Assembly (NCBI RefSeq): GCF_022870885.1
Contig: NZ_CP091509.1
Location: 806,001 to 870,000 of the forward strand
Direction: 5' to 3'
Length of the DNA: 64,000 nt
Source: Neisseria dumasiana
Lineage (GTDB): Bacteria; Pseudomonadota; Gammaproteobacteria; Burkholderiales; Neisseriaceae
Shown here: one piece after another, positions 1 to 64,000 of the stretch
Numbering within the stretch: the first letter of the stretch is position 1
Layout: every line of letters begins with the position of its first letter
The notes under the pieces: generated by a model
Database searches by the model: none
What the model saw: the letters and a program-made list of their open reading frames with translations, nothing else
What the model was told of the DNA's origin: nothing
Position numbers and translations under genes: made by a program

Positions 1-2
1 CC

Positions 3-329
3 GGCATTGTGAAGATGGACGATTTCGGCATGTGGCTGATGAACAAAACCAGCACCGCCGCCCGTGCGTTGGGTAAAGGCATTATCCTGTTTATGCCGTG
101 GTTTATGCGTGCTTTAAGCGTAGTCGGCATGTTGGCGATGTTTTTGGTGGGCGGCGGAATCATTGTTCACAACATCGACTTCGTTCACCACCTGCTTGAA
201 AAATACGGTGTGGTCGAAGGCTTGGCCAGCTATCCCGCCACGTTGCTCGTCGGCCTGCTGACCGGTGCGGCGGTGTGTGCCGTGGTGCTGCCGGCCATGA
301 AGCTGTTCGGTAAAAAAGCGGCGCATTAA
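3..329 (+). CDS. DUF808/YedI-like membrane protein, C-terminal part (cut by window edge)
   Basis: The reading frame is open from the first bases of the window and ends at a TAA, so this is the last ~108 residues of a longer gene; the GTG and ATG near base 9 are internal codons. The motif MRALSVVGMLAMFLVGGGI followed by an HH pair and a second hydrophobic stretch matches the C-terminus of the E. coli YedI/DUF808 inner-membrane family (about 300 residues in full). Two membrane segments are visible here. The family has no firmly established function. A DUS-pair terminator follows directly. Confidence 0.8.
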   Translation, partial: GIVKMDDFGMWLMNKTSTAARALGKGIILFMPWFMRALSVVGMLAMFLVGGGIIVHNIDFVHHLLEKYGVVEGLASYPATLLVGLLTGAAVCAVVLPAMKLFGKKAAH

Positions 330-340
330 ACAATTTATTA

Positions 341-373
341 AAGGCCGTCTGAATCATGTTTTCAGACGGCCTC
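341..373 (+). terminator. DUS inverted-repeat terminator
   Basis: AGGCCGTCTGAA and its complement TTCAGACGGCCT flank a short loop just after the DUF808 gene. This is the usual Neisseria arrangement in which paired uptake sequences serve as a transcription terminator. Confidence 0.8.
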
Positions 374-461
374 AAATCTTAATGGCAACCGTTTTCAGGC
401 ATCGGCAATACATTGCCAAGCCTTGTGCCCATCCCAACCCAATCCGAGCCAAACACATCTT

Positions 462-2006
462 ATGAATGTTTTTTACCAAGCCGAAACCATATGGCGGAAA
501 CCCGCGGTTTATTGGCCGTTGCTGACAGCCATCGCCGCCGCCACTCCTTTAACATTCGCACCGTATTACCATTTTTGGCTGATGCCTTTACTGTTCGGTG
601 CTTTAATCAAGCTCACCGAGCTGCGCCCGCATTATGCGGCGAGAAGTGCTTATCTCTTCGGCTTGATCGGCTACACCGCACAGTTTTATTGGATTCACAC
701 GGCACTGCATACCGTGTCGGGCTTGCCCAATCTGTATGCCGTTCCCTTAACCTTTCTGCTGCCGGCTTTTTTGGCTTTGTATCCTGCTACCGCTTTTTGG
801 CTGGCCGGAAAATTCAATCTCCCGCGAAGTGTGCGTATCGGCTTGGTGCTGCCGATAGTATGGACGATAACCGAATTTGCCCGCGAACGCCTGCTTACCG
901 GCTTTGCGTGGGGCGCGCTGGGTTATTCGCAGATTGCCGAAAACAGCCCTTTGGCCGGTTTCGCACCATTGGGCGGCATTCATTTGGTTACGCTGGCCAC
1001 CGCTTTCACCGGCGCATGGCTGGTGTTGCTGTTGGACGGCAAAGGCCGTCTGAAACAACGTGCCGTGGCCGCAAGCGCATTGGCGGCAGTATTGTTGGCA
1101 GGTTATGCAGCCAAACAGATCGAATTTACCCGGCCAAACGGCAGTTCCGCCACCGTTGCCTTGGCACAGGGTAATATCCCGCAAACATTAAAATGGACGC
1201 CCGAGCAATTCTGGCCCACGGTTGAGCGTTATTACGAACAAGTGGCGGGCAGCCGCGCCGACATTGTTATTTTGCCCGAAACCGCCATCCCCATGATGCG
1301 GCAGGATTTGCCCGATGGTCTAATTGCCCAATTTGCCGAACAGGCACGGTCTAACGGCAGCGCATTGGCCGTAGGCATCAGCCAATACACTTCAGACGGC
1401 CGCGACTATGAAAACGCCGTTATCAACCTTTCGCAATTCAACAACCAAACCCCCGACCGTATTCCGTACTACGCCAAAAACCATTTGGTGCCCTTCGGCG
1501 AATACAAACCGCTGCCGTGGCTCACCGAGCCTCTGTATCAATTGATGAACATGCCTTTGGCCGATTTCAAACGCGGCGGCGATATCCAAACCCCGTTTCA
1601 GATGGCCAATCAGAAAGTTGCATTTAATATTTGTTACGAAGACGGTTTCGGCGACGAATTAATCGCATCGGCCAAACAATCTACCCTGCTGGCCAACGCC
1701 AGCAATATGGCTTGGTATGGAAAATCCAATGCCATGTTCCAGCATTTGCAGCAATCGCAGGCGCGGGCGTTGGAGCTTGGCCGCTACATGGTGCGGGCCA
1801 CCAATACCGGAGCCACCGCGATTATCGACCCGAAAGGCAGAATCGTCAGCCAAACCGTGCCGGATACCGAAGCGGTGTTGGAAGGAAAAATCGAAGGTTA
1901 CACCGGTGAAACACCTTATATGAAAACGGGCGGCTCGCTGCCCTTGGTGATTTTGCTGGCAGTTGCCGCAGCTGCATTGTTTATATGGGGCAAACGGCGC
2001 AACTAA
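462..2006 (+). CDS. lnt: Apolipoprotein N-acyltransferase
   Basis: Lnt N-acylates the N-terminal cysteine of apolipoproteins in the inner membrane, the last step of lipoprotein maturation. The 514-residue product has several N-terminal membrane segments followed by a nitrilase-type domain. The catalytic triad is visible: Glu273 in LPETAIP, Lys339 in YAKNHLVPFGEY and Cys391 in NICYEDGFGDEL. Length agrees with E. coli Lnt (512). I chose the ATG at 462; the frame also opens at a TTG at 423, but those 13 extra residues do not resemble a membrane start. The enzyme would serve the lipoproteins encoded here (TbpB-like, MltB). Confidence 0.95.
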   Translation: MNVFYQAETIWRKPAVYWPLLTAIAAATPLTFAPYYHFWLMPLLFGALIKLTELRPHYAARSAYLFGLIGYTAQFYWIHTALHTVSGLPNLYAVPLTFLLPAFLALYPATAFWLAGKFNLPRSVRIGLVLPIVWTITEFARERLLTGFAWGALGYSQIAENSPLAGFAPLGGIHLVTLATAFTGAWLVLLLDGKGRLKQRAVAASALAAVLLAGYAAKQIEFTRPNGSSATVALAQGNIPQTLKWTPEQFWPTVERYYEQVAGSRADIVILPETAIPMMRQDLPDGLIAQFAEQARSNGSALAVGISQYTSDGRDYENAVINLSQFNNQTPDRIPYYAKNHLVPFGEYKPLPWLTEPLYQLMNMPLADFKRGGDIQTPFQMANQKVAFNICYEDGFGDELIASAKQSTLLANASNMAWYGKSNAMFQHLQQSQARALELGRYMVRATNTGATAIIDPKGRIVSQTVPDTEAVLEGKIEGYTGETPYMKTGGSLPLVILLAVAAAALFIWGKRRN

Positions 2007-2011
2007 GACCT

Positions 2012-2065
2012 TTCAGACGGCCTGTTGCATGCCGTAAAAACACACCATCTAAGGGCCGTCTGAAA
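2012..2065 (+). terminator. DUS inverted pair after lnt
   Basis: TTTCAGACGGCC and GGCCGTCTGAAA are arranged tail to tail around a ~30-base loop directly downstream of lnt. The remaining ~220 bases before rpoH are AT-rich and contain a TATAAT at 2086-2091 without a convincing -35 box; the rpoH promoter presumably lies in this interval. Confidence 0.65.
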
Positions 2066-2292
2066 CGATAAATTCACACAATATGTATAATCTGTGTTTT
2101 AATGTGAACCAATCTTGATAAAAACACTCAAATATTATAAATTAATCAAAATTTCAAAAATACAAAATTTTACCTATTATGTATTGAACCCATACACGGA
2201 AATTCTGTTTAATAAGAAAACCGGGCATCCGGTAAACCACAGAGGCTCAGGCATCCGCCGCAAGCCTTGCACAATATAAGGAAAGCCAACTA

Positions 2293-3162
2293 ATGACAAT
2301 GAATAACGCCTTTGCATTACCCGTCCCCAGCGGCCATGGTAGCTTGGAGCAGTACATTCATACCGTAAACAATATTCCCATGCTTTCTGCCGAAGAAGAA
2401 ACCCAATTGGCGGAAAGACAACAAAAAGGCGATTTAGAAGCCGCCAAACAACTGATTCTTTCACATTTGCGTGTGGTTGTTTCGATTGCACGCGGTTACG
2501 ACGGCTACGGCCTCAACCAAGCCGACTTGATTCAAGAAGGCAACATCGGCCTGATGAAAGCCGTTAAGCGTTTCGAACCCACCCGCGGCGCACGTTTGTT
2601 TTCATTTGCCGTACATTGGATTAAAGCAGAGATTCACGAATTTATTCTGCGCAACTGGCGTTTGGTGCGTGTGGCAACCACCAAGCCGCAACGCAAGCTG
2701 TTTTTCAATCTGCGCAGCATGCGTAAAAACCTGAATGCCCTGTCGCCCAAAGAAGCACAGGAAATCGCCGATGATTTGGGCGTGAAACTTTCGGAAGTGC
2801 TGGAAATGGAACAGCGCATGACCGGTCGCGATATCGGTATTCTTGCCGAAAACAGCGACGACGAAGACAGCTTCGCCCCGATTGATTGGTTGGCCGACAA
2901 CGACAGCGAGCCGACCCAGCAAATCGAGCAGAAAGCCCACTATGCCCTGCAAACCGAAGGTCTGCAAAACGCATTGGCCAAACTCGACGACCGCAGCCGC
3001 CGCATCGTAGAAACCCGTTGGCTGCAAGACGACGGCGGTTTGACTTTGCACGATTTGGCTGCCGAATACGGTGTGTCTGCCGAACGTATCCGTCAGATCG
3101 AGGCCAAAGCAATGCAGAAGCTGCGCGGTTATCTTTCTGAAGACGCGGAAGAAACTGTTTAA
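2293..3162 (+). CDS. rpoH: RNA polymerase sigma-32 (heat-shock) factor
   Basis: Directs RNA polymerase to heat-shock promoters. The 289-residue protein has sigma-70 family regions: region 2 with DLIQEGNIGLMKAVKRFEP and FSFAVHWIKAEIHEFILRNWR, the RpoH-box neighbourhood QRKLFFNLRSMRKN, and a C-terminal region 4 helix-turn-helix (LTLHDLAAEYGVSAERIRQIE). The QRKLFFNLR stretch separates RpoH from RpoD or RpoS. An AAGGA ribosome site lies ~10 bases before the ATG; a second in-frame ATG follows two codons later. It is convergent with the ferritin gene and they share a DUS-pair terminator. The long AT-rich leader may take part in thermal control of translation, which is inference. Confidence 0.96.
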   Translation: MTMNNAFALPVPSGHGSLEQYIHTVNNIPMLSAEEETQLAERQQKGDLEAAKQLILSHLRVVVSIARGYDGYGLNQADLIQEGNIGLMKAVKRFEPTRGARLFSFAVHWIKAEIHEFILRNWRLVRVATTKPQRKLFFNLRSMRKNLNALSPKEAQEIADDLGVKLSEVLEMEQRMTGRDIGILAENSDDEDSFAPIDWLADNDSEPTQQIEQKAHYALQTEGLQNALAKLDDRSRRIVETRWLQDDGGLTLHDLAAEYGVSAERIRQIEAKAMQKLRGYLSEDAEETV

Positions 3163-3178
3163 GGTTTGAATGATGTAA

Positions 3179-3209
3179 AAAGGCCGTCTGAATTTTCAGA
3201 CGGCCTTTG
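3179..3209. terminator. Bidirectional DUS-pair terminator between rpoH and ftn
   Basis: A compact AGGCCGTCTGAA/TTCAGACGGCCT palindrome lies between the convergent 3' ends of rpoH and the ferritin gene and can terminate both. Confidence 0.85.
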
Positions 3210-3220
3210 CCGTATCAGGC

Positions 3221-3721
3221 TTATTTGCCTGCAGCTACCAATCCGGCCAAGTCTTTATCAACGTGATACAGACCTTTACCGTCGTTGCCTACCAAATTGA
3301 TTTTGTCCAAAATCGACTTAAACAAGCGTTCTTCTTCGTGTTGTTCCGACACATACCATTGCAGGAAGTTGAAAGACGAATAGTCTTTTTCACTAAAAGT
3401 AGCTTCCACTAATTCATTGATTTTCTGCGTAATCATTTTTTCGTGTTTATACACGGCTTCAAACATTTCTTTCAAGCCCTTGTAGTTGGTTTTCGGAGCG
3501 GGAATCGTACCGATTTCAGGCATGGAGCCGGTTTCGCTCAGGTAGTCGAAAAGCCGGTGCATGTGTTCCATCTCTTCGGCCGCATGTGTTTTTAAAAATG
3601 CCGCGGCACCTTCAAATCCTTTGCTGTCGGCCCAAGCAGACATTTGCAGATATACGTTGGAAGAATAAAACTCAAGATTTAACTGCTCGTTCAGGTGTTT
3701 GACGATTTTTTCAGACAACAT
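3221..3721 (-). CDS. ftnA: Non-heme ferritin
   Basis: Iron-storage ferritin of 166 residues that oxidises Fe(II) and stores it in a 24-mer shell. Ferroxidase-centre residues occupy the FtnA positions: Glu17, Glu50 and His53 (EEMEH), Glu94, Glu126, Gln127 and Glu129/Glu130. There is no bacterioferritin haem methionine signature. The start is preceded by an AAAGGAGTGATGTC stretch, a strong ribosome site. The ~390 bases upstream contain a Fur-box-like palindrome. The symbol follows E. coli usage. Confidence 0.93.
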
Positions 3722-3952
3722 GACATCACTCCTTTGTAAAGGGTTGAGGGGAAATGGTTGAAAAACGGTGGTGTGTGCAATAGGGCGGGCGGCTTGTTAA
3801 AAATGCGTCCGAGAAGATTGCTGTTGTTATTGGCTAAGTTTTTATGAACTGCGTTGGTGTGGTAAGGCGATGATTCCGCTTTTATCTTTGAATGTTATGG
3901 TGCCGGAAATATCCGTACATACAAAGATAACACATTCAGATTAATTAAAAAA

Positions 3953-3967
3953 TGATATAGGTTATCA
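3953..3967. promoter_or_regulatory. Candidate Fur box upstream of the ferritin gene
   Basis: TGATATAGGTTATCA matches 12 of the 14 defined positions of the 7-1-7 Fur consensus TGATAATnATTATCA, and lies in a larger palindrome AATGATA-TAGGT-TATCATT (3951-3969). It is ~230 bases upstream of the ferritin start, in the only sizeable intergenic space before it. Fur or Fur-iron activation of ferritin is known in other bacteria; here it is inferred from the site alone. Confidence 0.45.
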
Positions 3968-4025
3968 TTTGATTAAAGTTGGGTAAGCGTTTTGAAAAAT
4001 ACCCGTAGCGGGATGTGGTGATTTG

Positions 4026-4051
4026 AGGCCGTCTGAATTTTCAGACGGCCT
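4026..4051 (-). terminator. DUS-pair terminator after xerC
   Basis: Tight inverted repeat of AGGCCGTCTGAA and its complement ~60 bases past the xerC stop on the minus strand. Confidence 0.75.
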
Positions 4052-4112
4052 GTTTGGTGTTGTTGTATTCAATATTTGGAGAGCATGACTGTTTGAGCCA
4101 AGAAACGTGCGG

Positions 4113-5009
4113 CTACTTTTTTTTGCGTTTGGAGCGCGGATGGGCGTCGTCATATACCTTTGCCAAGTGATCGAAATCCAGTTTGGTATAAATTTGGGTG
4201 GTCGATAAACTGCTGTGGCCGAGCAGTTCTTGTACCGCCCGGATGTTTTGTGCCGACTGGAGAAGGTGGCTGGCATAGCTGTGACGCAGCATGTGCGGGG
4301 AAATGTGTTGCGTGCTGCCTTGCGCCAAGGCCCAGTCGCGCAAACGGTTTTGAATCTGACGTACGCCGAGACGTTTGCCCAAGCGGTTGGTAAACAAAGC
4401 AGATTCATCGGCCGAAGCAATGCGATGCGGCAAATAGGCTTCAATGGCTTGGATACTTTTTGCCGTTAACGGTACGCGGCGTTCTTTGCTGCCTTTGCCT
4501 GTTACATTCACCCAGCCTTCTTGCAGCAGCACATCGCTTAGGTTTAATGCGTTCACTTCGCTAACGCGCAAGCCGCTGCCGTACATCAGTTCAAACAGGG
4601 CGTGATCGCGTATGCTTAGCGGTTCGTCGCCGCTATGCCGGTCGAGCAGTTGGTTGAGCATTTCCTGCTCCAGAGCCTTGGGCAGCCGTTGCGGGGCTTT
4701 GGGTGCTTTGAGCGTTTCGGTCGGATCGGCCTGCATCAGCCCTTGCTGCACCAACCAAGCGCAATATTGCCGCCAGACGGATAGTTTTCTGGCCATGCTG
4801 CGTTCGCCGGTATTTTTTTGCGACAGGTTTTTCAGTGCGGCAACGAAGTGTTTGCGGGACGCAGATTCGTTGTGTGAATCAGGGGGGAACAAGCCTGCAA
4901 GCTGGGTTAAATCGCGCCGGTAGGCGGCAACTGTATGCGCGGATTTTCCTTGTTGCGTCAGGGTTTGGAGATAGTTGTCTTGATGGTCGAAAAAACGGGA
5001 AATCTGCAT
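4113..5009 (-). CDS. xerC: Tyrosine recombinase XerC
   Basis: Site-specific recombinase that, with XerD, resolves chromosome dimers at dif. The 298-residue product has the N-terminal SAM-like DNA-binding domain and a C-terminal catalytic domain. Active-site residues are visible: Arg in GSGLRVSE, Lys in [11 protein letters not shown], His and Arg in [12 protein letters not shown], His in [10 protein letters not shown] and the nucleophile Tyr in IYTKLD. I start at the ATG at 5009 ([10 protein letters not shown]); the 20-residue TTG extension reads into a Correia-like repeat and is unlikely to be used. Confidence 0.92.
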
Positions 5010-5054
5010 GGTTTGAAGCTTCGGCGAAAAAGGCGCTGGAAAGGCTTGATGTGG

Positions 5055-5196
5055 TATATAGTCAATCAACTTAACTTTTACTAAAACGTTGCTGCCCTTA
5101 GCTCAAAGAGAACGATTGTTGTAAGCCGCTAAAGCGGCATAACTTGTACTGTTTACGGCTTGCCGCATTGTATTAAAAATGTGTTAGTTGGTTATA
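5055..5196. repeat. Correia-like (CREE) miniature element, diverged
   Basis: A ~142-base element with one end TATATAGTCAATCAACTT and the other, in complement, TATAACCAACTAACACATTT. The core keeps the Correia landmarks AGCTCAAAGAGAACGATT, a GCCGCTAAAGCGGC stem, TTGTACTG and CGGCTTGCCGC. The ends differ from the pathogenic-Neisseria TATAGTGGATTAAC form, as expected in another species. It lies between xerC and the HerA-like gene, on the 5' side of xerC. Confidence 0.75.
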
Positions 5197-5218
5197 ACAC
5201 AGTGTGGCCGGTACGTTG

Positions 5219-5250
5219 AGGCCGTCTGAATAATGATATTCAGACGGCCT
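5219..5250 (-). terminator. DUS-pair terminator after the HerA-like gene
   Basis: Inverted AGGCCGTCTGAA pair with a short AT loop, 7 bases past the stop of the minus-strand HerA-like gene. Confidence 0.75.
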
Positions 5251-5256
5251 CTTTAT

Positions 5257-6780
5257 TTATTTCAGTATGTTTTTAATCACGCCCATCACGCTGCGCGAAA
5301 TGGCGCGCGTTACCTGCTTGTTGATCTGATCACCCACGCTGTCGGCCAAATTATAAGCCGCGCCTTGATTGGTTTTTTTGCGGCCGCCGAACAAACCGCC
5401 TAAAAAGCCGTCGACAATGCCGTCTTTTTGCGGCTGCGCTGCCGCTGTTTTTTCCGCTTTGGCTTGTTCCTTTGCCGCCGCTTCGGCCTGCTTGGCTTCC
5501 GCCTGCTGCTGTTCCCGTTCGGCCAGCGCTTCGTAAGCGGAATAGTTATCTACCATGTCTTTATAGTGGCGGTAGAGAATATCTTTTTGGAACTTCCCGT
5601 CGCGTTCGGCTGCGGCCAACGGGGTCAGGTTGGATTGCGGCGGCAACACCAATGCACGCTCCACCGGCATCGGCATGCCTTTTTCATCTAAAAACGATAC
5701 CAGCGCCTCGCCTACGCCGAGTTCGGCAATCGCTTCCACCACATTGACTTTCGGATTGGTGCGGAAGGTTTCGGCGGCGGCTTTCACAGCTTTTTGGTCG
5801 CGCGGCGTGAACGCCCGCAAAGCATGCTGCACGCGGTTGCCGAGCTGGCCTAAAATCGTGTCGGGCAGGTCGAGCGGGTTTTGGGTAACGAAATATACGC
5901 CCACGCCTTTCGAACGAATCAGACGCACCACTTGTTCGATTTGTTCCACCAGCGCGGCGGGGGCGTTGTCGAACAGCAAATGCGCTTCGTCAAAAAACAT
6001 CACGAATTTCGGCTTCTCCAAATCACCCACTTCGGGCAGGGTTTCAAACAATTCGGCCAACATCCACAGCAGAAACGCGCTATACATACGCGGCGAGCGC
6101 ATCAGTTTTTCGGAATTCAGGATATTGATCACGCCTTTGCTGCCTTCGGTTTGCATCCAGTCTTCCAGATTGAGCGCAGGCTCGCCGAAGAGGTTTGCCG
6201 CCCCTTCGTTTTCAAGTGTCAGCAATTGCCGCTGCACCGCGCCGACGCTGGCCGGTGATACGTTGCCGTATTGGCTGCGGTATTCGGCGGCATTGTCTGC
6301 GACGTGTTTGAGCATACCGCGCAAGTCTTTCAAATCAATCAGATGCCAACCGTTATCGTCGGCCACGCGGAAAACCAGATTGAGCAAACCTTCCTGTGTG
6401 TCGTTCAGATTCATCAAACGTGCGAGCAGCATCGGCCCCATTTCGGAAATGGTTACGCGCACAGGAATGCCGGTTTCGCCGAACACATCCCAAAAGCGCA
6501 CGGGAAAGCCTTGCAGCCAGCCGCTGCCCAAACCGAATTCGGCAATGCGCTCGGCCACTTTGCCGCTGTCGCTGCCTGCGTTCACGATGCCCGACAAATC
6601 GCCTTTCACGTCGGCCAGAAACACGGGAATGCCCGCTTCGCTGAAGGCTTCGGCCATGCGGCGCAGGGTAACGGTTTTGCCCGTACCGGTCGCACCGGCG
6701 ATCAGGCCGTGGCGGTTAGCCATTTTGCCTTGTATTTCCAGCGTGTTGCCGTCTGAACGGGCGATGGGGAAAGTGGTCAT
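5257..6780 (-). CDS. HerA-like ATPase, DUF853/YjgR family
   Basis: The 507-residue P-loop ATPase carries Walker [11 protein letters not shown] near residue 28, a DVKGDLSG motif, Walker B-like [10 protein letters not shown] and a conserved [31 protein letters not shown] region, all typical of the YjgR/DUF853 branch of HerA/FtsK ATPases. A low-complexity Ala/Glu/Lys/Gln segment precedes a C-terminal [15 protein letters not shown] tail. The cellular role of this family is not established. The start at 6780 follows CAAGGAC, a good ribosome site; the frame opens 12 codons earlier without one. Confidence 0.85.
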
Positions 6781-6885
6781 CAGAATGTCCTTGATAGGTT
6801 GAATGAAGATGCACATATTGTCTTATGAATCGGTGCAAGGCGCAAACGGCTCTTCAGTGATGTTTGCTGTTTCGATTACTAAAAT

Positions 6886-6902
6886 GTGTTGATTGGTTAT
6901 AG
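6886..6902. repeat. Solitary Correia-type terminal repeat
   Basis: GTTGATTGGTTATAG, in complement CTATAACCAATCAAC, matches the end of the element at 5055-5196 but no second end or core is visible nearby. Probably a decayed remnant. The rest of 6781-7195 holds imperfect DUS pairs and AT-rich DNA and no gene. Confidence 0.4.
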
Positions 6903-7012
6903 CGGTTTTTCAGACGGCCTGACGGCCATTTGAAAAATGGCGGGAGTATGCAGATGAGTAAAAATCTTTTAAAGGTCGAATCTTGTAGAGAAAGCGCAGC
7001 GCGCAAAAATAG

Positions 7013-7040
7013 AGGCCATCTGAAATCAAGCAGATGGCCT
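7013..7040 (-). terminator. Terminator with a variant DUS (GGCCATCTGAA), after prfA
   Basis: AGGCCATCTGAA pairs with TTCAGATGGCCT minus a few loop bases, followed by a run of A on the plus strand (T on the transcribed side is ambiguous). Both arms carry the same G-to-A change in the uptake core, so pairing was kept while the uptake sequence was lost. Confidence 0.6.
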
Positions 7041-7195
7041 TAAAAAAAGAATCGATGAAAAGGAATGTAAACCGGCTGAATTAACGGCCTTGCTACGAAA
7101 CGAATCTTAACAAAGTTAAACAAATAGTGCAACTATTTTTTACAGTATTGTGTTGATTTTTACATTTTGGCGAAAATTTTAACGGTTTGATCGTC

Positions 7196-8272
7196 TCAAT
7201 CACCCATTTCGGCCAGCAACTCGGCTTGATGTTCCGCTATTAAAGCGGTGGTCAGCTCTTCTAAATCGCCGTCCATAATAAAATCGAGTTTATGCAGGGT
7301 TAGGTTGATGCGGTGGTCGGTTACGCGGCCCTGCGGATAGTTGTAGGTGCGGATGCGTTCGCTGCGGTCGCCACTACCGATCAGGCTTTTACGTTCGGCC
7401 GCTTCTTTGGCTTGGGCTTCGCGTTTTTGCGCATCATTCAAACGCGCAGCCAATACTTTCATGGCTTGGGCTTTGTTGCTGTGCTGTGAACGGCCGTCTT
7501 GGCATTCCACCACCATGCCGGTAGGCAGATGGGTAATGCGTACGGCGGAGTCGGTTTTATTGATGTGCTGGCCGCCGGCGCCGGATGCGCGGAAGGTATC
7601 GATGCGCAAATCGGCAGGGTTGAGCTGGATTTCTTCCAGTTCGTCTGCTTCGGGCATCACTGCTACGGTGCAGGCCGATGTATGGATGCGCCCTTGGCTT
7701 TCGGTTGCGGGTACGCGCTGCACACGGTGTCCGCCCGATTCAAATTTCAGTTTGCTGTAAGCACCTAAGCCGACAATGCGGGCAATCACTTCTTTATAGC
7801 CGCCCAAGTCGCTTTCGTTGGCGGAAACGATTTCTACCTGCCAGCGGCTGCGTTCGGCAAAGCGGCTGTACATTCTTAGCAGGTCGCCGGCAAACAGCGC
7901 GGCTTCGTCGCCGCCGGTGCCTGCGCGTATTTCGATGAAGATGTTTTTATCGTCATCGGCATCTTTGGGCAGCAACAGCTTTTGCAATTCGGTGTCTAAA
8001 GAGTCAATCTGCGCTTTGGCGGCTTCGATTTCTTCTGCGGCAAAGTCTTTCATTTCCGGGTCGGACAGCATTTCTTCGGCATCTGCCAAATCACTCTGCG
8101 CTTGTGTGTATTGCCGGAATACTTCCACTACCGGTGTGATTTCCGCGTGCTCGCGGGTCAGCTTGCGGTAGTTGTCCATATCATCGGTTGCTTCGGGTTG
8201 GCCGAGCAGGTGGGTTACTTCTTCCAAACGGTCGGCCAGTTGTTGAAGTTTGTCCAAAATTGATGGTTTCAT
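7196..8272 (-). CDS. prfA: Peptide chain release factor 1
   Basis: RF1 reads UAA and UAG stop codons and triggers peptide release. The 358-residue protein has the GGQ hydrolysis motif in [18 protein letters not shown] and the RF1-type PAT tripeptide in [21 protein letters not shown]2 would have SPF instead of PAT. Length matches E. coli RF1 (360). It stands alone between a repeat-rich leader and a variant-DUS terminator. Confidence 0.96.
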
Positions 8273-8338
8273 GATATTTATCCGATAGAGGCCGTCTGAA
8301 AATAGTAAATATACAAACCTAAGAACAGCGGCTTGCGT

Positions 8339-8418
8339 TAGGGTCTGTCGACAATTTGCCTAATGGCGGTATTTTTGCTCAAAAAACCGCTTCATCAGCC
8401 AAATGCCAACAGACCCTA
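8339..8418. mobile_element. 80-bp palindromic miniature element (MITE-like)
   Basis: The element starts TAGGGTCTGT and ends ACAGACCCTA, a perfect 10-base inverted end. Beyond the ends the two halves continue to pair almost throughout: GACAATTTGCCTAATGGCGG on one side aligns to GGCATTTGGCTGATGAAGCGG on the other. The whole element can fold as one long hairpin. It has no coding capacity and lies between two oppositely oriented DUS copies upstream of prfA. Confidence 0.65.
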
Positions 8419-8614
8419 GGGCTGGAATTTTTCAGACGGCCTTCATGCTAAAGGTTTAGGCAAGGGCTCGGTTTGGCTGGCTATATAGAGTAGAGGAAAT
8501 ACGGAGAGATTATTTCTGCATTGCCCGGTTTGCTGAAACATAACCAACCATACTCATCACAGCCCAGCCGTTTTTCTAAATCGTTGCCGTTTGATAATGC
8601 GATTTACCGATAAA

Positions 8615-8643
8615 TAAAAAAGCCAGCTAACTTGTAGCTGACT
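8615..8643 (-). terminator. Intrinsic terminator of tRNA-Pro
   Basis: On the minus strand a stem CAGCTA/TAGCTG with a short loop is followed by GC and a run of T, just downstream of the tRNA 3' end. The interval 8419-8614 shows no gene. Confidence 0.75.
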
Positions 8644-8654
8644 TTGTTTATTGT

Positions 8655-8731
8655 TGGTCGGAGTGAAAGGATTCGAACCTTCGACCCCTTGCACCCCATG
8701 CAAGTGCGCTACCAGACTGCGCCACACTCCG
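8655..8731 (-). tRNA. tRNA-Pro (anticodon GGG)
   Basis: A 77-base cloverleaf including encoded CCA. The acceptor stem CGGAGTG pairs perfectly with CACTCCG; the discriminator is A. The anticodon arm is CTTGC-ATGGGGT-GCAAG, giving anticodon GGG, which reads CCC and CCU. The T arm has GGTTCGAATCC. It is transcribed on the minus strand, downstream of the ihfA-MerR-like genes. Confidence 0.95.
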
Positions 8732-8767
8732 ACTCGAAAAGAGAACGTGATTATAAAGTCACATTAC

Positions 8768-9094
8768 TCAACTGGCAAGTGTTTTTTCAATTTCGCCCAG
8801 CATTTTTTGCAGTTCATCCCGCATTTCATCGGCTTGAATGGCAGGGTTGCCTTCTGCATCCAGTGCGTTATGGGTAAAAGTATCTACAAAAGGGGCAAAC
8901 GTGTCTTTGAGCTTGATCAGCTTTAATACGTCGGAACGGGTATAGTTATTGCCGCCGTAGCCTACTACCACGCCTTTTTCATGCTGCCATTGGGAAAATT
9001 GTGCAGGGCTGATTTGCACCAGTTCGCACATTTCGTTCAGGCTGAAATAGCGTTTGGCCGGAATAACAGGAACGGTATCAACGTTGTTTGTCAT
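8768..9094 (-). CDS. MerR-like small DNA-binding protein downstream of ihfA
   Basis: The 108-residue product begins [36 protein letters not shown], an N-terminal winged-helix/MerR-like recognition region, followed by a C-terminal helical part. I start at 9094; this overlaps the end of ihfA by 17 bases in another frame, suggesting translational coupling. The pairing of a short MerR-like gene with ihfA is common in beta-proteobacteria; its target is unknown. Confidence 0.75.
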
Positions 9095-9380
9095 AGTAGT
9101 GCTCCACCATGCCTTTGAGTTTTTGGCTTGCATGGAAAGTAACGACTCTGCGGGCGGTAATCGGCACTTCTTCGCCGGTTTTGGGGTTGCGGCCGGGGCG
9201 TTGCGGTTTGTCGCGCAGCTGGAAGTTGCCGAATCCGGAAATTTTAATTTCTTCGCCACGGGCTAAAGTGGCGCGGATTTCTTCAAAAAAGAGTTCGACG
9301 ATTTCTTTGGCATCGTTTTTGGTTACGCTGCTTACTTTTTCTACCAAAATATCTGCCAATTCGGCTTTCGTTAATGTCAT
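9078..9380 (-). CDS. ihfA: Integration host factor subunit alpha
   Basis: A 100-residue HU/IHF-family protein that with IHF-beta bends [19 protein letters not shown], the [42 protein letters not shown] beta-arm and the PGRNPKTGE turn are diagnostic. Start at 9380 follows GGTAATAA; the seven upstream codons in the open frame are not needed. It lies downstream of pheT, the order pheS-pheT-ihfA known from many proteobacteria. Confidence 0.94.
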
Positions 9381-9455
9381 ATTATTACCTTCGTTTTTCA
9401 ATAGGTGGGGATTATTACTAATTTTTTTTTAGAATTCAAGTGAATAAGGTTTTTT

Positions 9456-11819
9456 TTAGCCGCGAAGTTGCGCCCCCGCACTTTCAGCCGCTTTGATTAA
9501 CTCTGCTATAAGAGGCTCTACGGCTTCGTCTGTAAGCGTGGCTTCCATATCTTGCAGCATGATTTTCACGGCCATACTCTTCATGTTGTCGGGCAGGCCG
9601 GTGCCTCGGTATACGTCGAACAGGGCGATTTCCTGAATCAGCGGGCTGCGGACGCTGCTTAACGCGGCATGCAGTTCGGCATAGCCGGTGCTTTCCGGTA
9701 ACACGAAGGCCAAATCGCGGCGGGACGGTTGGAATTTGGAAACGGGCCGGTAAACGGTTTTTTCCTGTTCCAATACGGCAGCCATATCTACTTCGAAAAC
9801 CAGCGGAGCTTGGGGCAGATCGTATTTTTGCAGCCATTGCGGGTGCAGTTCGCCGATGAAACCGACCGTTTTTCCGTTGATTTTAATTTCTGCGGTGCGG
9901 CCGGGGTGCAGGGCAGGGTGTTCTGCTTTGACGAACTCGGCATGTTTGCCTGCCAGCAGTTCTTCTACGTCGCCTTTAATGTCGTAAAAATCGACAGGGC
10001 GGCTTTTTTCGCCCCACTGCTCGGGCAGGGCAGAGCCGTACACCAAGCCGCCGATGCGTTCGTTTTGAATGAAACGGCCGTCTGAATCTTTGCGGAAAAC
10101 GCGGGCGATTTCAAACACGCGCACGCGGTTTTGTTTGCGGTTGAGGTTGTTTTGCAGGATTTCTACCAGCCCGCCGATAAGTGTTGAGCGCATCACGCTG
10201 TATTGTGCGGCCAACGGATTTTGCAGGCGGATAGGATGCTCGTTGGCGGCAAAATCCCGTTCCCATTGCTCGTTAACGAAAGCATAGCTGACCACTTCCT
10301 GATAACCCCGTGCAGCCATTTGACGGTAAGCGGCAAAGCGCGGACGTTGGGTTTCGGGCAGCGCCATCATTTTCAGACGGCCTGAAGTGTAATCGTCGGG
10401 AATGTTTTCGTAGCCGTAAACGCGGGCGATTTCTTCAATCAAATCGGCTTCGATTTCGATGTCGTAGCGGAAACTGGGCGATGTAGCTTGCAGGCCGTCT
10501 GAAACTTTTTGCGGTTGCAGGCCGAGGGCAGACAAAATGCTTTCGATGCGCGCTTCATCTACGGCTACGCCCAGCAGTTTTTCGACTCTCTCGGTACGGA
10601 CGGATACGGTTTTGCGTTCGGGCAGTTTGCCGACGGCTTCTACGATTTCGCCCGCTTGACCGCCGCAAATCTGCAAAATGAGTTCGCTGGCGCGTTCGAT
10701 GGCATCTCGTTGCAATTCGAAATCCACGCCGCGCTCGAAGCGGAAAGATGAATCGGAACCGAAACCGTATTGGCGCGATTTGCCGGCAATGATTTCAGGG
10801 GCGAACCAAGCCGATTCGATCACGATATTGCGGGTGCCGTCTGAAATTGCGCTCGCTTCGCCGCCCATCAAACCGGCCATGCTCAACGCGCCTTTTTCGT
10901 CGGCAACCACTAAGGTGTTGTCGGATAGGGTAACGGTTTTTTCATTCAGGCAAGCCAGCGTTTCACCTTCGTTGGCACGGCGCACGATGATGCTGCCCGA
11001 AAGTTTGTCGGCATCAAAAACGTGCATGGGTTGGCCGATTTCCAACATCACATAGTTACCGATGTCCACCAGCGCGGAAATGCTGCGGATGCCGCTGCGC
11101 GCCAAACGGTTTTTCATCCATTCGGGCGTGGCGGCTTGAGCATCGACGTTTTCGATCACGCGGCTCAAAAAGCGACCGCAATCTTCGGGGGCATCGATGC
11201 GCACAGGTTGGGTTTTGCTGCTGCCGATCGCAGCCGTCTGAATGGCAGGCTGATTGAACGCGCAGCCCGTTAATGCTGCGGTTTCGCGCGCCAAACCTTT
11301 GATGCTTAGACAATCGGTGCGGTTCGGCGTGATTTTCAGCGTAAATACGGTGTCGTCCAAGTCCAGATAATTGCGGAGATTTTCGCCGACGGGTGCATTG
11401 TCGGGCAGGATATACAGGCCGTCGATGCCGTCATCGGGCAATCCCAGTTCATTGGTAGAACATAGCATGCCGTTTGAAACTTGCCCGCGCATTTTGGTCG
11501 GCTTGATCTTGAAATTGCCGGGCAGCACCGCGCCGGGCAGGGCGCAGGGCACTTTGATGCCCGCTTTCACATTCGGCGCACCGCAAACAATCTGAATCAG
11601 CTCTCCCGTGCCTGCATCTACCCGGGTAATATTCAGGCGGTCGGCATCGGGGTGCTTTTCTACCGATTTCACTTCGGCAACCACCACATTGGAAAATGCA
11701 GGAGCGGCGGTTTCGGCTTCTTCCACTTCAAGGCCGGACATGGTTAATAAATGACCGAATTCATCGGCTGAAAGACGGGTGTCGGCTTGGGTTTTGAGCC
11801 ACGAATAAGAAAATTGCAT
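9456..11819 (-). CDS. pheT: Phenylalanyl-tRNA synthetase beta chain
   Basis: The 787-residue beta chain pairs with PheS to charge tRNA-Phe. It has the N-terminal EMAP-like tRNA-binding domain (VVVAEVKSVEKHPDADRLNITRVDAG), the B3/B4 editing region, the B5 domain and a C-terminal ferredoxin-fold anticodon-binding domain (SKFQPSRRDLAFVLPEST). Length matches E. coli PheT (795). It normally follows pheS directly; here a small foreign-looking gene intervenes. Several DUS copies lie inside the coding sequence. Confidence 0.96.
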   Translation of the reverse strand: MQFSYSWLKTQADTRLSADEFGHLLTMSGLEVEEAETAAPAFSNVVVAEVKSVEKHPDADRLNITRVDAGTGELIQIVCGAPNVKAGIKVPCALPGAVLPGNFKIKPTKMRGQVSNGMLCSTNELGLPDDGIDGLYILPDNAPVGENLRNYLDLDDTVFTLKITPNRTDCLSIKGLARETAALTGCAFNQPAIQTAAIGSSKTQPVRIDAPEDCGRFLSRVIENVDAQAATPEWMKNRLARSGIRSISALVDIGNYVMLEIGQPMHVFDADKLSGSIIVRRANEGETLACLNEKTVTLSDNTLVVADEKGALSMAGLMGGEASAISDGTRNIVIESAWFAPEIIAGKSRQYGFGSDSSFRFERGVDFELQRDAIERASELILQICGGQAGEIVEAVGKLPERKTVSVRTERVEKLLGVAVDEARIESILSALGLQPQKVSDGLQATSPSFRYDIEIEADLIEEIARVYGYENIPDDYTSGRLKMMALPETQRPRFAAYRQMAARGYQEVVSYAFVNEQWERDFAANEHPIRLQNPLAAQYSVMRSTLIGGLVEILQNNLNRKQNRVRVFEIARVFRKDSDGRFIQNERIGGLVYGSALPEQWGEKSRPVDFYDIKGDVEELLAGKHAEFVKAEHPALHPGRTAEIKINGKTVGFIGELHPQWLQKYDLPQAPLVFEVDMAAVLEQEKTVYRPVSKFQPSRRDLAFVLPESTGYAELHAALSSVRSPLIQEIALFDVYRGTGLPDNMKSMAVKIMLQDMEATLTDEAVEPLIAELIKAAESAGAQLRG

Positions 11820-11837
11820 GATTTGATCTCAATTATG

Positions 11838-12227
11838 TTATTTCAATTCACTTTTTAGCCAAGATATAAGTTCTGACATTATTGTTGAACCTATGAAAAA
11901 CATTAATGACCAAATGCTAATATTAGTACCATCAAATTTTGCCCCTTTGTCAAGCCCTATTAATGAATTTGTATTAAGAGCGATTACAAACAATATACCT
12001 ATACCTATAGAAATGATAGTCATTAGCCAATCACATACTGTCACTAATGACTTACGATTTGTAAAGAGGGATTTTATAAATTCCCACAAGGAAATAGAGG
12101 CAATACCACATGCAAAACCTAAATACTCTGATGGTATTTGATCTTTGAAAGAGTAACTCAAACCACTTATGACAACACATAATATAAACGTTGCACTTCC
12201 TAAGTTATTTTTGAACTCTTGATTCAT
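11838..12227 (-). CDS. Small low-GC membrane protein inserted between pheS and pheT
   Basis: A 129-residue protein starting MNQEFKNNLGSATFIL, preceded by AAAAGGATTT, with four probable membrane segments (near residues 10-30, 40-55, 70-90 and 105-122) and no recognisable domain. The gene and its flanks (about 11830-12360) are strongly AT-rich against the GC-rich synthetase genes. The pheS-pheT interval is a known site of exchangeable cargo in Neisseria (the minimal mobile element concept; restriction-modification genes sit there in some strains). I read this as alternative cargo of unknown function. The open frame upstream of 12227 lacks a ribosome site. Confidence 0.6.
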   Translation of the reverse strand: MNQEFKNNLGSATFILCVVISGLSYSFKDQIPSEYLGFACGIASISLWEFIKSLFTNRKSLVTVCDWLMTIISIGIGILFVIALNTNSLIGLDKGAKFDGTNISIWSLMFFIGSTIMSELISWLKSELK

Positions 12228-12360
12228 TTTTTTTAAATCCTTTTGGAAAGTTATCAAATTTTCAATAACTTATTTAAATAAATTTAAGTTTGAATTTTGT
12301 CACAACACTGAAATAGTAAATAACAATATTTATATAATTTTAATTTGGTAGTGGACTTAT

Positions 12361-13436
<1,076 letters not shown>

Positions 13437-14079
13437 ATAAGGCGTTCCGCTTCAATTTTAAAGGGGGCTATTGTAACGCAAATTACACCTAAAAAACAGC
13501 AGGCTAAAGCAAAAAGAGAGATAGGCCGTGCCCGGTTGATAGCGAGTAGCGTTTGGGCGGGTATAGCGTATTCCTCTTCTAATATGATGAATAGTAAACA
13601 TTTTTTATTTATTGCCGGAAGGTGCTTGGTTAGAAAAAGCACGCCGGCTGTTTTTTATGGCCGGCAAAAGTATTTTCAGACGGCCCGGTTGGGATAGGTT
13701 GTTGTAAATATCCCAAGATGTTGAAAATTCCAATTAAATATTTGCATGATTTTGTCATTAGTGATACCTTTTGTTTTAATTTGTAAATAATAAATAAAGT
13801 TACTTTTACAAATTGGTTTTTGAATATCGATTAATAAAATTAATATAAAAAACATATTGTTGTTTTGTTGGTTGGTTGAAGGTTGTGCTTGTTAAATGTG
13901 TATTTGAATGATGAATTAAGAATATTGATTGCTATTCAAGCTAAATATTGGTTAAAAAATTAATAAATGTTATTAATTGTTAATAAATGTTTTTTTTGAG
14001 TTTGCCTTTCAGTAATTTTTAATATATCTGATTGTTTTATAAATAAAAAATAAATATTCATATTACGGAGATTTTTAAG

Positions 14080-17000
14080 ATGTCTAATCAGATCGTTGTT
14101 TCTGTGGGCAGGTTGGTTGGCGGACGCTTTGTGGATGCGGAAGGTGTTGTGCAATACAACGCGCACAGAGGGTCGGGTAAGCCTTTGTATATTCGGGCAG
14201 AAGCGCATGCCGTTTATCGGTTGGCAGATGAAGATACCGGCTTGGTGCCTGAAAATATCGAATTGGTGCAGGTGGGTAATCATTTGCATATCCGCGCGAA
14301 AGATTCTGCAGCAGCACAGCCGGATATTGTGATTGAAGACTACTATGTATATGCCAAACCTGAGAACGGCAGCCGGGTGTTTGCTTTCGATGCAAAGGGC
14401 AATGCGCATTATTATGAAGTAGAAGTGCCCGAAACGGCTTTGTTGGCGCAAGAAGTTACGGTTGGCCGTTCGTCGTCGGGCGGGGTAAACAAATTGGCGG
14501 TTGCTTTGGGCGGTTTGGCCGGAGCGGGTTTGATTGGTGCGTTGGCGGGAGGTGGCGGAGGCGGCAAGTCTTCGAATGAAGCTGCCGCACCTTCTGCGCC
14601 TGCTAAGGTTAACCGTAAAGAAGAAGCACCGCTTGGCAAGATGCCGTCTGAAGAGAAAAACAGTGGCGGGGCACAACTGTTTATCGCCACAAACGATGCG
14701 GAACCGACCGTTGTCGATGTGGCGCCGCCTGCAGATAAACAGGAGGAAAACAAAGAGATAGAGCAAGCAAGGCCGTCTGAAAAGGTGGCGCAGGCCGATA
14801 CGGTAGAAGTTTCGGAAGTAGCGGCGGAAGTAGCTCCTGCCGAAGATGCGCCTTCGGTTGCAGATCAAGAGAAAACCAAAGAGGTAGAGCAGGACAAGCC
14901 GTCTGAAAAGGTGGCGCAGGCCGATACGGTAGAAGTTTCGGAAGAGGCGGCGGAAGTGGCTCCTACTGAAGATGCGCCTTCGGTTATAGATCAAAACACA
15001 GCCGAAAATCAGGAACCGGAAAAAACTGCCGAGGTTGAAAATGCGGCGGTTGTGAAGCCTGTTGATCAGGCCGAGCCTACATCGCCGGATTCATTGGAAA
15101 AAGTAGGCAATAACGACAGCGAAGTAATGGAAGTGCGCTTCGGTAAAGACGGGCATTTCTATATTTACCAGCATGAAAAGTACGGCCGTTATATCGATGC
15201 GGCAGAGTTCGGTACCGATGCAACCGGTAAAACCGACAGCTTGGCTGCGATTAATAATGCGCTCGCAGCCGCCCATCAAGAAAAAGTAGCCGTGCGCTTG
15301 AGCGGCAAACTGTATATTTCCGACCAAATTGTTTTTAATAAGGCAAATTCGGGTGTTACCGGTATTTTTGGCGACGGCATGGGCAAAACCGTTGTGTCTT
15401 TCGATAAAGCGCAAAAAGGGGTGTTCAATCCGAACAGCAACGAAGACGATGTGCGCGATTTTGCCGGTATTTTGGTGGACGGGCAAAGCAATAAAACCAT
15501 TGCCGATTTGTCGGTGAAATACACCCACCCTGATTTTTACCGCAAAGGCCAAAGCTATTTCGGCAAGGTAAACGGTATTTTGGTTAACGATGCCGATAAC
15601 ACGCTGATCAGCAAAGTAGAAGTATCCGGCGCAAACCGTGCGGGCGTGTTTTTCACATCAACGCAGGCTTTGCAGAAAGACCCCGAAAGTGCGAAAGGCA
15701 GAACCTATAAAGCCAGATTGATTTGGAAAGAAGTAGACGAACACTACGACAATCTGCCTTTAGGCGAAAACAACCGCATTGTCGACAGTTATCTGCATCA
15801 CAACCGTGTAGCCGGCGCCTTGGTTGCGTATCAAAAAGATTTTGTGGCCAGCGGCAACAAACTGGCGTGGAACGGACACGAAGCCGACGGCGGCACGGGT
15901 TACGGTATTGCAAGCATGGCCGGCAGTTACAACTACGGCATTACATATACGAACAACACGACAGACCACAACTACCGCAAAGGTTTGGATGTTCATGACG
16001 GCGACGACGTTGTAATTGCAAACAACACCTTAATCGGCGACAGGCTGTATGGTATTTCGGTTTATAACCGCCAATTTACAATGGATACCGTAAAGATTGC
16101 CGATAACACCATTATTCAAGATCCTACATTCCGTTTGGCGGTAAGCGACAATCCTCGATACACTTATCACGGCTATTCCGGCATCCAAGTGCAGACCAAT
16201 ACGCAGTTTAAAGATTTAAACAGCAGTGCTACGGGTAAATTTGAAATTCACGGTAATACCATCAAAAATTTGGAAATGTATAAAAATGCCCAGCATACTT
16301 ACGGTATCGAATTCCGCAATCACGAACAGAAGATGCACTATCAATTGGATATCAGCAATAACGTGATTCAAGGCGAATCGACCAAATACATGATTGCCGT
16401 AATCAACAATACCCGCGACCGTGTAACGGGCGATAAAGGTTCGGGTGCGGGCGACATCAATATCACAGGCAATAAAATGAGCATCGGCGTGATCCCGTCG
16501 GGAACCGTGCCCGTGTTTATCAACGAAGAAAGCAATAACGGTAAGCTGCGCGGAAAAGTAACCTTCGAAGGTAATGATTTGACCATACGCAAGCAGTCCG
16601 ACGGCAGCATCGAAGGCATTCAGATGATAGGCAATGCCCAAAGCTATCATGTGAACAACAACAACTTTGAAATTCACGGCAACATGAACAAGCCTTTGAT
16701 CAGCGTGTTAGGACGTGCAGGCAGCGAAACGCCGGATTTGCATGCTTACGGCAACGATATTACCACCGACCTCAAAGGCCAACTTTACCGCAGCTGGATC
16801 GAGCGCAGCAAAGTTGATGTGTTTGCCGATGACAATACCCACAATAATAAAGCGCTGGCTAAAATAGAGCATATTACTGCGCCGGCAGCTGGGGCTGTTC
16901 ATGATGATGGCAATACGGCCAATCTATGGGACATCGGCACGGACAGCATTTCGGGAATTCCCGTTGACCGCCAAACAAGCTCTGCACAATCGGAGCGTTC

Positions 17001-17232
17001 CGAATCGGTGGTGCTGAAAACGGGAGAGCAAAACGAGATATTCTTGGCCGAACCGCAGGATACAGCCAAGTTGGATAACCTGCTTGCTGTAACCGAATTG
17101 AATCTTTCCGGTTTGTTGGGAAGAGAGAATACGACGGCATTTGCCGAAAATGTGATCGTGCCGGAATATAGCGTGCTCAATGTTCAGGCAGGGCAATGGC
17201 AGGATGAATCGGCAGCGGCCTACGTTGTTTAA
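14080..17232 (+). CDS. Large surface/secreted protein: BapA-like prefix, acidic repeats, right-handed beta-helix
   Basis: 1050 residues without a Sec signal peptide. Residues 1-110 (MSNQIVVSVGRLVGG onward) resemble the prefix domain of BapA-type, type I-secreted adhesins. A hydrophobic Ala/Gly stretch ending in GGGGGGKSS follows near residue 150. Residues ~190-340 are acidic and include two copies of a 42-residue unit. From ~350 a pectate-lyase/epimerase-like right-handed beta-helix begins (YGRYIDAAEFGTDATGKTDS), with repeated NN-T rungs to about 900. An ACGGAG ribosome site precedes the ATG after a very AT-rich leader. No type I secretion genes lie in the window. A polysaccharide-acting enzyme or an adhesin are both possible. 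Confidence 0.6.
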   Translation: MSNQIVVSVGRLVGGRFVDAEGVVQYNAHRGSGKPLYIRAEAHAVYRLADEDTGLVPENIELVQVGNHLHIRAKDSAAAQPDIVIEDYYVYAKPENGSRVFAFDAKGNAHYYEVEVPETALLAQEVTVGRSSSGGVNKLAVALGGLAGAGLIGALAGGGGGGKSSNEAAAPSAPAKVNRKEEAPLGKMPSEEKNSGGAQLFIATNDAEPTVVDVAPPADKQEENKEIEQARPSEKVAQADTVEVSEVAAEVAPAEDAPSVADQEKTKEVEQDKPSEKVAQADTVEVSEEAAEVAPTEDAPSVIDQNTAENQEPEKTAEVENAAVVKPVDQAEPTSPDSLEKVGNNDSEVMEVRFGKDGHFYIYQHEKYGRYIDAAEFGTDATGKTDSLAAINNALAAAHQEKVAVRLSGKLYISDQIVFNKANSGVTGIFGDGMGKTVVSFDKAQKGVFNPNSNEDDVRDFAGILVDGQSNKTIADLSVKYTHPDFYRKGQSYFGKVNGILVNDADNTLISKVEVSGANRAGVFFTSTQALQKDPESAKGRTYKARLIWKEVDEHYDNLPLGENNRIVDSYLHHNRVAGALVAYQKDFVASGNKLAWNGHEADGGTGYGIASMAGSYNYGITYTNNTTDHNYRKGLDVHDGDDVVIANNTLIGDRLYGISVYNRQFTMDTVKIADNTIIQDPTFRLAVSDNPRYTYHGYSGIQVQTNTQFKDLNSSATGKFEIHGNTIKNLEMYKNAQHTYGIEFRNHEQKMHYQLDISNNVIQGESTKYMIAVINNTRDRVTGDKGSGAGDINITGNKMSIGVIPSGTVPVFINEESNNGKLRGKVTFEGNDLTIRKQSDGSIEGIQMIGNAQSYHVNNNNFEIHGNMNKPLISVLGRAGSETPDLHAYGNDITTDLKGQLYRSWIERSKVDVFADDNTHNNKALAKIEHITAPAAGAVHDDGNTANLWDIGTDSISGIPVDRQTSSAQSERSESVVLKTGEQNEIFLAEPQDTAKLDNLLAVTELNLSGLLGRENTTAFAENVIVPEYSVLNVQAGQWQDESAAAYVV
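14752..15003 (+). repeat. Tandem 126-bp coding repeat containing DUS
   Basis: Two adjacent copies of a 126-base (42-codon) unit at 14752-14877 and 14878-15003, each encoding PSEKVAQADTVEVSE and an acidic tail. Each copy contains an in-frame uptake core GCCGTCTGAA read as PSE. Such a repeat can expand or contract without shifting frame. Confidence 0.85.
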
Positions 17233-17253
17233 CAGCAGTTTGTTTGCGGATGA

Positions 17254-17420
17254 TTAGGTATTGTTTACACTTTTCGTTTTGGCATACAAGCACCGTTTGC
17301 AGATTTTTGAGATTTATCTGACAGGCGGGAAGCCTTTGCCGAATGTTATGCTGCAAAGCACAAAAATCATTTTTCAGTAAAAACAAAAGCCTTTGGCTTT
17401 GAAAAGTGTAAACACCCTAA
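17254..17420. mobile_element. 167-bp MITE-like element with TTAGG...TGTTTACACTTTTC ends
   Basis: TGTTTACACTTTTC at 17262-17275 is exactly complementary to GAAAAGTGTAAACA at 17401-17414, and the match extends outward with a small offset to TTAGG on the left and CCTAA on the right. The interior has no reading frame of note. It lies 22 bases past the stop of the 1050-residue gene. Confidence 0.55.
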
Positions 17421-17542
17421 GCCTGCCGACAATCTAATTGCATTGAAAATCAAAAAAGAAACAAAAATGGAATATATAATTTGTATGTCTGTGTTAAAAT
17501 GATTTTCGAAATGTAAAGACAGATTTTCTAAAGCATGTCGTT

Positions 17543-17579
17543 ATCGGGCGTTGCAGCCAAAATCGTTGCAACGCCCGAT
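17543..17579. terminator. Strong hairpin, possible terminator
   Basis: A 13-base perfect stem ATCGGGCGTTGCA/TGCAACGCCCGAT with an 11-base loop. No U-run follows, so factor-independent termination is uncertain; it could also be an end of a lost element. Confidence 0.4.
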
Positions 17580-17646
17580 GGCGATATGCCTTAAATTATC
17601 TTGGTTAAATTAACGTTCAATAAAAGGCCGGAAGCCTTTGCAAAAT

Positions 17647-17769
17647 CCCGAATACCGATGCAGTTCAATGCGCAGCAGCACAACGAGTGCCGGCCTATCA
17701 TACGATAGGCTGAGCAAGTGGGTAGCGCATAATGCAGAAATGCGCCGCAGACGGGAGCGCAAAAGGTCT
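17647..17769 (+). repeat. Dispersed ~120-bp leader repeat, copy 1
   Basis: Begins TCCCGA then TGCAGTTCAATGCGCAGC and ends CAGAAATGCGC...GCGCAAAAGGTCT. A similar sequence occurs at 28439-28562; by eye about three quarters of the bases agree. It ends ~32 bases before the start of the Slam-type gene. It contains a GCCTATC/GATAGGC hairpin. Position and size recall the meningococcal REP2/CREN repeats found upstream of envelope genes, but I cannot confirm sequence identity. Confidence 0.55.
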
Positions 17770-17800
17770 CAGCCGATCAATCATCTGCTTAATATATATC

Positions 17801-19306
17801 ATGAAATACGCATTGCTTTTCCTTTCAATAAGCGGGTTGTTTTCCCAAGCGTTTGCCAATCCTGCTCCCGCGCCCGCCGATGAACTTCCGCTGCCTAATC
17901 CGGAGATGAAATTAAATCTTCATCCCGCGGAACCTTCTCTACTTCAACAGACGGGGAAGCCGGAGGTAGAGGCTCCTCCTAAGCAGGAAAAAGTGCTCGA
18001 GGTAGATGAAAAAACGCTGCTGGAAAATCCGGAATTATTGTCCCGAGCCATGTATTCTGCCGTAATGGCTCAAAACATCGAAGGTATCAAGGTATTGCTG
18101 CCGATTTACCGTAAATGGCCGAAACATGACCAGGAAATGGCTTTGTTCGGTCAGGCTTTGGTTTATCAATACAGCGGTAAAGCGGGGGAAGCGGTTAAGC
18201 TTTACCGTATTTTGATTTCCACCCAGCCTGATTCATCAATAATCCGCTTGCAGTTGGCACAAGCTTTGTTTGAGAACCAGCAAAATGAAGCGGCGGCAGA
18301 CCAATTCGACAGGCTTAAGACCGAAGAATTGCCCGAGCCTGTGCTTCAGCGGGTAGAGGCATACCGAAAAGCATTGCGCCAGCGTGATTCGTGGCAGATT
18401 TACGGCGGCTTCAATATTACCCGTGAGCAAAATATCAATCAGGCTCCGAAGCAGCAGCAGTTGGGCAGGCATTTATCTCAACAAGAGTGCGAAAGCCGCC
18501 GGAAAAACAATCCGCAAAGCAGCTGTTTCGACGGTTGGACGTTTGACAAGCCGATTAATGCGACGGGTTTTAACTACCAGTTTGGTGCGGAGAAAAAATG
18601 GTCGCTGAAAAAGGGGCTGTATGCCAAAGCCGGAGTGGACTTGGCTGGGAAGGCTTACCGTTCTTATTCACGTTATAACGACGACACGGCGCGTGTTTCG
18701 GCCGGTTTGGGTTACGCAGACCAACGCAATGATATCGGGCTGACTCCTTTTCACGAGCGGCGTATTTACGGTAAGCACGCTTACAGTTATTCCAGCGGTG
18801 CGCGTATCCACTGGAACCGTTGGCAAACGCATAATTTGCAAAGCCTCACTGCAATAGAAGCCTCGCGTCTCAATAACCAGAAGCGCAAACGTTCCGATAT
18901 CAACAGCCGTTTTGCCAGCGGTTCTTTGATGTATCAACGCAGTGCGAGACAATATTGGCTGGGCGGCGCAGACCTTTATCAAGAACGCAACCGCGACGAC
19001 CGTTCGGATGATTTTAACCGCTATGGTTTGCGTGCCGTTTGGGGTCAGGAATGGGGGGGCGGTTTGTCCACCCGTTGGCAGGTCGGAGTGGCCAAACGCT
19101 TTTATAAAACGCCGAGCTTTTTCAGTGCAGGGGCAAAACGTCGGGATAAGGAGTTGAATACATCGGTTTCAATTTGGCACCGCGCGGTTCATTATGAAGG
19201 TTTGACTCCCCGTTTGACATTTAGCCACCAACGCACATCCAGCAATGATCCTTATCACAGTAACGATAGAAACCGCATGTTTATCGAGCTGGGCAAAACC
19301 TTTTAA
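17801..19306 (+). CDS. Slam/DUF560-type outer-membrane protein (type XI secretion family), orphan
   Basis: 501 residues: signal peptide (MKYALLFLSISGLFSQAFA), a proline-rich linker, an N-terminal TPR-like region (IKVLLPIYRKWPKHDQEMAL to ALFENQQNEAAADQFDRL) and a C-terminal ~14-strand barrel from about residue 220, ending in IELGKTF. This is the Slam architecture, which moves TbpB-like lipoproteins or soluble cargo across the outer membrane. The usual partners (hpuA, fHbp or a TbpB-like cargo gene) are not adjacent; its neighbour is the beta-helix protein. The ATG at 17801 has a weak ribosome site. The second Slam is at 29317-30831. Confidence 0.82.
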   Translation: MKYALLFLSISGLFSQAFANPAPAPADELPLPNPEMKLNLHPAEPSLLQQTGKPEVEAPPKQEKVLEVDEKTLLENPELLSRAMYSAVMAQNIEGIKVLLPIYRKWPKHDQEMALFGQALVYQYSGKAGEAVKLYRILISTQPDSSIIRLQLAQALFENQQNEAAADQFDRLKTEELPEPVLQRVEAYRKALRQRDSWQIYGGFNITREQNINQAPKQQQLGRHLSQQECESRRKNNPQSSCFDGWTFDKPINATGFNYQFGAEKKWSLKKGLYAKAGVDLAGKAYRSYSRYNDDTARVSAGLGYADQRNDIGLTPFHERRIYGKHAYSYSSGARIHWNRWQTHNLQSLTAIEASRLNNQKRKRSDINSRFASGSLMYQRSARQYWLGGADLYQERNRDDRSDDFNRYGLRAVWGQEWGGGLSTRWQVGVAKRFYKTPSFFSAGAKRRDKELNTSVSIWHRAVHYEGLTPRLTFSHQRTSSNDPYHSNDRNRMFIELGKTF

Positions 19307-19344
19307 CCAAGCAAAGGCGTTAAATTGAATGGTGTGAATTGAAT

Positions 19345-19379
19345 GAGGCCGTCTGAATAAAATTGTTTCAGACGGCCTC
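19345..19379 (+). terminator. DUS-pair terminator after the Slam-type gene
   Basis: GAGGCCGTCTGAA and TTCAGACGGCCTC with a short AT-rich loop ~40 bases past the stop. Confidence 0.8.
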
Positions 19380-19398
19380 GATTTGTTTGCCTGAAAAA

Positions 19399-19532
19399 TA
19401 TATAGCCAATCAACTAATTTTTATACACGGCAGCAAGCCGAGACAGTGCAGGTAGTATGAAACCGATTCTGTGGCCGCTTTAGCAGCTTGCACGATCGTT
19501 CTCTATAAGCAAGCGGTTTGATCATAGCGTTT
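19399..19532. repeat. Correia-like element, one end decayed
   Basis: Starts TATATAGCCAATCAACT, like the element at 5055, and continues with CGGCAGCAAGCCG, ACAGTGCAGGTAGTA, GAAACCGATTC and CGATCGTTCTCT, which are Correia core landmarks. The distal terminal repeat is degenerate (GTTTGATCATAG). It lies past the 3' end of recN. Confidence 0.6.
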
Positions 19533-19578
19533 CAACAGAGTGATCAAGCCATTTTTTTTACGCTTTTAAACGGTTGCG

Positions 19579-21249
19579 TTACCCCTCTTGAGCGGATGCC
19601 ATGTCGAGCAGTTCGGCGGCATGGCTGCGGGTGGTTTCGGTAATGGTTTCTCCGCCGAGCATACGGGCCACTTCCTGAATGCGTCCGGCTTGATCAAGCA
19701 CACTGATTTCGCTGGTGGTTTTCCCATCTTGGCTGTGTTTGTGCACCTGCCAGTGGTTTTCTCCGCATGCGGCGACTTGAGGAAGATGGGTAACGGCCAA
19801 CACTTGGTGTTTTTTACCTAATGAACGCAAAGCCTTACCCACAGTTTCGGCAACACCGCCGCCGATGCCGGTATCGACTTCATCAAATATCAAAGTCGGC
19901 ACTTGGGTGTATTGGCTGGTAACCACTTGGATAGATAAGCTGATGCGGGCAAGTTCGCCGCCGGATGCAACTTTGTTCAGCGGTCTGAGCGGGCTGCCTG
20001 CATTGGCGGCAACTTGGTATTGAATTTGTTCCAAACCGTGCGCGGTAGGGGAGACGGGCAATAATTCGATATGGAATTGGGCACCTTTCATGGCCAATTG
20101 CTGCATGTGGGCAGTGGTTTCGCTGCTGAGTTTGGCGGCGGCCTGATGGCGCATGGCCGAAAGGGTTTGTGCAGCTTCCATATATTCGGCTTCGGTATGT
20201 GCTACGGCAGATTCAAGTGCGGCAATATCGGTTGCGGCCTGCAGGGTTTGCAGACGGTTGCTTAATTCTTCGAGTTTTGCGGGCAGCTCTTCGGGTTCGA
20301 CACGGTATTTTCGCGCCGTTGACATCAGTTCACCCATGCGGCGTTCTTGTTCGGCCAATTCTTCGGGGTTGATTTCGACCCGGTTGGCAACATCACGCAT
20401 ATTGGCGCTGATTTCACTGAGTTCCGCTTCGATGCTGGCCAGCATATTCAGGCTTTCGGCAAAGCGCGGTTCGATTTGTTGCAGAGAATCCAACATTTTC
20501 TGGCATTGGTACAGTTGACGCTGCATGCCGTTGTCGCCGTTGATGTAGTCGGCCGTCTGTTCGGCAGCCTGCAATAATTCGGCAGCATGGGATAAGCTGC
20601 TGTGGCTTTGATTAAGGTGTTCCCACTCGCCCGGTTTGAGGTCGAGACGGTTGAGTTCGTTAAATTGCCATTCCAGCCGTTCGCGCTCGATGGCCATATT
20701 CTCAGCTTGATTTTGTGCTTCGCTAAGTGCTTTTTGCGCGTTATGCCAGTTTTGGTAACACTGTTTCACTGTTTCAGCCTGCTTTTGGGCGCCGGCAAAG
20801 GCATCGAGCAACTGGCGTTGAGCCGGTTCCTGATTGAGCGAGTGGTGGGCGTTTTGGCCGTGGATGTCGATAAGCTGCCCGCCGATGGCTTTGAGTTGGG
20901 CGAGGGTGGCGGTTTGGTTGTTGATGAAACTGCGGCTTTTGCCTTTGGCGTCGATAATGCGGCGGATGCTGAGTTCGTCGTCGCCCTCTTCAATCAGCCC
21001 TTGTTCGTAAAGGTTCTGTTTCAGCCGGTGCAGGCCGCCGATATCGAATAGGGCGGAAAGCTGCGCTTCTTTGGCTCCGGTGCGGACTTGGCTGTAATCG
21101 GCTTTGTCGCCCAAGAGCAGGCCGATGGCATCAAGCGTAATCGATTTGCCTGCGCCGGTTTCGCCGGTTAGCACGGTAAAGCCGTTTTGAAAGTTGAGAT
21201 TCAGTTTTTCTACGATGACAAAATCGCGTAATGAAAGTGCCAAAAGCAT
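19579..21249 (-). CDS. recN: DNA repair protein RecN
   Basis: SMC-like ATPase of 556 residues acting in double-strand-break repair. N-terminal Walker A (GETGAGKSITLDAIGLLLGD), a long central coiled coil, and C-terminal signature and Walker B (NKVASGGELARISLSIQ, PTLIFDEVDTGIGG) are all present. Length matches E. coli RecN (553). A single gene; the ~390 bases between it and glyA contain one DUS and the glyA promoter region. Confidence 0.95.
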   Translation of the reverse strand: MLLALSLRDFVIVEKLNLNFQNGFTVLTGETGAGKSITLDAIGLLLGDKADYSQVRTGAKEAQLSALFDIGGLHRLKQNLYEQGLIEEGDDELSIRRIIDAKGKSRSFINNQTATLAQLKAIGGQLIDIHGQNAHHSLNQEPAQRQLLDAFAGAQKQAETVKQCYQNWHNAQKALSEAQNQAENMAIERERLEWQFNELNRLDLKPGEWEHLNQSHSSLSHAAELLQAAEQTADYINGDNGMQRQLYQCQKMLDSLQQIEPRFAESLNMLASIEAELSEISANMRDVANRVEINPEELAEQERRMGELMSTARKYRVEPEELPAKLEELSNRLQTLQAATDIAALESAVAHTEAEYMEAAQTLSAMRHQAAAKLSSETTAHMQQLAMKGAQFHIELLPVSPTAHGLEQIQYQVAANAGSPLRPLNKVASGGELARISLSIQVVTSQYTQVPTLIFDEVDTGIGGGVAETVGKALRSLGKKHQVLAVTHLPQVAACGENHWQVHKHSQDGKTTSEISVLDQAGRIQEVARMLGGETITETTRSHAAELLDMASAQEG

Positions 21250-21641
21250 CGGATTTCCTTCGGTTGAGAGGCCGTCTGAAAATGAGTTGGTTTAGAAAAT
21301 CTGATTATAACTAAGATTTATCGTAGTTTGAATAAGTTTTTGTTGATGGTAATCGAATCTGATTGATTTTATGGCATTTTGTAATCGTCTGAAACAGTTT
21401 GATTGCCTGTTTTGCAGGATTTCGGAAGAGAAAGCAAGAATAATTTTTTACCAACGGAAAGAATGGCTTTCATCAAAATAAGAAATAAGCGCAGGCTGGA
21501 AAAAGGGTAGGGAGCAGGGGCGGGTTATGAACGTGTTTTGTTAACAATATCTGATTTTTTCATTCGCGGGTGCAGTAAATTCAGTTACAATAGCTCCGAT
21601 TTTTTGCTTGATTTTTCCCAACATCTGAAGGATTTCAAACC

Positions 21642-22892
21642 ATGTTTTCAAAAAGCGTAACCATTGAGCAATACGATCCCGAACTTGCCGCCGCGATGGC
21701 CAAAGAAGTGCAACGCCAGCAAGATCACGTTGAGCTGATTGCTTCGGAAAACTACGTCAGCTGCGCCGTGATGGAAGCGCAAGGCAGCCAGCTAACCAAC
21801 AAATACGCCGAAGGCTACCCCGCCAAACGCTATTACGGCGGCTGCGAATATGTAGATATCGCCGAGCAACTGGCCATCGACCGCGTGAAAAAACTTTTCG
21901 GCGCCGAATACGCCAACGTGCAGCCGCATTCCGGCTCGCAAGCCAACCAAGCCGTGTACGCTTCGGTGCTGAAACCCGGCGACACCATTCTCGGCATGAG
22001 CTTGGCACACGGCGGCCACTTAACCCACGGCGCATCGGTTAATATTTCCGGCAAACTGTATAACGCCATCACTTACGGTTTGGACGAAAACGAAGTGCTG
22101 GATTACGCCGAAGTAGAACGCTTGGCTTTGGAACACAAACCGAAAATGATTGTGGCCGGTGCTTCCGCCTATGCCCTGCAAATCGACTGGGCCAAGTTCC
22201 GCGAAATCGCCGACAAAGTGGGCGCATACTTATTTGTGGATATGGCGCACTACGCAGGCTTGGTGGCCGGCGGCGAATATCCCAACCCCGTGCCTTATGC
22301 CGACTTCGTTACCACCACCACCCATAAAACCCTGCGCGGCCCGCGTGGCGGCGTGATTCTGTGCCGCGACAACACGCACGAAAAAGCCCTCAATTCCGCC
22401 ATTTTCCCGAGCCTGCAAGGTGGCCCGCTGATGCATGTGATTGCCGCCAAAGCCGTGGCCTTTAAAGAAGCGTTGGAGCCGGAGTTCAAAGCATACGCCA
22501 AACAAGTGAAAATCAATGCCGCGGCTATGGCGGAAGAGTTGGTGAAACGCGGTTTGCGCATCATTTCAGGTCGCACCGAAAGCCACGTTTTCTTGGTGGA
22601 TTTGCGTTCCAAAAACATTACCGGCAAAGCCGCCGAAGAAGCCTTGGGCAAAGCGCACATCACCATCAATAAAAACGCCATTCCGAACGACCCCGAAAAA
22701 CCGTTTGTTACTTCCGGCATTCGCGTCGGCACCGCAGCGATTACCACCCGCGGTTTCAGCGAAGCCGATGCCCGCGAGTTGGCCAATTTGGTTGCAGATG
22801 TGCTGGAAAACCCCGAAGACCAAGCCACGCTGGAGCGTGTAGCCAAAGCTGCTACCGCTTTGTGTGAGAAAAATCCGGTTTACGGTGCCTAA
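21642..22892 (+). CDS. glyA: Serine hydroxymethyltransferase
   Basis: PLP enzyme converting serine and tetrahydrofolate into glycine and methylene-tetrahydrofolate. The 416-residue protein has the PLP lysine in [13 protein letters not shown] and the conserved LIASENYVS and [18 protein letters not shown] motifs. An AAGGATT ribosome site precedes the ATG. TACAAT at 21586-21591 is a possible -10 box with only a weak -35. No glycine riboswitch is visible. Confidence 0.97.
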
Positions 22893-22923
22893 TCGGTTTG
22901 AATCCGTCGGATTGATAGCAACA

Positions 22924-22957
22924 TGCCGTCTGAAAGGATATTTTCAGACGGCGTTTT
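22924..22957 (+). terminator. DUS-based intrinsic terminator of glyA
   Basis: GCCGTCTGAAA and TTTCAGACGGC form a stem followed directly by seven T, a textbook rho-independent terminator made from uptake sequences. Confidence 0.88.
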
Positions 22958-23090
22958 TTTATGCTTAAGCGGGTTGACTATAATGCAGCGGTATGAAAAC
23001 AGGAAAAGGCACGAGAACGATATGCTGCGGCCGAAGTCTTGTGCCAATACACTCAAACGAATCTGATAAAATAAGCGCATCTTCAACACA

Positions 23091-23119
23091 GGCCGTCTGA
23101 AAATGTTTCAGACGGCCTA
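23091..23119. terminator. DUS pair upstream of mfd
   Basis: AGGCCGTCTGAAA and TTTCAGACGGCCT almost adjacent, 20 bases before the mfd start; it may end transcription from upstream or simply be an uptake site. Confidence 0.6.
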
Positions 23120-23138
23120 AACTGCTATCCGTATCCAT

Positions 23139-26100
23139 ATGAATTATCCCATCCCCGCCCCCGCCCAAAAATCCCGCTGGCTCGGCCTTTCGCGCGGCAG
23201 CCTGCCTTTGATGCTTACCGAATGCCTGCCTGAACAACCTGTAAAAATCATTCTCACGCAAGACGTGGAGCAGGCTTTGCGGCTGCAAACCGCGTGGCAG
23301 TTTTTCCGCCCGCAGGATAAGGCGGTGTTTCTGCCCGATTGGGAAACGCTGCCCTACGAACGTTTTTCGCCGCATCAGGATTTGGTTTCGGAGCGGCTTT
23401 CTGCCTTGTGGCAGCTGAAAAACGGGCAGGCCGACGTGTTGGTGGTGCCGGTGGCCACCGCCATGCAGAAGCTCGCACCGGTGTCGTTTCTGCTCGGGCG
23501 CACGTTTTGGCTGAAAACGGGTCAAACGCTCGATATCGACGCGTTGCGCGAAAACTTGGTGGAAGCCGGTTACAGCCATGTTTCCAACGTGATTGCCGCC
23601 GGCGAATTTGCCGTGCGCGGCGGTATTTTGGATATTTTTCCGATGGGCGCGGAGTTGCCCTACCGCCTCGATATGTTCGGCGATGAAATCGACAGCATCA
23701 AAACTTTCGACCCCGACACCCAGCGCACGCTTGCTCCGGTAAGCGAAATCCGCCTGCTGCCCGCGCACGAGTTCCCGACCGACGACGACGCGCAAAAAAT
23801 CTTCCGCAGCCGTTTCCGCGAAGAAATCGAGGGCGACTACAACGCCGCCACCGTGTACAAAGCCGTGAGCAACGGCCATTTCGGTGCGGGCGTGGAATAT
23901 TATCTGCCGCTGTTTTTTGAAAACGAATGCGCCACATTGTTCGACTATATCGGCGAAGAAGCCGTTGTCGTGTGCCTCGGCGACGTGCACGCCGAAGCTG
24001 CGCGCTTTTGGGCGGACGTGAAAACCCGTTATGCGATGGCGCAGGGCGATGATACCTACCCGCCTTTGCATCCACAGCATTTGTATCTCAGCGAAGACCA
24101 GTTTGCAGGCCGTCTGAAACCTTATCCGCAAATCCTGCCCGACTTTCACGGCAAGCAGCACCAATTGCCCGATGTGGCCGTGAACCGCCAATCCGAAACC
24201 CCGCTCGCCGCCCTGCACGGTTTTCAGACGGCCTTTGAGGGCAGGATTCTGTTGTGTGCCGAAAGCGCAGGCCGCCGCGAAACCATGCTCGGCTTTTTTG
24301 CCCAGCATGGTCTGAAACCGAAAAGCGTGGACGGCTGGCAGGCGTTTTTAAACAGCGATGCGCCGCTGTGCATTGCCGTCACGCAGTTGGCGTACGGGTT
24401 TCAGCTGCCGTCTGAAAACGCGGGCGGTGTTTCCGAATCGGCCGAACCCGTAGGTCGGATTCTTGAATCCGACAAAACACAATCAGCGCAAATGTCGGAT
24501 ACAAGTATCCGACCTACGGCAGCCCATCTTTCAGACGGCCTTTCAGGTAGCCTGTCTGAAAATGTTGGTCAGACACACGAACCGGACGAAGTAGGTCGGA
24601 TTCTCGAATCCGACAAAACACAATCGGCACAAATGTCGCGGCCTACAACCGGCCTTGCCGTTATCACCGAATCCGACCTCTACCAATATGTCGCCCGCAG
24701 CCGCACCGCACGCCGCAAGAAACACGTCCAAGTTTCAGACGGCCTTTTGCGCGATTTGGCCGAAATCAACATCGGCGACCCCGTGGTACACGAAGAGCAC
24801 GGCATCGGCCGCTATATGGGCTTGGTCAGCATGGATTTGGGTGAAGGCAGCACCGAAATGATGCTGCTCGAATACGCCAACGAAGCCCAGCTTTATGTGC
24901 CCGTGTCGCAGCTGCACCTGATCAGCCGCTATTCCGGCCATGCCTATGAAAACGTGCAACTGCACCGCTTGGGCACCGCCGCGTGGAGCAAAGCCAAACG
25001 CAAAGCCGCCGAAAAAGCGCGCGATACCGCCGCCGAACTGCTCAATCTCTACGCCCAACGCGCCGCACAAGAAGGCTTTAAATTCCAGTTTAACGAATTG
25101 GACTACCAAGCCTTTTCAGACGGCTTCGGCTACGAAGAAACCGAAGACCAAGCCGCCGCCATCGCCGCCGTGCTCCAAGACCTCACCCAAGGCAAGCCGA
25201 TGGACAGGCTCGTTTGCGGCGATGTCGGCTTCGGCAAAACCGAAGTCGCCCTGCGCGCCGCCTTCGTGGCCGTGATGGGCGGCAAACAAGTGGCCGTGCT
25301 CGCCCCCACCACGCTGTTGGTCGAACAACATGCACAAAATTTCAGTGACCGCTTCGCCGATTTTCCCGTTAAAGTCGCCCAGCTTTCCCGCTTCAACAGC
25401 AGCAAAGAAACCAAAGCCACGCTCGCCGGCATGGCCGACGGCACGGTCGATATCGTTATCGGCACGCACAAACTCGTGCAAGACGACATCCAATTCAAAA
25501 ACTTGGGTTTGGTGATTATCGACGAAGAACACCGCTTCGGCGTGCGCCAAAAAGAGCAACTCAAACGCCTGCGCGCCAACGTCGATATCCTCACCCTCAC
25601 CGCCACCCCCATTCCGCGCACCCTCAGCATGGCGCTCGAAGGCTTGCGCGATTTCTCGCTCATCACCACCGCGCCCAGCCGCCGTTTGGCCGTTAAAACC
25701 TTCGTCAAACCCTTCAGCGAAGCCAGCGTGCGCGAAGCCGTGCTGCGCGAACTCAAACGCGGCGGGCAAGTATTCTTTTTACACAACGAAGTCGAAACCA
25801 TCGAAAACATGCGCGAACGCCTGCAAGAGTTGCTGCCCGAAGCCCGCATCGGCGTTGCCCACGGCCAATTGCGCGAACGCGAACTCGAACAAGTGATGCG
25901 CGACTTCCTGCAACAGCGGTTCAACCTGCTGCTGTGTTCCACCATCATCGAAACCGGCATCGACATCCCCAACGCCAACACCATCATTATCAACCGCGCC
26001 GACAAATTCGGCCTTGCCCAACTGCACCAACTGCGCGGGCGTGTCGGGCGCAGCCACCACCAAGCCTACGCCTACCTGCTCACGCCCGAATACATCACCA

Positions 26101-26765
26101 AAGATGCCGAAAAACGCCTCGATGCCATTTCCGCCGCCGACGAACTCGGCGCAGGCTTCACGCTGGCCATGCAGGATTTGGAAATCCGCGGCGCAGGCGA
26201 AATCCTCGGCGAAGGGCAAAGCGGCGAAATGATGCAGGTCGGCTTCACCCTCTACACCGAAATGCTCAAACAAGCCGTGCGCGACCTCAAAAAAGGCCGC
26301 CAGCCCGACATCGACGCACCGCTGGGCGTTACCACCGAAATCAAACTGCACAGCCCCGCGCTCTTGCCCGAAAGCTACTGCCCCGATATCCACGAGCGGC
26401 TAGTGCTCTATAAACGCCTCGCCACCTGCGAAACCGAAGGCCAAATCAACAGCGTGCACGAAGAACTCGTCGACCGCTTCGGCCTGCCCGAACAACCCGT
26501 CAAAACCCTGATCGAAAGCCACCGCATCCGCCTGATTGCCAAAGAAATGGGCATAGACGCGATCGACGCCACCAGCGACGCCGTTACCCTCACCTTCGGC
26601 AAACACCACAACATCGACCCCGCGCAGATTATCCTGCTGATGCAAAGCAACAAAAACTACCGCATGGCCGGCGCAGACAAATTGCGCGTAAGCGCGGTGA
26701 TGGAAGATGTGGAAACACGGATTCAAACGGTGAAAGCGGTTTTGAAGAAATTGGGGGAGAAGTAA
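23139..26765 (+). CDS. mfd: Transcription-repair coupling factor
   Basis: Mfd removes stalled RNA polymerase from lesions and recruits UvrA. The 1208-residue protein has the UvrB-like module, the RNA-polymerase-interacting domain (NIGDPVVHEEHGIGRYMGLV at ~545), and the RecG-like helicase with Walker A VCGDVGFGKTEVALRA, DEEHRFGVRQKE and TATPIPRTLSMAL. It is ~60 residues longer than E. coli Mfd (1148). The extra length is a low-complexity segment at residues ~437-507 made of two copies of a dispersed repeat plus DUS, in the linker before the polymerase-interacting domain. The frame stays open through it. Confidence 0.95.
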   Translation: MNYPIPAPAQKSRWLGLSRGSLPLMLTECLPEQPVKIILTQDVEQALRLQTAWQFFRPQDKAVFLPDWETLPYERFSPHQDLVSERLSALWQLKNGQADVLVVPVATAMQKLAPVSFLLGRTFWLKTGQTLDIDALRENLVEAGYSHVSNVIAAGEFAVRGGILDIFPMGAELPYRLDMFGDEIDSIKTFDPDTQRTLAPVSEIRLLPAHEFPTDDDAQKIFRSRFREEIEGDYNAATVYKAVSNGHFGAGVEYYLPLFFENECATLFDYIGEEAVVVCLGDVHAEAARFWADVKTRYAMAQGDDTYPPLHPQHLYLSEDQFAGRLKPYPQILPDFHGKQHQLPDVAVNRQSETPLAALHGFQTAFEGRILLCAESAGRRETMLGFFAQHGLKPKSVDGWQAFLNSDAPLCIAVTQLAYGFQLPSENAGGVSESAEPVGRILESDKTQSAQMSDTSIRPTAAHLSDGLSGSLSENVGQTHEPDEVGRILESDKTQSAQMSRPTTGLAVITESDLYQYVARSRTARRKKHVQVSDGLLRDLAEINIGDPVVHEEHGIGRYMGLVSMDLGEGSTEMMLLEYANEAQLYVPVSQLHLISRYSGHAYENVQLHRLGTAAWSKAKRKAAEKARDTAAELLNLYAQRAAQEGFKFQFNELDYQAFSDGFGYEETEDQAAAIAAVLQDLTQGKPMDRLVCGDVGFGKTEVALRAAFVAVMGGKQVAVLAPTTLLVEQHAQNFSDRFADFPVKVAQLSRFNSSKETKATLAGMADGTVDIVIGTHKLVQDDIQFKNLGLVIIDEEHRFGVRQKEQLKRLRANVDILTLTATPIPRTLSMALEGLRDFSLITTAPSRRLAVKTFVKPFSEASVREAVLRELKRGGQVFFLHNEVETIENMRERLQELLPEARIGVAHGQLRERELEQVMRDFLQQRFNLLLCSTIIETGIDIPNANTIIINRADKFGLAQLHQLRGRVGRSHHQAYAYLLTPEYITKDAEKRLDAISAADELGAGFTLAMQDLEIRGAGEILGEGQSGEMMQVGFTLYTEMLKQAVRDLKKGRQPDIDAPLGVTTEIKLHSPALLPESYCPDIHERLVLYKRLATCETEGQINSVHEELVDRFGLPEQPVKTLIESHRIRLIAKEMGIDAIDATSDAVTLTFGKHHNIDPAQIILLMQSNKNYRMAGADKLRVSAVMEDVETRIQTVKAVLKKLGEK
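24450..24517 (+). repeat. GTAGGTCGGATTC palindromic repeat, copy A (inside mfd)
   Basis: 68 bases with a left arm GTAGGTCGGATTCTTGAATCC and a right arm ending TATCCGACCTAC; each arm is itself a small hairpin. It is read in mfd frame as VGRILESDKTQSAQMSDTSIRPT. Confidence 0.85.
24591..24646 (+). repeat. GTAGGTCGGATTC repeat, copy B (inside mfd, right arm shortened)
   Basis: Same left arm as copy A (GTAGGTCGGATTCTCGAATC) and the same inner CGACAAAACACAATC, but the right arm is reduced to GTCGCGGCCTAC. Together with copy A it gives a tandem GRILESDKTQSAQMS peptide in Mfd. Confidence 0.8.
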
Positions 26766-26783
26766 ACAGGCTACCGGAAAGAA

Positions 26784-26810
26784 AAGGCCGTCTGAAATTT
26801 CAGACGGCTT
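26784..26810 (+). terminator. DUS-pair terminator after mfd
   Basis: AAGGCCGTCTGAAA/TTTCAGACGGCTT compact hairpin ~20 bases past the mfd stop. Confidence 0.8.
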
Positions 26811-26871
26811 CAACCAGCTGTGGCGCGGGCATCCTTGCCCGCCGCTTGCTAAATAAAGAAAGGACGACCAA

Positions 26872-27612
26872 ATGCTTCATGCCATTATTCAAGGCAAAAG
26901 CAGCCGTTGGTTGAAAGGAGCTAAAAAAGAAGCGCTTTTATCTGCCAACAAACGCATCCATACACCTAAAGAAGATGAAATTACTTCGACCATTTTCGGG
27001 GTAATGAAATATCTCAACGCTTTTGACGTGTACCGTTTTTTTCGGAAACTATCAAAGCAAAGCATTCCAAACGATATTCAGCATGTCAGTCACCAAATCG
27101 TTTTTTGGGAACGTAGAAAACATAAGTGGACAGATAACACGGAAAGAGTGACCGAACCCGATATGCTGGTTTATTTTGAGGTGGATGGTAAAAAAGAAAG
27201 CTATATTGTTGAACTGAAGTGGGGAGCTTACTCGCATTTCGGGCACGATCAATTAGAGAGGGAGTGGGCTTGCTTTCAAGAAGGAGAAACGCATCTGATT
27301 TATTTGGCCGATATGATTCATCCTGATTTCTATCACAAACAAAAAGGACTTCCTTGGCATGCCCTCACTTGGCAACAATTTTTGGGTATCGTTTTATCGG
27401 AATGTAAGCATAATCATGGCTCATATGCTTTATATATGCAGGATTTGAGCAAGCTATTAAATGCTCTAAAAATAAAACAGTTTTATGCTTTTTCTGCATT
27501 AAAATTGCCTTCCGATTCGGAATGGCAAAATAGCCATTTTCGCATCTTTGATTTCACTCAAATTAATGTACCGATTTTAAATAATACTTGGAGAGTAACA
27601 GATGAACAGTAA
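26872..27612 (+). CDS. PD-(D/E)XK-like nuclease-fold protein, accessory
   Basis: 246 residues, not recognised as a named family. A likely PD-(D/E)XK core is visible near residues 98-124: TEPDMLVYF, then SYIVELKWGAYSHFG, with the acidic residue and E-x-K in the expected spacing, preceded by a helix with a conserved-looking glutamate (DEITSTIFGVMKYL near residue 40). AAGGACGACC precedes the ATG. Base composition is clearly lower in GC than mfd. It overlaps the next gene by 11 bases, so the two are co-translated. A defence or DNA-processing role is inferred only. Confidence 0.6.
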   Translation: MLHAIIQGKSSRWLKGAKKEALLSANKRIHTPKEDEITSTIFGVMKYLNAFDVYRFFRKLSKQSIPNDIQHVSHQIVFWERRKHKWTDNTERVTEPDMLVYFEVDGKKESYIVELKWGAYSHFGHDQLEREWACFQEGETHLIYLADMIHPDFYHKQKGLPWHALTWQQFLGIVLSECKHNHGSYALYMQDLSKLLNALKIKQFYAFSALKLPSDSEWQNSHFRIFDFTQINVPILNNTWRVTDEQ

Positions 27613-28258
27613 TATTCAGCAAGGCGTGGCAATCAGTCAGGCTTTAAATGAATTGGAAAAATTTTTCCAAGAGGTAGAAGCACTACGCAGATTATTATCC
27701 GAACAATTAAATGATTTTTTATCGAACAGTACAGAATTTCAAATAGGAGATATAGACTATATTTGTACGCAATCTGAAAGTACTTGGCTATTTCCTTGGG
27801 ATAATCTGAGTATTGCTATATTTAAGAAAAAAACAAGAAAGTTGATAGATGATAAGGCTCACAGATTTATTAACTTTCAATTTTCGTTCTTCGGAGAAAG
27901 CACCGCAATTCCCGAACAACAGGCGCGGCCTATTCTTCATGTCAGTTCTTCAGAGTTACGTCACTGCCTTGATGACTTTTATGTTCGATATCCAATTGAT
28001 AAAAATTGGTATTTGGGTGATTTTCCGGGAGTCTTATCTTTAGAAAAAAATGAATTAATTTGGTCAAATTATGATTATGGCGATAAATTTTGGCACTATA
28101 GTGTTGATTTATTAAGCATCAACGCAGCTAATGTTAAGCAAATTCTCATCGACCCCGTTTACCGCTTGTTACATGGTGAACCATGGGAAGTGGTTCCCGA
28201 TTCTGCTTTAGATAAAGCTATTGTTCGATACGAAAACTTAGAAAGCATTCTCAAATAA
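27602..28258 (+). CDS. Unknown protein, partner of the nuclease-like gene
   Basis: 218 residues, family not recognised. Residues ~8-45 look like a coiled coil (ALNELEKFFQEVEALRRLLSEQL); the rest is mixed alpha/beta with many aromatic residues. No membrane segment or signal peptide. GGAGAG lies 7 bases before the ATG, inside the end of the upstream gene. Low GC like its partner. Confidence 0.6.
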   Translation: MNSNIQQGVAISQALNELEKFFQEVEALRRLLSEQLNDFLSNSTEFQIGDIDYICTQSESTWLFPWDNLSIAIFKKKTRKLIDDKAHRFINFQFSFFGESTAIPEQQARPILHVSSSELRHCLDDFYVRYPIDKNWYLGDFPGVLSLEKNELIWSNYDYGDKFWHYSVDLLSINAANVKQILIDPVYRLLHGEPWEVVPDSALDKAIVRYENLESILK

Positions 28259-28390
28259 AACCAATTGCCGTAGGGCGGTGATGCCCACCCTACAAATGGT
28301 AAAAACCAATAAACAAAACACAAAAAAAGGAAAACGTCATGCCCAATTTCCGCCGCCATTATGTGTTGGGGAATGTATTGTTTTCAAAAT

Positions 28391-28420
28391 GCCGTCTGAA
28401 ACCCAGTTTTCAGACGGCCT
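28391..28420 (+). terminator. DUS-pair terminator after the two-gene accessory unit
   Basis: GCCGTCTGAAA/TTTCAGACGGC hairpin. Before it, 28267-28297 has a GTAGGGCGG...CCACCCTAC partial hairpin, a small repeat-like sequence. Confidence 0.7.
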
Positions 28421-28438
28421 GTGATTTTTACCAACCCT

Positions 28439-28562
28439 CCCGATGTAAGTGCAGTTCAATGCGCAGCTGCGTAGCGGGTGCAGGCATATCGCATCATAGG
28501 CAAACGGGCAGGCAGCTCCTAACTCAGAAATGCGCGGAAGATAGGCGCAAAGGTTTTGGTCT
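28439..28562 (+). repeat. Dispersed ~120-bp leader repeat, copy 2
   Basis: Counterpart of 17647-17769: TCCCGA, TGCAGTTCAATGCGCAGC, CATAGGC, CTCAGAAATGCGCGGA, GGCGCAAAGG and final GGTCT in the same order. It lies upstream of the secreted nuclease gene, ~65 bases before its ATG. Confidence 0.55.
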
Positions 28563-28628
28563 GTGATTGCCAGCGAACCGCCTTAGACGTTATCCTGCTT
28601 GTCTTTGTACTTATCTCTAAAACGTTTT

Positions 28629-29231
28629 ATGACGCGCCAAACTGCATTTCTGCTTCTGCTTTGCTGCTTTACCGCCGGCAATCTCCACGCCGATGATTTG
28701 TTTTCGTGGTGGCAATCTTACCGCAACACCGCCAAACCGGCCGGGCAGAAGCAGAAGAACGAATCTTACGTCCGATATTACGAAGGTGTGGTTACGGCGG
28801 TTTCAGACGGCGATACGCTGAGAATGATCGATACCCACGGCCGAAAGCACAAAATACGTCTGGCTTATATTGATGCACCGGAATTGCAGCAGGCACACGG
28901 GCAGGCTGCCCGCAGGGTGTTGGAAAAGGCCGTTTGGGGGCAAACCGCAGAAGTGCGTATTTTCGATATTGACCGTTATGGTCGGGAAGTGGCGCAAGTG
29001 TGGGTGCAGCGGCAGGATGTGAATTTAATGCAGATTCAACAGGGCTATGCTTGGCACTATGCGTCGATCGCCAAGCGCAGGCAGCACAAACAGGATTTTG
29101 CCGCCTACGCTTATGCCGAGGCGGTTGCCCGCAACCAACGGCTCGGCTTGTGGCGGGATAGGGAGCCGCAGGCACCGTGGGCATTCCGTAAGACGGAACG
29201 TGAGCGGCCGAACCGCTTTTTTCTGTGGTAA
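28629..29231 (+). CDS. Secreted thermonuclease-family (SNase-like) nuclease
   Basis: 200 residues with signal peptide MTRQTAFLLLLCCFTAGNLHA and a staphylococcal-nuclease OB-fold: VVTAVSDGDTLRM, KIRLAYIDAPEL (Arg and acidic catalytic residues) and DRYGREVAQVWV (second catalytic Arg). Secreted nucleases in Neisseria degrade DNA in biofilm and in neutrophil traps; that role is inferred here. The frame opens 10 codons earlier at TTG, but the ATG gives the better signal peptide. Confidence 0.85.
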   Translation: MTRQTAFLLLLCCFTAGNLHADDLFSWWQSYRNTAKPAGQKQKNESYVRYYEGVVTAVSDGDTLRMIDTHGRKHKIRLAYIDAPELQQAHGQAARRVLEKAVWGQTAEVRIFDIDRYGREVAQVWVQRQDVNLMQIQQGYAWHYASIAKRRQHKQDFAAYAYAEAVARNQRLGLWRDREPQAPWAFRKTERERPNRFFLW

Positions 29232-29263
29232 ATCTTTGATTTTCTGTAAATGCAAGGGCTAAG

Positions 29264-29292
29264 CAGGCCGTCTGAAATGTTCAGACGGCCTG
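29264..29292. terminator. Bidirectional DUS-pair terminator
   Basis: CAGGCCGTCTGAA/TTCAGACGGCCTG between the convergent nuclease and Slam genes. Confidence 0.8.
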
Positions 29293-29316
29293 AATTTTTG
29301 CGAGCTTGAGAGGGCT

Positions 29317-30831
29317 TTAAAATGTTTTGGAAAATTCTACAAACATATTCTGTTTGCGGTAATCATAGAGAAACACGTTACTCTTGTTGCGGGCATGCTG
29401 CCAAGTGATGCGCGGGGTAATGCCCCAGAAATGGATATTGCGGTGCCATACGGAAAGGTTGAGCTGCAAGGATCGGTCTTTTCGGGTTTTTTGAATCGGC
29501 CAAGGCATGGGGGCGTGGTAGGTTTGTTTGCTCCATGCGGCGCGGGTGCGGGTGCTGAAGCCTTTGGGCCATTCCTGTATCCAGCCCAGCGATGCCGTCC
29601 ATTGGTGGTTGCTGTTGTCGGGGTCGTGTAGGGTTTCGCGCTGGAAATCCAATCCGCCGAACCATGCTTGGCGCGGGTTGGATTGGTAAATCAGGGTGTG
29701 GCCGGTTTGGCGGCGCATGCCGTCGAAGCGGAAGCGGTGTTCGTGGTTGATTTTTTCGATGCGGGCGTATTGGTTCAGCCGCCAGCGGCGGTCGAGGCGG
29801 GTACTTATTCCGAGGGTGGCGCCGAAGCTCTCGGAATACGGTTTCAGGCCGCTTTCTTCTTTGCCGCCCCGCCACCAGCGTTTGGAAACGAACGGCATGA
29901 TTTCGGCATCAAAACGGGCGTTGCGGTAGCCGATACCGGCGGCGGTGTTAACCAGCAGATCGTTGTATTGTTTGTGCGCGGGGTAGTGCTTGCCGTGGAT
30001 GTCGGTGCTGAATTTGGCGGTGAAGCCGTGCGGCAGCGCCCAGTCTTTTTCTGCGCCGAGACGGTAGCTGACGCCGTGGGCACTTTCGGGTTGCGATCGG
30101 GTGTCGAGATTGCCTTGTTGTTTGACGATGGGGGCGTTGTTGATATTGGGTTCGTAGGTGTAGTTGGCTCCGCCGCTGAATTGCCAGCGGTGGCGTTGCC
30201 GCAGTTCGTCGAGAAAGCGGTTGATGGCTTGTTTTTCCGGTTCGGGCAGGTCGGATTGGGCGAGAAGTTTGGTAAATTGGTCTTTGGCGGCGAGGTCTTG
30301 GCGGTCGTAGAAGAGGGCAATCGCCAGATACATGCGGATTACGTTTAGCTCGGGTTTTTCGGCAATCAGGTTGCGGAGCCCGGCTACGGCTTCACCGAAG
30401 CGGCCTTGGTGCATGGCCAGTTTGCTTTCGGCCAATTGCAAAAGGATGGGGTCGCGGTTGCTTGAGGGCAGTTTGCGGTAAACGGGCAGTAATACGCCGA
30501 TGCCGTCAAAGTCGTTGCGCAATACGCTTTTATCCAGCAGCAGGTTGAGCAGTTGCGGCCGGGCGAGCAGGGTGGCTTCGTCGATATCCTGTATGGGGGC
30601 GGGGGCTGCTTCGGCGGGTTGCCATACGGGCTGTTCGGATACTAGTTCGGGCAGTTCGGGTTGGACGGGTTCGGGTTTTTGTTCGGGCGTGAGTGTTTGT
30701 GCCGTTGCGGTGCATGTGAACAGTAACAAGGCAGTGGTGAAGCTCGTTTTGGCGAAACCGGCTTTGCCGGTTTTAGCGAAACTCGCAAAGCTCGTTTTCA
30801 GACGGCCTGAACGGTGTGTGTCGGTTTGCAT
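29317..30831 (-). CDS. slam1: Slam (surface lipoprotein assembly modulator), tbp-linked
   Basis: 504 residues: TPR-like N-terminal half (IGVLLPVYRKLPSSNRDPIL, LAIALFYDRQDLAAKDQFTKLL) and a C-terminal beta-barrel ending in VEFSKTF, the DUF560/Slam layout. Slam proteins translocate TbpB/LbpB-type lipoproteins to the cell surface, and a TbpB-like gene lies two genes upstream on the same strand, the natural substrate. The signal sequence is odd: about 30 residues (SGRLKTSFASFAKTGKAGFAKTSF) precede the hydrophobic core TTALLLF, and that stretch is encoded by a DUS plus GC-rich hairpin repeats. The symbol is by analogy to the tbp-associated Slam. Confidence 0.85.
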   Translation of the reverse strand: MQTDTHRSGRLKTSFASFAKTGKAGFAKTSFTTALLLFTCTATAQTLTPEQKPEPVQPELPELVSEQPVWQPAEAAPAPIQDIDEATLLARPQLLNLLLDKSVLRNDFDGIGVLLPVYRKLPSSNRDPILLQLAESKLAMHQGRFGEAVAGLRNLIAEKPELNVIRMYLAIALFYDRQDLAAKDQFTKLLAQSDLPEPEKQAINRFLDELRQRHRWQFSGGANYTYEPNINNAPIVKQQGNLDTRSQPESAHGVSYRLGAEKDWALPHGFTAKFSTDIHGKHYPAHKQYNDLLVNTAAGIGYRNARFDAEIMPFVSKRWWRGGKEESGLKPYSESFGATLGISTRLDRRWRLNQYARIEKINHEHRFRFDGMRRQTGHTLIYQSNPRQAWFGGLDFQRETLHDPDNSNHQWTASLGWIQEWPKGFSTRTRAAWSKQTYHAPMPWPIQKTRKDRSLQLNLSVWHRNIHFWGITPRITWQHARNKSNVFLYDYRKQNMFVEFSKTF

Positions 30832-30911
30832 GGTATGTGATGTCGTGAAGTAAGATAAGCGGTGTAATAAACCGCAGGTCGGTTCGATATGGTGTGCGCT
30901 GTGGCACGGCT

Positions 30912-30941
30912 CAGGCCGTCTGAATGTTTTTCAGACGGCCT
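30912..30941 (-). terminator. DUS-pair hairpin between tbpA-like gene and slam
   Basis: AGGCCGTCTGAA/TTCAGACGGCCT ~20 bases past the receptor stop. It may limit read-through from the receptor genes into slam, so slam could have its own promoter. Confidence 0.7.
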
Positions 30942-30962
30942 TTAGTGTTTAAAGCCTGTTGT

Positions 30963-33743
30963 TTAGAACTTCATTTCAAACCCTACGGTAATGTTGCGGC
31001 CGGGTGCGGCGAACTGTTGGTAGTCGGAACCGGGTACTTTTTGCTGCGACAGGGAGTTGATAGAACTTTGGCGCACGGTTTCCCAAGTCAGATAACGGTA
31101 GTTCATGGCGTTATAAATGCCCGCTCGCAGGGTGGCTTTTTTCCACGGACGGTAATAGCCGATCAAATCGACGGTTGTCCACGGTTTGGTCGCCGCTTTG
31201 GTAACGGCGCGGTTGATAGTAGGGCCGGTATCCGAATAGGCTTTGCTGATGAGTTCCTGCGGGTTTTTGCCGCGCGAGTGTATCCAGTTCATCGACATTC
31301 CCCATTTTTCGGAAGGGGCGTCGTAATTCAGCCCGAGCACATAGCGCGAGGGCTGGATGGTTTCGAGCGGATAGTCGGCCAGCCAAGTGTAGCGTTCGGG
31401 GTGGTTGTTAAACAGGCGTTTGGCCTTGATGCGGTTGTAGGCCATGTTTAACGACAAGCCTTCGGGCAGTTTGCTCCACATGCCGTTCAAGTCTATCGAC
31501 GAGCGGATATTGATACCGTTCAGATCGGTGTTTTGAAGGTTGAAGTTACCGATATTTTGGTAATTGTTTTTGTCGGTTTTGGTGATGGCATAGGCAATCA
31601 GGTCGCGGTAGCGGCTGTTGAACATGCTCAGTTCGATATTGCCGAAGTTGCCTTTAAACGTGAGGCCAAATTCTTGGTTGAACGATTTTTCCGGCTCCAA
31701 ATCGGCAACGTAGTGGACTTTGCTGTCGCGCGGGATGCCCGGCACGTTGTAACCGTAAAGCTCTTGGAAGCTGGGCACGCGGAAGCCGTTGGAGGCGCGG
31801 TAGGAAAGCGCCCATCTGCTGTTGGGTTTGACAACGAGGCCGGCATTCCACGAGCGGTTGGTGTAGTTTTTGTTTTTAATGGCAACATCTTCGGAGCGGA
31901 AACGGTGGCGGTCTAAGCGCAAGCCGAGGCCGAGATCGATGTATTTTCCCAAGGCTATATTGTCGCGCAGGGCGAGATAATAGCTGTTGCCCTTAATCGG
32001 TTTGCGCGAGCAGGTTTCGATCTTCCAATCGATACAGGGATATACATCATTTATAACGGTACCCAAGTCTTTATAAATGTCGATGACGCGCTTTTGCCCG
32101 TTGATAACGCGGGTTTCCGTGCCTATTCTGACTTGGTTTTTCTGTGCAGAGGTTTCGCGGAAAGCTTTGGCAAAGCTCGAATCGAAATGGTCGTAGCCGG
32201 CTGCAATTTGAACGTCGTGTTTGCTGCGCCCCCACTGCCATTTTTTGTTCCATTTGGTGTTGAACAACGTATGGTTTTCGGTGTAGTCGATTTGCTCTTC
32301 ACTTAAAAAAGAACCGGGTTTGTCTTTGCTGGGGGCGCAGTTGAGCGTTGTGCTGTAATCCGGATAGCGGGAACAGTGTGCGTGAACGGTTCCGGTGTCG
32401 GTTTTAATGTTTTGGCGGTCGATGCTCAGCTCTAAAGCGTCGGCCCAAGTTCCGCCTTCTTGAGGTTTGTAGCGGTAGGCGATGCCGTTACGCATTTTGC
32501 TGTGCCGCTCTTGCAAGAAGCGGGCGCGCGACCACAGCAGCTTGGAGTAGCCTTCGCGGAGATCGTTGCGCCAAACGCCGTCATCGTTCAGCTCGAAGAT
32601 GGGTTTGGATAAAGGCGGGTAGTAGGAGGGGTAGCGCATGTCGCGACTGTCGTAGTTCTGTTTGGTGTGTTCCGTCAACCAGCCGATATGATGCTGCGGA
32701 GAAATATGGTAGCCCAAACGTGCCAACCACGAACCGCTGCGGTATTCCATCGGATTGGGGCGGATGCGGTTGCTGCCGGTGTATTCTTTGGCTGAAACGG
32801 TTTCTTTTTTGTGCCGCATCGCATGGCTGCGCTGGGCTTCTTCTTCGGGCGTGTAAGGCTCGGTGCGGCTTTGCGGCTGCCATAAGTCGGAGCGGGTAGG
32901 GGTGGATTTGTGGCGGATAACATCGGGTTCGTCTTCAAAACGGAACATATTGTTGCTCAAGAGGCCCGGCTCTCCGCGCAGGTCGTATTTGTCTTCGTAA
33001 ACATGTTGTTTGTAAAACGATTGGCTGGTGTTGCCCGCATCTTTGTGGATGTTGATTTCGTTGCCTTTGCGGTGGGTGTATTGCAGCAAACCTTCAAAAC
33101 CTTTATAGCTGAACGCGCCGCCGAGGGTTTGGGCGAATCGTTTGTCTTTGCTGCTGTAAACCGATTTGCCGGTCAGCCCCCATTTTTCGCCTTCTTGAAG
33201 AAAATCGCCGACGTTTTTGGTGTGGTAGTTTACCGAGCCGCCCAAGCTGCCGCTGCCGGCTTCAACGCTGTTGCTGCCTTTGCTGATTTCTACGGCCGAT
33301 ACGTTTTCATATTCGATTTCGTTCATGGAGCCGCTGCCGCCGCTGGACGAAGTGGTGTCGGCATAGGATTGCAGTTGGGGAATGCCGTCCACCGATACCT
33401 GTACGCGGTTTTTGTCCACCCCGCGGATGGAAAACCCGCTGCTGCCGCCCCGGCCTTGTTCTACCACGGAAATACCCGGGTCGTAGCGTACCAAGTCGCG
33501 GATATTCAGCACTTGTTCTTTTTCGAGCTGTTCGGCATTTTTAACCACTTTGCCCAAGCCGGTAACTTCTTGGGTTTTGCGGTTGATTTTTTTGGGCGCG
33601 GTTACATACACGGTGTCGAGTTCGACCGCACTTTCGGTTTGCGCTTGGTCAGCAGCGTGCAGGTTGCCGGAAAATGCGGCAAAACATAGGGATAACGAAG
33701 TTACGATGATTTTTTGCTGTGGTGAGGGATGAGTAGTAAACAT
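30963..33743 (-). CDS. tbpA: TonB-dependent transferrin/lactoferrin receptor, TbpA/LbpA family
   Basis: 926 residues: signal peptide ending LHA|A, TonB box DTVYVTA, a plug with EVTGLGKVVKNAEQLEKEQV, RDLVRYDPGISVVEQGRG and SIRGVDKNRVQVSVDG, and a 22-strand-type barrel ending GFEMKF. These plug motifs are nearly those of neisserial TbpA; VEISKGSNSVE is TbpA-like rather than LbpA-like. It takes iron from a host glycoprotein with its lipoprotein partner encoded directly upstream. Whether the ligand is transferrin or lactoferrin cannot be told; the acidic tract of the partner leans to lactoferrin, the plug to transferrin. The symbol is provisional. Confidence 0.82.
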   Translation of the reverse strand: MFTTHPSPQQKIIVTSLSLCFAAFSGNLHAADQAQTESAVELDTVYVTAPKKINRKTQEVTGLGKVVKNAEQLEKEQVLNIRDLVRYDPGISVVEQGRGGSSGFSIRGVDKNRVQVSVDGIPQLQSYADTTSSSGGSGSMNEIEYENVSAVEISKGSNSVEAGSGSLGGSVNYHTKNVGDFLQEGEKWGLTGKSVYSSKDKRFAQTLGGAFSYKGFEGLLQYTHRKGNEINIHKDAGNTSQSFYKQHVYEDKYDLRGEPGLLSNNMFRFEDEPDVIRHKSTPTRSDLWQPQSRTEPYTPEEEAQRSHAMRHKKETVSAKEYTGSNRIRPNPMEYRSGSWLARLGYHISPQHHIGWLTEHTKQNYDSRDMRYPSYYPPLSKPIFELNDDGVWRNDLREGYSKLLWSRARFLQERHSKMRNGIAYRYKPQEGGTWADALELSIDRQNIKTDTGTVHAHCSRYPDYSTTLNCAPSKDKPGSFLSEEQIDYTENHTLFNTKWNKKWQWGRSKHDVQIAAGYDHFDSSFAKAFRETSAQKNQVRIGTETRVINGQKRVIDIYKDLGTVINDVYPCIDWKIETCSRKPIKGNSYYLALRDNIALGKYIDLGLGLRLDRHRFRSEDVAIKNKNYTNRSWNAGLVVKPNSRWALSYRASNGFRVPSFQELYGYNVPGIPRDSKVHYVADLEPEKSFNQEFGLTFKGNFGNIELSMFNSRYRDLIAYAITKTDKNNYQNIGNFNLQNTDLNGINIRSSIDLNGMWSKLPEGLSLNMAYNRIKAKRLFNNHPERYTWLADYPLETIQPSRYVLGLNYDAPSEKWGMSMNWIHSRGKNPQELISKAYSDTGPTINRAVTKAATKPWTTVDLIGYYRPWKKATLRAGIYNAMNYRYLTWETVRQSSINSLSQQKVPGSDYQQFAAPGRNITVGFEMKF

Positions 33744-33872
33744 AATGGTTGTCTGCTGTATTGATTTATGATTGTTGTCGGTATCGGCGGATAAGGCCGT
33801 CTGAAAACTCGGGCGGCTAGGCGGCAGGATGAAACGGGCAAACCGCCTCTCCTGCCGGGTTCAGCCTGCGGC

Positions 33873-35930
33873 TTATTCTTGTTTGGTTGCGCCGAATACC
33901 GCACCTGCGCGGATATCTGTGCTGTCTCGGTCTTTATCCGGTGAGTTGTAGATCAGCGTGCCGCCCAGTTCGCGTGCGCCGGGGCCGTAGAAACCGCCCT
34001 CCACTTTGGCATCGGGAACATAGGCGGAATAGCCTTTAGTGAGATTACCCGGGTCGAAGGGGAAGCTGCCGTCGGTATAGCCTCGGCCTGTAAAGCCGCT
34101 GCCGTTGATATTGGCTTCGATATTGAATACTCTGCGGCTGTCGGTGCCGATTAATGCGCCGTTCAGCTTTTTGTTATCAAAATCAACGTCAAATGATGAA
34201 ACGCCGGATCTGCTGCTTGAGCTGATGTTTTTCATGGTGGCGTTATGACCGTAGTCGGGGTTGCCGAATGCGTGGCGTTGCGGCGGTTGTACTTTGATAA
34301 AGCCGGTCCAGCTGCCTAAGTATGTGGCTTTTCCTGATTGCGGCAGATCGGATACGGGGGTTCTTTCGCCTTGAAGATAGAGGGCGTGCACGGGGTCTTG
34401 CCCTGCTTTTTCCTGTAACACGAATTGACCGAAGCGCAGATAGCTCAAGTTGCTGCAACACACCTGCACGAACTCGCGGGGCTTGCCTTCGCTGTTTTCC
34501 GGCAGGGTAATGCTGTGGGTTTTGCCTGTTGTGTCGGAACCTATTTCGGCGTTGGCGTTTTTCAGCATTTCGTCAAGCTCGGCTTTTTCCAAGTCGAAAA
34601 CTTTGTTGCCGAAACGCAGTTTCATGGCATAGCCGAAATTGGCCAAAGGTTTGCGCTCGGTTTCGGTGAGGTGTTGGCGGACTTGGGGTTCTTTTTCTTC
34701 TTCTTCGGTAAAGTCTTCTTCTGTAAGGGCGTCGTTTGCGGCGGTGTCGGTTTCGTTGATTTCTTCTTCGTCCTCTTCGTACTCCACATCAACCCGTTTG
34801 GGAACGGTAATATAGAAAGCGTCTAATAATGCATTGGTTTTTTTAGGTTGGTTCGGATTGTCGCTATCGCGTTTTGCGCCGAATACGACAAACAAAGAGT
34901 TGTCGTTGGCTAAGAATTTGCCGGCAAGCTCTTGGGCTTCGGGGCCGTAGAAACCGCCTTCGAGCAGGTTGGAGTCGGCAGCAAAAAATGCTTTGTCTAA
35001 GGTTGAAGAGTCGTCGTTTACCTTAGATAAGGCTTTTCCGGTAAAGCGGTTGCCGTTGAGCTGTGCTTCAATGTCGTACAGCTTCCTTTTGGATTCGATG
35101 CGTGATTCGTAATGAAGCCCGCCTGTCATGCTTTTATCGGCGAAATTAACGGTAAAGTCAGACGTATATTTTTTGTCGGTAGTCTCATTTGCTTGGCCGG
35201 TTGCACTGGCAATATCGCCGTTACCTTTCAGGCTGTTAAAACCGTTGCCGAGGTGAGGGTTGCTTCCAGGCTCTTTTCCTTTGCCTTTTTTTACGTCGCT
35301 CATGAAATACCACTCACCCCGATAGTTTACGTTGTTGTCAACGGGAAGGGCGGCTGCGGCAGAGGTGCCGTGATAAAAGGTGTGAACGTTCCAGCCTTCT
35401 CTTTGCGTATACCATTTTAAATCGCCCTCTTTATCCCTAACCGTTTCTTCAATTACTTCGGGATAATCGGCAGTAACGTGGCCGAAGCGGATATATTGGT
35501 ATTTCCCTTCTTGCTGTTTGCCTGTGTGATAAACATGATGAGCCCCGCGGTTATTAGGGTCGTTCTGCATTTCTTTCAGCTTGGGAATAGTCAAATCTGC
35601 ATCGTTAACGGCTTCGACATCGTTGGGATTGAGCGGTATGTAGATTTCCGCTTCGGTAGGATTGCCCGATGCGTCCAACAACGGATTGCCGTTTTGATCG
35701 TGCTTGGCTCTGTTGCGGCGCAAGCCTTTCATCACAAAACCTGCGGCAGGTTGTTTTAAGGCAGCCTGCTCTTCCGGATTTTGGCGAGGTTCGGGTACTT
35801 TTTCTACTTTGGGCGGTTCGGGTAGCGGGGGCGGTTCGGGGTTGACGTTCAGCGTATCGAAGCTGCCGCCCGCGCAAGCGGTAAGCATGGCGGTAAGGCT
35901 GCAAAGTGAGAGTGTTTTGAGCTGCTGCAT
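33873..35930 (-). CDS. tbpB: TbpB/LbpB-like surface lipoprotein
   Basis: 685 residues with lipobox LTAC (Cys19) followed by AGGS. Two lobes are visible: each ends in a barrel signature, GGFYGPEAQELAGKF (N-lobe, ~residue 325) and GGFYGPGARELGGTL (C-lobe, ~655). Between them runs an acidic tract (VEYEEDEEEINETD, EEDFTEEEEKEPQ) of the kind known in LbpB, where it counters lactoferrin-derived peptides. The gene precedes the receptor, the usual B-A order. A weak Fur-like site (TGATAATATTTTTAT, 36089-36103) lies upstream. The name is provisional because LbpB is equally possible. Substrate of the nearby Slam by inference. Confidence 0.8.
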   Translation of the reverse strand: MQQLKTLSLCSLTAMLTACAGGSFDTLNVNPEPPPLPEPPKVEKVPEPRQNPEEQAALKQPAAGFVMKGLRRNRAKHDQNGNPLLDASGNPTEAEIYIPLNPNDVEAVNDADLTIPKLKEMQNDPNNRGAHHVYHTGKQQEGKYQYIRFGHVTADYPEVIEETVRDKEGDLKWYTQREGWNVHTFYHGTSAAAALPVDNNVNYRGEWYFMSDVKKGKGKEPGSNPHLGNGFNSLKGNGDIASATGQANETTDKKYTSDFTVNFADKSMTGGLHYESRIESKRKLYDIEAQLNGNRFTGKALSKVNDDSSTLDKAFFAADSNLLEGGFYGPEAQELAGKFLANDNSLFVVFGAKRDSDNPNQPKKTNALLDAFYITVPKRVDVEYEEDEEEINETDTAANDALTEEDFTEEEEKEPQVRQHLTETERKPLANFGYAMKLRFGNKVFDLEKAELDEMLKNANAEIGSDTTGKTHSITLPENSEGKPREFVQVCCSNLSYLRFGQFVLQEKAGQDPVHALYLQGERTPVSDLPQSGKATYLGSWTGFIKVQPPQRHAFGNPDYGHNATMKNISSSSRSGVSSFDVDFDNKKLNGALIGTDSRRVFNIEANINGSGFTGRGYTDGSFPFDPGNLTKGYSAYVPDAKVEGGFYGPGARELGGTLIYNSPDKDRDSTDIRAGAVFGATKQE

Positions 35931-36513
35931 CTATTGTTTCCTTATATCGTATCAATGGTGTTTTGTAACAACGGTTTTTTTAATGTGTTGTTTAAAGCGG
36001 GGAAGCATACTGATTCATTACGCCCAACATCTGTTAAATATCAAGGTGTTCGTTTTTGTAAATATGCGTTAATCCGATAAGTTGTGTTTGATAATATTTT
36101 TATGCAAAACAGGTTCTTATCGAAGAAGATGTTGCTTTGGAAATCAGTAAAACTGGGAGTAATCCCGATAGATGGTTTGGCTTGTGCGTTAAAAAGCATT
36201 TGTTATGTGAGAAGCGTATATTTAATGAAAAGACCGTAAATCATTACAATCTATTTCGTTTTTTAAAATATTAAATCAATATGTAATTTATGTAAATAGG
36301 AATTATTTGTAATTTTATTGAAAGAGTAGGGAGTAGATGTCAAACCGATGGCAGCCAAAGTTTAAGCCGGGTGAAGTAGGGGGATGTGGCAAGCGGGCAA
36401 ACATCGGGCTGACTACCCAAAGGAAAGATGGCGTATAATCAATATATTTTTGATAAAGAGGCCGTCTGAACGATGTTCACGGCCGATAATGATAATATTT
36501 CAGGAACCTTACC

Positions 36514-38175
36514 ATGACCGAAACCATAGAACGCGACAGCATGCAATACGACGTTGTGATTGTCGGCGCGGGCCCCGCAGGTTTGTCCGCCGCCATACGG
36601 CTCAAGCAGATGGCGGAGCAGTCGGGGCGTGAAATCAGTGTATGCGTGGTGGAAAAAGGTTCGGAAGTGGGGGCGCATATTTTATCGGGTGCGGTTATTG
36701 ATCCGGTTGCGTTAACTGAACTGCTGCCCGATTGGAAAGAATTGGGCGCGCCGCTTACCCGCAGCGTTACCGCCGACCAAGTGCTGTTTCTTACCAAAAA
36801 CAAAGCCGTCAAACTGCCCGTTACCCCCAATTTCGACAACCACGGCAACTACATCATCAGCCTCGGCGCGTTGTGCCGCTGGCTGGCGGAGCAGGCGGAA
36901 AACCTCGGTGTTGAGATTTACCCGGGCTTTGCCGCATCGGAAGTGCTGTACCATCCCGACGGCTCGGTGAAAGGCATCGCCACCGGCAATATGGGCGTAG
37001 GTAAAGACGGCGAACCGACCGACAATTTCCAGCCCGGCATGGAATTGTGGGCGCAGCAAACCATTTTTGCCGAAGGCTGCCGCGGCTCGCTCACCCGACA
37101 ACTTATCCAAAAATACGCGCTCGACCGCGATTGCCAGCCGCAAACCTACGGCATCGGCATCAAAGAGATCTGGGAAGTGCCCGAAGGCTGCTGCCAACCC
37201 GGATTGGTGGTGCACAGCACGGGTTGGCCGCTGGATAGCAAAACCTACGGCGGCTCGTTTATCTACCATCTCGACAATAATCAGGTGGCCGTCGGCTTCG
37301 TGGTCGGTTTGGATTATCAAAACCCCTATCTTTCGCCGTTTGAAGAATTCCAACGTTTCAAAACCCACCCCGAAATCCGCAAAACTTTTGAAGGCGGTCG
37401 CCGCATCGCTTATGGCGCGCGTGCGCTTAGCGAGGGCGGTCTGCAAAGCCTGCCCAAGCTCTCGTTTAAAGGCGGTGTGCTGGTGGGCGATGCGGCGGGC
37501 TTCTTGAACGTGCCGCGCATCAAAGGCATCCACACCGCCATTAAATCGGCCATGTTGGCTGCCGAGGCTGTGTTTCCGATTTTGGAAAATTTAGAAGAGG
37601 TCGAATCGTTTGAACACGGCAAAGAAGCCGTTGCTTACGAAGATTTGTTCAAACAAAGCTGGGCACACCGCGAGCTTCACGCCGCACGCAATATCCGCCC
37701 GTCGTTCAAATGGGGCTTGTTCCCCGCTATGGCTTATACCGGTTTGGAACAATATGTATTCAAAGGCAGAACGCCGTGGACGATCAAGCACCACGGCACC
37801 GATCACGGTTCGCTGAAAAAAGCCGCGGCCTGCCGCCCGATCGATTATCCGAAACCCGACAATACATTAACATTCGACCGCCTGAGCAGCGTGTTTTTGG
37901 CCAACATCAGCCATGAAGAAAACCAGCCGTCGCACCTCACGCTGAAAAATCCGCAAACTATGCTTGATGTGAATGTGCAGGAATACGCGGCCCTCGAAAC
38001 CCGCTATTGCCCGGCGGGTGTGTATGAAATCGTGGAAGAGGGCGGCAAACCGCAACTGCAAATCAACGCCCAAAACTGCGTGCATTGCAAAACCTGCGAT
38101 ATCAAAGACCCTACCCAGAATATCGTTTGGATCTGCCCCGAAGGTGCAAGCGGGCCGAATTATGGCGCCATGTAA
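36514..38175 (+). CDS. Electron transfer flavoprotein-ubiquinone oxidoreductase
   Basis: 553 residues. Passes electrons from ETF to ubiquinone at the inner membrane. N-terminal FAD site VVIVGAGPAGLSAAIRL, the GDAAGFLNVPRIKGIHTAIKSAMLAAEA motif, and a C-terminal 4Fe-4S cluster region INAQNCVHCKTCDIKDPTQNI are diagnostic. A DUS and AGGAACC precede the ATG. No etfAB genes lie in the window. The ~580 bases upstream (35931-36513) are AT-rich and hold only the promoters of the two divergent genes. Confidence 0.93.
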   Translation: MTETIERDSMQYDVVIVGAGPAGLSAAIRLKQMAEQSGREISVCVVEKGSEVGAHILSGAVIDPVALTELLPDWKELGAPLTRSVTADQVLFLTKNKAVKLPVTPNFDNHGNYIISLGALCRWLAEQAENLGVEIYPGFAASEVLYHPDGSVKGIATGNMGVGKDGEPTDNFQPGMELWAQQTIFAEGCRGSLTRQLIQKYALDRDCQPQTYGIGIKEIWEVPEGCCQPGLVVHSTGWPLDSKTYGGSFIYHLDNNQVAVGFVVGLDYQNPYLSPFEEFQRFKTHPEIRKTFEGGRRIAYGARALSEGGLQSLPKLSFKGGVLVGDAAGFLNVPRIKGIHTAIKSAMLAAEAVFPILENLEEVESFEHGKEAVAYEDLFKQSWAHRELHAARNIRPSFKWGLFPAMAYTGLEQYVFKGRTPWTIKHHGTDHGSLKKAAACRPIDYPKPDNTLTFDRLSSVFLANISHEENQPSHLTLKNPQTMLDVNVQEYAALETRYCPAGVYEIVEEGGKPQLQINAQNCVHCKTCDIKDPTQNIVWICPEGASGPNYGAM

Positions 38176-38180
38176 ACATA

Positions 38181-38230
38181 AAGGCCGTCTGAACATAAAC
38201 AGCGTGTAATCATCAGTTTTCAGACGGCCT
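38181..38230 (+). terminator. DUS inverted pair after ETF-QO
   Basis: AGGCCGTCTGAA ... TTTCAGACGGCCT with a ~28-base loop; a third DUS follows at 38242. Confidence 0.65.
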
Positions 38231-38323
38231 CAAACACCATCAGGCCGTCTGAAAACTTTTTCTCCCGCATCGACATGCGCCGATTGCATCCGAAAATTCA
38301 TCATCTGTTTCTATTTATTGACC

Positions 38324-39007
38324 ATGCAACTCTTCAAATATCTTCAATCCCAAGGAATAGGCAGCCGCAAAGAATGTATGTGGCTGATTGAAAACGGCTG
38401 CGTTGCGGTTAACGGAGTGGTTCAGGATTCACCGCGCAGCACGGTTGAGCCGAAAGAAGTACAAAGCTTGGAAATTGACGGCAAAGCATACACCGTTGTG
38501 CCCATGCCGTATTTTTATATCGTGCTCAACAAACCGGCAGGCTACGAAACTTCCCATAAGCCCCAGCAGTATCCCAGCGTATTCAGCCTGTTTCCCGACC
38601 ATATGCGCAATATCGACATGCAGGCCGTTGGGCGTTTGGATGCCGATACAACCGGTATCTTGCTGATTACCAACGACGGCGGCTTCAACCACAGGCAAAC
38701 CTCGCCCAAGCATAAAGTGGCCAAAGTTTACCGCGTTACATTAAAACATCCTGCCGACGAAACTTTGTGCGAAACGCTGAAACAAGGCGTATTGCTTCAC
38801 GATGACGATGAAACCGTTGCCGCTGCCGATGCGGTTTTGGAATCGCCTAACGTGTTGGTGATGACGATTACAGAAGGCAAATACCATCAGGTAAAACGCA
38901 TGATTGCAGCCGCAGGCAATCGGGTTGAGCAGCTCCACCGTACACGTTTCGGGGATTGGACAGCCGATAATATGCCGATTGGGAATTGGCGGTTTTTATA
39001 TTTGTAA
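38324..39007 (+). CDS. rsuA: 16S rRNA pseudouridine(516) synthase, RsuA type
   Basis: 227 residues: N-terminal S4 domain (FKYLQSQGIGSRKECMWLIENGCVAVNG) and an RsuA/RluB/E/F catalytic domain with the catalytic Asp in VGRLDADTTGILLITND, followed by EGKYHQVKRMIAAAGNRVEQLHR. S4 plus the small size fits RsuA. The ATG at 38324 is preferred to the TTG two codons earlier. Confidence 0.88.
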   Translation: MQLFKYLQSQGIGSRKECMWLIENGCVAVNGVVQDSPRSTVEPKEVQSLEIDGKAYTVVPMPYFYIVLNKPAGYETSHKPQQYPSVFSLFPDHMRNIDMQAVGRLDADTTGILLITNDGGFNHRQTSPKHKVAKVYRVTLKHPADETLCETLKQGVLLHDDDETVAAADAVLESPNVLVMTITEGKYHQVKRMIAAAGNRVEQLHRTRFGDWTADNMPIGNWRFLYL

Positions 39008-39130
39008 AGAAATGGAAAGAAAAAGAAAGCTTTTCTGGTATTTTTTATATTGAAAACAATGCTATATATATTTATCCATTTCATTTACATAACTTAATAC
39101 TAAAATTCATGAACTAATATATAATTCACA

Positions 39131-39238
39131 TGTCTGAGTAACACTTGCTCCGAAAGGAGTGAGTAAGTGAGTAAGACGTTTTCCCCGTAATGTGTTTGGC
39201 CATCTATACTTTTCCCCTTAGTATAGATGGTTTTTTTT
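39131..39238 (+). ncRNA. Candidate small RNA with intrinsic terminator
   Basis: A self-contained unit in the space between rsuA and a convergent gene. TATAAT at 39120-39125 is a possible -10 (no good -35). Downstream are a CTCC-GAAA-GGAG tetraloop hairpin (39148-39159) with outer CACTT/AAGTG pairing, a TTTTCCCC stretch, and a 10-base perfect stem CCATCTATAC/GTATAGATGG (39200-39230) with loop TTTTCCCCTTA and eight T. The C-rich unpaired stretches could pair with Shine-Dalgarno sequences. A GTG reading VSKTFSP-stop after AAAGGAG is a possible micro-ORF. Confidence 0.55.
39200..39238 (+). terminator. Intrinsic terminator of the candidate sRNA
   Basis: Ten-base perfect stem, 11-base loop, T8 tail: the best rho-independent terminator in the window that is not made from DUS. 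Confidence 0.88.
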
Positions 39239-39331
39239 ATCTCTGAAAAATTTATTGTTTAGATAATAGTATTTATATTAACTGTTTTGGATTTACTGTT
39301 TTTGTAGCGTCCGAGTTTGGGATAAAGTGAC

Positions 39332-39364
39332 GAGGCCGTCTGAATATTTTTTTCAGACGGCCTC
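39332..39364. terminator. DUS-pair terminator of the acyl-CoA dehydrogenase-like gene
   Basis: GAGGCCGTCTGAA/TTCAGACGGCCTC ~20 bases past the stop of the minus-strand gene. Confidence 0.75.
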
Positions 39365-39386
39365 TTACGGTTTCAGTCAAAACAGT

Positions 39387-40814
39387 TCAGCCTTGGCAAT
39401 CGAGCATATCTTTGCGGATATCGCGCAGCACGAATGCGGCAGTGTCTTCATCTTCGGCTTGAACCCACACAAACAGCTTGGCGATGATTTTGCCGAGAAA
39501 CACTTTTTCCAGTGCGTCGGCATCGCCCAGCCGGTATTGCGTTAAGAAAGCGGCAATGTCTTCAGGCAGTGCGGTGTGTGCGGCTTGGCGTATATCGGCG
39601 AAGCGTTTGTCGCTCTCTACGCGCATGAGCAGGGTTTGGTTTTTATCGGGTTTGATGCCTTGCTCTTTTTCTTCGAGGGTGGCACGGGTAAATTGGTCGT
39701 AAATTTCCGCGTAGAGCATATCGTTCGGGCCTTCGAAAATGGTAAAGGGGCGGATGTCGATGGCGATATTGCTGGCGGGATGACCCCGTTCGAAACCTTT
39801 GGCACCGAGCAGTTTTTGCAGGATTTGTGCTGCGCCGTAGGTGTATTCGGTGGCTAAAGTTTTAATGATGTTGGCTTCCATCAATTGGTGTGCGACGGGG
39901 GCATCGGGGGCAACGCGGTTGCAGGTAAAGCGGTAGAGCACTTGCGAGATGCCGTAACGGTGCATGATTTCGCGGCATTCGCGGGCAACGAATTTGATGT
40001 CTTGCTGCACGAAACGGCGCATGTTTTCGATGATGTATTCCATAATGCCGTGGGTCATGCCCACCAGTTGCAGGCGGCTGCGGATGAAAATGTTTTGGAA
40101 TGCGCGCAAGCCGGCGGCATCGCTTTCGGAAAGTTTCATCACGCAGTCGGCGGGAATGTGTGCATCGATGCTGTTAACGGAATAACGAACGGCGAGCAGC
40201 CCTTCCGATTTGAGGGTTTCGCAGCGGATGTATTGTTTGGGCACCAGCAGCAGATTGATGGTTTTTGAGAGTTTGCCGTTTTTGCGTTCTTTGGCGGCAA
40301 CGAGCAGAAATTCGCTTTGCGAATTGCCTTGCCAGTATTTGGTTGCGTTAACGTAAACGGTTTGATCGTCGGTATATTCGTAATATGACTGCATTTCGCG
40401 GGCGATCGCGGCACCCGAGGTTTCCGGCTCGGTAATGGCCAAGCCGCCGCCTTCGCCGTTGAAAATCAAATCGAGACCGGTACGGATTTGGGCTTCGTTG
40501 CCAAACTCGGTTAAGGGCTGCAAAACCAATGCGCCTTCGATACCGGTGCGCAGGGTAACGGGTACGCCGTAGTGTCCGGCAATGCGCAACACTTCCTGAA
40601 TTTCAAATTGGCTGCTTTTTCTGCCGCCGTGTTTCTCCGCCAGAAAAGGCAGCAGCAGGCCGGCTTTTTTAAGCTCCAACCATTTGTTTTCAGGAAGATA
40701 TTGCATTAAATCTAGGCCGTCTGAAAAAATGCGTTTGAATGCAGATTCGATATGCGCCAAAAAAGCAGCGGTGTTCATCTGAATGAGCTGTGTTTCCAAA
40801 ATGCCTGATGCCAT
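39387..40814 (-). CDS. Acyl-CoA dehydrogenase family protein
   Basis: 475 residues with the acyl-CoA dehydrogenase fold: N-terminal helical domain (LLLPFLAEKHGG), middle beta-domain (GGGLAITEPETSGAAIA, KYWQGNSQSEFLLVAA) and C-terminal helical domain with ILQKLLGAKGFERGHPASNIAIDIRPFTIFEGPNDMLYAEI. The catalytic base position (IFEGPND) is present. Substrate unknown. The divergent AraC gene is not oppositely paired: both are on the minus strand, separated by ~190 bases with no clear feature. An alternative start lies 12 codons later (MNTAAFLAHIES). Confidence 0.82.
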   Translation of the reverse strand: MASGILETQLIQMNTAAFLAHIESAFKRIFSDGLDLMQYLPENKWLELKKAGLLLPFLAEKHGGRKSSQFEIQEVLRIAGHYGVPVTLRTGIEGALVLQPLTEFGNEAQIRTGLDLIFNGEGGGLAITEPETSGAAIAREMQSYYEYTDDQTVYVNATKYWQGNSQSEFLLVAAKERKNGKLSKTINLLLVPKQYIRCETLKSEGLLAVRYSVNSIDAHIPADCVMKLSESDAAGLRAFQNIFIRSRLQLVGMTHGIMEYIIENMRRFVQQDIKFVARECREIMHRYGISQVLYRFTCNRVAPDAPVAHQLMEANIIKTLATEYTYGAAQILQKLLGAKGFERGHPASNIAIDIRPFTIFEGPNDMLYAEIYDQFTRATLEEKEQGIKPDKNQTLLMRVESDKRFADIRQAAHTALPEDIAAFLTQYRLGDADALEKVFLGKIIAKLFVWVQAEDEDTAAFVLRDIRKDMLDCQG

Positions 40815-41000
40815 GATGATCTGTATTTCCGGTTTAGAGTAAAATTTCTATTTTATATCATATTCGCGGCAATTTGATAATGGCAGATAAAAAATAAGTT
40901 GTTCGGCGGCAAACAACGGTAGGAGACTTTTGCTCCCCTGCTTGCTTCGCATAACGAACACCGAGGTATCACGGAGATGTAAAGTTGTTGGGTAAGTGGC

Positions 41001-41828
41001 TCAAGAAGGTTGGCGGTAACGGCGCAACCATTCGCTTGGGCTTATGCCGGTTTCGCGCGTGAATACCCGGCTAAGGGCGGCTGCGTGGCTGTATCCCACT
41101 TTTTCGGCTACCAGCGCGACAGGCATACCTTTTTGTAGCAGGGTTTGGGCAACGGCGATGCGCCAGTTGGTAAGGTAGGCGAGCGGGGCTACGCCCATGG
41201 TGTTTTTGAAATGGGCGGCGAAAGCCGAGCGCGACATGGCGGCTTGTTCAGCCATGTTTTCCACCGTCCATTCGTATTCGGGTGTTTGGTGTATTTTTTG
41301 CAGCAAGCCGCCCAGTTTTTTATCTACCAAACCTTTCAACAGGCCGGTTTGTAATTTGTTGTTGGTTAAACAATAGCGTACAACCTGAATGGTAAAGTAG
41401 GCGCACAGATGGTGTATGGCGGCGTGGTAGCCGTAAGAGCGGCTGCTGCTTTCTTTGAAAATTTCATCGGCAAGCGCATGCAGATGGGGCTGGTTGTCTA
41501 GAAACAGCACTTCCACCCGGTCAACGGTGTGTACCAGCGGGTTGCGTATGCCTTCGCCGAAATCGAAGTTGATACACAACATGCTCAAGCCTTCTTTGTC
41601 TAGAGGGTGAACATGATGCAAAACGCTGCTCGGTGAAAAAACGATACAGGGGCGTTCTATCAATATGGTTTGGTTTTCCGATAAATTCAGCAGGCAACGA
41701 CCTTGGCGGATGAAGTGGAGATAGCCTTTGTTCGGCTCGTCGAAACTGCCGGTTCGGCACAGTTGGCCGATAAAGAAAAGATCGGTTCTGAATTGAAAAT
41801 GGGTAAACAGGTGGGAGAGGCTGTCCAT
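41001..41828 (-). CDS. AraC-family transcriptional regulator
   Basis: 275 residues: cupin-like ligand domain, then a C-terminal double helix-turn-helix (WTVENMAEQAAMSRSAFAAHFKNTMGVAPLAYLTNWRI, VALVAEKVGYSHAAALSRVFTRETGISPSEWL). Divergent from the isochorismatase-like gene with ~120 bases between, so that gene is its probable target. Confidence 0.85.
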   Translation of the reverse strand: MDSLSHLFTHFQFRTDLFFIGQLCRTGSFDEPNKGYLHFIRQGRCLLNLSENQTILIERPCIVFSPSSVLHHVHPLDKEGLSMLCINFDFGEGIRNPLVHTVDRVEVLFLDNQPHLHALADEIFKESSSRSYGYHAAIHHLCAYFTIQVVRYCLTNNKLQTGLLKGLVDKKLGGLLQKIHQTPEYEWTVENMAEQAAMSRSAFAAHFKNTMGVAPLAYLTNWRIAVAQTLLQKGMPVALVAEKVGYSHAAALSRVFTRETGISPSEWLRRYRQPS

Positions 41829-41948
41829 TAAGACTTTCGGTTAAGAAATGTGGATTAACGGTTAAATTGCTGTGGCGTGTATTGATTAGAATACACCTGC
41901 TTTTGTTAGAAGTTAAATATTATCTACATTATCATAAAGGAAAATCTT

Positions 41949-42788
41949 ATGTCAGACCACAAAGAAGAGCAAATCGACCAATCCCGCCGCGATGCTTTGG
42001 GCACAGGTTCCCGCCTTGCGATGGCGGCCACTGTTTTGGGTGCAATGGGTGTTGCTGGCACGGCCGGTGCGGCGGCACAACCGGCGGGTAAGCAAGGTAT
42101 TTACGACGAGCCTAAAGAATACGGCATGAAGCGTTACGGTATGAAAATCGACCCGAAGCGTGTTGCGCTGGTGGTGGTTGACCCGCAAATTGATTTTCTA
42201 AGCCCGAAAGGCGTATTGTGGGGTGCGGTAGGCGAAAGCGTAACCGAAAACAATACCGTAGCCAACATAGAACGCCTGTTTAAAGCGGCCAAAGCTGCCG
42301 GTATGCTGACGGTGGTTTCGCCCCATTACTATTATCCTCAAGACCATCAGTGGGAATTCGGCGGCCCGGGCGAACATGCCATGCACGCTTTGGGTATGTT
42401 TGACCGCAAAGGCGCATACACTCTCGAAGGCTTCGAAGGTTCGGGCGCCGACTTTATGCCCCAATACAAACCTTATATTTTCGACGGCAAAACCGTGATT
42501 GCTTCGCCGCACAAAGTGTTCGGCCCCGAAACCAACGATGTGGTGTTGCAGTTGCGCAAACGCAAGATCGATCAGGTGATTTTGGCAGGTATGTCGGCCA
42601 ACTTGTGCATCGAGTCCCATCTGCGCGAATTGGTTGAGCAAGGCTTTGAAGTGGCGGTTGTGAAAGATGCCACCGCAGGCCCCCGCCTCCCTGAAGGAGA
42701 CGGCTATCTGGCGGCATTGGTTAACTTCCGCATTATTGCCAACGATTTGTGGACAACCGACCAAGCCGTGAAAAATATCAAAGGCTGA
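41949..42788 (+). CDS. Tat-exported isochorismatase-like cysteine hydrolase
   Basis: 279 residues. An N-terminal twin-arginine signal (SRRDALGTG, then hydrophobic MAATVLGAMGVAGTAGAAA) is followed by an isochorismatase-fold domain with the catalytic triad: Asp in VVVDPQIDFL, Lys in SPHKVFGPETNDV and Cys in AGMSANLCIESHLRELVE. AAAGGAAAATCTT precedes the ATG. The substrate is unknown; the fold includes nicotinamidases and other amidohydrolases. The Tat genes lie ~1.1 kb downstream of its stop. Probably regulated by the divergent AraC protein. Confidence 0.85.
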   Translation: MSDHKEEQIDQSRRDALGTGSRLAMAATVLGAMGVAGTAGAAAQPAGKQGIYDEPKEYGMKRYGMKIDPKRVALVVVDPQIDFLSPKGVLWGAVGESVTENNTVANIERLFKAAKAAGMLTVVSPHYYYPQDHQWEFGGPGEHAMHALGMFDRKGAYTLEGFEGSGADFMPQYKPYIFDGKTVIASPHKVFGPETNDVVLQLRKRKIDQVILAGMSANLCIESHLRELVEQGFEVAVVKDATAGPRLPEGDGYLAALVNFRIIANDLWTTDQAVKNIKG

Positions 42789-42973
42789 TTCGGAAAAACC
42801 GTAGGTTTCACCGAGTATTTTTAGGAAGGCATTCAGACGGCCTGTTGGGGGGTGCTCCATCGGGCCGTCTGAATTGTCTATATTATGGGGAAGAGGCCGG
42901 CCGGTTATAGACAGCACCCATACCCCGCGCCATAATTGCGGTGTTTCAAGCGAATTGTTGACGGAAGAATAAT

Positions 42974-43297
42974 ATGACCGAAGCCGTATTAACCCACATT
43001 CAAAATGTGATCGATTCCCGCAAGGGGCAAGATCCGCAAACTTCTTACGTTGCCCAGCTGTTGAGCAAAGGCGGCGATAAAATTTTGAAAAAAGTCATCG
43101 AAGAAGCAGGTGAAGTATTGATGGCTTCCAAAGACGGCGACAGCGCGCATTTGGTTTACGAGGTCGCCGATTTGTGGTTTCACACGCAGGTACTGCTGGC
43201 GCATCACGGTTTGCGGGTTGAAGATGTATTGAACGAACTGGCACGCAGGCAGGGTTTGTCGGGTTTGGCAGAAAAAGCCGCGCGGCAGGAAAGCTGA
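42974..43297 (+). CDS. hisE: Phosphoribosyl-ATP pyrophosphatase
   Basis: 107 residues, second step of histidine synthesis. [33 protein letters not shown]...[21 protein letters not shown] is the HisE signature with its E-E-x-x-E and E-x-x-D metal motifs. Followed by hinT and tatABC as in other Neisseria. The 185 bases upstream carry two DUS copies in opposite orientation (42834 and 42863). Confidence 0.95.
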
Positions 43298-43328
43298 ATT
43301 TGTATTAAAATCCATGAACAAGATACAG

Positions 43329-43360
43329 AGGCCGTCTGAAGATTCGGTTTCAGACGGCCT
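43329..43360 (+). terminator. DUS pair between hisE and hinT
   Basis: AGGCCGTCTGAA/TTTCAGACGGCCT hairpin followed by TTTCTTTT. Confidence 0.75.
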
Positions 43361-43443
43361 TTCTTTTAGCATGATGATTGTGCTGCCTGATGCGCCGCCG
43401 TTGGTATACCGAACAGGCCGCCCGCTGTATTTCGGAGTATATG

Positions 43444-43767
43444 ATGACAGACTGTATTTTTTGCAAAATCGTCGATAAGCAGATTCCGGCCGGAATAGTT
43501 TATGAAGACGACGACATGCTGTGTTTTAAAGACATTAACCCCGCAGCCCCCGTGCATTTGCTGCTGATTCCCAAAACACATTTCGATTCGCTCGCGCACG
43601 CCCGTCCCGAGCATGAAGCACTGTTGGGCAAAATGATGATGAAAGTGCCGCAAATCGCCGAAGCCAACGGATTGGGCAACGGGTTCAAAACCCAAATCAA
43701 CACAGGTAAAGGCGGCGGGCAGGAAGTGTTTCACCTGCACATCCATATTATGGGGCGGCCGGTTTAA
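43444..43767 (+). CDS. hinT: HIT-family nucleotide-binding hydrolase
   Basis: 107 residues with the histidine triad HLHIHIMG near the C-terminus and the N-terminal CIFCKIVDKQIPA motif; a purine nucleoside phosphoramidase of the HinT/PKCI branch. Two ATGs are adjacent (43441 and 43444); I list the second. Linked to hisE and tatABC. Confidence 0.92.
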   Translation: MTDCIFCKIVDKQIPAGIVYEDDDMLCFKDINPAAPVHLLLIPKTHFDSLAHARPEHEALLGKMMMKVPQIAEANGLGNGFKTQINTGKGGGQEVFHLHIHIMGRPV

Positions 43768-43775
43768 ACCGCGCA

Positions 43776-43848
43776 TATATAGTCAATCCACCCTACCTTT
43801 ACTGCGGCTTGCTGCCTTGTATTCAAAAGGGGGTGTAATTGACCATAG
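43776..43848. repeat. Short Correia-like element (internally deleted)
   Basis: 73 bases starting TATATAGTCAATCCACC and ending GTAATTGACCATAG, with an inner GCGGCTTGCTGCCTTGTA resembling the Correia core. Lies between hinT and tatA. Confidence 0.6.
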
Positions 43849-43903
43849 GCCGTCTGAACCATTTAAACTGAATTAACCAATCAATAAACATAAGGATCTG
43901 ATT

Positions 43904-44107
43904 ATGGGTAGCTTTTCTATCTGGCACTGGGTTGTGGTGCTGGTGATCGTGGTGCTGGTGTTCGGCACCAAAAAACTGCGTAATGTCGGCAAAGACTTAG
44001 GCGGTGCAGTGCATGATTTCAAGAAAGGTTTGAACGAAGGCACTGAAGAAGCCGGTAAAAAAGACGACGTGATCGAACATCAAAAAGACGACAACAAATC
44101 GGCTTAA
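43904..44107 (+). CDS. tatA: Sec-independent translocase subunit TatA
   Basis: 67 residues: one N-terminal membrane helix ([16 protein letters not shown]), the [23 protein letters not shown] hinge and amphipathic helix, and a charged tail. AAGGATCTG precedes the ATG. First gene of tatABC, 3 bases before tatB. Confidence 0.95.
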
Positions 44108-44110
44108 CCC

Positions 44111-44656
44111 ATGTTTGATTTCGGTTTCAGCGAACTCTTGCTAACCGGCGTGATTGCGCTGGTGGTACTCGGCCCCGAACGCCTGCCCAAAGCCGCCCGC
44201 ATGGCAGGGAGCTTGGTCGGGCGCGTACAGCGCATGGCCGGCAGCGTGAAGCAGGAATTGAGCGCGCATATCGAAATGGAAGAGTTGCGCAAGGCCAAGA
44301 GCGAGTTTGAATCTGCCGCCGAATCGCTGCGCAGCGGATTGGGCGGCACGGGCGAAAGCTTGCGTAAAGAGTTGGATGATATTTCAGACGGCCTTAAAGT
44401 GCCTGCATGGGAGCGCGTGCCGGAGCAACGCACACCTGCCGATTTCGGTTTGGACGAATACGGCAATCCGCTCGGCAATACGCAGCCCGACGCTGATTGG
44501 CCGCATTATTCCGTGCCGTCAGAACATCATGCCGCCAACGTCGGCGGTTTTCAGACGGCCTCCATCCGCAAGCAGGCCATGCGGCGCAAGCGCGATATGC
44601 GCCCGCGCCACCGTCCGAAACCGCAACTGCGCGTCCGCAAAAAGCATCCGCAATGA
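44111..44656 (+). CDS. tatB: Sec-independent translocase subunit TatB
   Basis: 181 residues: MFDFGFSELLLTGVIALVVLGPERLPKAAR is the TatB signature, followed by a long amphipathic and variable C-terminal part that ends very basic (RPRHRPKPQLRVRKKHPQ). In-frame DUS copies encode parts of the tail (ISDGLK, FQTAS). Confidence 0.94.
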   Translation: MFDFGFSELLLTGVIALVVLGPERLPKAARMAGSLVGRVQRMAGSVKQELSAHIEMEELRKAKSEFESAAESLRSGLGGTGESLRKELDDISDGLKVPAWERVPEQRTPADFGLDEYGNPLGNTQPDADWPHYSVPSEHHAANVGGFQTASIRKQAMRRKRDMRPRHRPKPQLRVRKKHPQ

Positions 44657-44668
44657 AGTGAGTAAACG

Positions 44669-45415
44669 GTGTCTGAATCAGAACAACAAGCCCAACAACC
44701 TTTGGTCGAACATTTAATCGAACTGCGCCGCCGCCTGATGTGGATCATCGGCGGCCTGTTGATCTGCTTTTTGGGCCTGATGCCTTTTGCCCAAAAACTC
44801 TATACCTTCGTGGCCGAGCCGCTGATGGCTTCGCTGCCGGCCAATACCAGCATGATTGCCACCGACGTAGTTGCGCCGTTTTTCGTGCCGGTAAAAGTTA
44901 CGCTGATGGCGGCTTTTTTATTGTCGTTGCCGCACACGCTGTATCAGGTTTGGGCGTTTGTTGCACCCGCCCTCTATCAAAATGAAAAACGCCTGATTAC
45001 GCCTTTGGTATTGTCGAGCATGATTCTGTTTTTTGCCGGCATGGCATTCGCCTATTTCTTGGTGTTTCCGGTGGTGTTCAAATTTCTGGCCGGTGTGACG
45101 CCCATCGGCGTGAACATGGCGACCGACATCGACAAATACCTGTCGTTTGTGTTGGGCATGTTTGTCGCATTCGGTACCACGTTCGAAGTGCCGGTGGTGG
45201 TGGTTTTGCTGAACCGCATGGGCGTGGTTTCACTGGAGCAGTTAAAGTCGGCCCGGCCTTATGTGATTGTGGGCGCGTTTGTGATTGCCGCCGTCATCAC
45301 GCCGCCCGACGTGATTTCGCAAATCATGCTGGCCGTGCCGTTGGTGCTGCTTTATGAAGCGGGTTTGTGGTTTTGCCGTTTTGCGAAGCCGTTGTCGCGC
45401 AGGCAGGAAAGTTGA
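44669..45415 (+). CDS. tatC: Sec-independent translocase subunit TatC
   Basis: 248 residues with six membrane helices; HLIELRRRLMW at the N-terminus binds twin-arginine signals, and FAYFLVFPVVFKFL is typical. It starts with GTG at 44669, 12 bases after tatB. The complex can export the twin-arginine hydrolase encoded at 41949. Confidence 0.95.
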   Translation: MSESEQQAQQPLVEHLIELRRRLMWIIGGLLICFLGLMPFAQKLYTFVAEPLMASLPANTSMIATDVVAPFFVPVKVTLMAAFLLSLPHTLYQVWAFVAPALYQNEKRLITPLVLSSMILFFAGMAFAYFLVFPVVFKFLAGVTPIGVNMATDIDKYLSFVLGMFVAFGTTFEVPVVVVLLNRMGVVSLEQLKSARPYVIVGAFVIAAVITPPDVISQIMLAVPLVLLYEAGLWFCRFAKPLSRRQES

Positions 45416-45430
45416 AAGTGAGAAAACACC

Positions 45431-46072
45431 ATGTATGTGCCCAAAGTATTCCGGCAAAACGATGTGGGTGAAATTCACCGCTTTATTGAAAGCCATCCGT
45501 TGGCGACGTTGGTTGTAGAGAGGGGCGGTATTTTGCAGGCTGCCCATATTCCTGTTTATCGGCACGACAACGGCACGGAACAGGGCGTATTGCGCGGCCA
45601 TTTCGCCAGAGCCAACCCCATCTGGCAGGCGGCGGAGCATACCGGCAATCGCTGGCTGGCCATTTTTCACAACAGTGGTTGTTATATTTCTCCGAATTGG
45701 TATCCGAGCAAACACAGGGAACACAAAGCCGTGCCGACTTGGAATTATCAGGCTGTGCATGTGGGTGGAACGATGCGTTTGATTGAAGAGCCGCAGGAAG
45801 TGCGCGGCATATTGGCTTCGCTCAGTGCGATACATGAGTCGGCACAGCCCAAGCCGTGGCAGCTCGAAGATGCACCTGCCGATTATATTGATGCGATGAG
45901 CAAGGCGGTGGTGTGTTTTGAGATGGAAATAGAAACGATTGAAGCAGCCTACAAACTCAGTCAAAACAAACACGAAGAAGACCGCACGGGCATTATCGAC
46001 GGTTTGCAGCAAACCGGCGGCGAAGCGGAAGGGTGCATGGCCGAAAAAGTCGCATCTTTCTCTCAAACTTGA
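45431..46072 (+). CDS. PaiB-type FMN-binding protein
   Basis: 213 residues. MYVPKVFRQNDVGEIHRFIESHPLATLVV, GHFARANPIW, FHNSGCYISPNWYPSK and VPTWNYQAVHVGG are the motifs of the PaiB/transcriptional-regulator-like FMN-binding split-barrel family. It follows tatC by 15 bases, perhaps co-transcribed. In Bacillus PaiB affects sporulation and protease genes; a regulatory role here is unproven. Confidence 0.85.
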   Translation: MYVPKVFRQNDVGEIHRFIESHPLATLVVERGGILQAAHIPVYRHDNGTEQGVLRGHFARANPIWQAAEHTGNRWLAIFHNSGCYISPNWYPSKHREHKAVPTWNYQAVHVGGTMRLIEEPQEVRGILASLSAIHESAQPKPWQLEDAPADYIDAMSKAVVCFEMEIETIEAAYKLSQNKHEEDRTGIIDGLQQTGGEAEGCMAEKVASFSQT

Positions 46073-46146
46073 ATGATTGATGAAAGCCAAACTGTATCGG
46101 CATCGCTTTTACATGGGCATGGCGAAGCGGTGAAGCAACGTGATCA

Positions 46147-46199
46147 GGCCGTCTGAAAATATTTTAGCGAAACCAGCTTTGCTGGTTTTCAGACGGCCT
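46147..46199 (+). terminator. DUS-flanked compound hairpin
   Basis: AGGCCGTCTGAAAA ... TTTTCAGACGGCCT enclosing TAGCGAAACCAGCTTTGCTGG, an inner CCAGC/GCTGG hairpin. The inner sequence resembles the repeat that encodes the Slam signal region at 30745-30805. Confidence 0.65.
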
Positions 46200-46265
46200 T
46201 AACCGTTTTTAAGCTAAAATGCCGTTTGCATTTCTTGATCAGCCGCATAAAACTAATTCTCTCAA

Positions 46266-46303
46266 AGGCCGTCTGAAAACAATACGATTTTTCAGACGGC
46301 CTC
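46266..46303 (+). terminator. DUS pair upstream of DUF2069 gene
   Basis: AGGCCGTCTGAAAA/TTTTTCAGACGGCCT 20 bases before the DUF2069 start. Confidence 0.65.
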
Positions 46304-46322
46304 ACATTAAACAGATTGAACG

Positions 46323-46691
46323 ATGAATACACTTGCCGATAAAAAACACTGGTCGCATACCGCCGCCGTTATCAGCCTGTGCGGGCTGATTGCCGTGAGC
46401 CTTGCTTGGGAGCTTTGGATTGCGCCGCTGCGCCCGGGCGGCTCGTGGCTGGCCTTGAAAGCCTTGCCTTTGTGTCTGCCGCTGGCGGGCATTTTGAAAG
46501 GCAGAGTTTACACTTTCCAATACAGCTGCCTGCTGATACTGTTTTATTTTGCCGAAGCGGTGGTAAGGCTGTTTGACGCTGCGCCCGCCAGCCGCGCCTG
46601 TGCAGCCGCCGCATTATTGTGCAGCAGTGTGTTTTTTGCAGCCTGTTTGGCATTTGTTAGGTATCAGAGAAAGGCGGTGCGCCATGTTTAA
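46323..46691 (+). CDS. DUF2069 inner-membrane protein
   Basis: 122 residues with four membrane segments; WIAPLRPGGSWLALKALPLCLPLAGILKGRVYTFQYSCLLILFYFAEAVVR is the DUF2069 signature. Function not established. Its end overlaps the pglL start by 8 bases. Confidence 0.85.
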   Translation: MNTLADKKHWSHTAAVISLCGLIAVSLAWELWIAPLRPGGSWLALKALPLCLPLAGILKGRVYTFQYSCLLILFYFAEAVVRLFDAAPASRACAAAALLCSSVFFAACLAFVRYQRKAVRHV

Positions 46692-48510
46692 CCGTTTTTC
46701 AGACGGCACGGCTACGGTATGGTCGTGGCGGTTGTGGCCGGTGTGGCTGTGTTTTGCGTGTATCTGCATCGCGCCTTTTGTGTCGCTGTACCGCGTAGGG
46801 CCGCTATCCAGCTTTTATCTTGAAGCAGGTTCTTTGGCCGGTGCGGTTTTATTGTTGTTGTTGACTGCGTTAACAGGCCGTCTGAATGTGCGCCTGCCTG
46901 CGGCTTCGGTTTATTTTTTGGCTTTGGCCGCTTTTTGGTGGCTTCAGGCGCGGTTGATGAATCTGACTTATCCGGGCATGAGCGATTTGGCGGTATCGGC
47001 TTTTGTGATCATTGCGCTGGCGGCTTGGGCTTGCCGCAGCTGGGTTGCCGGGTTCGGGCAGGAGCGGATAGTGTCGGTGCTGGCGTGGACTTTGCTGTTC
47101 GGTGCGTTGATTCAGTCGGTAGTGGTGGTGATGCAGTTTACCGGCTGGGCATCGGCGGAAATGTTCCGCGGTATCATATCCTACCGCGGTTTGCGCGAAG
47201 TAAGCGGGCAACTCGGCCAGCGCAACCATTTGGGCCATTATCTGATGTGGGGTACGCTGGCTGCATCTTACCTGTGGGCGGCGCGCAGAATGCCCGGTTG
47301 GCTCGGTTTCGTATTGGTGCTGCTGTTGACTTCTGCGCTGGGCTTGGTCAATTCGCGCACCATTCTCACTTATGTGGCGGGTGTGGGTCTGCTGTTGCCC
47401 TTCTGGCGCTGGCGTAGCGGAGCGGGCAGCAACCGCATGGTCGGCATCGTGCTGTTTGCGTTGGTGATGACGTTGCTGGTTCAATTCGGAATCGGTTACA
47501 TCTTAGACTGGGTTTCCGGCATGAAATACGATACCGCAGTCGAACGGGCGGGCAGCTCCAGTTTCGGCGGTTCGGCACGCGATATCGAATGGCGCAAGGC
47601 TTGGACGATTTTTCTTTCTGCGCCCGTGTGGGGCTACGGCTGGGGCAGTTATTCGCTGCAAGGTTTTCTGGTGCATGCCGAAGAAGGTAAGTTCAGCATG
47701 AACATCTTAAACGTGCTGTTTACCCATTCGCACAATCTGATTTTGCAGCTGCTGTCGGAAATGGGTTTGGTCGGCACGGCCTTAACCGTATTCGGTTTTC
47801 TTGCGGCAATTTGGCGGATGTTCAGACGGCCTCCGAGCAATGCTTCGCTGCTTCTTTTGTCCATGATGGCTGTGTCGTTATGCCACAGTATGTTGGAATA
47901 TCCGCTTTGGTATATTTATTTTTTGGTGCCGTTTGCTTTAATGGCCAGCTTGTCGCCCGCTGATGAACATGATGCTTCAGACGGCCTGAAAACCGCCAAA
48001 CGGCAGAACATCGGCGCAGCGGTATTGGCCGTGTGTTTGCTGGCAGGCATTGCCCGCTTAGGTTTCGTTTATACCGACCTTGCCCGTTTCGACCGCCAGC
48101 CGAAAGGTGAAACCGTTGAGCAGTCCGCCCAAAAAATCGAAGGCTTGAGAAAGATTGCCGAAACCGAACCGATGTTGCGCTATTACGCCCAGCTTTCATT
48201 AACCCGCAGGGTTAATCCTTCTGCGCCTACCGTGTATCCGTGGGCAGACCAAGCGGCACGGGAAGCCTTAACTTACCGGCCGTATTCCAATGCTTATCAG
48301 GTCGGTTTGTATCAATACCGCGCCGGACAAACCCGGCAGGGCAGCGCATGGTTGGATAAAATGTATCTGTATTACCCGTATATGATGCAGCATTATCTCG
48401 ATAAAATCCGCAGCAACGGCACACTCAAGCCCTTAGAGCCGCGCTTGTGGCAAACGTGTGAAGCGTTTTATGAGAAAAAATATCCCCAGTCCAAACCGTG
48501 TAAACGTTAG
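46684..48510 (+). CDS. pglL: O-linked protein oligosaccharyltransferase PglL
   Basis: 608 residues, about 12 membrane helices and a periplasmic loop in the Wzy_C/PglL family. SGQLGQRNHLGHYLMWG, FTHSHNLILQLLSEMG and HSMLEYPLWYIYFLV are the conserved PglL motifs; the C-terminal periplasmic part has TPR-like helices. It transfers lipid-linked glycans to pilin and other periplasmic proteins. The true start is the ATG at 46684. Glycan synthesis genes are not in this window. DUS copies lie within the gene. Confidence 0.92.
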   Translation: MFNRFSDGTATVWSWRLWPVWLCFACICIAPFVSLYRVGPLSSFYLEAGSLAGAVLLLLLTALTGRLNVRLPAASVYFLALAAFWWLQARLMNLTYPGMSDLAVSAFVIIALAAWACRSWVAGFGQERIVSVLAWTLLFGALIQSVVVVMQFTGWASAEMFRGIISYRGLREVSGQLGQRNHLGHYLMWGTLAASYLWAARRMPGWLGFVLVLLLTSALGLVNSRTILTYVAGVGLLLPFWRWRSGAGSNRMVGIVLFALVMTLLVQFGIGYILDWVSGMKYDTAVERAGSSSFGGSARDIEWRKAWTIFLSAPVWGYGWGSYSLQGFLVHAEEGKFSMNILNVLFTHSHNLILQLLSEMGLVGTALTVFGFLAAIWRMFRRPPSNASLLLLSMMAVSLCHSMLEYPLWYIYFLVPFALMASLSPADEHDASDGLKTAKRQNIGAAVLAVCLLAGIARLGFVYTDLARFDRQPKGETVEQSAQKIEGLRKIAETEPMLRYYAQLSLTRRVNPSAPTVYPWADQAAREALTYRPYSNAYQVGLYQYRAGQTRQGSAWLDKMYLYYPYMMQHYLDKIRSNGTLKPLEPRLWQTCEAFYEKKYPQSKPCKR

Positions 48511-48696
48511 CCATGTCATCATTCGGTTTGGCGGCGGCGTTTTCGCCAACATTTAGTGGCATCTGCTTTATCGGAAAACCGCTAAGCCCGCCGGTTGGTA
48601 CTTTTAAATAGACCCTTAACGAACCGTTATGCCGCCCATGTTCAAGCGGCATAACGATTTATTTTTTACCCGGTAAAACCATACTTGCACATATCC

Positions 48697-48734
48697 CGGC
48701 CGTTAGAAAAACAGCAAGGTTTTTCTAACGGCTT
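48697..48734 (+). terminator. Non-DUS hairpin downstream of pglL
   Basis: GGCCGTTAGAAAAAC and GTTTTTCTAACGGC enclose a short loop; the ~180 bases before it show no gene. Confidence 0.6.
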
Positions 48735-48776
48735 GTATTTTATTAGAATAAACCAAAATTAGCACAAAGACATTTT

Positions 48777-48839
48777 GTTATATTATAACATTATGAATTA
48801 AAAAGACAATTTGACTTTGCTCGTGGTTTGGCCTATAAC
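48777..48839 (+). promoter_or_regulatory. Promoter and palindrome of the alcohol dehydrogenase gene
   Basis: TTGACT (48811-48816), a 17-base spacer and TATAAC (48834-48839) form a good sigma-70 promoter ~45 bases before the ATG. Just upstream is a perfect palindrome GTTATATTATAAC (48777-48789), a possible operator. Confidence 0.55.
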
Positions 48840-48882
48840 AGAACTTGATATTTAACCCTGTTTTGTTATGAAAGGAAGACGC

Positions 48883-49923
48883 ATGAAAGCAATGGCCTAT
48901 TACGGTGCAGGCGATATCCGTTTTGAAGAAAAACCCAAACCCCAAATCATCGATCCGACCGATGCAGTGGTAAAAATTGTCAAAACCACCATTTGCGGTA
49001 CCGACTTGGGCATCTGGAAAGGCAAAAACCCCGAAATCACTCCGGGGCGCATTCTCGGGCATGAAGGCATCGGCATTGTCGAAGAAGTGGGTTCGTCTGT
49101 TAAAAATATCAAAAAGGGCGATAAGGTTATCATTTCTTGCGTGAGCAAATGCTGCACCTGCGACAACTGTAAAGTACAGCTTTATTCTCACTGCCGTAAC
49201 GGCGGTTGGATTTTGGGTTACATGATCGACGGTACCCAAGCCGAATATGTGCGCACACCGTTTGCCGACAACAGCTTGATTCTGCTGCCCGACAACGTGA
49301 ACGAAGAAGTAGCGCTGTTGTTGAGCGACGCATTGCCGACCGCACACGAAATCGGCGTGCAATACGGCGATGTGCGCCCCGGCGACACAGTATTTATCGC
49401 AGGCGCAGGGCCTGTGGGTATGTCGGCTTTGCTGACCGCACAATTGTACAGCCCGTCTGTATTGATTATGTGCGATATGGATGAAAACCGCCTGAAAATG
49501 GCCAAAGAATTGGGCGCAACCCATACCGTCAACCCCGCATCCGGCGACGTGGCCAAACAGGTATTCGATATCGTGGGCGAAGACGGCGTAGATGTAGCCA
49601 TTGAAGCCGTGGGTATTCCCGCTACTTGGGATATGTGTCAAGACATCGTCAAACCCGGCGGTAATGTGGCCGTAGTCGGTGTACACGGTGTGCCCGTTGA
49701 TTTCAAACTGGAAAAACTGTGGATTAAAAACCTGACCATCACCACCGGTTTGGTTAATGCCAACACCACAGAGATGCTGATGAAAGCCATTTCCACCAGC
49801 TCGGTCGACTACACCAAAATGCTGACCCACCGCTTTAAATTCAGCGAACTGGAAAAAGCATACGATGTATTTAAACACGCAGCCGAAAACGGCGCGATGA
49901 AAGTGGTTTTGGAAGCCGATTAA
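48883..49923 (+). CDS. Zinc-dependent alcohol dehydrogenase
   Basis: 346 residues of the medium-chain dehydrogenase family. Catalytic zinc ligands in TTICGTD and GHEGIGIVEEVG; structural-zinc cysteines in CVSKCCTCDNCKVQLYSHC; NAD-binding GAGPVGMSALLTAQ with IMCDMDENRL. AAAGGAAGACGC precedes the ATG at 48883. Substrate unknown; short or secondary alcohols are likely. Terminated by a DUS-like pair at 49959-49989. Confidence 0.88.
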   Translation: MKAMAYYGAGDIRFEEKPKPQIIDPTDAVVKIVKTTICGTDLGIWKGKNPEITPGRILGHEGIGIVEEVGSSVKNIKKGDKVIISCVSKCCTCDNCKVQLYSHCRNGGWILGYMIDGTQAEYVRTPFADNSLILLPDNVNEEVALLLSDALPTAHEIGVQYGDVRPGDTVFIAGAGPVGMSALLTAQLYSPSVLIMCDMDENRLKMAKELGATHTVNPASGDVAKQVFDIVGEDGVDVAIEAVGIPATWDMCQDIVKPGGNVAVVGVHGVPVDFKLEKLWIKNLTITTGLVNANTTEMLMKAISTSSVDYTKMLTHRFKFSELEKAYDVFKHAAENGAMKVVLEAD

Positions 49924-49958
49924 GTTTGTTTTGTGTTTTTTAGGTAATTAAATCGAAG

Positions 49959-49989
49959 AAGCCGTCTGAAAATATTTTCAGGCGGCTTC
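49959..49989 (+). terminator. DUS-like hairpin after the dehydrogenase
   Basis: AGCCGTCTGAAAAT/ATTTTCAGGCGGCT; one arm has a base change (CAGGCGGC). Stem kept nearly complete. Confidence 0.7.
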
Positions 49990-50121
49990 TTTGCTATTGA
50001 GCTTGGATAAAGATATAAACAGTAATCTAGAAATATAGCTGATAAATTTAAAAAATGCCTGCATGTTTTATGCTTGTGCTTGTTGAGAGTGTGCCGTTAT
50101 CTGTAAAATTTAGGTATAAAA

Positions 50122-52767
50122 TCAATCTTCGGTCAGTTCGTCTACTTTTTCTACATCGCGATATTCCAGCTCATCTATACCTTTGAAATATTGTTCGGCG
50201 CATTCGATTTTCAAACGTTCAGAGTAACGCAGTTGGTCTTTATCCACGCCCGCTTGTATACCTTTAGCTGTGCCTTTGGTTTCTGCAACGAAAAACGCTT
50301 GTTTCCCGGTTTCGGCCACTACCGCCCAGTCGGGATTGTAGTTGCCCAAAGGTGTGGGAATCTTGAACCATTTGGGTAGTTTGAAATAGAAAGGTATTTT
50401 TCCAAACGTATCGTCGTTGTAATTTTCACAATCACGGGCGAAATTTTTTTCAATAGCTGAATCCAGCGGGATATAGTTTTCATTAATGGTTTTCTCCGGT
50501 CTGCTTACTTTAAACGTGTAGTCGTTTTCGTAAAACTCCGTGCCGTTGGTTTCCATATCTCGCCATTTTTCCATCAGGCTTTGGCAATAGCGCTCGTCTT
50601 CGCTGATGTCGTAGCGTATGCCTTTTACCATCAGGTTTCGCAGAGCAAGGTTGATTTTGTCGGCGGCAAGGTCGATAAAACGTTGCGGATTGCCCGGTAG
50701 GTCGGGCAGGCGGTCGGATTGGACGAGGATTTCATACACGGTGCGCCGTGTCAGCCCCGTTTTTTTCTGAATGGCACCTAATACGTCGGGAACAGCCCAT
50801 TCGGCTTCCACAGTCAAGCTGCGGCTGGCGGTTTCTTCTGCCCAAACGCCGTCAGTTTGCGACTGCTTGATTCGGGCTTTGTGCATTTGTATTTTCGGTT
50901 TTTGGATTTCGGGCATATGGCGCACGGTTTCGGCGGCGGATTCAATCAGTACGGCCGTGTCGAAATCCACGCGGTAGCGCGGTTTGTGGCTGAGTTTCTG
51001 CCAAACGGCCTGAAACGCGGGGCCGAGCGTAAAATCTTTGCGGTAGTGCACGGTTTTTTTACGGGCAGCGTTTTTGATATTGTCCGATGCAAACGTGATG
51101 CCGCACTCGTCTTGGTATTCCTGTTGCAATGTGGCGGCAAAATGCTCGTAGCTTTCATTGGGAATAACCGTGAGTACGTTCACTTTTTCATCGCGCACCC
51201 GCACACCGCTTTGGTTGACTGCCAAACGCAGGCCGCGTCCGATTTCCTGCCGTTTTTTGATCGGCGAGTTGCTTTCGTTAAGCGTGCAGATTTGAAACAC
51301 GTTCGGGTTATCCCAGCCTTCTTTCAGGGCGGAATGTGAAAAGATAAAGCGCAAAGGGCTGTCGAACGAAAGCAGCGTTTCTTTGTCGCGCATAATCAGA
51401 TGGTAAGTGTCGTTGTCGGCCTGCGTTGTGCCGTTGGTGTTTTTCAGACGGCCTTGTTTGTCTTGCGAAAAATAGCCGTTGTGTACGCCTTCCGGGTTCT
51501 CTCCGCCCGAAAGTTTGGTGTAAATCTCTTCAAACCACAAAGCAAACTTGCCTGCTTCACCCGCTGCTGTGCGGTAGTTTTCCACCTTGTCGATAAAAAA
51601 CAGCGACAGCACCTTGATACCGTAGGCTTTCAGGCGTTTTTCCTTTTTCAGGTGTTCGGCAACGGTATGGTGAATCTGCATTTTCATGATATTGTCGCGC
51701 ATCGCATCACCGCTGCCGCGCTCGATTGTTCGGCCGTCTGAAAGCGCGATTTCCTGTGTTTCGCTATCCATGCCTTCAATGATAAAGCCGTGTCGGTAGG
51801 CTTCGTTGCCGCCCGATTTGTCAAACAAATCATCGCCGTTTTTCACGCTCACGGTTTTCTTTTTTGTTTGCCGCCCGTCTTCAACCAAAATATTCACTTT
51901 TGCTTTCAGACGGCCTTTGGAAGCCGATAACACTTCCAGTAGCTCCACCGGCGCGCCGTTCACATCGTTTTCTGCCTGCACCGACAACACTTCAATCTGC
52001 TTAACCAGCTTCAGGTTATAAGCCTGCACCGGATTCAGGCTGTAAATCTTGTGGCGGCTTGCTTTGTGGGTGGCCGAATAGCGCAGCGTAAACAGCGGAT
52101 TGAGCGATTCAATCGCTTTCAGACGGCCTTCCGTTTCCATATTCTGCGGTTCGTCGATAATCACAATCGGACGCGTTTGGCTGATTTGCGTAATGGGCGC
52201 ATCGCCGCTTTCGTTGACCTGATTGATCACATTCAAGTCTTTTTCAAACGACTGGATATTGATGACCAAAATTTCAATATTGTCGTTAACGGCAAAAGAG
52301 CGCAACGCCGACAAACGGCTGCTGCTGTATTCTGCATAATTCATCACGGGCTTGTCGAACAGGTCGGAAAAGTGCGTGCGCGTGCTGCGCAGGGTTTGCA
52401 ATACCCCCTCGCGGATGGCCACGCTCGGCACCACAATCACAAACTTCGTCCAGCCGTATTGTCGGTTCAACTCGAAAATCGTGCGCAGGTATACATAAGT
52501 TTTGCCCGTACCCGTTTCCATTTCCACCGAAAAATTCAAGCCGTGTTCGCCAATGTCGGTTTGGGAGAGTTCTGATTCCTGCTGGACGGTATTCAGGTTG
52601 CGGTTTATGGTCTCCCAATCCAAAGCCAATTCATTTGCCACAAAGCGGCTGGTCGCACTGCTTTGCAATTCAAAATCCTGTTTGCGGTTAGGCTCACCTT
52701 CAAACAGGCGCAAAACCGCATTGACCGCATCAAGCTGGTAATTCAGCGTTTCAAATTTCAGTTCCAT
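50122..52767 (-). CDS. res: Type III restriction endonuclease, Res subunit
   Basis: 881 residues: SF2 helicase with Walker A VEMETGTGKTYVYLRT, DEPQNM box and SATHKAS, GRGLR motif VI (KKRQEIGRGLRLAVNQ), and a C-terminal PD-(D/E)XK nuclease (NPDWAVVAETGKQAFFVAETKG). It needs Mod for site recognition; cleavage requires two inversely oriented sites. Transcribed with mod, 105 bases downstream of it. Intact here, while mod is out of frame. Confidence 0.93.
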   Translation of the reverse strand: MELKFETLNYQLDAVNAVLRLFEGEPNRKQDFELQSSATSRFVANELALDWETINRNLNTVQQESELSQTDIGEHGLNFSVEMETGTGKTYVYLRTIFELNRQYGWTKFVIVVPSVAIREGVLQTLRSTRTHFSDLFDKPVMNYAEYSSSRLSALRSFAVNDNIEILVINIQSFEKDLNVINQVNESGDAPITQISQTRPIVIIDEPQNMETEGRLKAIESLNPLFTLRYSATHKASRHKIYSLNPVQAYNLKLVKQIEVLSVQAENDVNGAPVELLEVLSASKGRLKAKVNILVEDGRQTKKKTVSVKNGDDLFDKSGGNEAYRHGFIIEGMDSETQEIALSDGRTIERGSGDAMRDNIMKMQIHHTVAEHLKKEKRLKAYGIKVLSLFFIDKVENYRTAAGEAGKFALWFEEIYTKLSGGENPEGVHNGYFSQDKQGRLKNTNGTTQADNDTYHLIMRDKETLLSFDSPLRFIFSHSALKEGWDNPNVFQICTLNESNSPIKKRQEIGRGLRLAVNQSGVRVRDEKVNVLTVIPNESYEHFAATLQQEYQDECGITFASDNIKNAARKKTVHYRKDFTLGPAFQAVWQKLSHKPRYRVDFDTAVLIESAAETVRHMPEIQKPKIQMHKARIKQSQTDGVWAEETASRSLTVEAEWAVPDVLGAIQKKTGLTRRTVYEILVQSDRLPDLPGNPQRFIDLAADKINLALRNLMVKGIRYDISEDERYCQSLMEKWRDMETNGTEFYENDYTFKVSRPEKTINENYIPLDSAIEKNFARDCENYNDDTFGKIPFYFKLPKWFKIPTPLGNYNPDWAVVAETGKQAFFVAETKGTAKGIQAGVDKDQLRYSERLKIECAEQYFKGIDELEYRDVEKVDELTED

Positions 52768-52809
52768 ATCGTTTTCTTTTCAAATCATCTGTTGCGCTGT
52801 ACGGAGCCG

Positions 52810-52876
52810 GTAGGTCGGATACTTGTATCCGACGATCTGATAGGCAGATATTGTCGGATTCGAGAATCCGACCTAC
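52810..52876 (-). repeat. GTAGGTCGGATTC palindromic repeat, copy C (between mod and res)
   Basis: 67 bases whose arms are the reverse-complement arrangement of copy A in mfd, with a different middle. Its edge supplies the TAG stop codon of mod. Confidence 0.85.
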
Positions 52877-54908
52877 ACACATTCAAAAATAATGCCCGCG
52901 TCGCGCATCTGCAAAACGGCATTACTTTTTAGCGCATCATTGCCTTCAAACAAACGGTCGAGTGCCACGACTTTGGCGGGGTTTTCGGCAATCACTGTAT
53001 CTATCAAAGCTTCGTCGGCGCGGGTAAGCAGCAGGGCGGTGCGTTTGCCCGTGTCTTCGTCTTCCGCCCAATACACGCCGTCTGATACATGTAGTGGGCA
53101 GGTGAGTTTCAAACCTAAGCGCAGCATCAGTTCGTAGGCCATATTCAGCGGTTCGGCATGTTCGGCAACAGGATCGATAAACATGGCCAGTTGCGCCTCG
53201 AGGCCGTCTGAACCTTTTTCAGACGGCCTCCACGGTTTGAAATGGCTTTCGGCCAGTTTGAATACCTTAAAACCGGTATCAATGTTTTTTTCAGGATGTT
53301 GTTCGCGGATTTGCCTGCCCGCACGGCGGATGCGTTCTTTGGCGATTTCGGCGATGGTGTCGAAACCGGCTTTGCGCGCTTCGGATTTTTCGTCGGTTTC
53401 TTCGGGAAGCTGCACGCAGATATAGCGGCGGCTGCTTCCGTCTTCGGCGTTAAGCTGCATTACGGCGTGGGCGGTGGTGCCGGAGCCGGAGAAAAAGTCA
53501 AGGATTAGGTCGTTTGAGTTGCTGACATAAGAGGCCAAGTGATGGATGAGATTGGTGGGTTTGGACTTTCCAAACACTTGGCTATTAAATAACTGCTTGA
53601 TGCTTTCACCGCCGTTTCGGGTGGGTATATCAATTATTCCTTTCAAGTTGCTTTCGGTTTCTTCAATAAATAATTTCCGATAAGCTCTTTCGCCACGCCA
53701 TACAATTCTGTTATTTTCAAACAGTTCATTAATGTAATCCTGTCCCATCCAATGGCGGCCTTCAGGCGCGGGAATAAGTTTATTACCGAAATAGCGGGGT
53801 GGGCCGCTGCCTTCGCCTGTTAAATCCACGGCATAGTAGATTTTCCAGTTGTTATCTAAATTGTTGTAGTTGCTAATCCAATTGTATTTTTTACTTTTTT
53901 CCCGCTTTCCTCGTTCCAAAATATCCTTAATTGCTTGGCTAAGCATTTGCCGAGTTTCATCTAGGCTTTTTCCTCGCAGCTTGGCATCGGCAATTAATGT
54001 GTTTAAAAAGGCACTTTCGGGACGAGTGTTTTTCCATCTTGTTAACCCGTAATTATTTTTGGCATAGCACAATATATATTCGTGCTCTATTGCGATCTGT
54101 TCGCTGTTTCGTGAAGAGTTGTGCCAAACCATTTGTCCCACAAAATTCTCTGCCCCAAACACCTCATCACACAGCAGCTTCAATTGCGCCTGTTCGTTGT
54201 CGTCAATCGAGATAAAAATCACACCGTCGTCGCGTAGCAGGGTTTTGGCCAGATGTAGGCGCGGCAGCATCATGGAGAGCCAGTTGCTGTGGTAATGGCC
54301 GCTTTCCTTGCTGTTTTTGCGCCATGCACCTTGGAATACGCCGTCGCGTTTCAGGTAGCCTTTGTCGCTTTTGTCGCCGACGCGGCGGGCGTATTCTTCG
54401 CGGGTTTCCGAAAACTTGTCTGGATAGATAAAAGAATCGCTGCCGGTGTTGTAAGGCGGGTCGATATAGATCATCTTCACGCTGCCGGCATAGGCTTTTT
54501 GCAGGATTTTCAGGGCTTCGAGGTTTTCGGCTTCGATAAATAGATTATTCGTGCCGTCGAAATCCACCGATTCGGCTTGGTAGGGAATCAGTGTGTTGGA
54601 TGTGGGCGCTTGAAGAGTGCGGTAGGCTTCGCTTTTGCCTGCCCAGTTGAGCTGGTAGCGTTCGTTGTGATGGGCGAGATTCTCTTCGCCGAGAATGAGC
54701 TTGAGTTTTTCCCAGTCGATTTGGTCTTCGCAAAAGGCTTCGGGAAAGAGAGATTTTAGTTTTAATATATTGATTTTATTGTAATTTTCATTTATAATTT
54801 GGTTGCTGGTTGCTGGTTGCTGGTTGCTGGTTGCTGGTTGCTGGTTGCTGGTTGCTGGTTGCTGGTTGCTGGTTGCTGGTTGCTGGTTGCTGGTTGCTGG
54901 TTGCCCAT
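52873..54908 (-). CDS. mod: Type III DNA methyltransferase Mod, phase-variable, OFF in this sequence
   Basis: Beta-type adenine methyltransferase: DPPYNTGSDSFIYPD (motif IV) precedes the variable recognition region, and LDFFSGSGTTAHAVMQLN (motif I, FxGxG) follows. The only ATG with a ribosome site (AAAGGATAAAAT-ATG, start 54908) opens into 14 full AACCAGC-type heptamers, then AAA TTA TAA, a stop, giving 38 residues. The methyltransferase body (from ATT ATA AAT GAA) is in another frame and open from the repeats to the TAG at 52873. It would be joined with 12 or 15 units (673 or 680 residues). The repeat encodes NQQPATS in every frame and has no stop. Confidence 0.9.
54801..54904 (-). repeat. 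Heptanucleotide tract controlling mod (14 full units plus 6 bases)
   Basis: 104 bases of GGTTGCT (plus strand), uninterrupted. On the coding strand AGCAACC follows ATGG-GCAACC. Tracts of this kind change length by slipped-strand mispairing; a 7-base unit changes the frame each time. Confidence 0.97.
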
Positions 54909-54974
54909 ATTTTATCCTTTCCCTTTGATAGCTGAAAAAAACGCATCATAACAGTTCGCTAAGCATATTATCAG

Positions 54975-55093
54975 AGGCCGTCTGAAAAAACAGCGCAAAT
55001 CAACTTATTTTTCAGGCTATGGTTGCATTAAGCCTGAGTGTGGCGGGCATATTGTTTTCTCAAGTTGATTTGCGCTGTTTTTTCAGACGGCCT
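54975..55093. mobile_element. 119-bp element with perfect 32-bp inverted ends that include DUS
   Basis: 54975-55006 (AGGCCGTCTGAAAAAACAGC onward) and 55062-55093 are exact reverse complements over 32 bases. The inside holds a second hairpin TCAGGC/GCCTGA and no gene. It lies between mod and the ABC transporter and may also act as their terminator. Confidence 0.75.
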
Positions 55094-55116
55094 TTGTCTG
55101 CTTCGACTTCATGTTT

Positions 55117-55866
55117 TTAAACCCTGAAATAAACACCTTTTTCATCACATACCCGCTCGATCGGCCACTGATAGACTTCTGCCAGCAATTCGGGCTGCAT
55201 CACTTGTTCGGGAGCTCCGGCGGCAACCACTTTGCCCTGATTCATCAATATCACATGTTGGGCGTAACGGGCGGCCAGATTTAAATCGTGCAACACCATA
55301 ACCGCGCTGAAATGTTGGCGGTTGCCGCCCAGATAGTTCATCAAGCTGTGTTGGTGGCGGATGTCGAGATGGTTGCACGGTTCGTCGAGCAGCAGTATCG
55401 GGGCGTTTTGGAGTAGGGCGCGGATGATGTTGGCGCGTTGCTGCTCGCCGCCGGAAAGGGTTTGGATGCGCTTTTCGGCGAGTTCTTGCAAATCGAAATG
55501 AGCCAGCAGGGCTTCGGCTTGTTCAGACGGCTTGGAGGCCGTCTGAAAAGGCCATGTGCTGTCGCTTCCGCGCCCGAGTTCGATGTATTCGCGTACGGTT
55601 AGCGGCATTTGGTATTGGCCGTGCTGCGCCACCCAAGCGACGCTGCCTTGTTTCAGTTGCGGTGCTACGGCCTTGCCGAACAGATTTACCGTGCCTTGCC
55701 CCGTTTGGCGGATCAGGCTTTTGAGCAGAGTCGATTTGCCTGCCCCGTTGGGGCCGATAATGGCTGTGTGGCAGCCGTGCGGCAGGTTCAATTCTTCGAT
55801 TTCCAGCAGCACCTTGGTTTTGGCTGTTACTTTCAATTGTTTGATGGTAAAAGAATAATTCGTCAT
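55117..55866 (-). CDS. ABC transporter ATPase, iron/siderophore (FecE-like) type
   Basis: 249 residues: Walker A GPNGAGKSTLLKSL, signature LSGGEQQRANIIRALL, Walker B ILLLDEPCNHLD and the H-loop VLHDLNLAARYA. The branch is that of FecE/FhuC/BtuD. A DUS inside the gene encodes FQTAS. It follows its permease by 88 bases. Confidence 0.87.
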   Translation of the reverse strand: MTNYSFTIKQLKVTAKTKVLLEIEELNLPHGCHTAIIGPNGAGKSTLLKSLIRQTGQGTVNLFGKAVAPQLKQGSVAWVAQHGQYQMPLTVREYIELGRGSDSTWPFQTASKPSEQAEALLAHFDLQELAEKRIQTLSGGEQQRANIIRALLQNAPILLLDEPCNHLDIRHQHSLMNYLGGNRQHFSAVMVLHDLNLAARYAQHVILMNQGKVVAAGAPEQVMQPELLAEVYQWPIERVCDEKGVYFRV

Positions 55867-55954
55867 ATATTTTAAGAGACCGTAAGTTTGGGCGGTGGCA
55901 AAGGCGGCGTGGAAAGCAAAGCAACGGCCGCAGCAACAGTTCGGTTGATTAACT

Positions 55955-56893
55955 TTATTTGCGTAAAGGTTTTAAAAACAGCCACATAAAGAAAGGCCCG
56001 CCGAGCAGGGCGATAACGATGCCTACCGGAACATCTACCGGATAAGTAAACCAACGTGCCGCGCTGTCGACAGCCAGCAGAAACACGGCACCGAGCCAAG
56101 CCGAAAGAACAATCAGTTTGCTGCGTCTGCCGCCTACTGCCTGAGCCACGACATTCGGCACCATCATGCCGAGAAAGCCGATGATGCCTGAAAGCGATAC
56201 GGCGGCTCCGGTAAGCAAAGCGGCACCGACCACGGTTTGTATCCGCACCGCCTGCACCGAAATCCCCATGCTGACGGCGGTATCTTCGCCAAGCATCAGA
56301 ATGTCGAGCTTTTTGCCGACGATAACCAGCAGTATCAGCCCCGCCAGCATCACGGTTGCAGCATACAACGGTGAAGTAAATCCTGCTTCGGCCAAGCTGC
56401 CCGACAGCCAGATGGTTGCGCTGCGCAAAACCATATCGTCGGATAAAAACAGAATCAGGCTCACGATGGCAGCGGAAAATGCGCTCAACACAAAGCCCAG
56501 CACGAGCAACCCCAATGTGCCGCCGCCGATGAAACGGTGAATGCCCAATATCAGCAGACAAACCGCCAAAGCTCCGGCAAAGGCCGCCAGCGGTACGCCC
56601 ACCGCTCCGATGCCGAAAGCCAGTACGATAATCACGCCCAATGCCGCTCCGCCGGAAGTGCCGATCAAGCTCGGGTCGGCCAGCGGGTTTTCAAACAGTG
56701 CCTGCAACGCTGCTCCGGCCGCCGCTAAAGCCGCGCCGACCAGTAAAGAAGTGAACACGCGCGGCAGTCGGATGGCCTGTATGGTTTCGTCCATTTGGTG
56801 CGGCGGCTGCCATTCGCCGAAGCCGACGCCGGCACAAAACCAGATGAGGGCGGCGGTAATTGTGAGGGAGAGAATAAGGGGGAAAGGTTTCAT
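55955..56893 (-). CDS. ABC transporter permease, FecCD/BtuC type
   Basis: 312 residues with ~9-10 membrane helices. IRLPRVFTSLLVGAALAAAGAALQALFENPLADPSLIGTSGGAALG and GIIGFLGMMVPNVVAQAVGG are FecCD-family motifs, usually LvGpnhR-like in the latter; here it reads MVPNVVAQAVGGRRSKL, a variation. Start at 56893; the upstream 36 codons in the open frame lack a ribosome site. No binding protein or receptor gene is adjacent. Confidence 0.85.
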   Translation of the reverse strand: MKPFPLILSLTITAALIWFCAGVGFGEWQPPHQMDETIQAIRLPRVFTSLLVGAALAAAGAALQALFENPLADPSLIGTSGGAALGVIIVLAFGIGAVGVPLAAFAGALAVCLLILGIHRFIGGGTLGLLVLGFVLSAFSAAIVSLILFLSDDMVLRSATIWLSGSLAEAGFTSPLYAATVMLAGLILLVIVGKKLDILMLGEDTAVSMGISVQAVRIQTVVGAALLTGAAVSLSGIIGFLGMMVPNVVAQAVGGRRSKLIVLSAWLGAVFLLAVDSAARWFTYPVDVPVGIVIALLGGPFFMWLFLKPLRK

Positions 56894-57162
56894 GGCTTTA
56901 TCGCGAAACTGTTTTTTAAAAAAGCTGTTAAATTCGAGGATGACAAACGTTGTAGTTTCAACCGCGCGCAGCACGGCAAACGTCTGCCTGCGTGGGAACA
57001 AATATTATGTGCTTTGCCGTTGGGTGTAGATTTTGGTGTGGGCCGGTTGGGTGAAATGTTGATGGGGTTTGCTTGTTCCGGCGGATTGTGTTTGGCTATT
57101 TTTGTAATTTTTTTGTTAAAACAGCCGTCTGAATGTTCAGACAGCTGTTTCGAGATTAAGGC

Positions 57163-57498
57163 TTAACGGAAAAAGTCGCCCATTCCGGCAGGTAGGCCTT
57201 GGGTGAACGCGCCCATGGTTTTGTTGGTGGTTTCTTCGGCTTTATTGCCTGCATCGTTGATGGCGGCCAGCACCAAATCTTCGAGCATTTCTTTGTCGTC
57301 GGCCGCTTCTTTGATCAAATCTTCGCTGATGTCGATTTTGCGGACAACGTGGTTGCAGGTCATGGTTACTTTAACCAAGCCGTTGCCTGCTTCGCCGTTC
57401 ACTTCGGTTTCAGCCAGCTTGGCTTGTGCTTTTTTCATGTTTTCCTGCATTTGTTGCGCCTGCTTCATCAGGCCGCCTAATCCGGCTTTTCCGAACAT
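57163..57498 (-). CDS. ybaB: YbaB/EbfC nucleoid-associated protein
   Basis: 111 residues: [33 protein letters not shown] and [19 protein letters not shown] are the YbaB signature. A small dimeric DNA-binding protein commonly encoded next to dnaX and recR. An AGGAG-like site precedes the ATG at 57498. Confidence 0.92.
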
Positions 57499-57678
57499 GG
57501 TTTTACTCCTGGTTAAAAAGGGTTTGATGATACCTTTTGAATGGGAAGACGGCAATACGGCGCGGCTTTTCAGAAGGGTTTATTCACGGTTTGTCATACT
57601 CGGGTCAAGCCCGAGTATGACGGGTATGGTTTTGCCGATATATGGTTAACGAAACTGTTTTCAGACGGCCTCAATGCT

Positions 57679-60126
57679 TTATTCCTGCGACTCGGCCAGT
57701 TTGAGTGTGTCTGGCAGCCACTCGGCTTCAAAAAGGTCGAGAATCTGCCGTGCGGTTTGGTCGGCTTCGAGCAGGTCTTGCGCTTTTTGGCGGCCTTCGA
57801 GTTGCAGGCGTTTGCTGCGCATGGCGGGGGTCTCCCAACCGGCATCGTCGCGCCACGGCTCGGTTTGCAGCTTCAGTTGCAAACCGTAGGCATCGGCAAG
57901 GGTGTTTTGGATTTTGTCGAGACGCTCTTTATTGGTAACGGCGCGGGCTTCGCCCGATAGTGACAACAGCATCAAGCCTTTTTCGGCATCGTAGCCGGTC
58001 CAGGCGGCGTGTTGGGTCAGCATTTGCGCCGCGCCGAGTTTGGCGGCAAAGCGTTTGGCGATGGCCGCCCAGTTTTCGGGGGCGAACTCGGGCAAGGGGG
58101 CGAAGCCTGCTTCGTCTTCATCGTCGGGCGGCGTTTCGTCCTGCTCCGTTTGTGCATTATCCGTTTTTTCGTGGTGTTCAGACGGCATCACCGGCATATC
58201 GTATTCGGGATAGGCGTATTCTTCGGGAAAATACGGCGGCTCGTCTGCATCGGGATAAGGCGGCGCATCGGCATATTCGGGCGGATAATCCGAGGCCGTC
58301 TGAAAAGCGGTTTCGGCGTTTTCAGACGGCATGGTTTGCGGGCTGTGCACTTCGCTTAACGGAGAGGCCGTCTGAATATTGGCCGTGCTTGCTGCCGGTG
58401 TTGCCGCTGCGTTTTGAAGGCTTTCCATGCTTTCAGACGGCATGGCGGCTCCGGGTTGGCCGGTTTGAGGCGTTTCAGGTGCGGTTGGTTCTTGTGCGGC
58501 AACTTGTTCGCCTACCGTTTCGGACGGCTTTGCTGTCGGCATTGAGGCCGTCTGAAAATGCTCTGCTGCCACGGCAGGCGTTTCCTGCATGGGATTATGC
58601 AAAGGTGCTTCTTCTGCCTGAACAGTTGTTTGCGTTTCAACTTTTTCAGACGGCCTTATGGGTTCGGAGGCCGTCTGAAAATGCTCTGCTGCCACGGCAG
58701 GCATTTCCTGCGTGTGATTGTGCAAAGGTGCTTCTTCTGCCTGAGCCGCTGTTTGCGGTTCAATTTTTTCAGACGGCCTGATCTCTTCGGAGGCCGTCTG
58801 AAAGCCGTTCTCTGCCGTTTCAGGTGTTTGCGGCGCATCTTCCCACGGCGGGGTGTCTTCTGCCTGAACAACCGCATCAGGCTTTTCAGACGGCCTCACG
58901 GTCGGTGCGGGCGGTGTTGGGGCGGCGGGCGGTGCGGTTTGTGTTTCAGGCAGAATCAGCGGCTTTTTTGCGGCAGGTTCCGCCGCTTCGGGGTTGTGCA
59001 GTTGCGTACCTTCAATCACGCCGTCGGGGTCGTGCGCTTTGGCGGCAATCGGGGCAAACGCGAGCATACGCAACAGCGTCATCACGAAACCGGCGTATTC
59101 GTCGGGCGCGAGGCTCAGGTCTTGTTTGCCGTGGATGGCGCATTGGTAGTAAAGCTGGATTTGTTCGCCGCTTAAATATTGCGATAAGCGCAGCAGCGTT
59201 TCGTGTTCGGGGTCGTCGGCAATGGCGGCGGGAACGGTTTTCGCCAAGGCCAACCGTTGTAGCAGCATGGCCAGTTCGCTCAGGGCGTTGTCGAAACCGA
59301 TGGCGCGGGCGGCCATTTCCTGTGCTTTGCGCAGCAGTTCTTCGCCGTCTTGGTTTACGATGCCTTGCAGCAGTTCGTAAAGATAGCGTTTGTCAACCGC
59401 GCCGATCATCTGGCGGACATCATGCTCGGTAACGCTGCCGGAACCCATCGCAATCGCTTGGTCGAGCAGGCTCAAGGCATCGCGCATCGAACCCATGGCA
59501 GCGCGGCCGAGCAGTTGCAGCGCGGGCGGTTCGAACGGAATCTGCTCCACCGTCAGCACATGCGCCAAGTGGTCGGCCACTTGCTGCGTGGTCATGTTGC
59601 GCAGCACGAATTGCAGGCAGCGGCTCAATACGGTGATCGGTACTTTGTGCGGGTCGGTGGTGGCGAGAATGAATTTCACATGCTCGGGCGGCTCTTCCAG
59701 CGTTTTCAGCATGGCATTGAACGCGCTTTTGGAAAGCATGTGCACTTCGTCGATGATATAGACTTTGTATTTGCCTGCGGTGGGCGCGTATTGGGCGTTT
59801 TCGAGCACTTCGCGGATGTTGTCGATGCCGGTGTTGGAAGCCGCGTCGATTTCGAGTAGGTCGACGTATCGCCCCGCGTCAATCTGCGTGCAACTTTGGC
59901 ACACGCCGCAAGGCTCGCCGTGGTTGGCGTTTTCGCAGTTGAGGCTTTTCGCCAAAATGCGGGCGATGGTGGTTTTGCCCACCCCGCGCGTGCCGGTAAG
60001 CAGATAGGCATGGTGCAGGCGGCCTTCGTCGAGCGCGTTGCGCAATGCTTTGACAACATGCTCCTGCCCGACCAAATCGGCAAAGGTTTTAGGCCGCCAC
60101 TTACGGGCGAGAACTTGATAAGCCAT
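57679..60126 (-). CDS. dnaX: DNA polymerase III subunits tau and probably gamma
   Basis: 815-residue tau. Clamp-loader ATPase with Walker A GTRGVGKTTIARILAKSLNC, zinc-binding cysteines CENANHGEPCGVCQSC, Walker B YIIDEVHMLS and sensor LATTDPHK. Domains I-III end near residue 370; a long Ala/Pro/Glu-rich region follows, then the polymerase-binding domain. At codons 386-388 the sequence reads GC-A-AAA-AAG; a -1 shift would end at TGA after five more residues (58948-58946), giving a gamma-like product of ~393 residues. Eleven DUS cores lie in the linker. Confidence 0.94.
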   Translation of the reverse strand: MAYQVLARKWRPKTFADLVGQEHVVKALRNALDEGRLHHAYLLTGTRGVGKTTIARILAKSLNCENANHGEPCGVCQSCTQIDAGRYVDLLEIDAASNTGIDNIREVLENAQYAPTAGKYKVYIIDEVHMLSKSAFNAMLKTLEEPPEHVKFILATTDPHKVPITVLSRCLQFVLRNMTTQQVADHLAHVLTVEQIPFEPPALQLLGRAAMGSMRDALSLLDQAIAMGSGSVTEHDVRQMIGAVDKRYLYELLQGIVNQDGEELLRKAQEMAARAIGFDNALSELAMLLQRLALAKTVPAAIADDPEHETLLRLSQYLSGEQIQLYYQCAIHGKQDLSLAPDEYAGFVMTLLRMLAFAPIAAKAHDPDGVIEGTQLHNPEAAEPAAKKPLILPETQTAPPAAPTPPAPTVRPSEKPDAVVQAEDTPPWEDAPQTPETAENGFQTASEEIRPSEKIEPQTAAQAEEAPLHNHTQEMPAVAAEHFQTASEPIRPSEKVETQTTVQAEEAPLHNPMQETPAVAAEHFQTASMPTAKPSETVGEQVAAQEPTAPETPQTGQPGAAMPSESMESLQNAAATPAASTANIQTASPLSEVHSPQTMPSENAETAFQTASDYPPEYADAPPYPDADEPPYFPEEYAYPEYDMPVMPSEHHEKTDNAQTEQDETPPDDEDEAGFAPLPEFAPENWAAIAKRFAAKLGAAQMLTQHAAWTGYDAEKGLMLLSLSGEARAVTNKERLDKIQNTLADAYGLQLKLQTEPWRDDAGWETPAMRSKRLQLEGRQKAQDLLEADQTARQILDLFEAEWLPDTLKLAESQE
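58550..58918 (-). repeat. In-frame 123-bp repeats with DUS in the dnaX linker
   Basis: Three units spaced by exactly 123 bases (landmarks at 58550, 58673, 58796) encode PSEK...EEAPLHN..EMPAVAAEHFQTAS; the third is diverged. Each has DUS in both orientations, read as (R/M)PSE and FQTA. The linker length can change in frame. Confidence 0.85.
58963..58969 (-). promoter_or_regulatory. Candidate programmed -1 frameshift site in dnaX
   Basis: A AAA AAG in the zero frame, the same heptamer as E. coli dnaX. No clear upstream Shine-Dalgarno-like stimulator or downstream hairpin is visible, so efficiency is unknown. Confidence 0.5.
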
Positions 60127-60286
60127 AGATTCTCTTTTTTACTTAAAAGTATAATAATAATAAAAAGTATAATAATTTATATTTAACTTTATGATTTATT
60201 TTTTTTAAAAGGATTGCTTCTAATAAACATTTCCTTCAGTGATTTTTTTTGAAGGGCTAAGAGATTTTTTAATTTATTTTCATTTT

Positions 60287-60985
60287 TTAATAATTTTTTT
60301 TTTTTAATAATTTTTTGATTTTATATGCATTCCGTATACAAAGTATTGTATGCATAAATAAGTTTGATGCTAATAAGAAGAAACCAAGAGAAACTAGGTG
60401 TAAAAGTACTGCTTTAAAACCAGAAATGTTATTGAAATTAAATATAATTGCTACAGCATAAATAGAAAAAATAACAAGTAATATACAAAAAAATATAAAC
60501 CAGAGATAAGCAGTCCATTTAAATTTAAATATTATTTGATTTTCTTTTAATTCTAATTTTAGATATTCGCTTGCGCCTTTGATTTGTTTGAAAGAAAATT
60601 GAGACAATTTCCTATGAAAAATATCATATATTTTTTCTCTTTCTGTATCGTTTGCGCTTAAACCTGTTAGTTTTTTAAAAAATAGCTTATTTAGTTCATT
60701 TTTCAAGAAATTTTTATTATTTTCATCAATATAATCATTTTTAAGTAAGTTTTTTATAAATTCCTCGTGTCTATTTCTAATTTTATTAAAAATAGGCATA
60801 ATATATTTATAATTTAAAAATATCAAAATTATAATGAATACTATTGTACTTATTATATCGGCTGAATTGCATGTTGTGTTTGCTTTACTTACACTTTCAC
60901 TTACACTTTCACTTGTACAATTCCTTATTTGATTAATAAAATTTGTAATAAAATCGTTTATTTCTTTTAATGAAGATAAATTCAT
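60287..60985 (-). CDS. Low-GC membrane protein of unknown function
   Basis: 232 residues, not recognised. Membrane segments near residues 45-62, 155-185 and 190-215; a cytosolic helical middle (~70-140); lysine-rich C-terminus (KIKKLLKKKNY). Residues 24-35 come from an ACTTACACTTTC 12-base repeat. AGAGGAATTAAATT precedes the ATG. The gene and its flanks are far lower in GC than dnaX and mltB, indicating transfer. The 60127-60286 gap is AT-rich and holds the dnaX promoter region. Confidence 0.6.
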   Translation of the reverse strand: MNLSSLKEINDFITNFINQIRNCTSESVSESVSKANTTCNSADIISTIVFIIILIFLNYKYIMPIFNKIRNRHEEFIKNLLKNDYIDENNKNFLKNELNKLFFKKLTGLSANDTEREKIYDIFHRKLSQFSFKQIKGASEYLKLELKENQIIFKFKWTAYLWFIFFCILLVIFSIYAVAIIFNFNNISGFKAVLLHLVSLGFFLLASNLFMHTILCIRNAYKIKKLLKKKNY

Positions 60986-61017
60986 AATTTAATTCCTCTC
61001 TATATATATTTGTTATT

Positions 61018-62085
61018 TTACAAACGGTAGTTGCCGCCCACGCCGTTGGCGATATCGCGCACGGCGGTTACATACATGCGGCTGTGGTTGTATTGCCATA
61101 CGGCGTAGAAGTTATTCAGGCCAATATAGTATTCATACACGCCCGGCGCGGTTTCGAGGCGGTAGAGCACGGCTTTTTCGTTGTCGTCCACCACTTCCTG
61201 CGGCATCACGCCCAAGCGTTTGAGTTCGCCCACTGTGCGGGTGAGCGCGGTTTTTTCGTCGATGATGTTTTGCAGTTCTTGCGTGATGGTAAGCGTAACC
61301 GGCACCACCATTTTGCCGTTGGTCTGCCAGCCGTGCGCTTTCATGTAGTTCGCCACCGAAGCCGCTACGTCGCCGACGTTGTTCCAAATATCGCGCAGGC
61401 CGTCGCCGTCGTAATCGACCGCATATTTGCGGAAGCTCGAAGGCATAAACTGCGGCATGCCCATCGCGCCGGCATAGCTGCCTTTAAAACTGAATACGTC
61501 GCGCTTCTCTTCTTTCGCCATCAGCAGAAATTCATGCAGTTCTTTTTGGAAAAACTCGGCACGGCGAGGATAGTCGAATGCCAGCGTACTCAAAGAATCC
61601 GCCAAACGGAAGCTGCCCATATTGTTGCCGTAGTTGGTTTCGATGCCGATGATGGCCACAATCAGTTCGGCCGGTACGCCGTAGCTGCGCGCCACGGCAT
61701 CGATGGTGGTTTTGTGTTGTTGGTAGAAGCGCTTGCCGTTATTGATTTTGGCTTCGCCGGAGTTGCCCGTGCGGAATTCGTACCACGGGCGCGACGTGCC
61801 GGGGCGGTTCATGATGTTGATGATGTTGCCTTTGTATACCACGCCGTCGAAAAAGCTTTGCAACTCGCCGCTGCTGAATTTGCCGCTTGCCGTTTCATGT
61901 GCGATGAAACGCTGCACGTTGGTGTTGCCGTTAAAGCCGCTGATGGCGACCGAGTCGGCAGTATGGTCGAACACGGGGCGTTTGCCGACGGGGGCGACGG
62001 GCGTTTCTTTCGCTTTGTGGTCGGGGGTGGTGCTGCAGGAAAGTAAGGTGAGGGCGGCAAGAACGGTGAGTGCGGTTTTTTTCAT
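61018..62085 (-). CDS. mltB: Membrane-bound lytic murein transglycosylase B
   Basis: 355-residue lipoprotein (lipobox LLSC, Cys17) that cleaves peptidoglycan. The catalytic Glu is in AIIGIETNYGN; LADSLSTLAFDYPRRAEFF and GAMGMPQFMPSSFRKYAVDYDGDGLRDIWN are conserved MltB motifs. Trafficked by the Lnt/Lol route. Confidence 0.93.
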   Translation of the reverse strand: MKKTALTVLAALTLLSCSTTPDHKAKETPVAPVGKRPVFDHTADSVAISGFNGNTNVQRFIAHETASGKFSSGELQSFFDGVVYKGNIINIMNRPGTSRPWYEFRTGNSGEAKINNGKRFYQQHKTTIDAVARSYGVPAELIVAIIGIETNYGNNMGSFRLADSLSTLAFDYPRRAEFFQKELHEFLLMAKEEKRDVFSFKGSYAGAMGMPQFMPSSFRKYAVDYDGDGLRDIWNNVGDVAASVANYMKAHGWQTNGKMVVPVTLTITQELQNIIDEKTALTRTVGELKRLGVMPQEVVDDNEKAVLYRLETAPGVYEYYIGLNNFYAVWQYNHSRMYVTAVRDIANGVGGNYRL

Positions 62086-62254
62086 GGCGGTATGTTTTCT
62101 TGAGGCGGTTGCGGGAGATGCAGTTTATCAAATTTAGGTGGGTGCTTAAAGGCCGTCTGAACAATCAGGCTGCATGCCGTCCGGCATTTGCCGTCGGTGT
62201 GATGGGGCAGCTTGATTGTTCAGACGGCCTTTGCTTACGCTTCGCCTGCTTGGG

Positions 62255-63730
<1,476 letters not shown>

Positions 63731-63852
63731 TCAAGCAAAGCAACAGCAGGCCGTCTGAACATTTCGGCCTGATTGTACTCTATATGTCCGGCCGTCTGAA
63801 ACTTTTCAGACGGCACGAACACCCGCTTCTGCACCGAAAGCTGCAAAATTTT

Positions 63853-64000
63853 ATGATTTACCAACGCAATTTTATTAAAGAACTTTCCTTCACGGCCGTC
63901 GGCATCTTCGTGGTGCTGCTGGCGGTGCTGGTATCGACGCAGGCCATCAACCTGCTGGGGCGTGCTGCCGACGGCCGCGTGGCGATTGATGCCGTGGCCG
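63853..64000 (+). CDS. lptF: Lipopolysaccharide export permease LptF, 5' part
   Basis: The first 49 codons are in the window: MIYQRNFIKELSFTAVGIFVVLLAVLV then TQAINLLGRAADGRVA, the LptF/YjgP N-terminus with its first membrane helix. Divergent from pepA with DUS copies between (63720-63815). Confidence 0.88.
   Translation, partial: MIYQRNFIKELSFTAVGIFVVLLAVLVSTQAINLLGRAADGRVAIDAVA

Follow-up and report, generated by a model that had tools for sequence, protein, structure and literature searches.

The closest described systems are the Type III mod genes of Neisseria. In the accessible text of the sources, the units of modA are AGCC and AGTC, those of modB are CCCAA, GCCAA and TCCAA (PMC4751487), and that of modD is ACCGA (PMC7371114, PMC13248682). 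The ModD1 methylation site is given there as CCAGC (PMC13248682), Tan et al. describe the modA AGCC tract as itself a ModD target (PMC4751487), and meningococcal mod genes are stated to be OFF in most carriage isolates (PMC7157529). The mechanism is already established for other mod genes; in Streptococcus suis ModS, for example, tract length sets Mod expression and m6A (available text of PMC8125046). A review of Type III systems, as far as its accessible part goes, states that Mod recognises DNA and that Mod expression increases the amount of Res (PMC3874151). Heptamer repeats are described for other loci, namely a 7-bp CAAACAC repeat that gives phase variation of neisserial pglE (accessible text of PMC5953494 and PMC7157529) and the hmw promoters (that of PMC4525171).

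The window (the whole 64,000-nucleotide stretch of Neisseria dumasiana DNA analysed here) contains a mod gene with a tract of a 7-bp unit, AACCAGC. A sequence-only reading of this stretch had called such a unit uncommon, which agrees with the 4- or 5-bp units published for neisserial modA, modB and modD. We consider it very likely that this is a phase-variable Type III mod/res locus switched by slippage of the heptamer, and that the window holds it in the OFF register.

The mod/res locus and its repeat tract

The features of the locus are as follows.

50122..52767, minus strand: res, Type III restriction subunit, 881 aa, intact (ORF, Pfam, PADLOC, motifs)
52814..52872, minus strand: two short hairpins between mod and res, repeat form GTCGGATWCNNGWATCCGAC
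52873..54798, minus strand: mod body of 641 residues, not in the frame of the near ATG (frames, Pfam, PADLOC, PDB match)
53479..53493, minus strand: AdoMet-binding motif FSGSG, residues 436-440 (motif search)
53614..54063, minus strand: variable target recognition domain, approximate, residues 246-395 (20-31% identity to other cluster members)
54451..54462, minus strand: catalytic motif DPPY, body residues 113-116 (motif search)
54792..54908, minus strand: near-ATG reading frame, 38 codons, ending in TAA in the present register (frame analysis)
54800..54904, minus strand: heptanucleotide tract (GCAACCA)x15, predicted phase switch (TRF and script)
54906..54908, minus strand: near start codon ATG (sequence and frame analysis)
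54916..54924, minus strand: Shine-Dalgarno-like AGGGAAAGG before the near ATG (sequence; inferred from position)
54945..54953, minus strand: extended -10 element TGTTATGAT, probable mod promoter (kept in 6/6 cluster loci)

The mod gene sits between res and an ABC-transporter ATPase gene (55866..55117, named by reading of its translation). Its body has no internal stop, is of the N6/N4 methyltransferase type (PADLOC MTase_III, E 2.5e-182; Pfam N6_N4_Mtase, E 3.1e-36) and carries DPPY together with an FxGxG motif. The best named match, N. dumasiana protein P0001, is 100% identical across the 641 residues. The adjoining Res has helicase and PD-ExK endonuclease domains (PADLOC REase_III, E 0; Pfam ResIII and RE_endonuc) with GTGKT, DEPQ and PD-x-ExK motifs. 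It too lacks internal stops and is 96% identical over its full length to its best match, N. dumasiana P0121, so the earlier description of res as intact stands. No NCBIfam model scored above its cut-off for Mod or Res, and Rfam gave no match at gathering score in 50000..56000. The nearest genome compared, G001, has 21% of sampled 31-letter words in common with the window.

The near ATG is followed by one base and then by the perfect 105-bp tract. TRF reports it as TGGTTGC x15.0 with 100% matches, and our own script agrees (105 bp, perfect period 7), with 14 complete AACCAGC words inside. No other perfect tract in the 64-kb window has a period of 2-12 together with a length of 24 bp or more and 2.5 or more units. 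The 3' end of AGGGAAAGG is 7 bases ahead of the near ATG. From this ATG the frame passes through the tract into AAA TTA TAA and ends after 38 codons, the TAA being 5 nt past the tract end. The open stretch of the Mod frame runs from 54945 to 52876, and all three frames across the tract are open because all encode the same heptapeptide. No ATG, GTG or TTG occurs in the Mod frame within or upstream of the tract; the first in-frame start is a GTG at 54567. Since the near ATG is not in register with the Mod body, mod is predicted to be OFF in the window at 15 units. The sequence-only reading had arrived at the same frames, the same stop, the same first GTG and the same OFF state. Its count from the A of the ATG to the last tract base needs correction from 108 to 109 bases, which does not affect the OFF conclusion.

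Several other repeats are present in the window. The GTCGGATWCNNGWATCCGAC hairpin repeat has 5 matches against none expected, 2 of them between mod and res and 3 at 24454..24614. The mod-res hairpins are kept in loci L019, L020 and L021, kept with changes in L049 and altered in L048. At 54970-55095, between mod and the next gene, lies a long inverted repeat with GGCCGTCTGAA-type cores in both arms, which we take to be uptake-sequence cores. It is probably a terminator; stem-loop scoring gave only short plus-strand stem-loops there. Two 123-bp repeats, 90% alike and with GCCGTCTGAA-type cores, occupy 58544-58803 within an 815-aa minus-strand frame resembling dnaX. Two 126-bp tandem copies, also 90% alike, are found at 14746-14994 in a large plus-strand frame (14080..17232), and a 12-bp repeat of 2.8 copies at 60883-60914 in a small predicted membrane protein (60287..60985, minus strand).

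Registers of the predicted switch and alternative starts

The unit is not a multiple of 3 and lies between a start codon and the mod body. Slipped-strand mispairing would add or remove 7-bp units, and each change would shift the frame of the start because 7 is not divisible by 3. As the sequence-only reading had calculated, one register in three links the near ATG to Mod; its product would be full-length Mod preceded at the N-terminus by repeats of NQQPATS, and that of the other two a short peptide. When the gene is ON, the N6-adenine type methyltransferase Mod would modify its target site and, jointly with Res, carry out restriction. OFF cells would lose both methylation and restriction, since Res is expected to depend on Mod. 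Res by itself would be harmless, as the earlier reading had also proposed, and OFF cells would then be without restriction too, in agreement with the accessible part of PMC3874151.

Tract length differs between close relatives. In P0001, 26 residues separate the tryptophan over the near ATG from the conserved IINENYNK. This spacing implies 11 units, whereas the window has 15 with an identical Mod body. Between the N. canis entries P0043 and P0044 the difference is 7 residues, which corresponds to 3 units. From these differences it follows that tract length varies between isolates of one species, in N. canis and in N. dumasiana, on few records and with the unit counts of database proteins derived from their peptides. 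Genome sequences gave 9.0 units in G007 (probably N. canis), 6.6 in G043 (probably N. weaveri) and 11.1 in G001. Slippage as the cause of these differences, the absence of Mod at 15 units, and the effects on methylation, restriction and any regulon are what we infer from this arrangement.

A second frame that enters the tract was overlooked in the earlier reading. It has two upstream ATGs, with their A at 54949 and 54946; in the window it reaches the tract without a stop, and in the register of P0001 a frame of this kind is joined to Mod. P0001 is in fact annotated from an upstream ATG in the Mod frame, with MRFFQLSKGKDKIW ahead of the repeat peptide. Were the pair a real second start, the switch would have three states (near-ATG register, upstream-ATG register and OFF, the last being that of the window). 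Two of three registers would then be ON, with the register of the window OFF either way. We regard this as unlikely, because the first upstream ATG (54949..54947) lies inside TGTTATGAT and the second (54946..54944) overlaps it, so that both should be upstream of the transcript start. A promoter search returned the same -10 with a poor -35. An element of the extended -10 type stands 26-37 nt before the near ATG in 6/6 cluster loci (the window, L019, L020, L021, L048 and L049). Overall it was found at 10/27 loci against 0.7 expected from first-order shuffles, a count in which the window and L020 have a common upstream region and are not independent, and from which L059, having no ATG, was dropped. 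No Shine-Dalgarno-like sequence precedes the upstream ATGs, and in G001, which has the common upstream region, the upstream frame is closed by a TGA over the near ATG. On this sequence evidence the upstream ATGs are most likely promoter and not start codons, and the start annotated for P0001 is probably a gene-calling artefact.

Short reads have difficulty with a perfect tract of 105 bp, and the recorded length could be wrong, with the sequenced cells in another register. Such an assembly artefact seems very unlikely. OFF is the common state, the near ATG being in the Mod frame at just 4 of the 21 loci examined (L021, L031, L054 and L058; the window is among the 21), and the switch as such is independent of the exact unit count.

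We give hardly any credence to the idea that the tract switches nothing and a shorter Mod is always made from GTG 54567 or another internal start: the GTG product of 564 residues retains DPPY and FSGSG, databases hold Mod entries of 558 and 540 residues from internal starts (P0028-P0041, P0071, P0073, P0083), and other weak starts at ATT or ATA codons are conceivable, but the GTG product is without 77 body residues, most of them (residues 13-75) 98% conserved in the heptamer cluster, no Shine-Dalgarno-like sequence was seen by inspection before GTG 54567, and the short entries would be the expected choice of gene callers in OFF copies.

Translational stop and restart at the TAAATG just after the tract was considered and rejected, as that ATG opens 9 codons in another frame before a stop and Mod is not reached. 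The entries with internal or unusual starts (the four listings above and P0110) are probably OFF copies as called. Databases thus appear to carry OFF mod copies as shortened or oddly started proteins, which is a warning for their use.

Recognition domains and turnover of the repeat unit

The window Mod and those of N. canis, G001 and N. weaveri are 98% identical at residues 13-75, 85-88% at 76-245, 76-78% at 396-520 and 93-94% at 521-641, but only 21-30% in the recognition domain (246-395). The yardstick for a shared gene was N- and C-terminal domains more than 90% identical and a recognition domain less than 40% identical. The recognition domain of the window is 91% identical to those of Eikenella corrodens P0011 and N. 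mucosa P0036. P0011 carries a pentamer peptide, and the tract and the recognition domain are therefore inherited separately. By these sequence comparisons, recognition domains are swapped within the cluster and between heptamer and pentamer genes.

The heptamer contains CCAGC, and the tract has 14 such sites on its coding strand, one per full AACCAGC unit, and 0 on the other. The recognition domain of L049, the pentamer gene within the cluster, is 86% identical to those of meningococcal ModD-type entries; no heptamer gene compared carries a domain of that type. A Mod reading CCAGC could come to stand behind a tract of its own targets, methylate its own switch and alter slippage or expression, a prospect to which we attach only a very slight probability. 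Self-methylation by the window Mod is not supported, since its recognition domain is just 32% identical to the meningococcal ModD-type domain, P0110 being linked to ModD1 by its repeat peptide and species.

At least three exact AACCAGC units occur in 3 of the 46 genomes of the genus, always at mod, with S17M_Sa_48 as a fourth genome (3.1 units of GCAACCA). In the order-wide sample, 3/399 genomes match three heptamer units (G001, G402 and G311). In G402 and G311 no Mod-like protein was seen in the 3.1 kb around the repeat, judged by eye from the frames through it. Among the loci compared, mod genes with this tract occur in one small Neisseria cluster and nowhere else.

Tracts near the start are present at 44 of the 75 related Mod loci in the larger tree, which excluded duplicates and loci with weak or short N-terminal matches. 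Their units are of 5 bp (28 loci), 4 bp (8), 7 bp (6) and 8 bp (1), with one poly-G. The smaller tree, with unit labels set by hand, covers 23 rows and 236 columns of the N-terminal catalytic region. In it five heptamer genes and the ACCGA-type L049 form a six-row group with support 97/97, and its wider set, with ACCGA-type, other 5-bp, 4-bp and poly-G tracts, has at least 6 unit-length changes. The heptamers were not accepted as a clade of their own, as the tree places the pentamer gene L049 among them; the AU test did not reject such a clade (p 0.245), so the change between 5 and 7 bp could have gone in either direction. The clearest case of unit replacement, as judged from alignment, is that of the N. 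weaveri-like L002 (7 bp) against L049 (5 bp). A single alignment of the two, 85% identical over 2,288 columns, extends from the upstream gene common to both, over the tract and into mod.

Other tracts among the loci compared are also unusual. The longest, in Cardiobacterium valvarum (L072), precedes a related mod and consists of 76 pentamer units (380 bp). Actinobacillus seminis (L066) has an 8-bp unit, ACAGCACA, in place of the ACAGC pentamer of its tree neighbour. Poly-G runs of 9 and 11 stand at the tract position in Neisseria weixii (L052) and in G045 (L035), respectively. L035 has no upstream start in any frame across its poly-G, and its mod homologue has an internal TGA. In Moraxella lacunata (L123), 15.6 units of AATTCGC lie about 60-70 nt before the likely start of a more distant mod homologue.

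Type III mod repeats were reportedly the subject of a large survey by Atack et al. in 2018. No description of a 7-bp unit in mod was found in the literature searched by unit sequence and by topic; that survey, or the table of repeats in PMC5953494, where N. weaveri genomes are covered, may list the unit. Within the papers searched, two things appear to be new: the 7-bp unit in a mod gene from this group, and a site at which 5-bp and 7-bp units both occur naturally. Natural 7-base and 5-base switches at one gene position, once in the same chromosomal setting, offer a ready comparison of unit length with switching rate, and a case of unit replacement with the switch kept.

Comparison with named systems

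Like EcoP15I Mod (PDB 4zcf), with which residues 7-516 align (E 1.4e-74), the window protein is a Type III Mod, but no repeat switching is described for EcoP15I in the literature compared. The pglE gene of Neisseria shares the 7-bp repeat length and is a pilin glycosylation gene, not a methyltransferase. The phase-variable Mods of Moraxella and Pasteurellaceae have a homologous body and a tract at the start, but their units (AACC, ACAGC, AGCAC) are of 4-5 bp; identities are about 42-50% over long matches and up to 63% over shorter ones. The modA and modB genes have the same architecture and the same kind of switch, with units that differ from the heptamer of the window, and loci with CCAAC/GCCAA tracts (L044, L045) fall outside the ModD-like group of the tree.

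With modD (ModD1, NEIS2364) the locus shares the pairing of a Type III mod and res, the position of the tract between the start codon and the body, a swapped central recognition domain, and an AATTATA flank immediately after the tract. In several relatives the tracts also start with ATGGCAACC. The window body is, however, 58% identical to N. meningitidis entries with an NRTEP repeat peptide. Against one of these, P0112, identity by segment is 68% (13-75), 83% (76-245), 32% (246-395), 70% (396-520) and 55% (521-641), where P0110 and P0112 are taken as modD from their repeat peptide. The accessible text of Tan et al. 2016 (PMC4751487) sets ACCGA as the modD unit and N- and C-terminal identity above 90%. 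The unit of the window is AACCAGC and the conserved domains are 68/83/70/55% identical to those of P0110/P0112; the window gene is therefore not a modD allele. The cluster also includes an ACCGA-type pentamer gene at the chromosomal place of the probable N. weaveri heptamer gene. The locus would work like modD, which is its nearest named relative among those compared.
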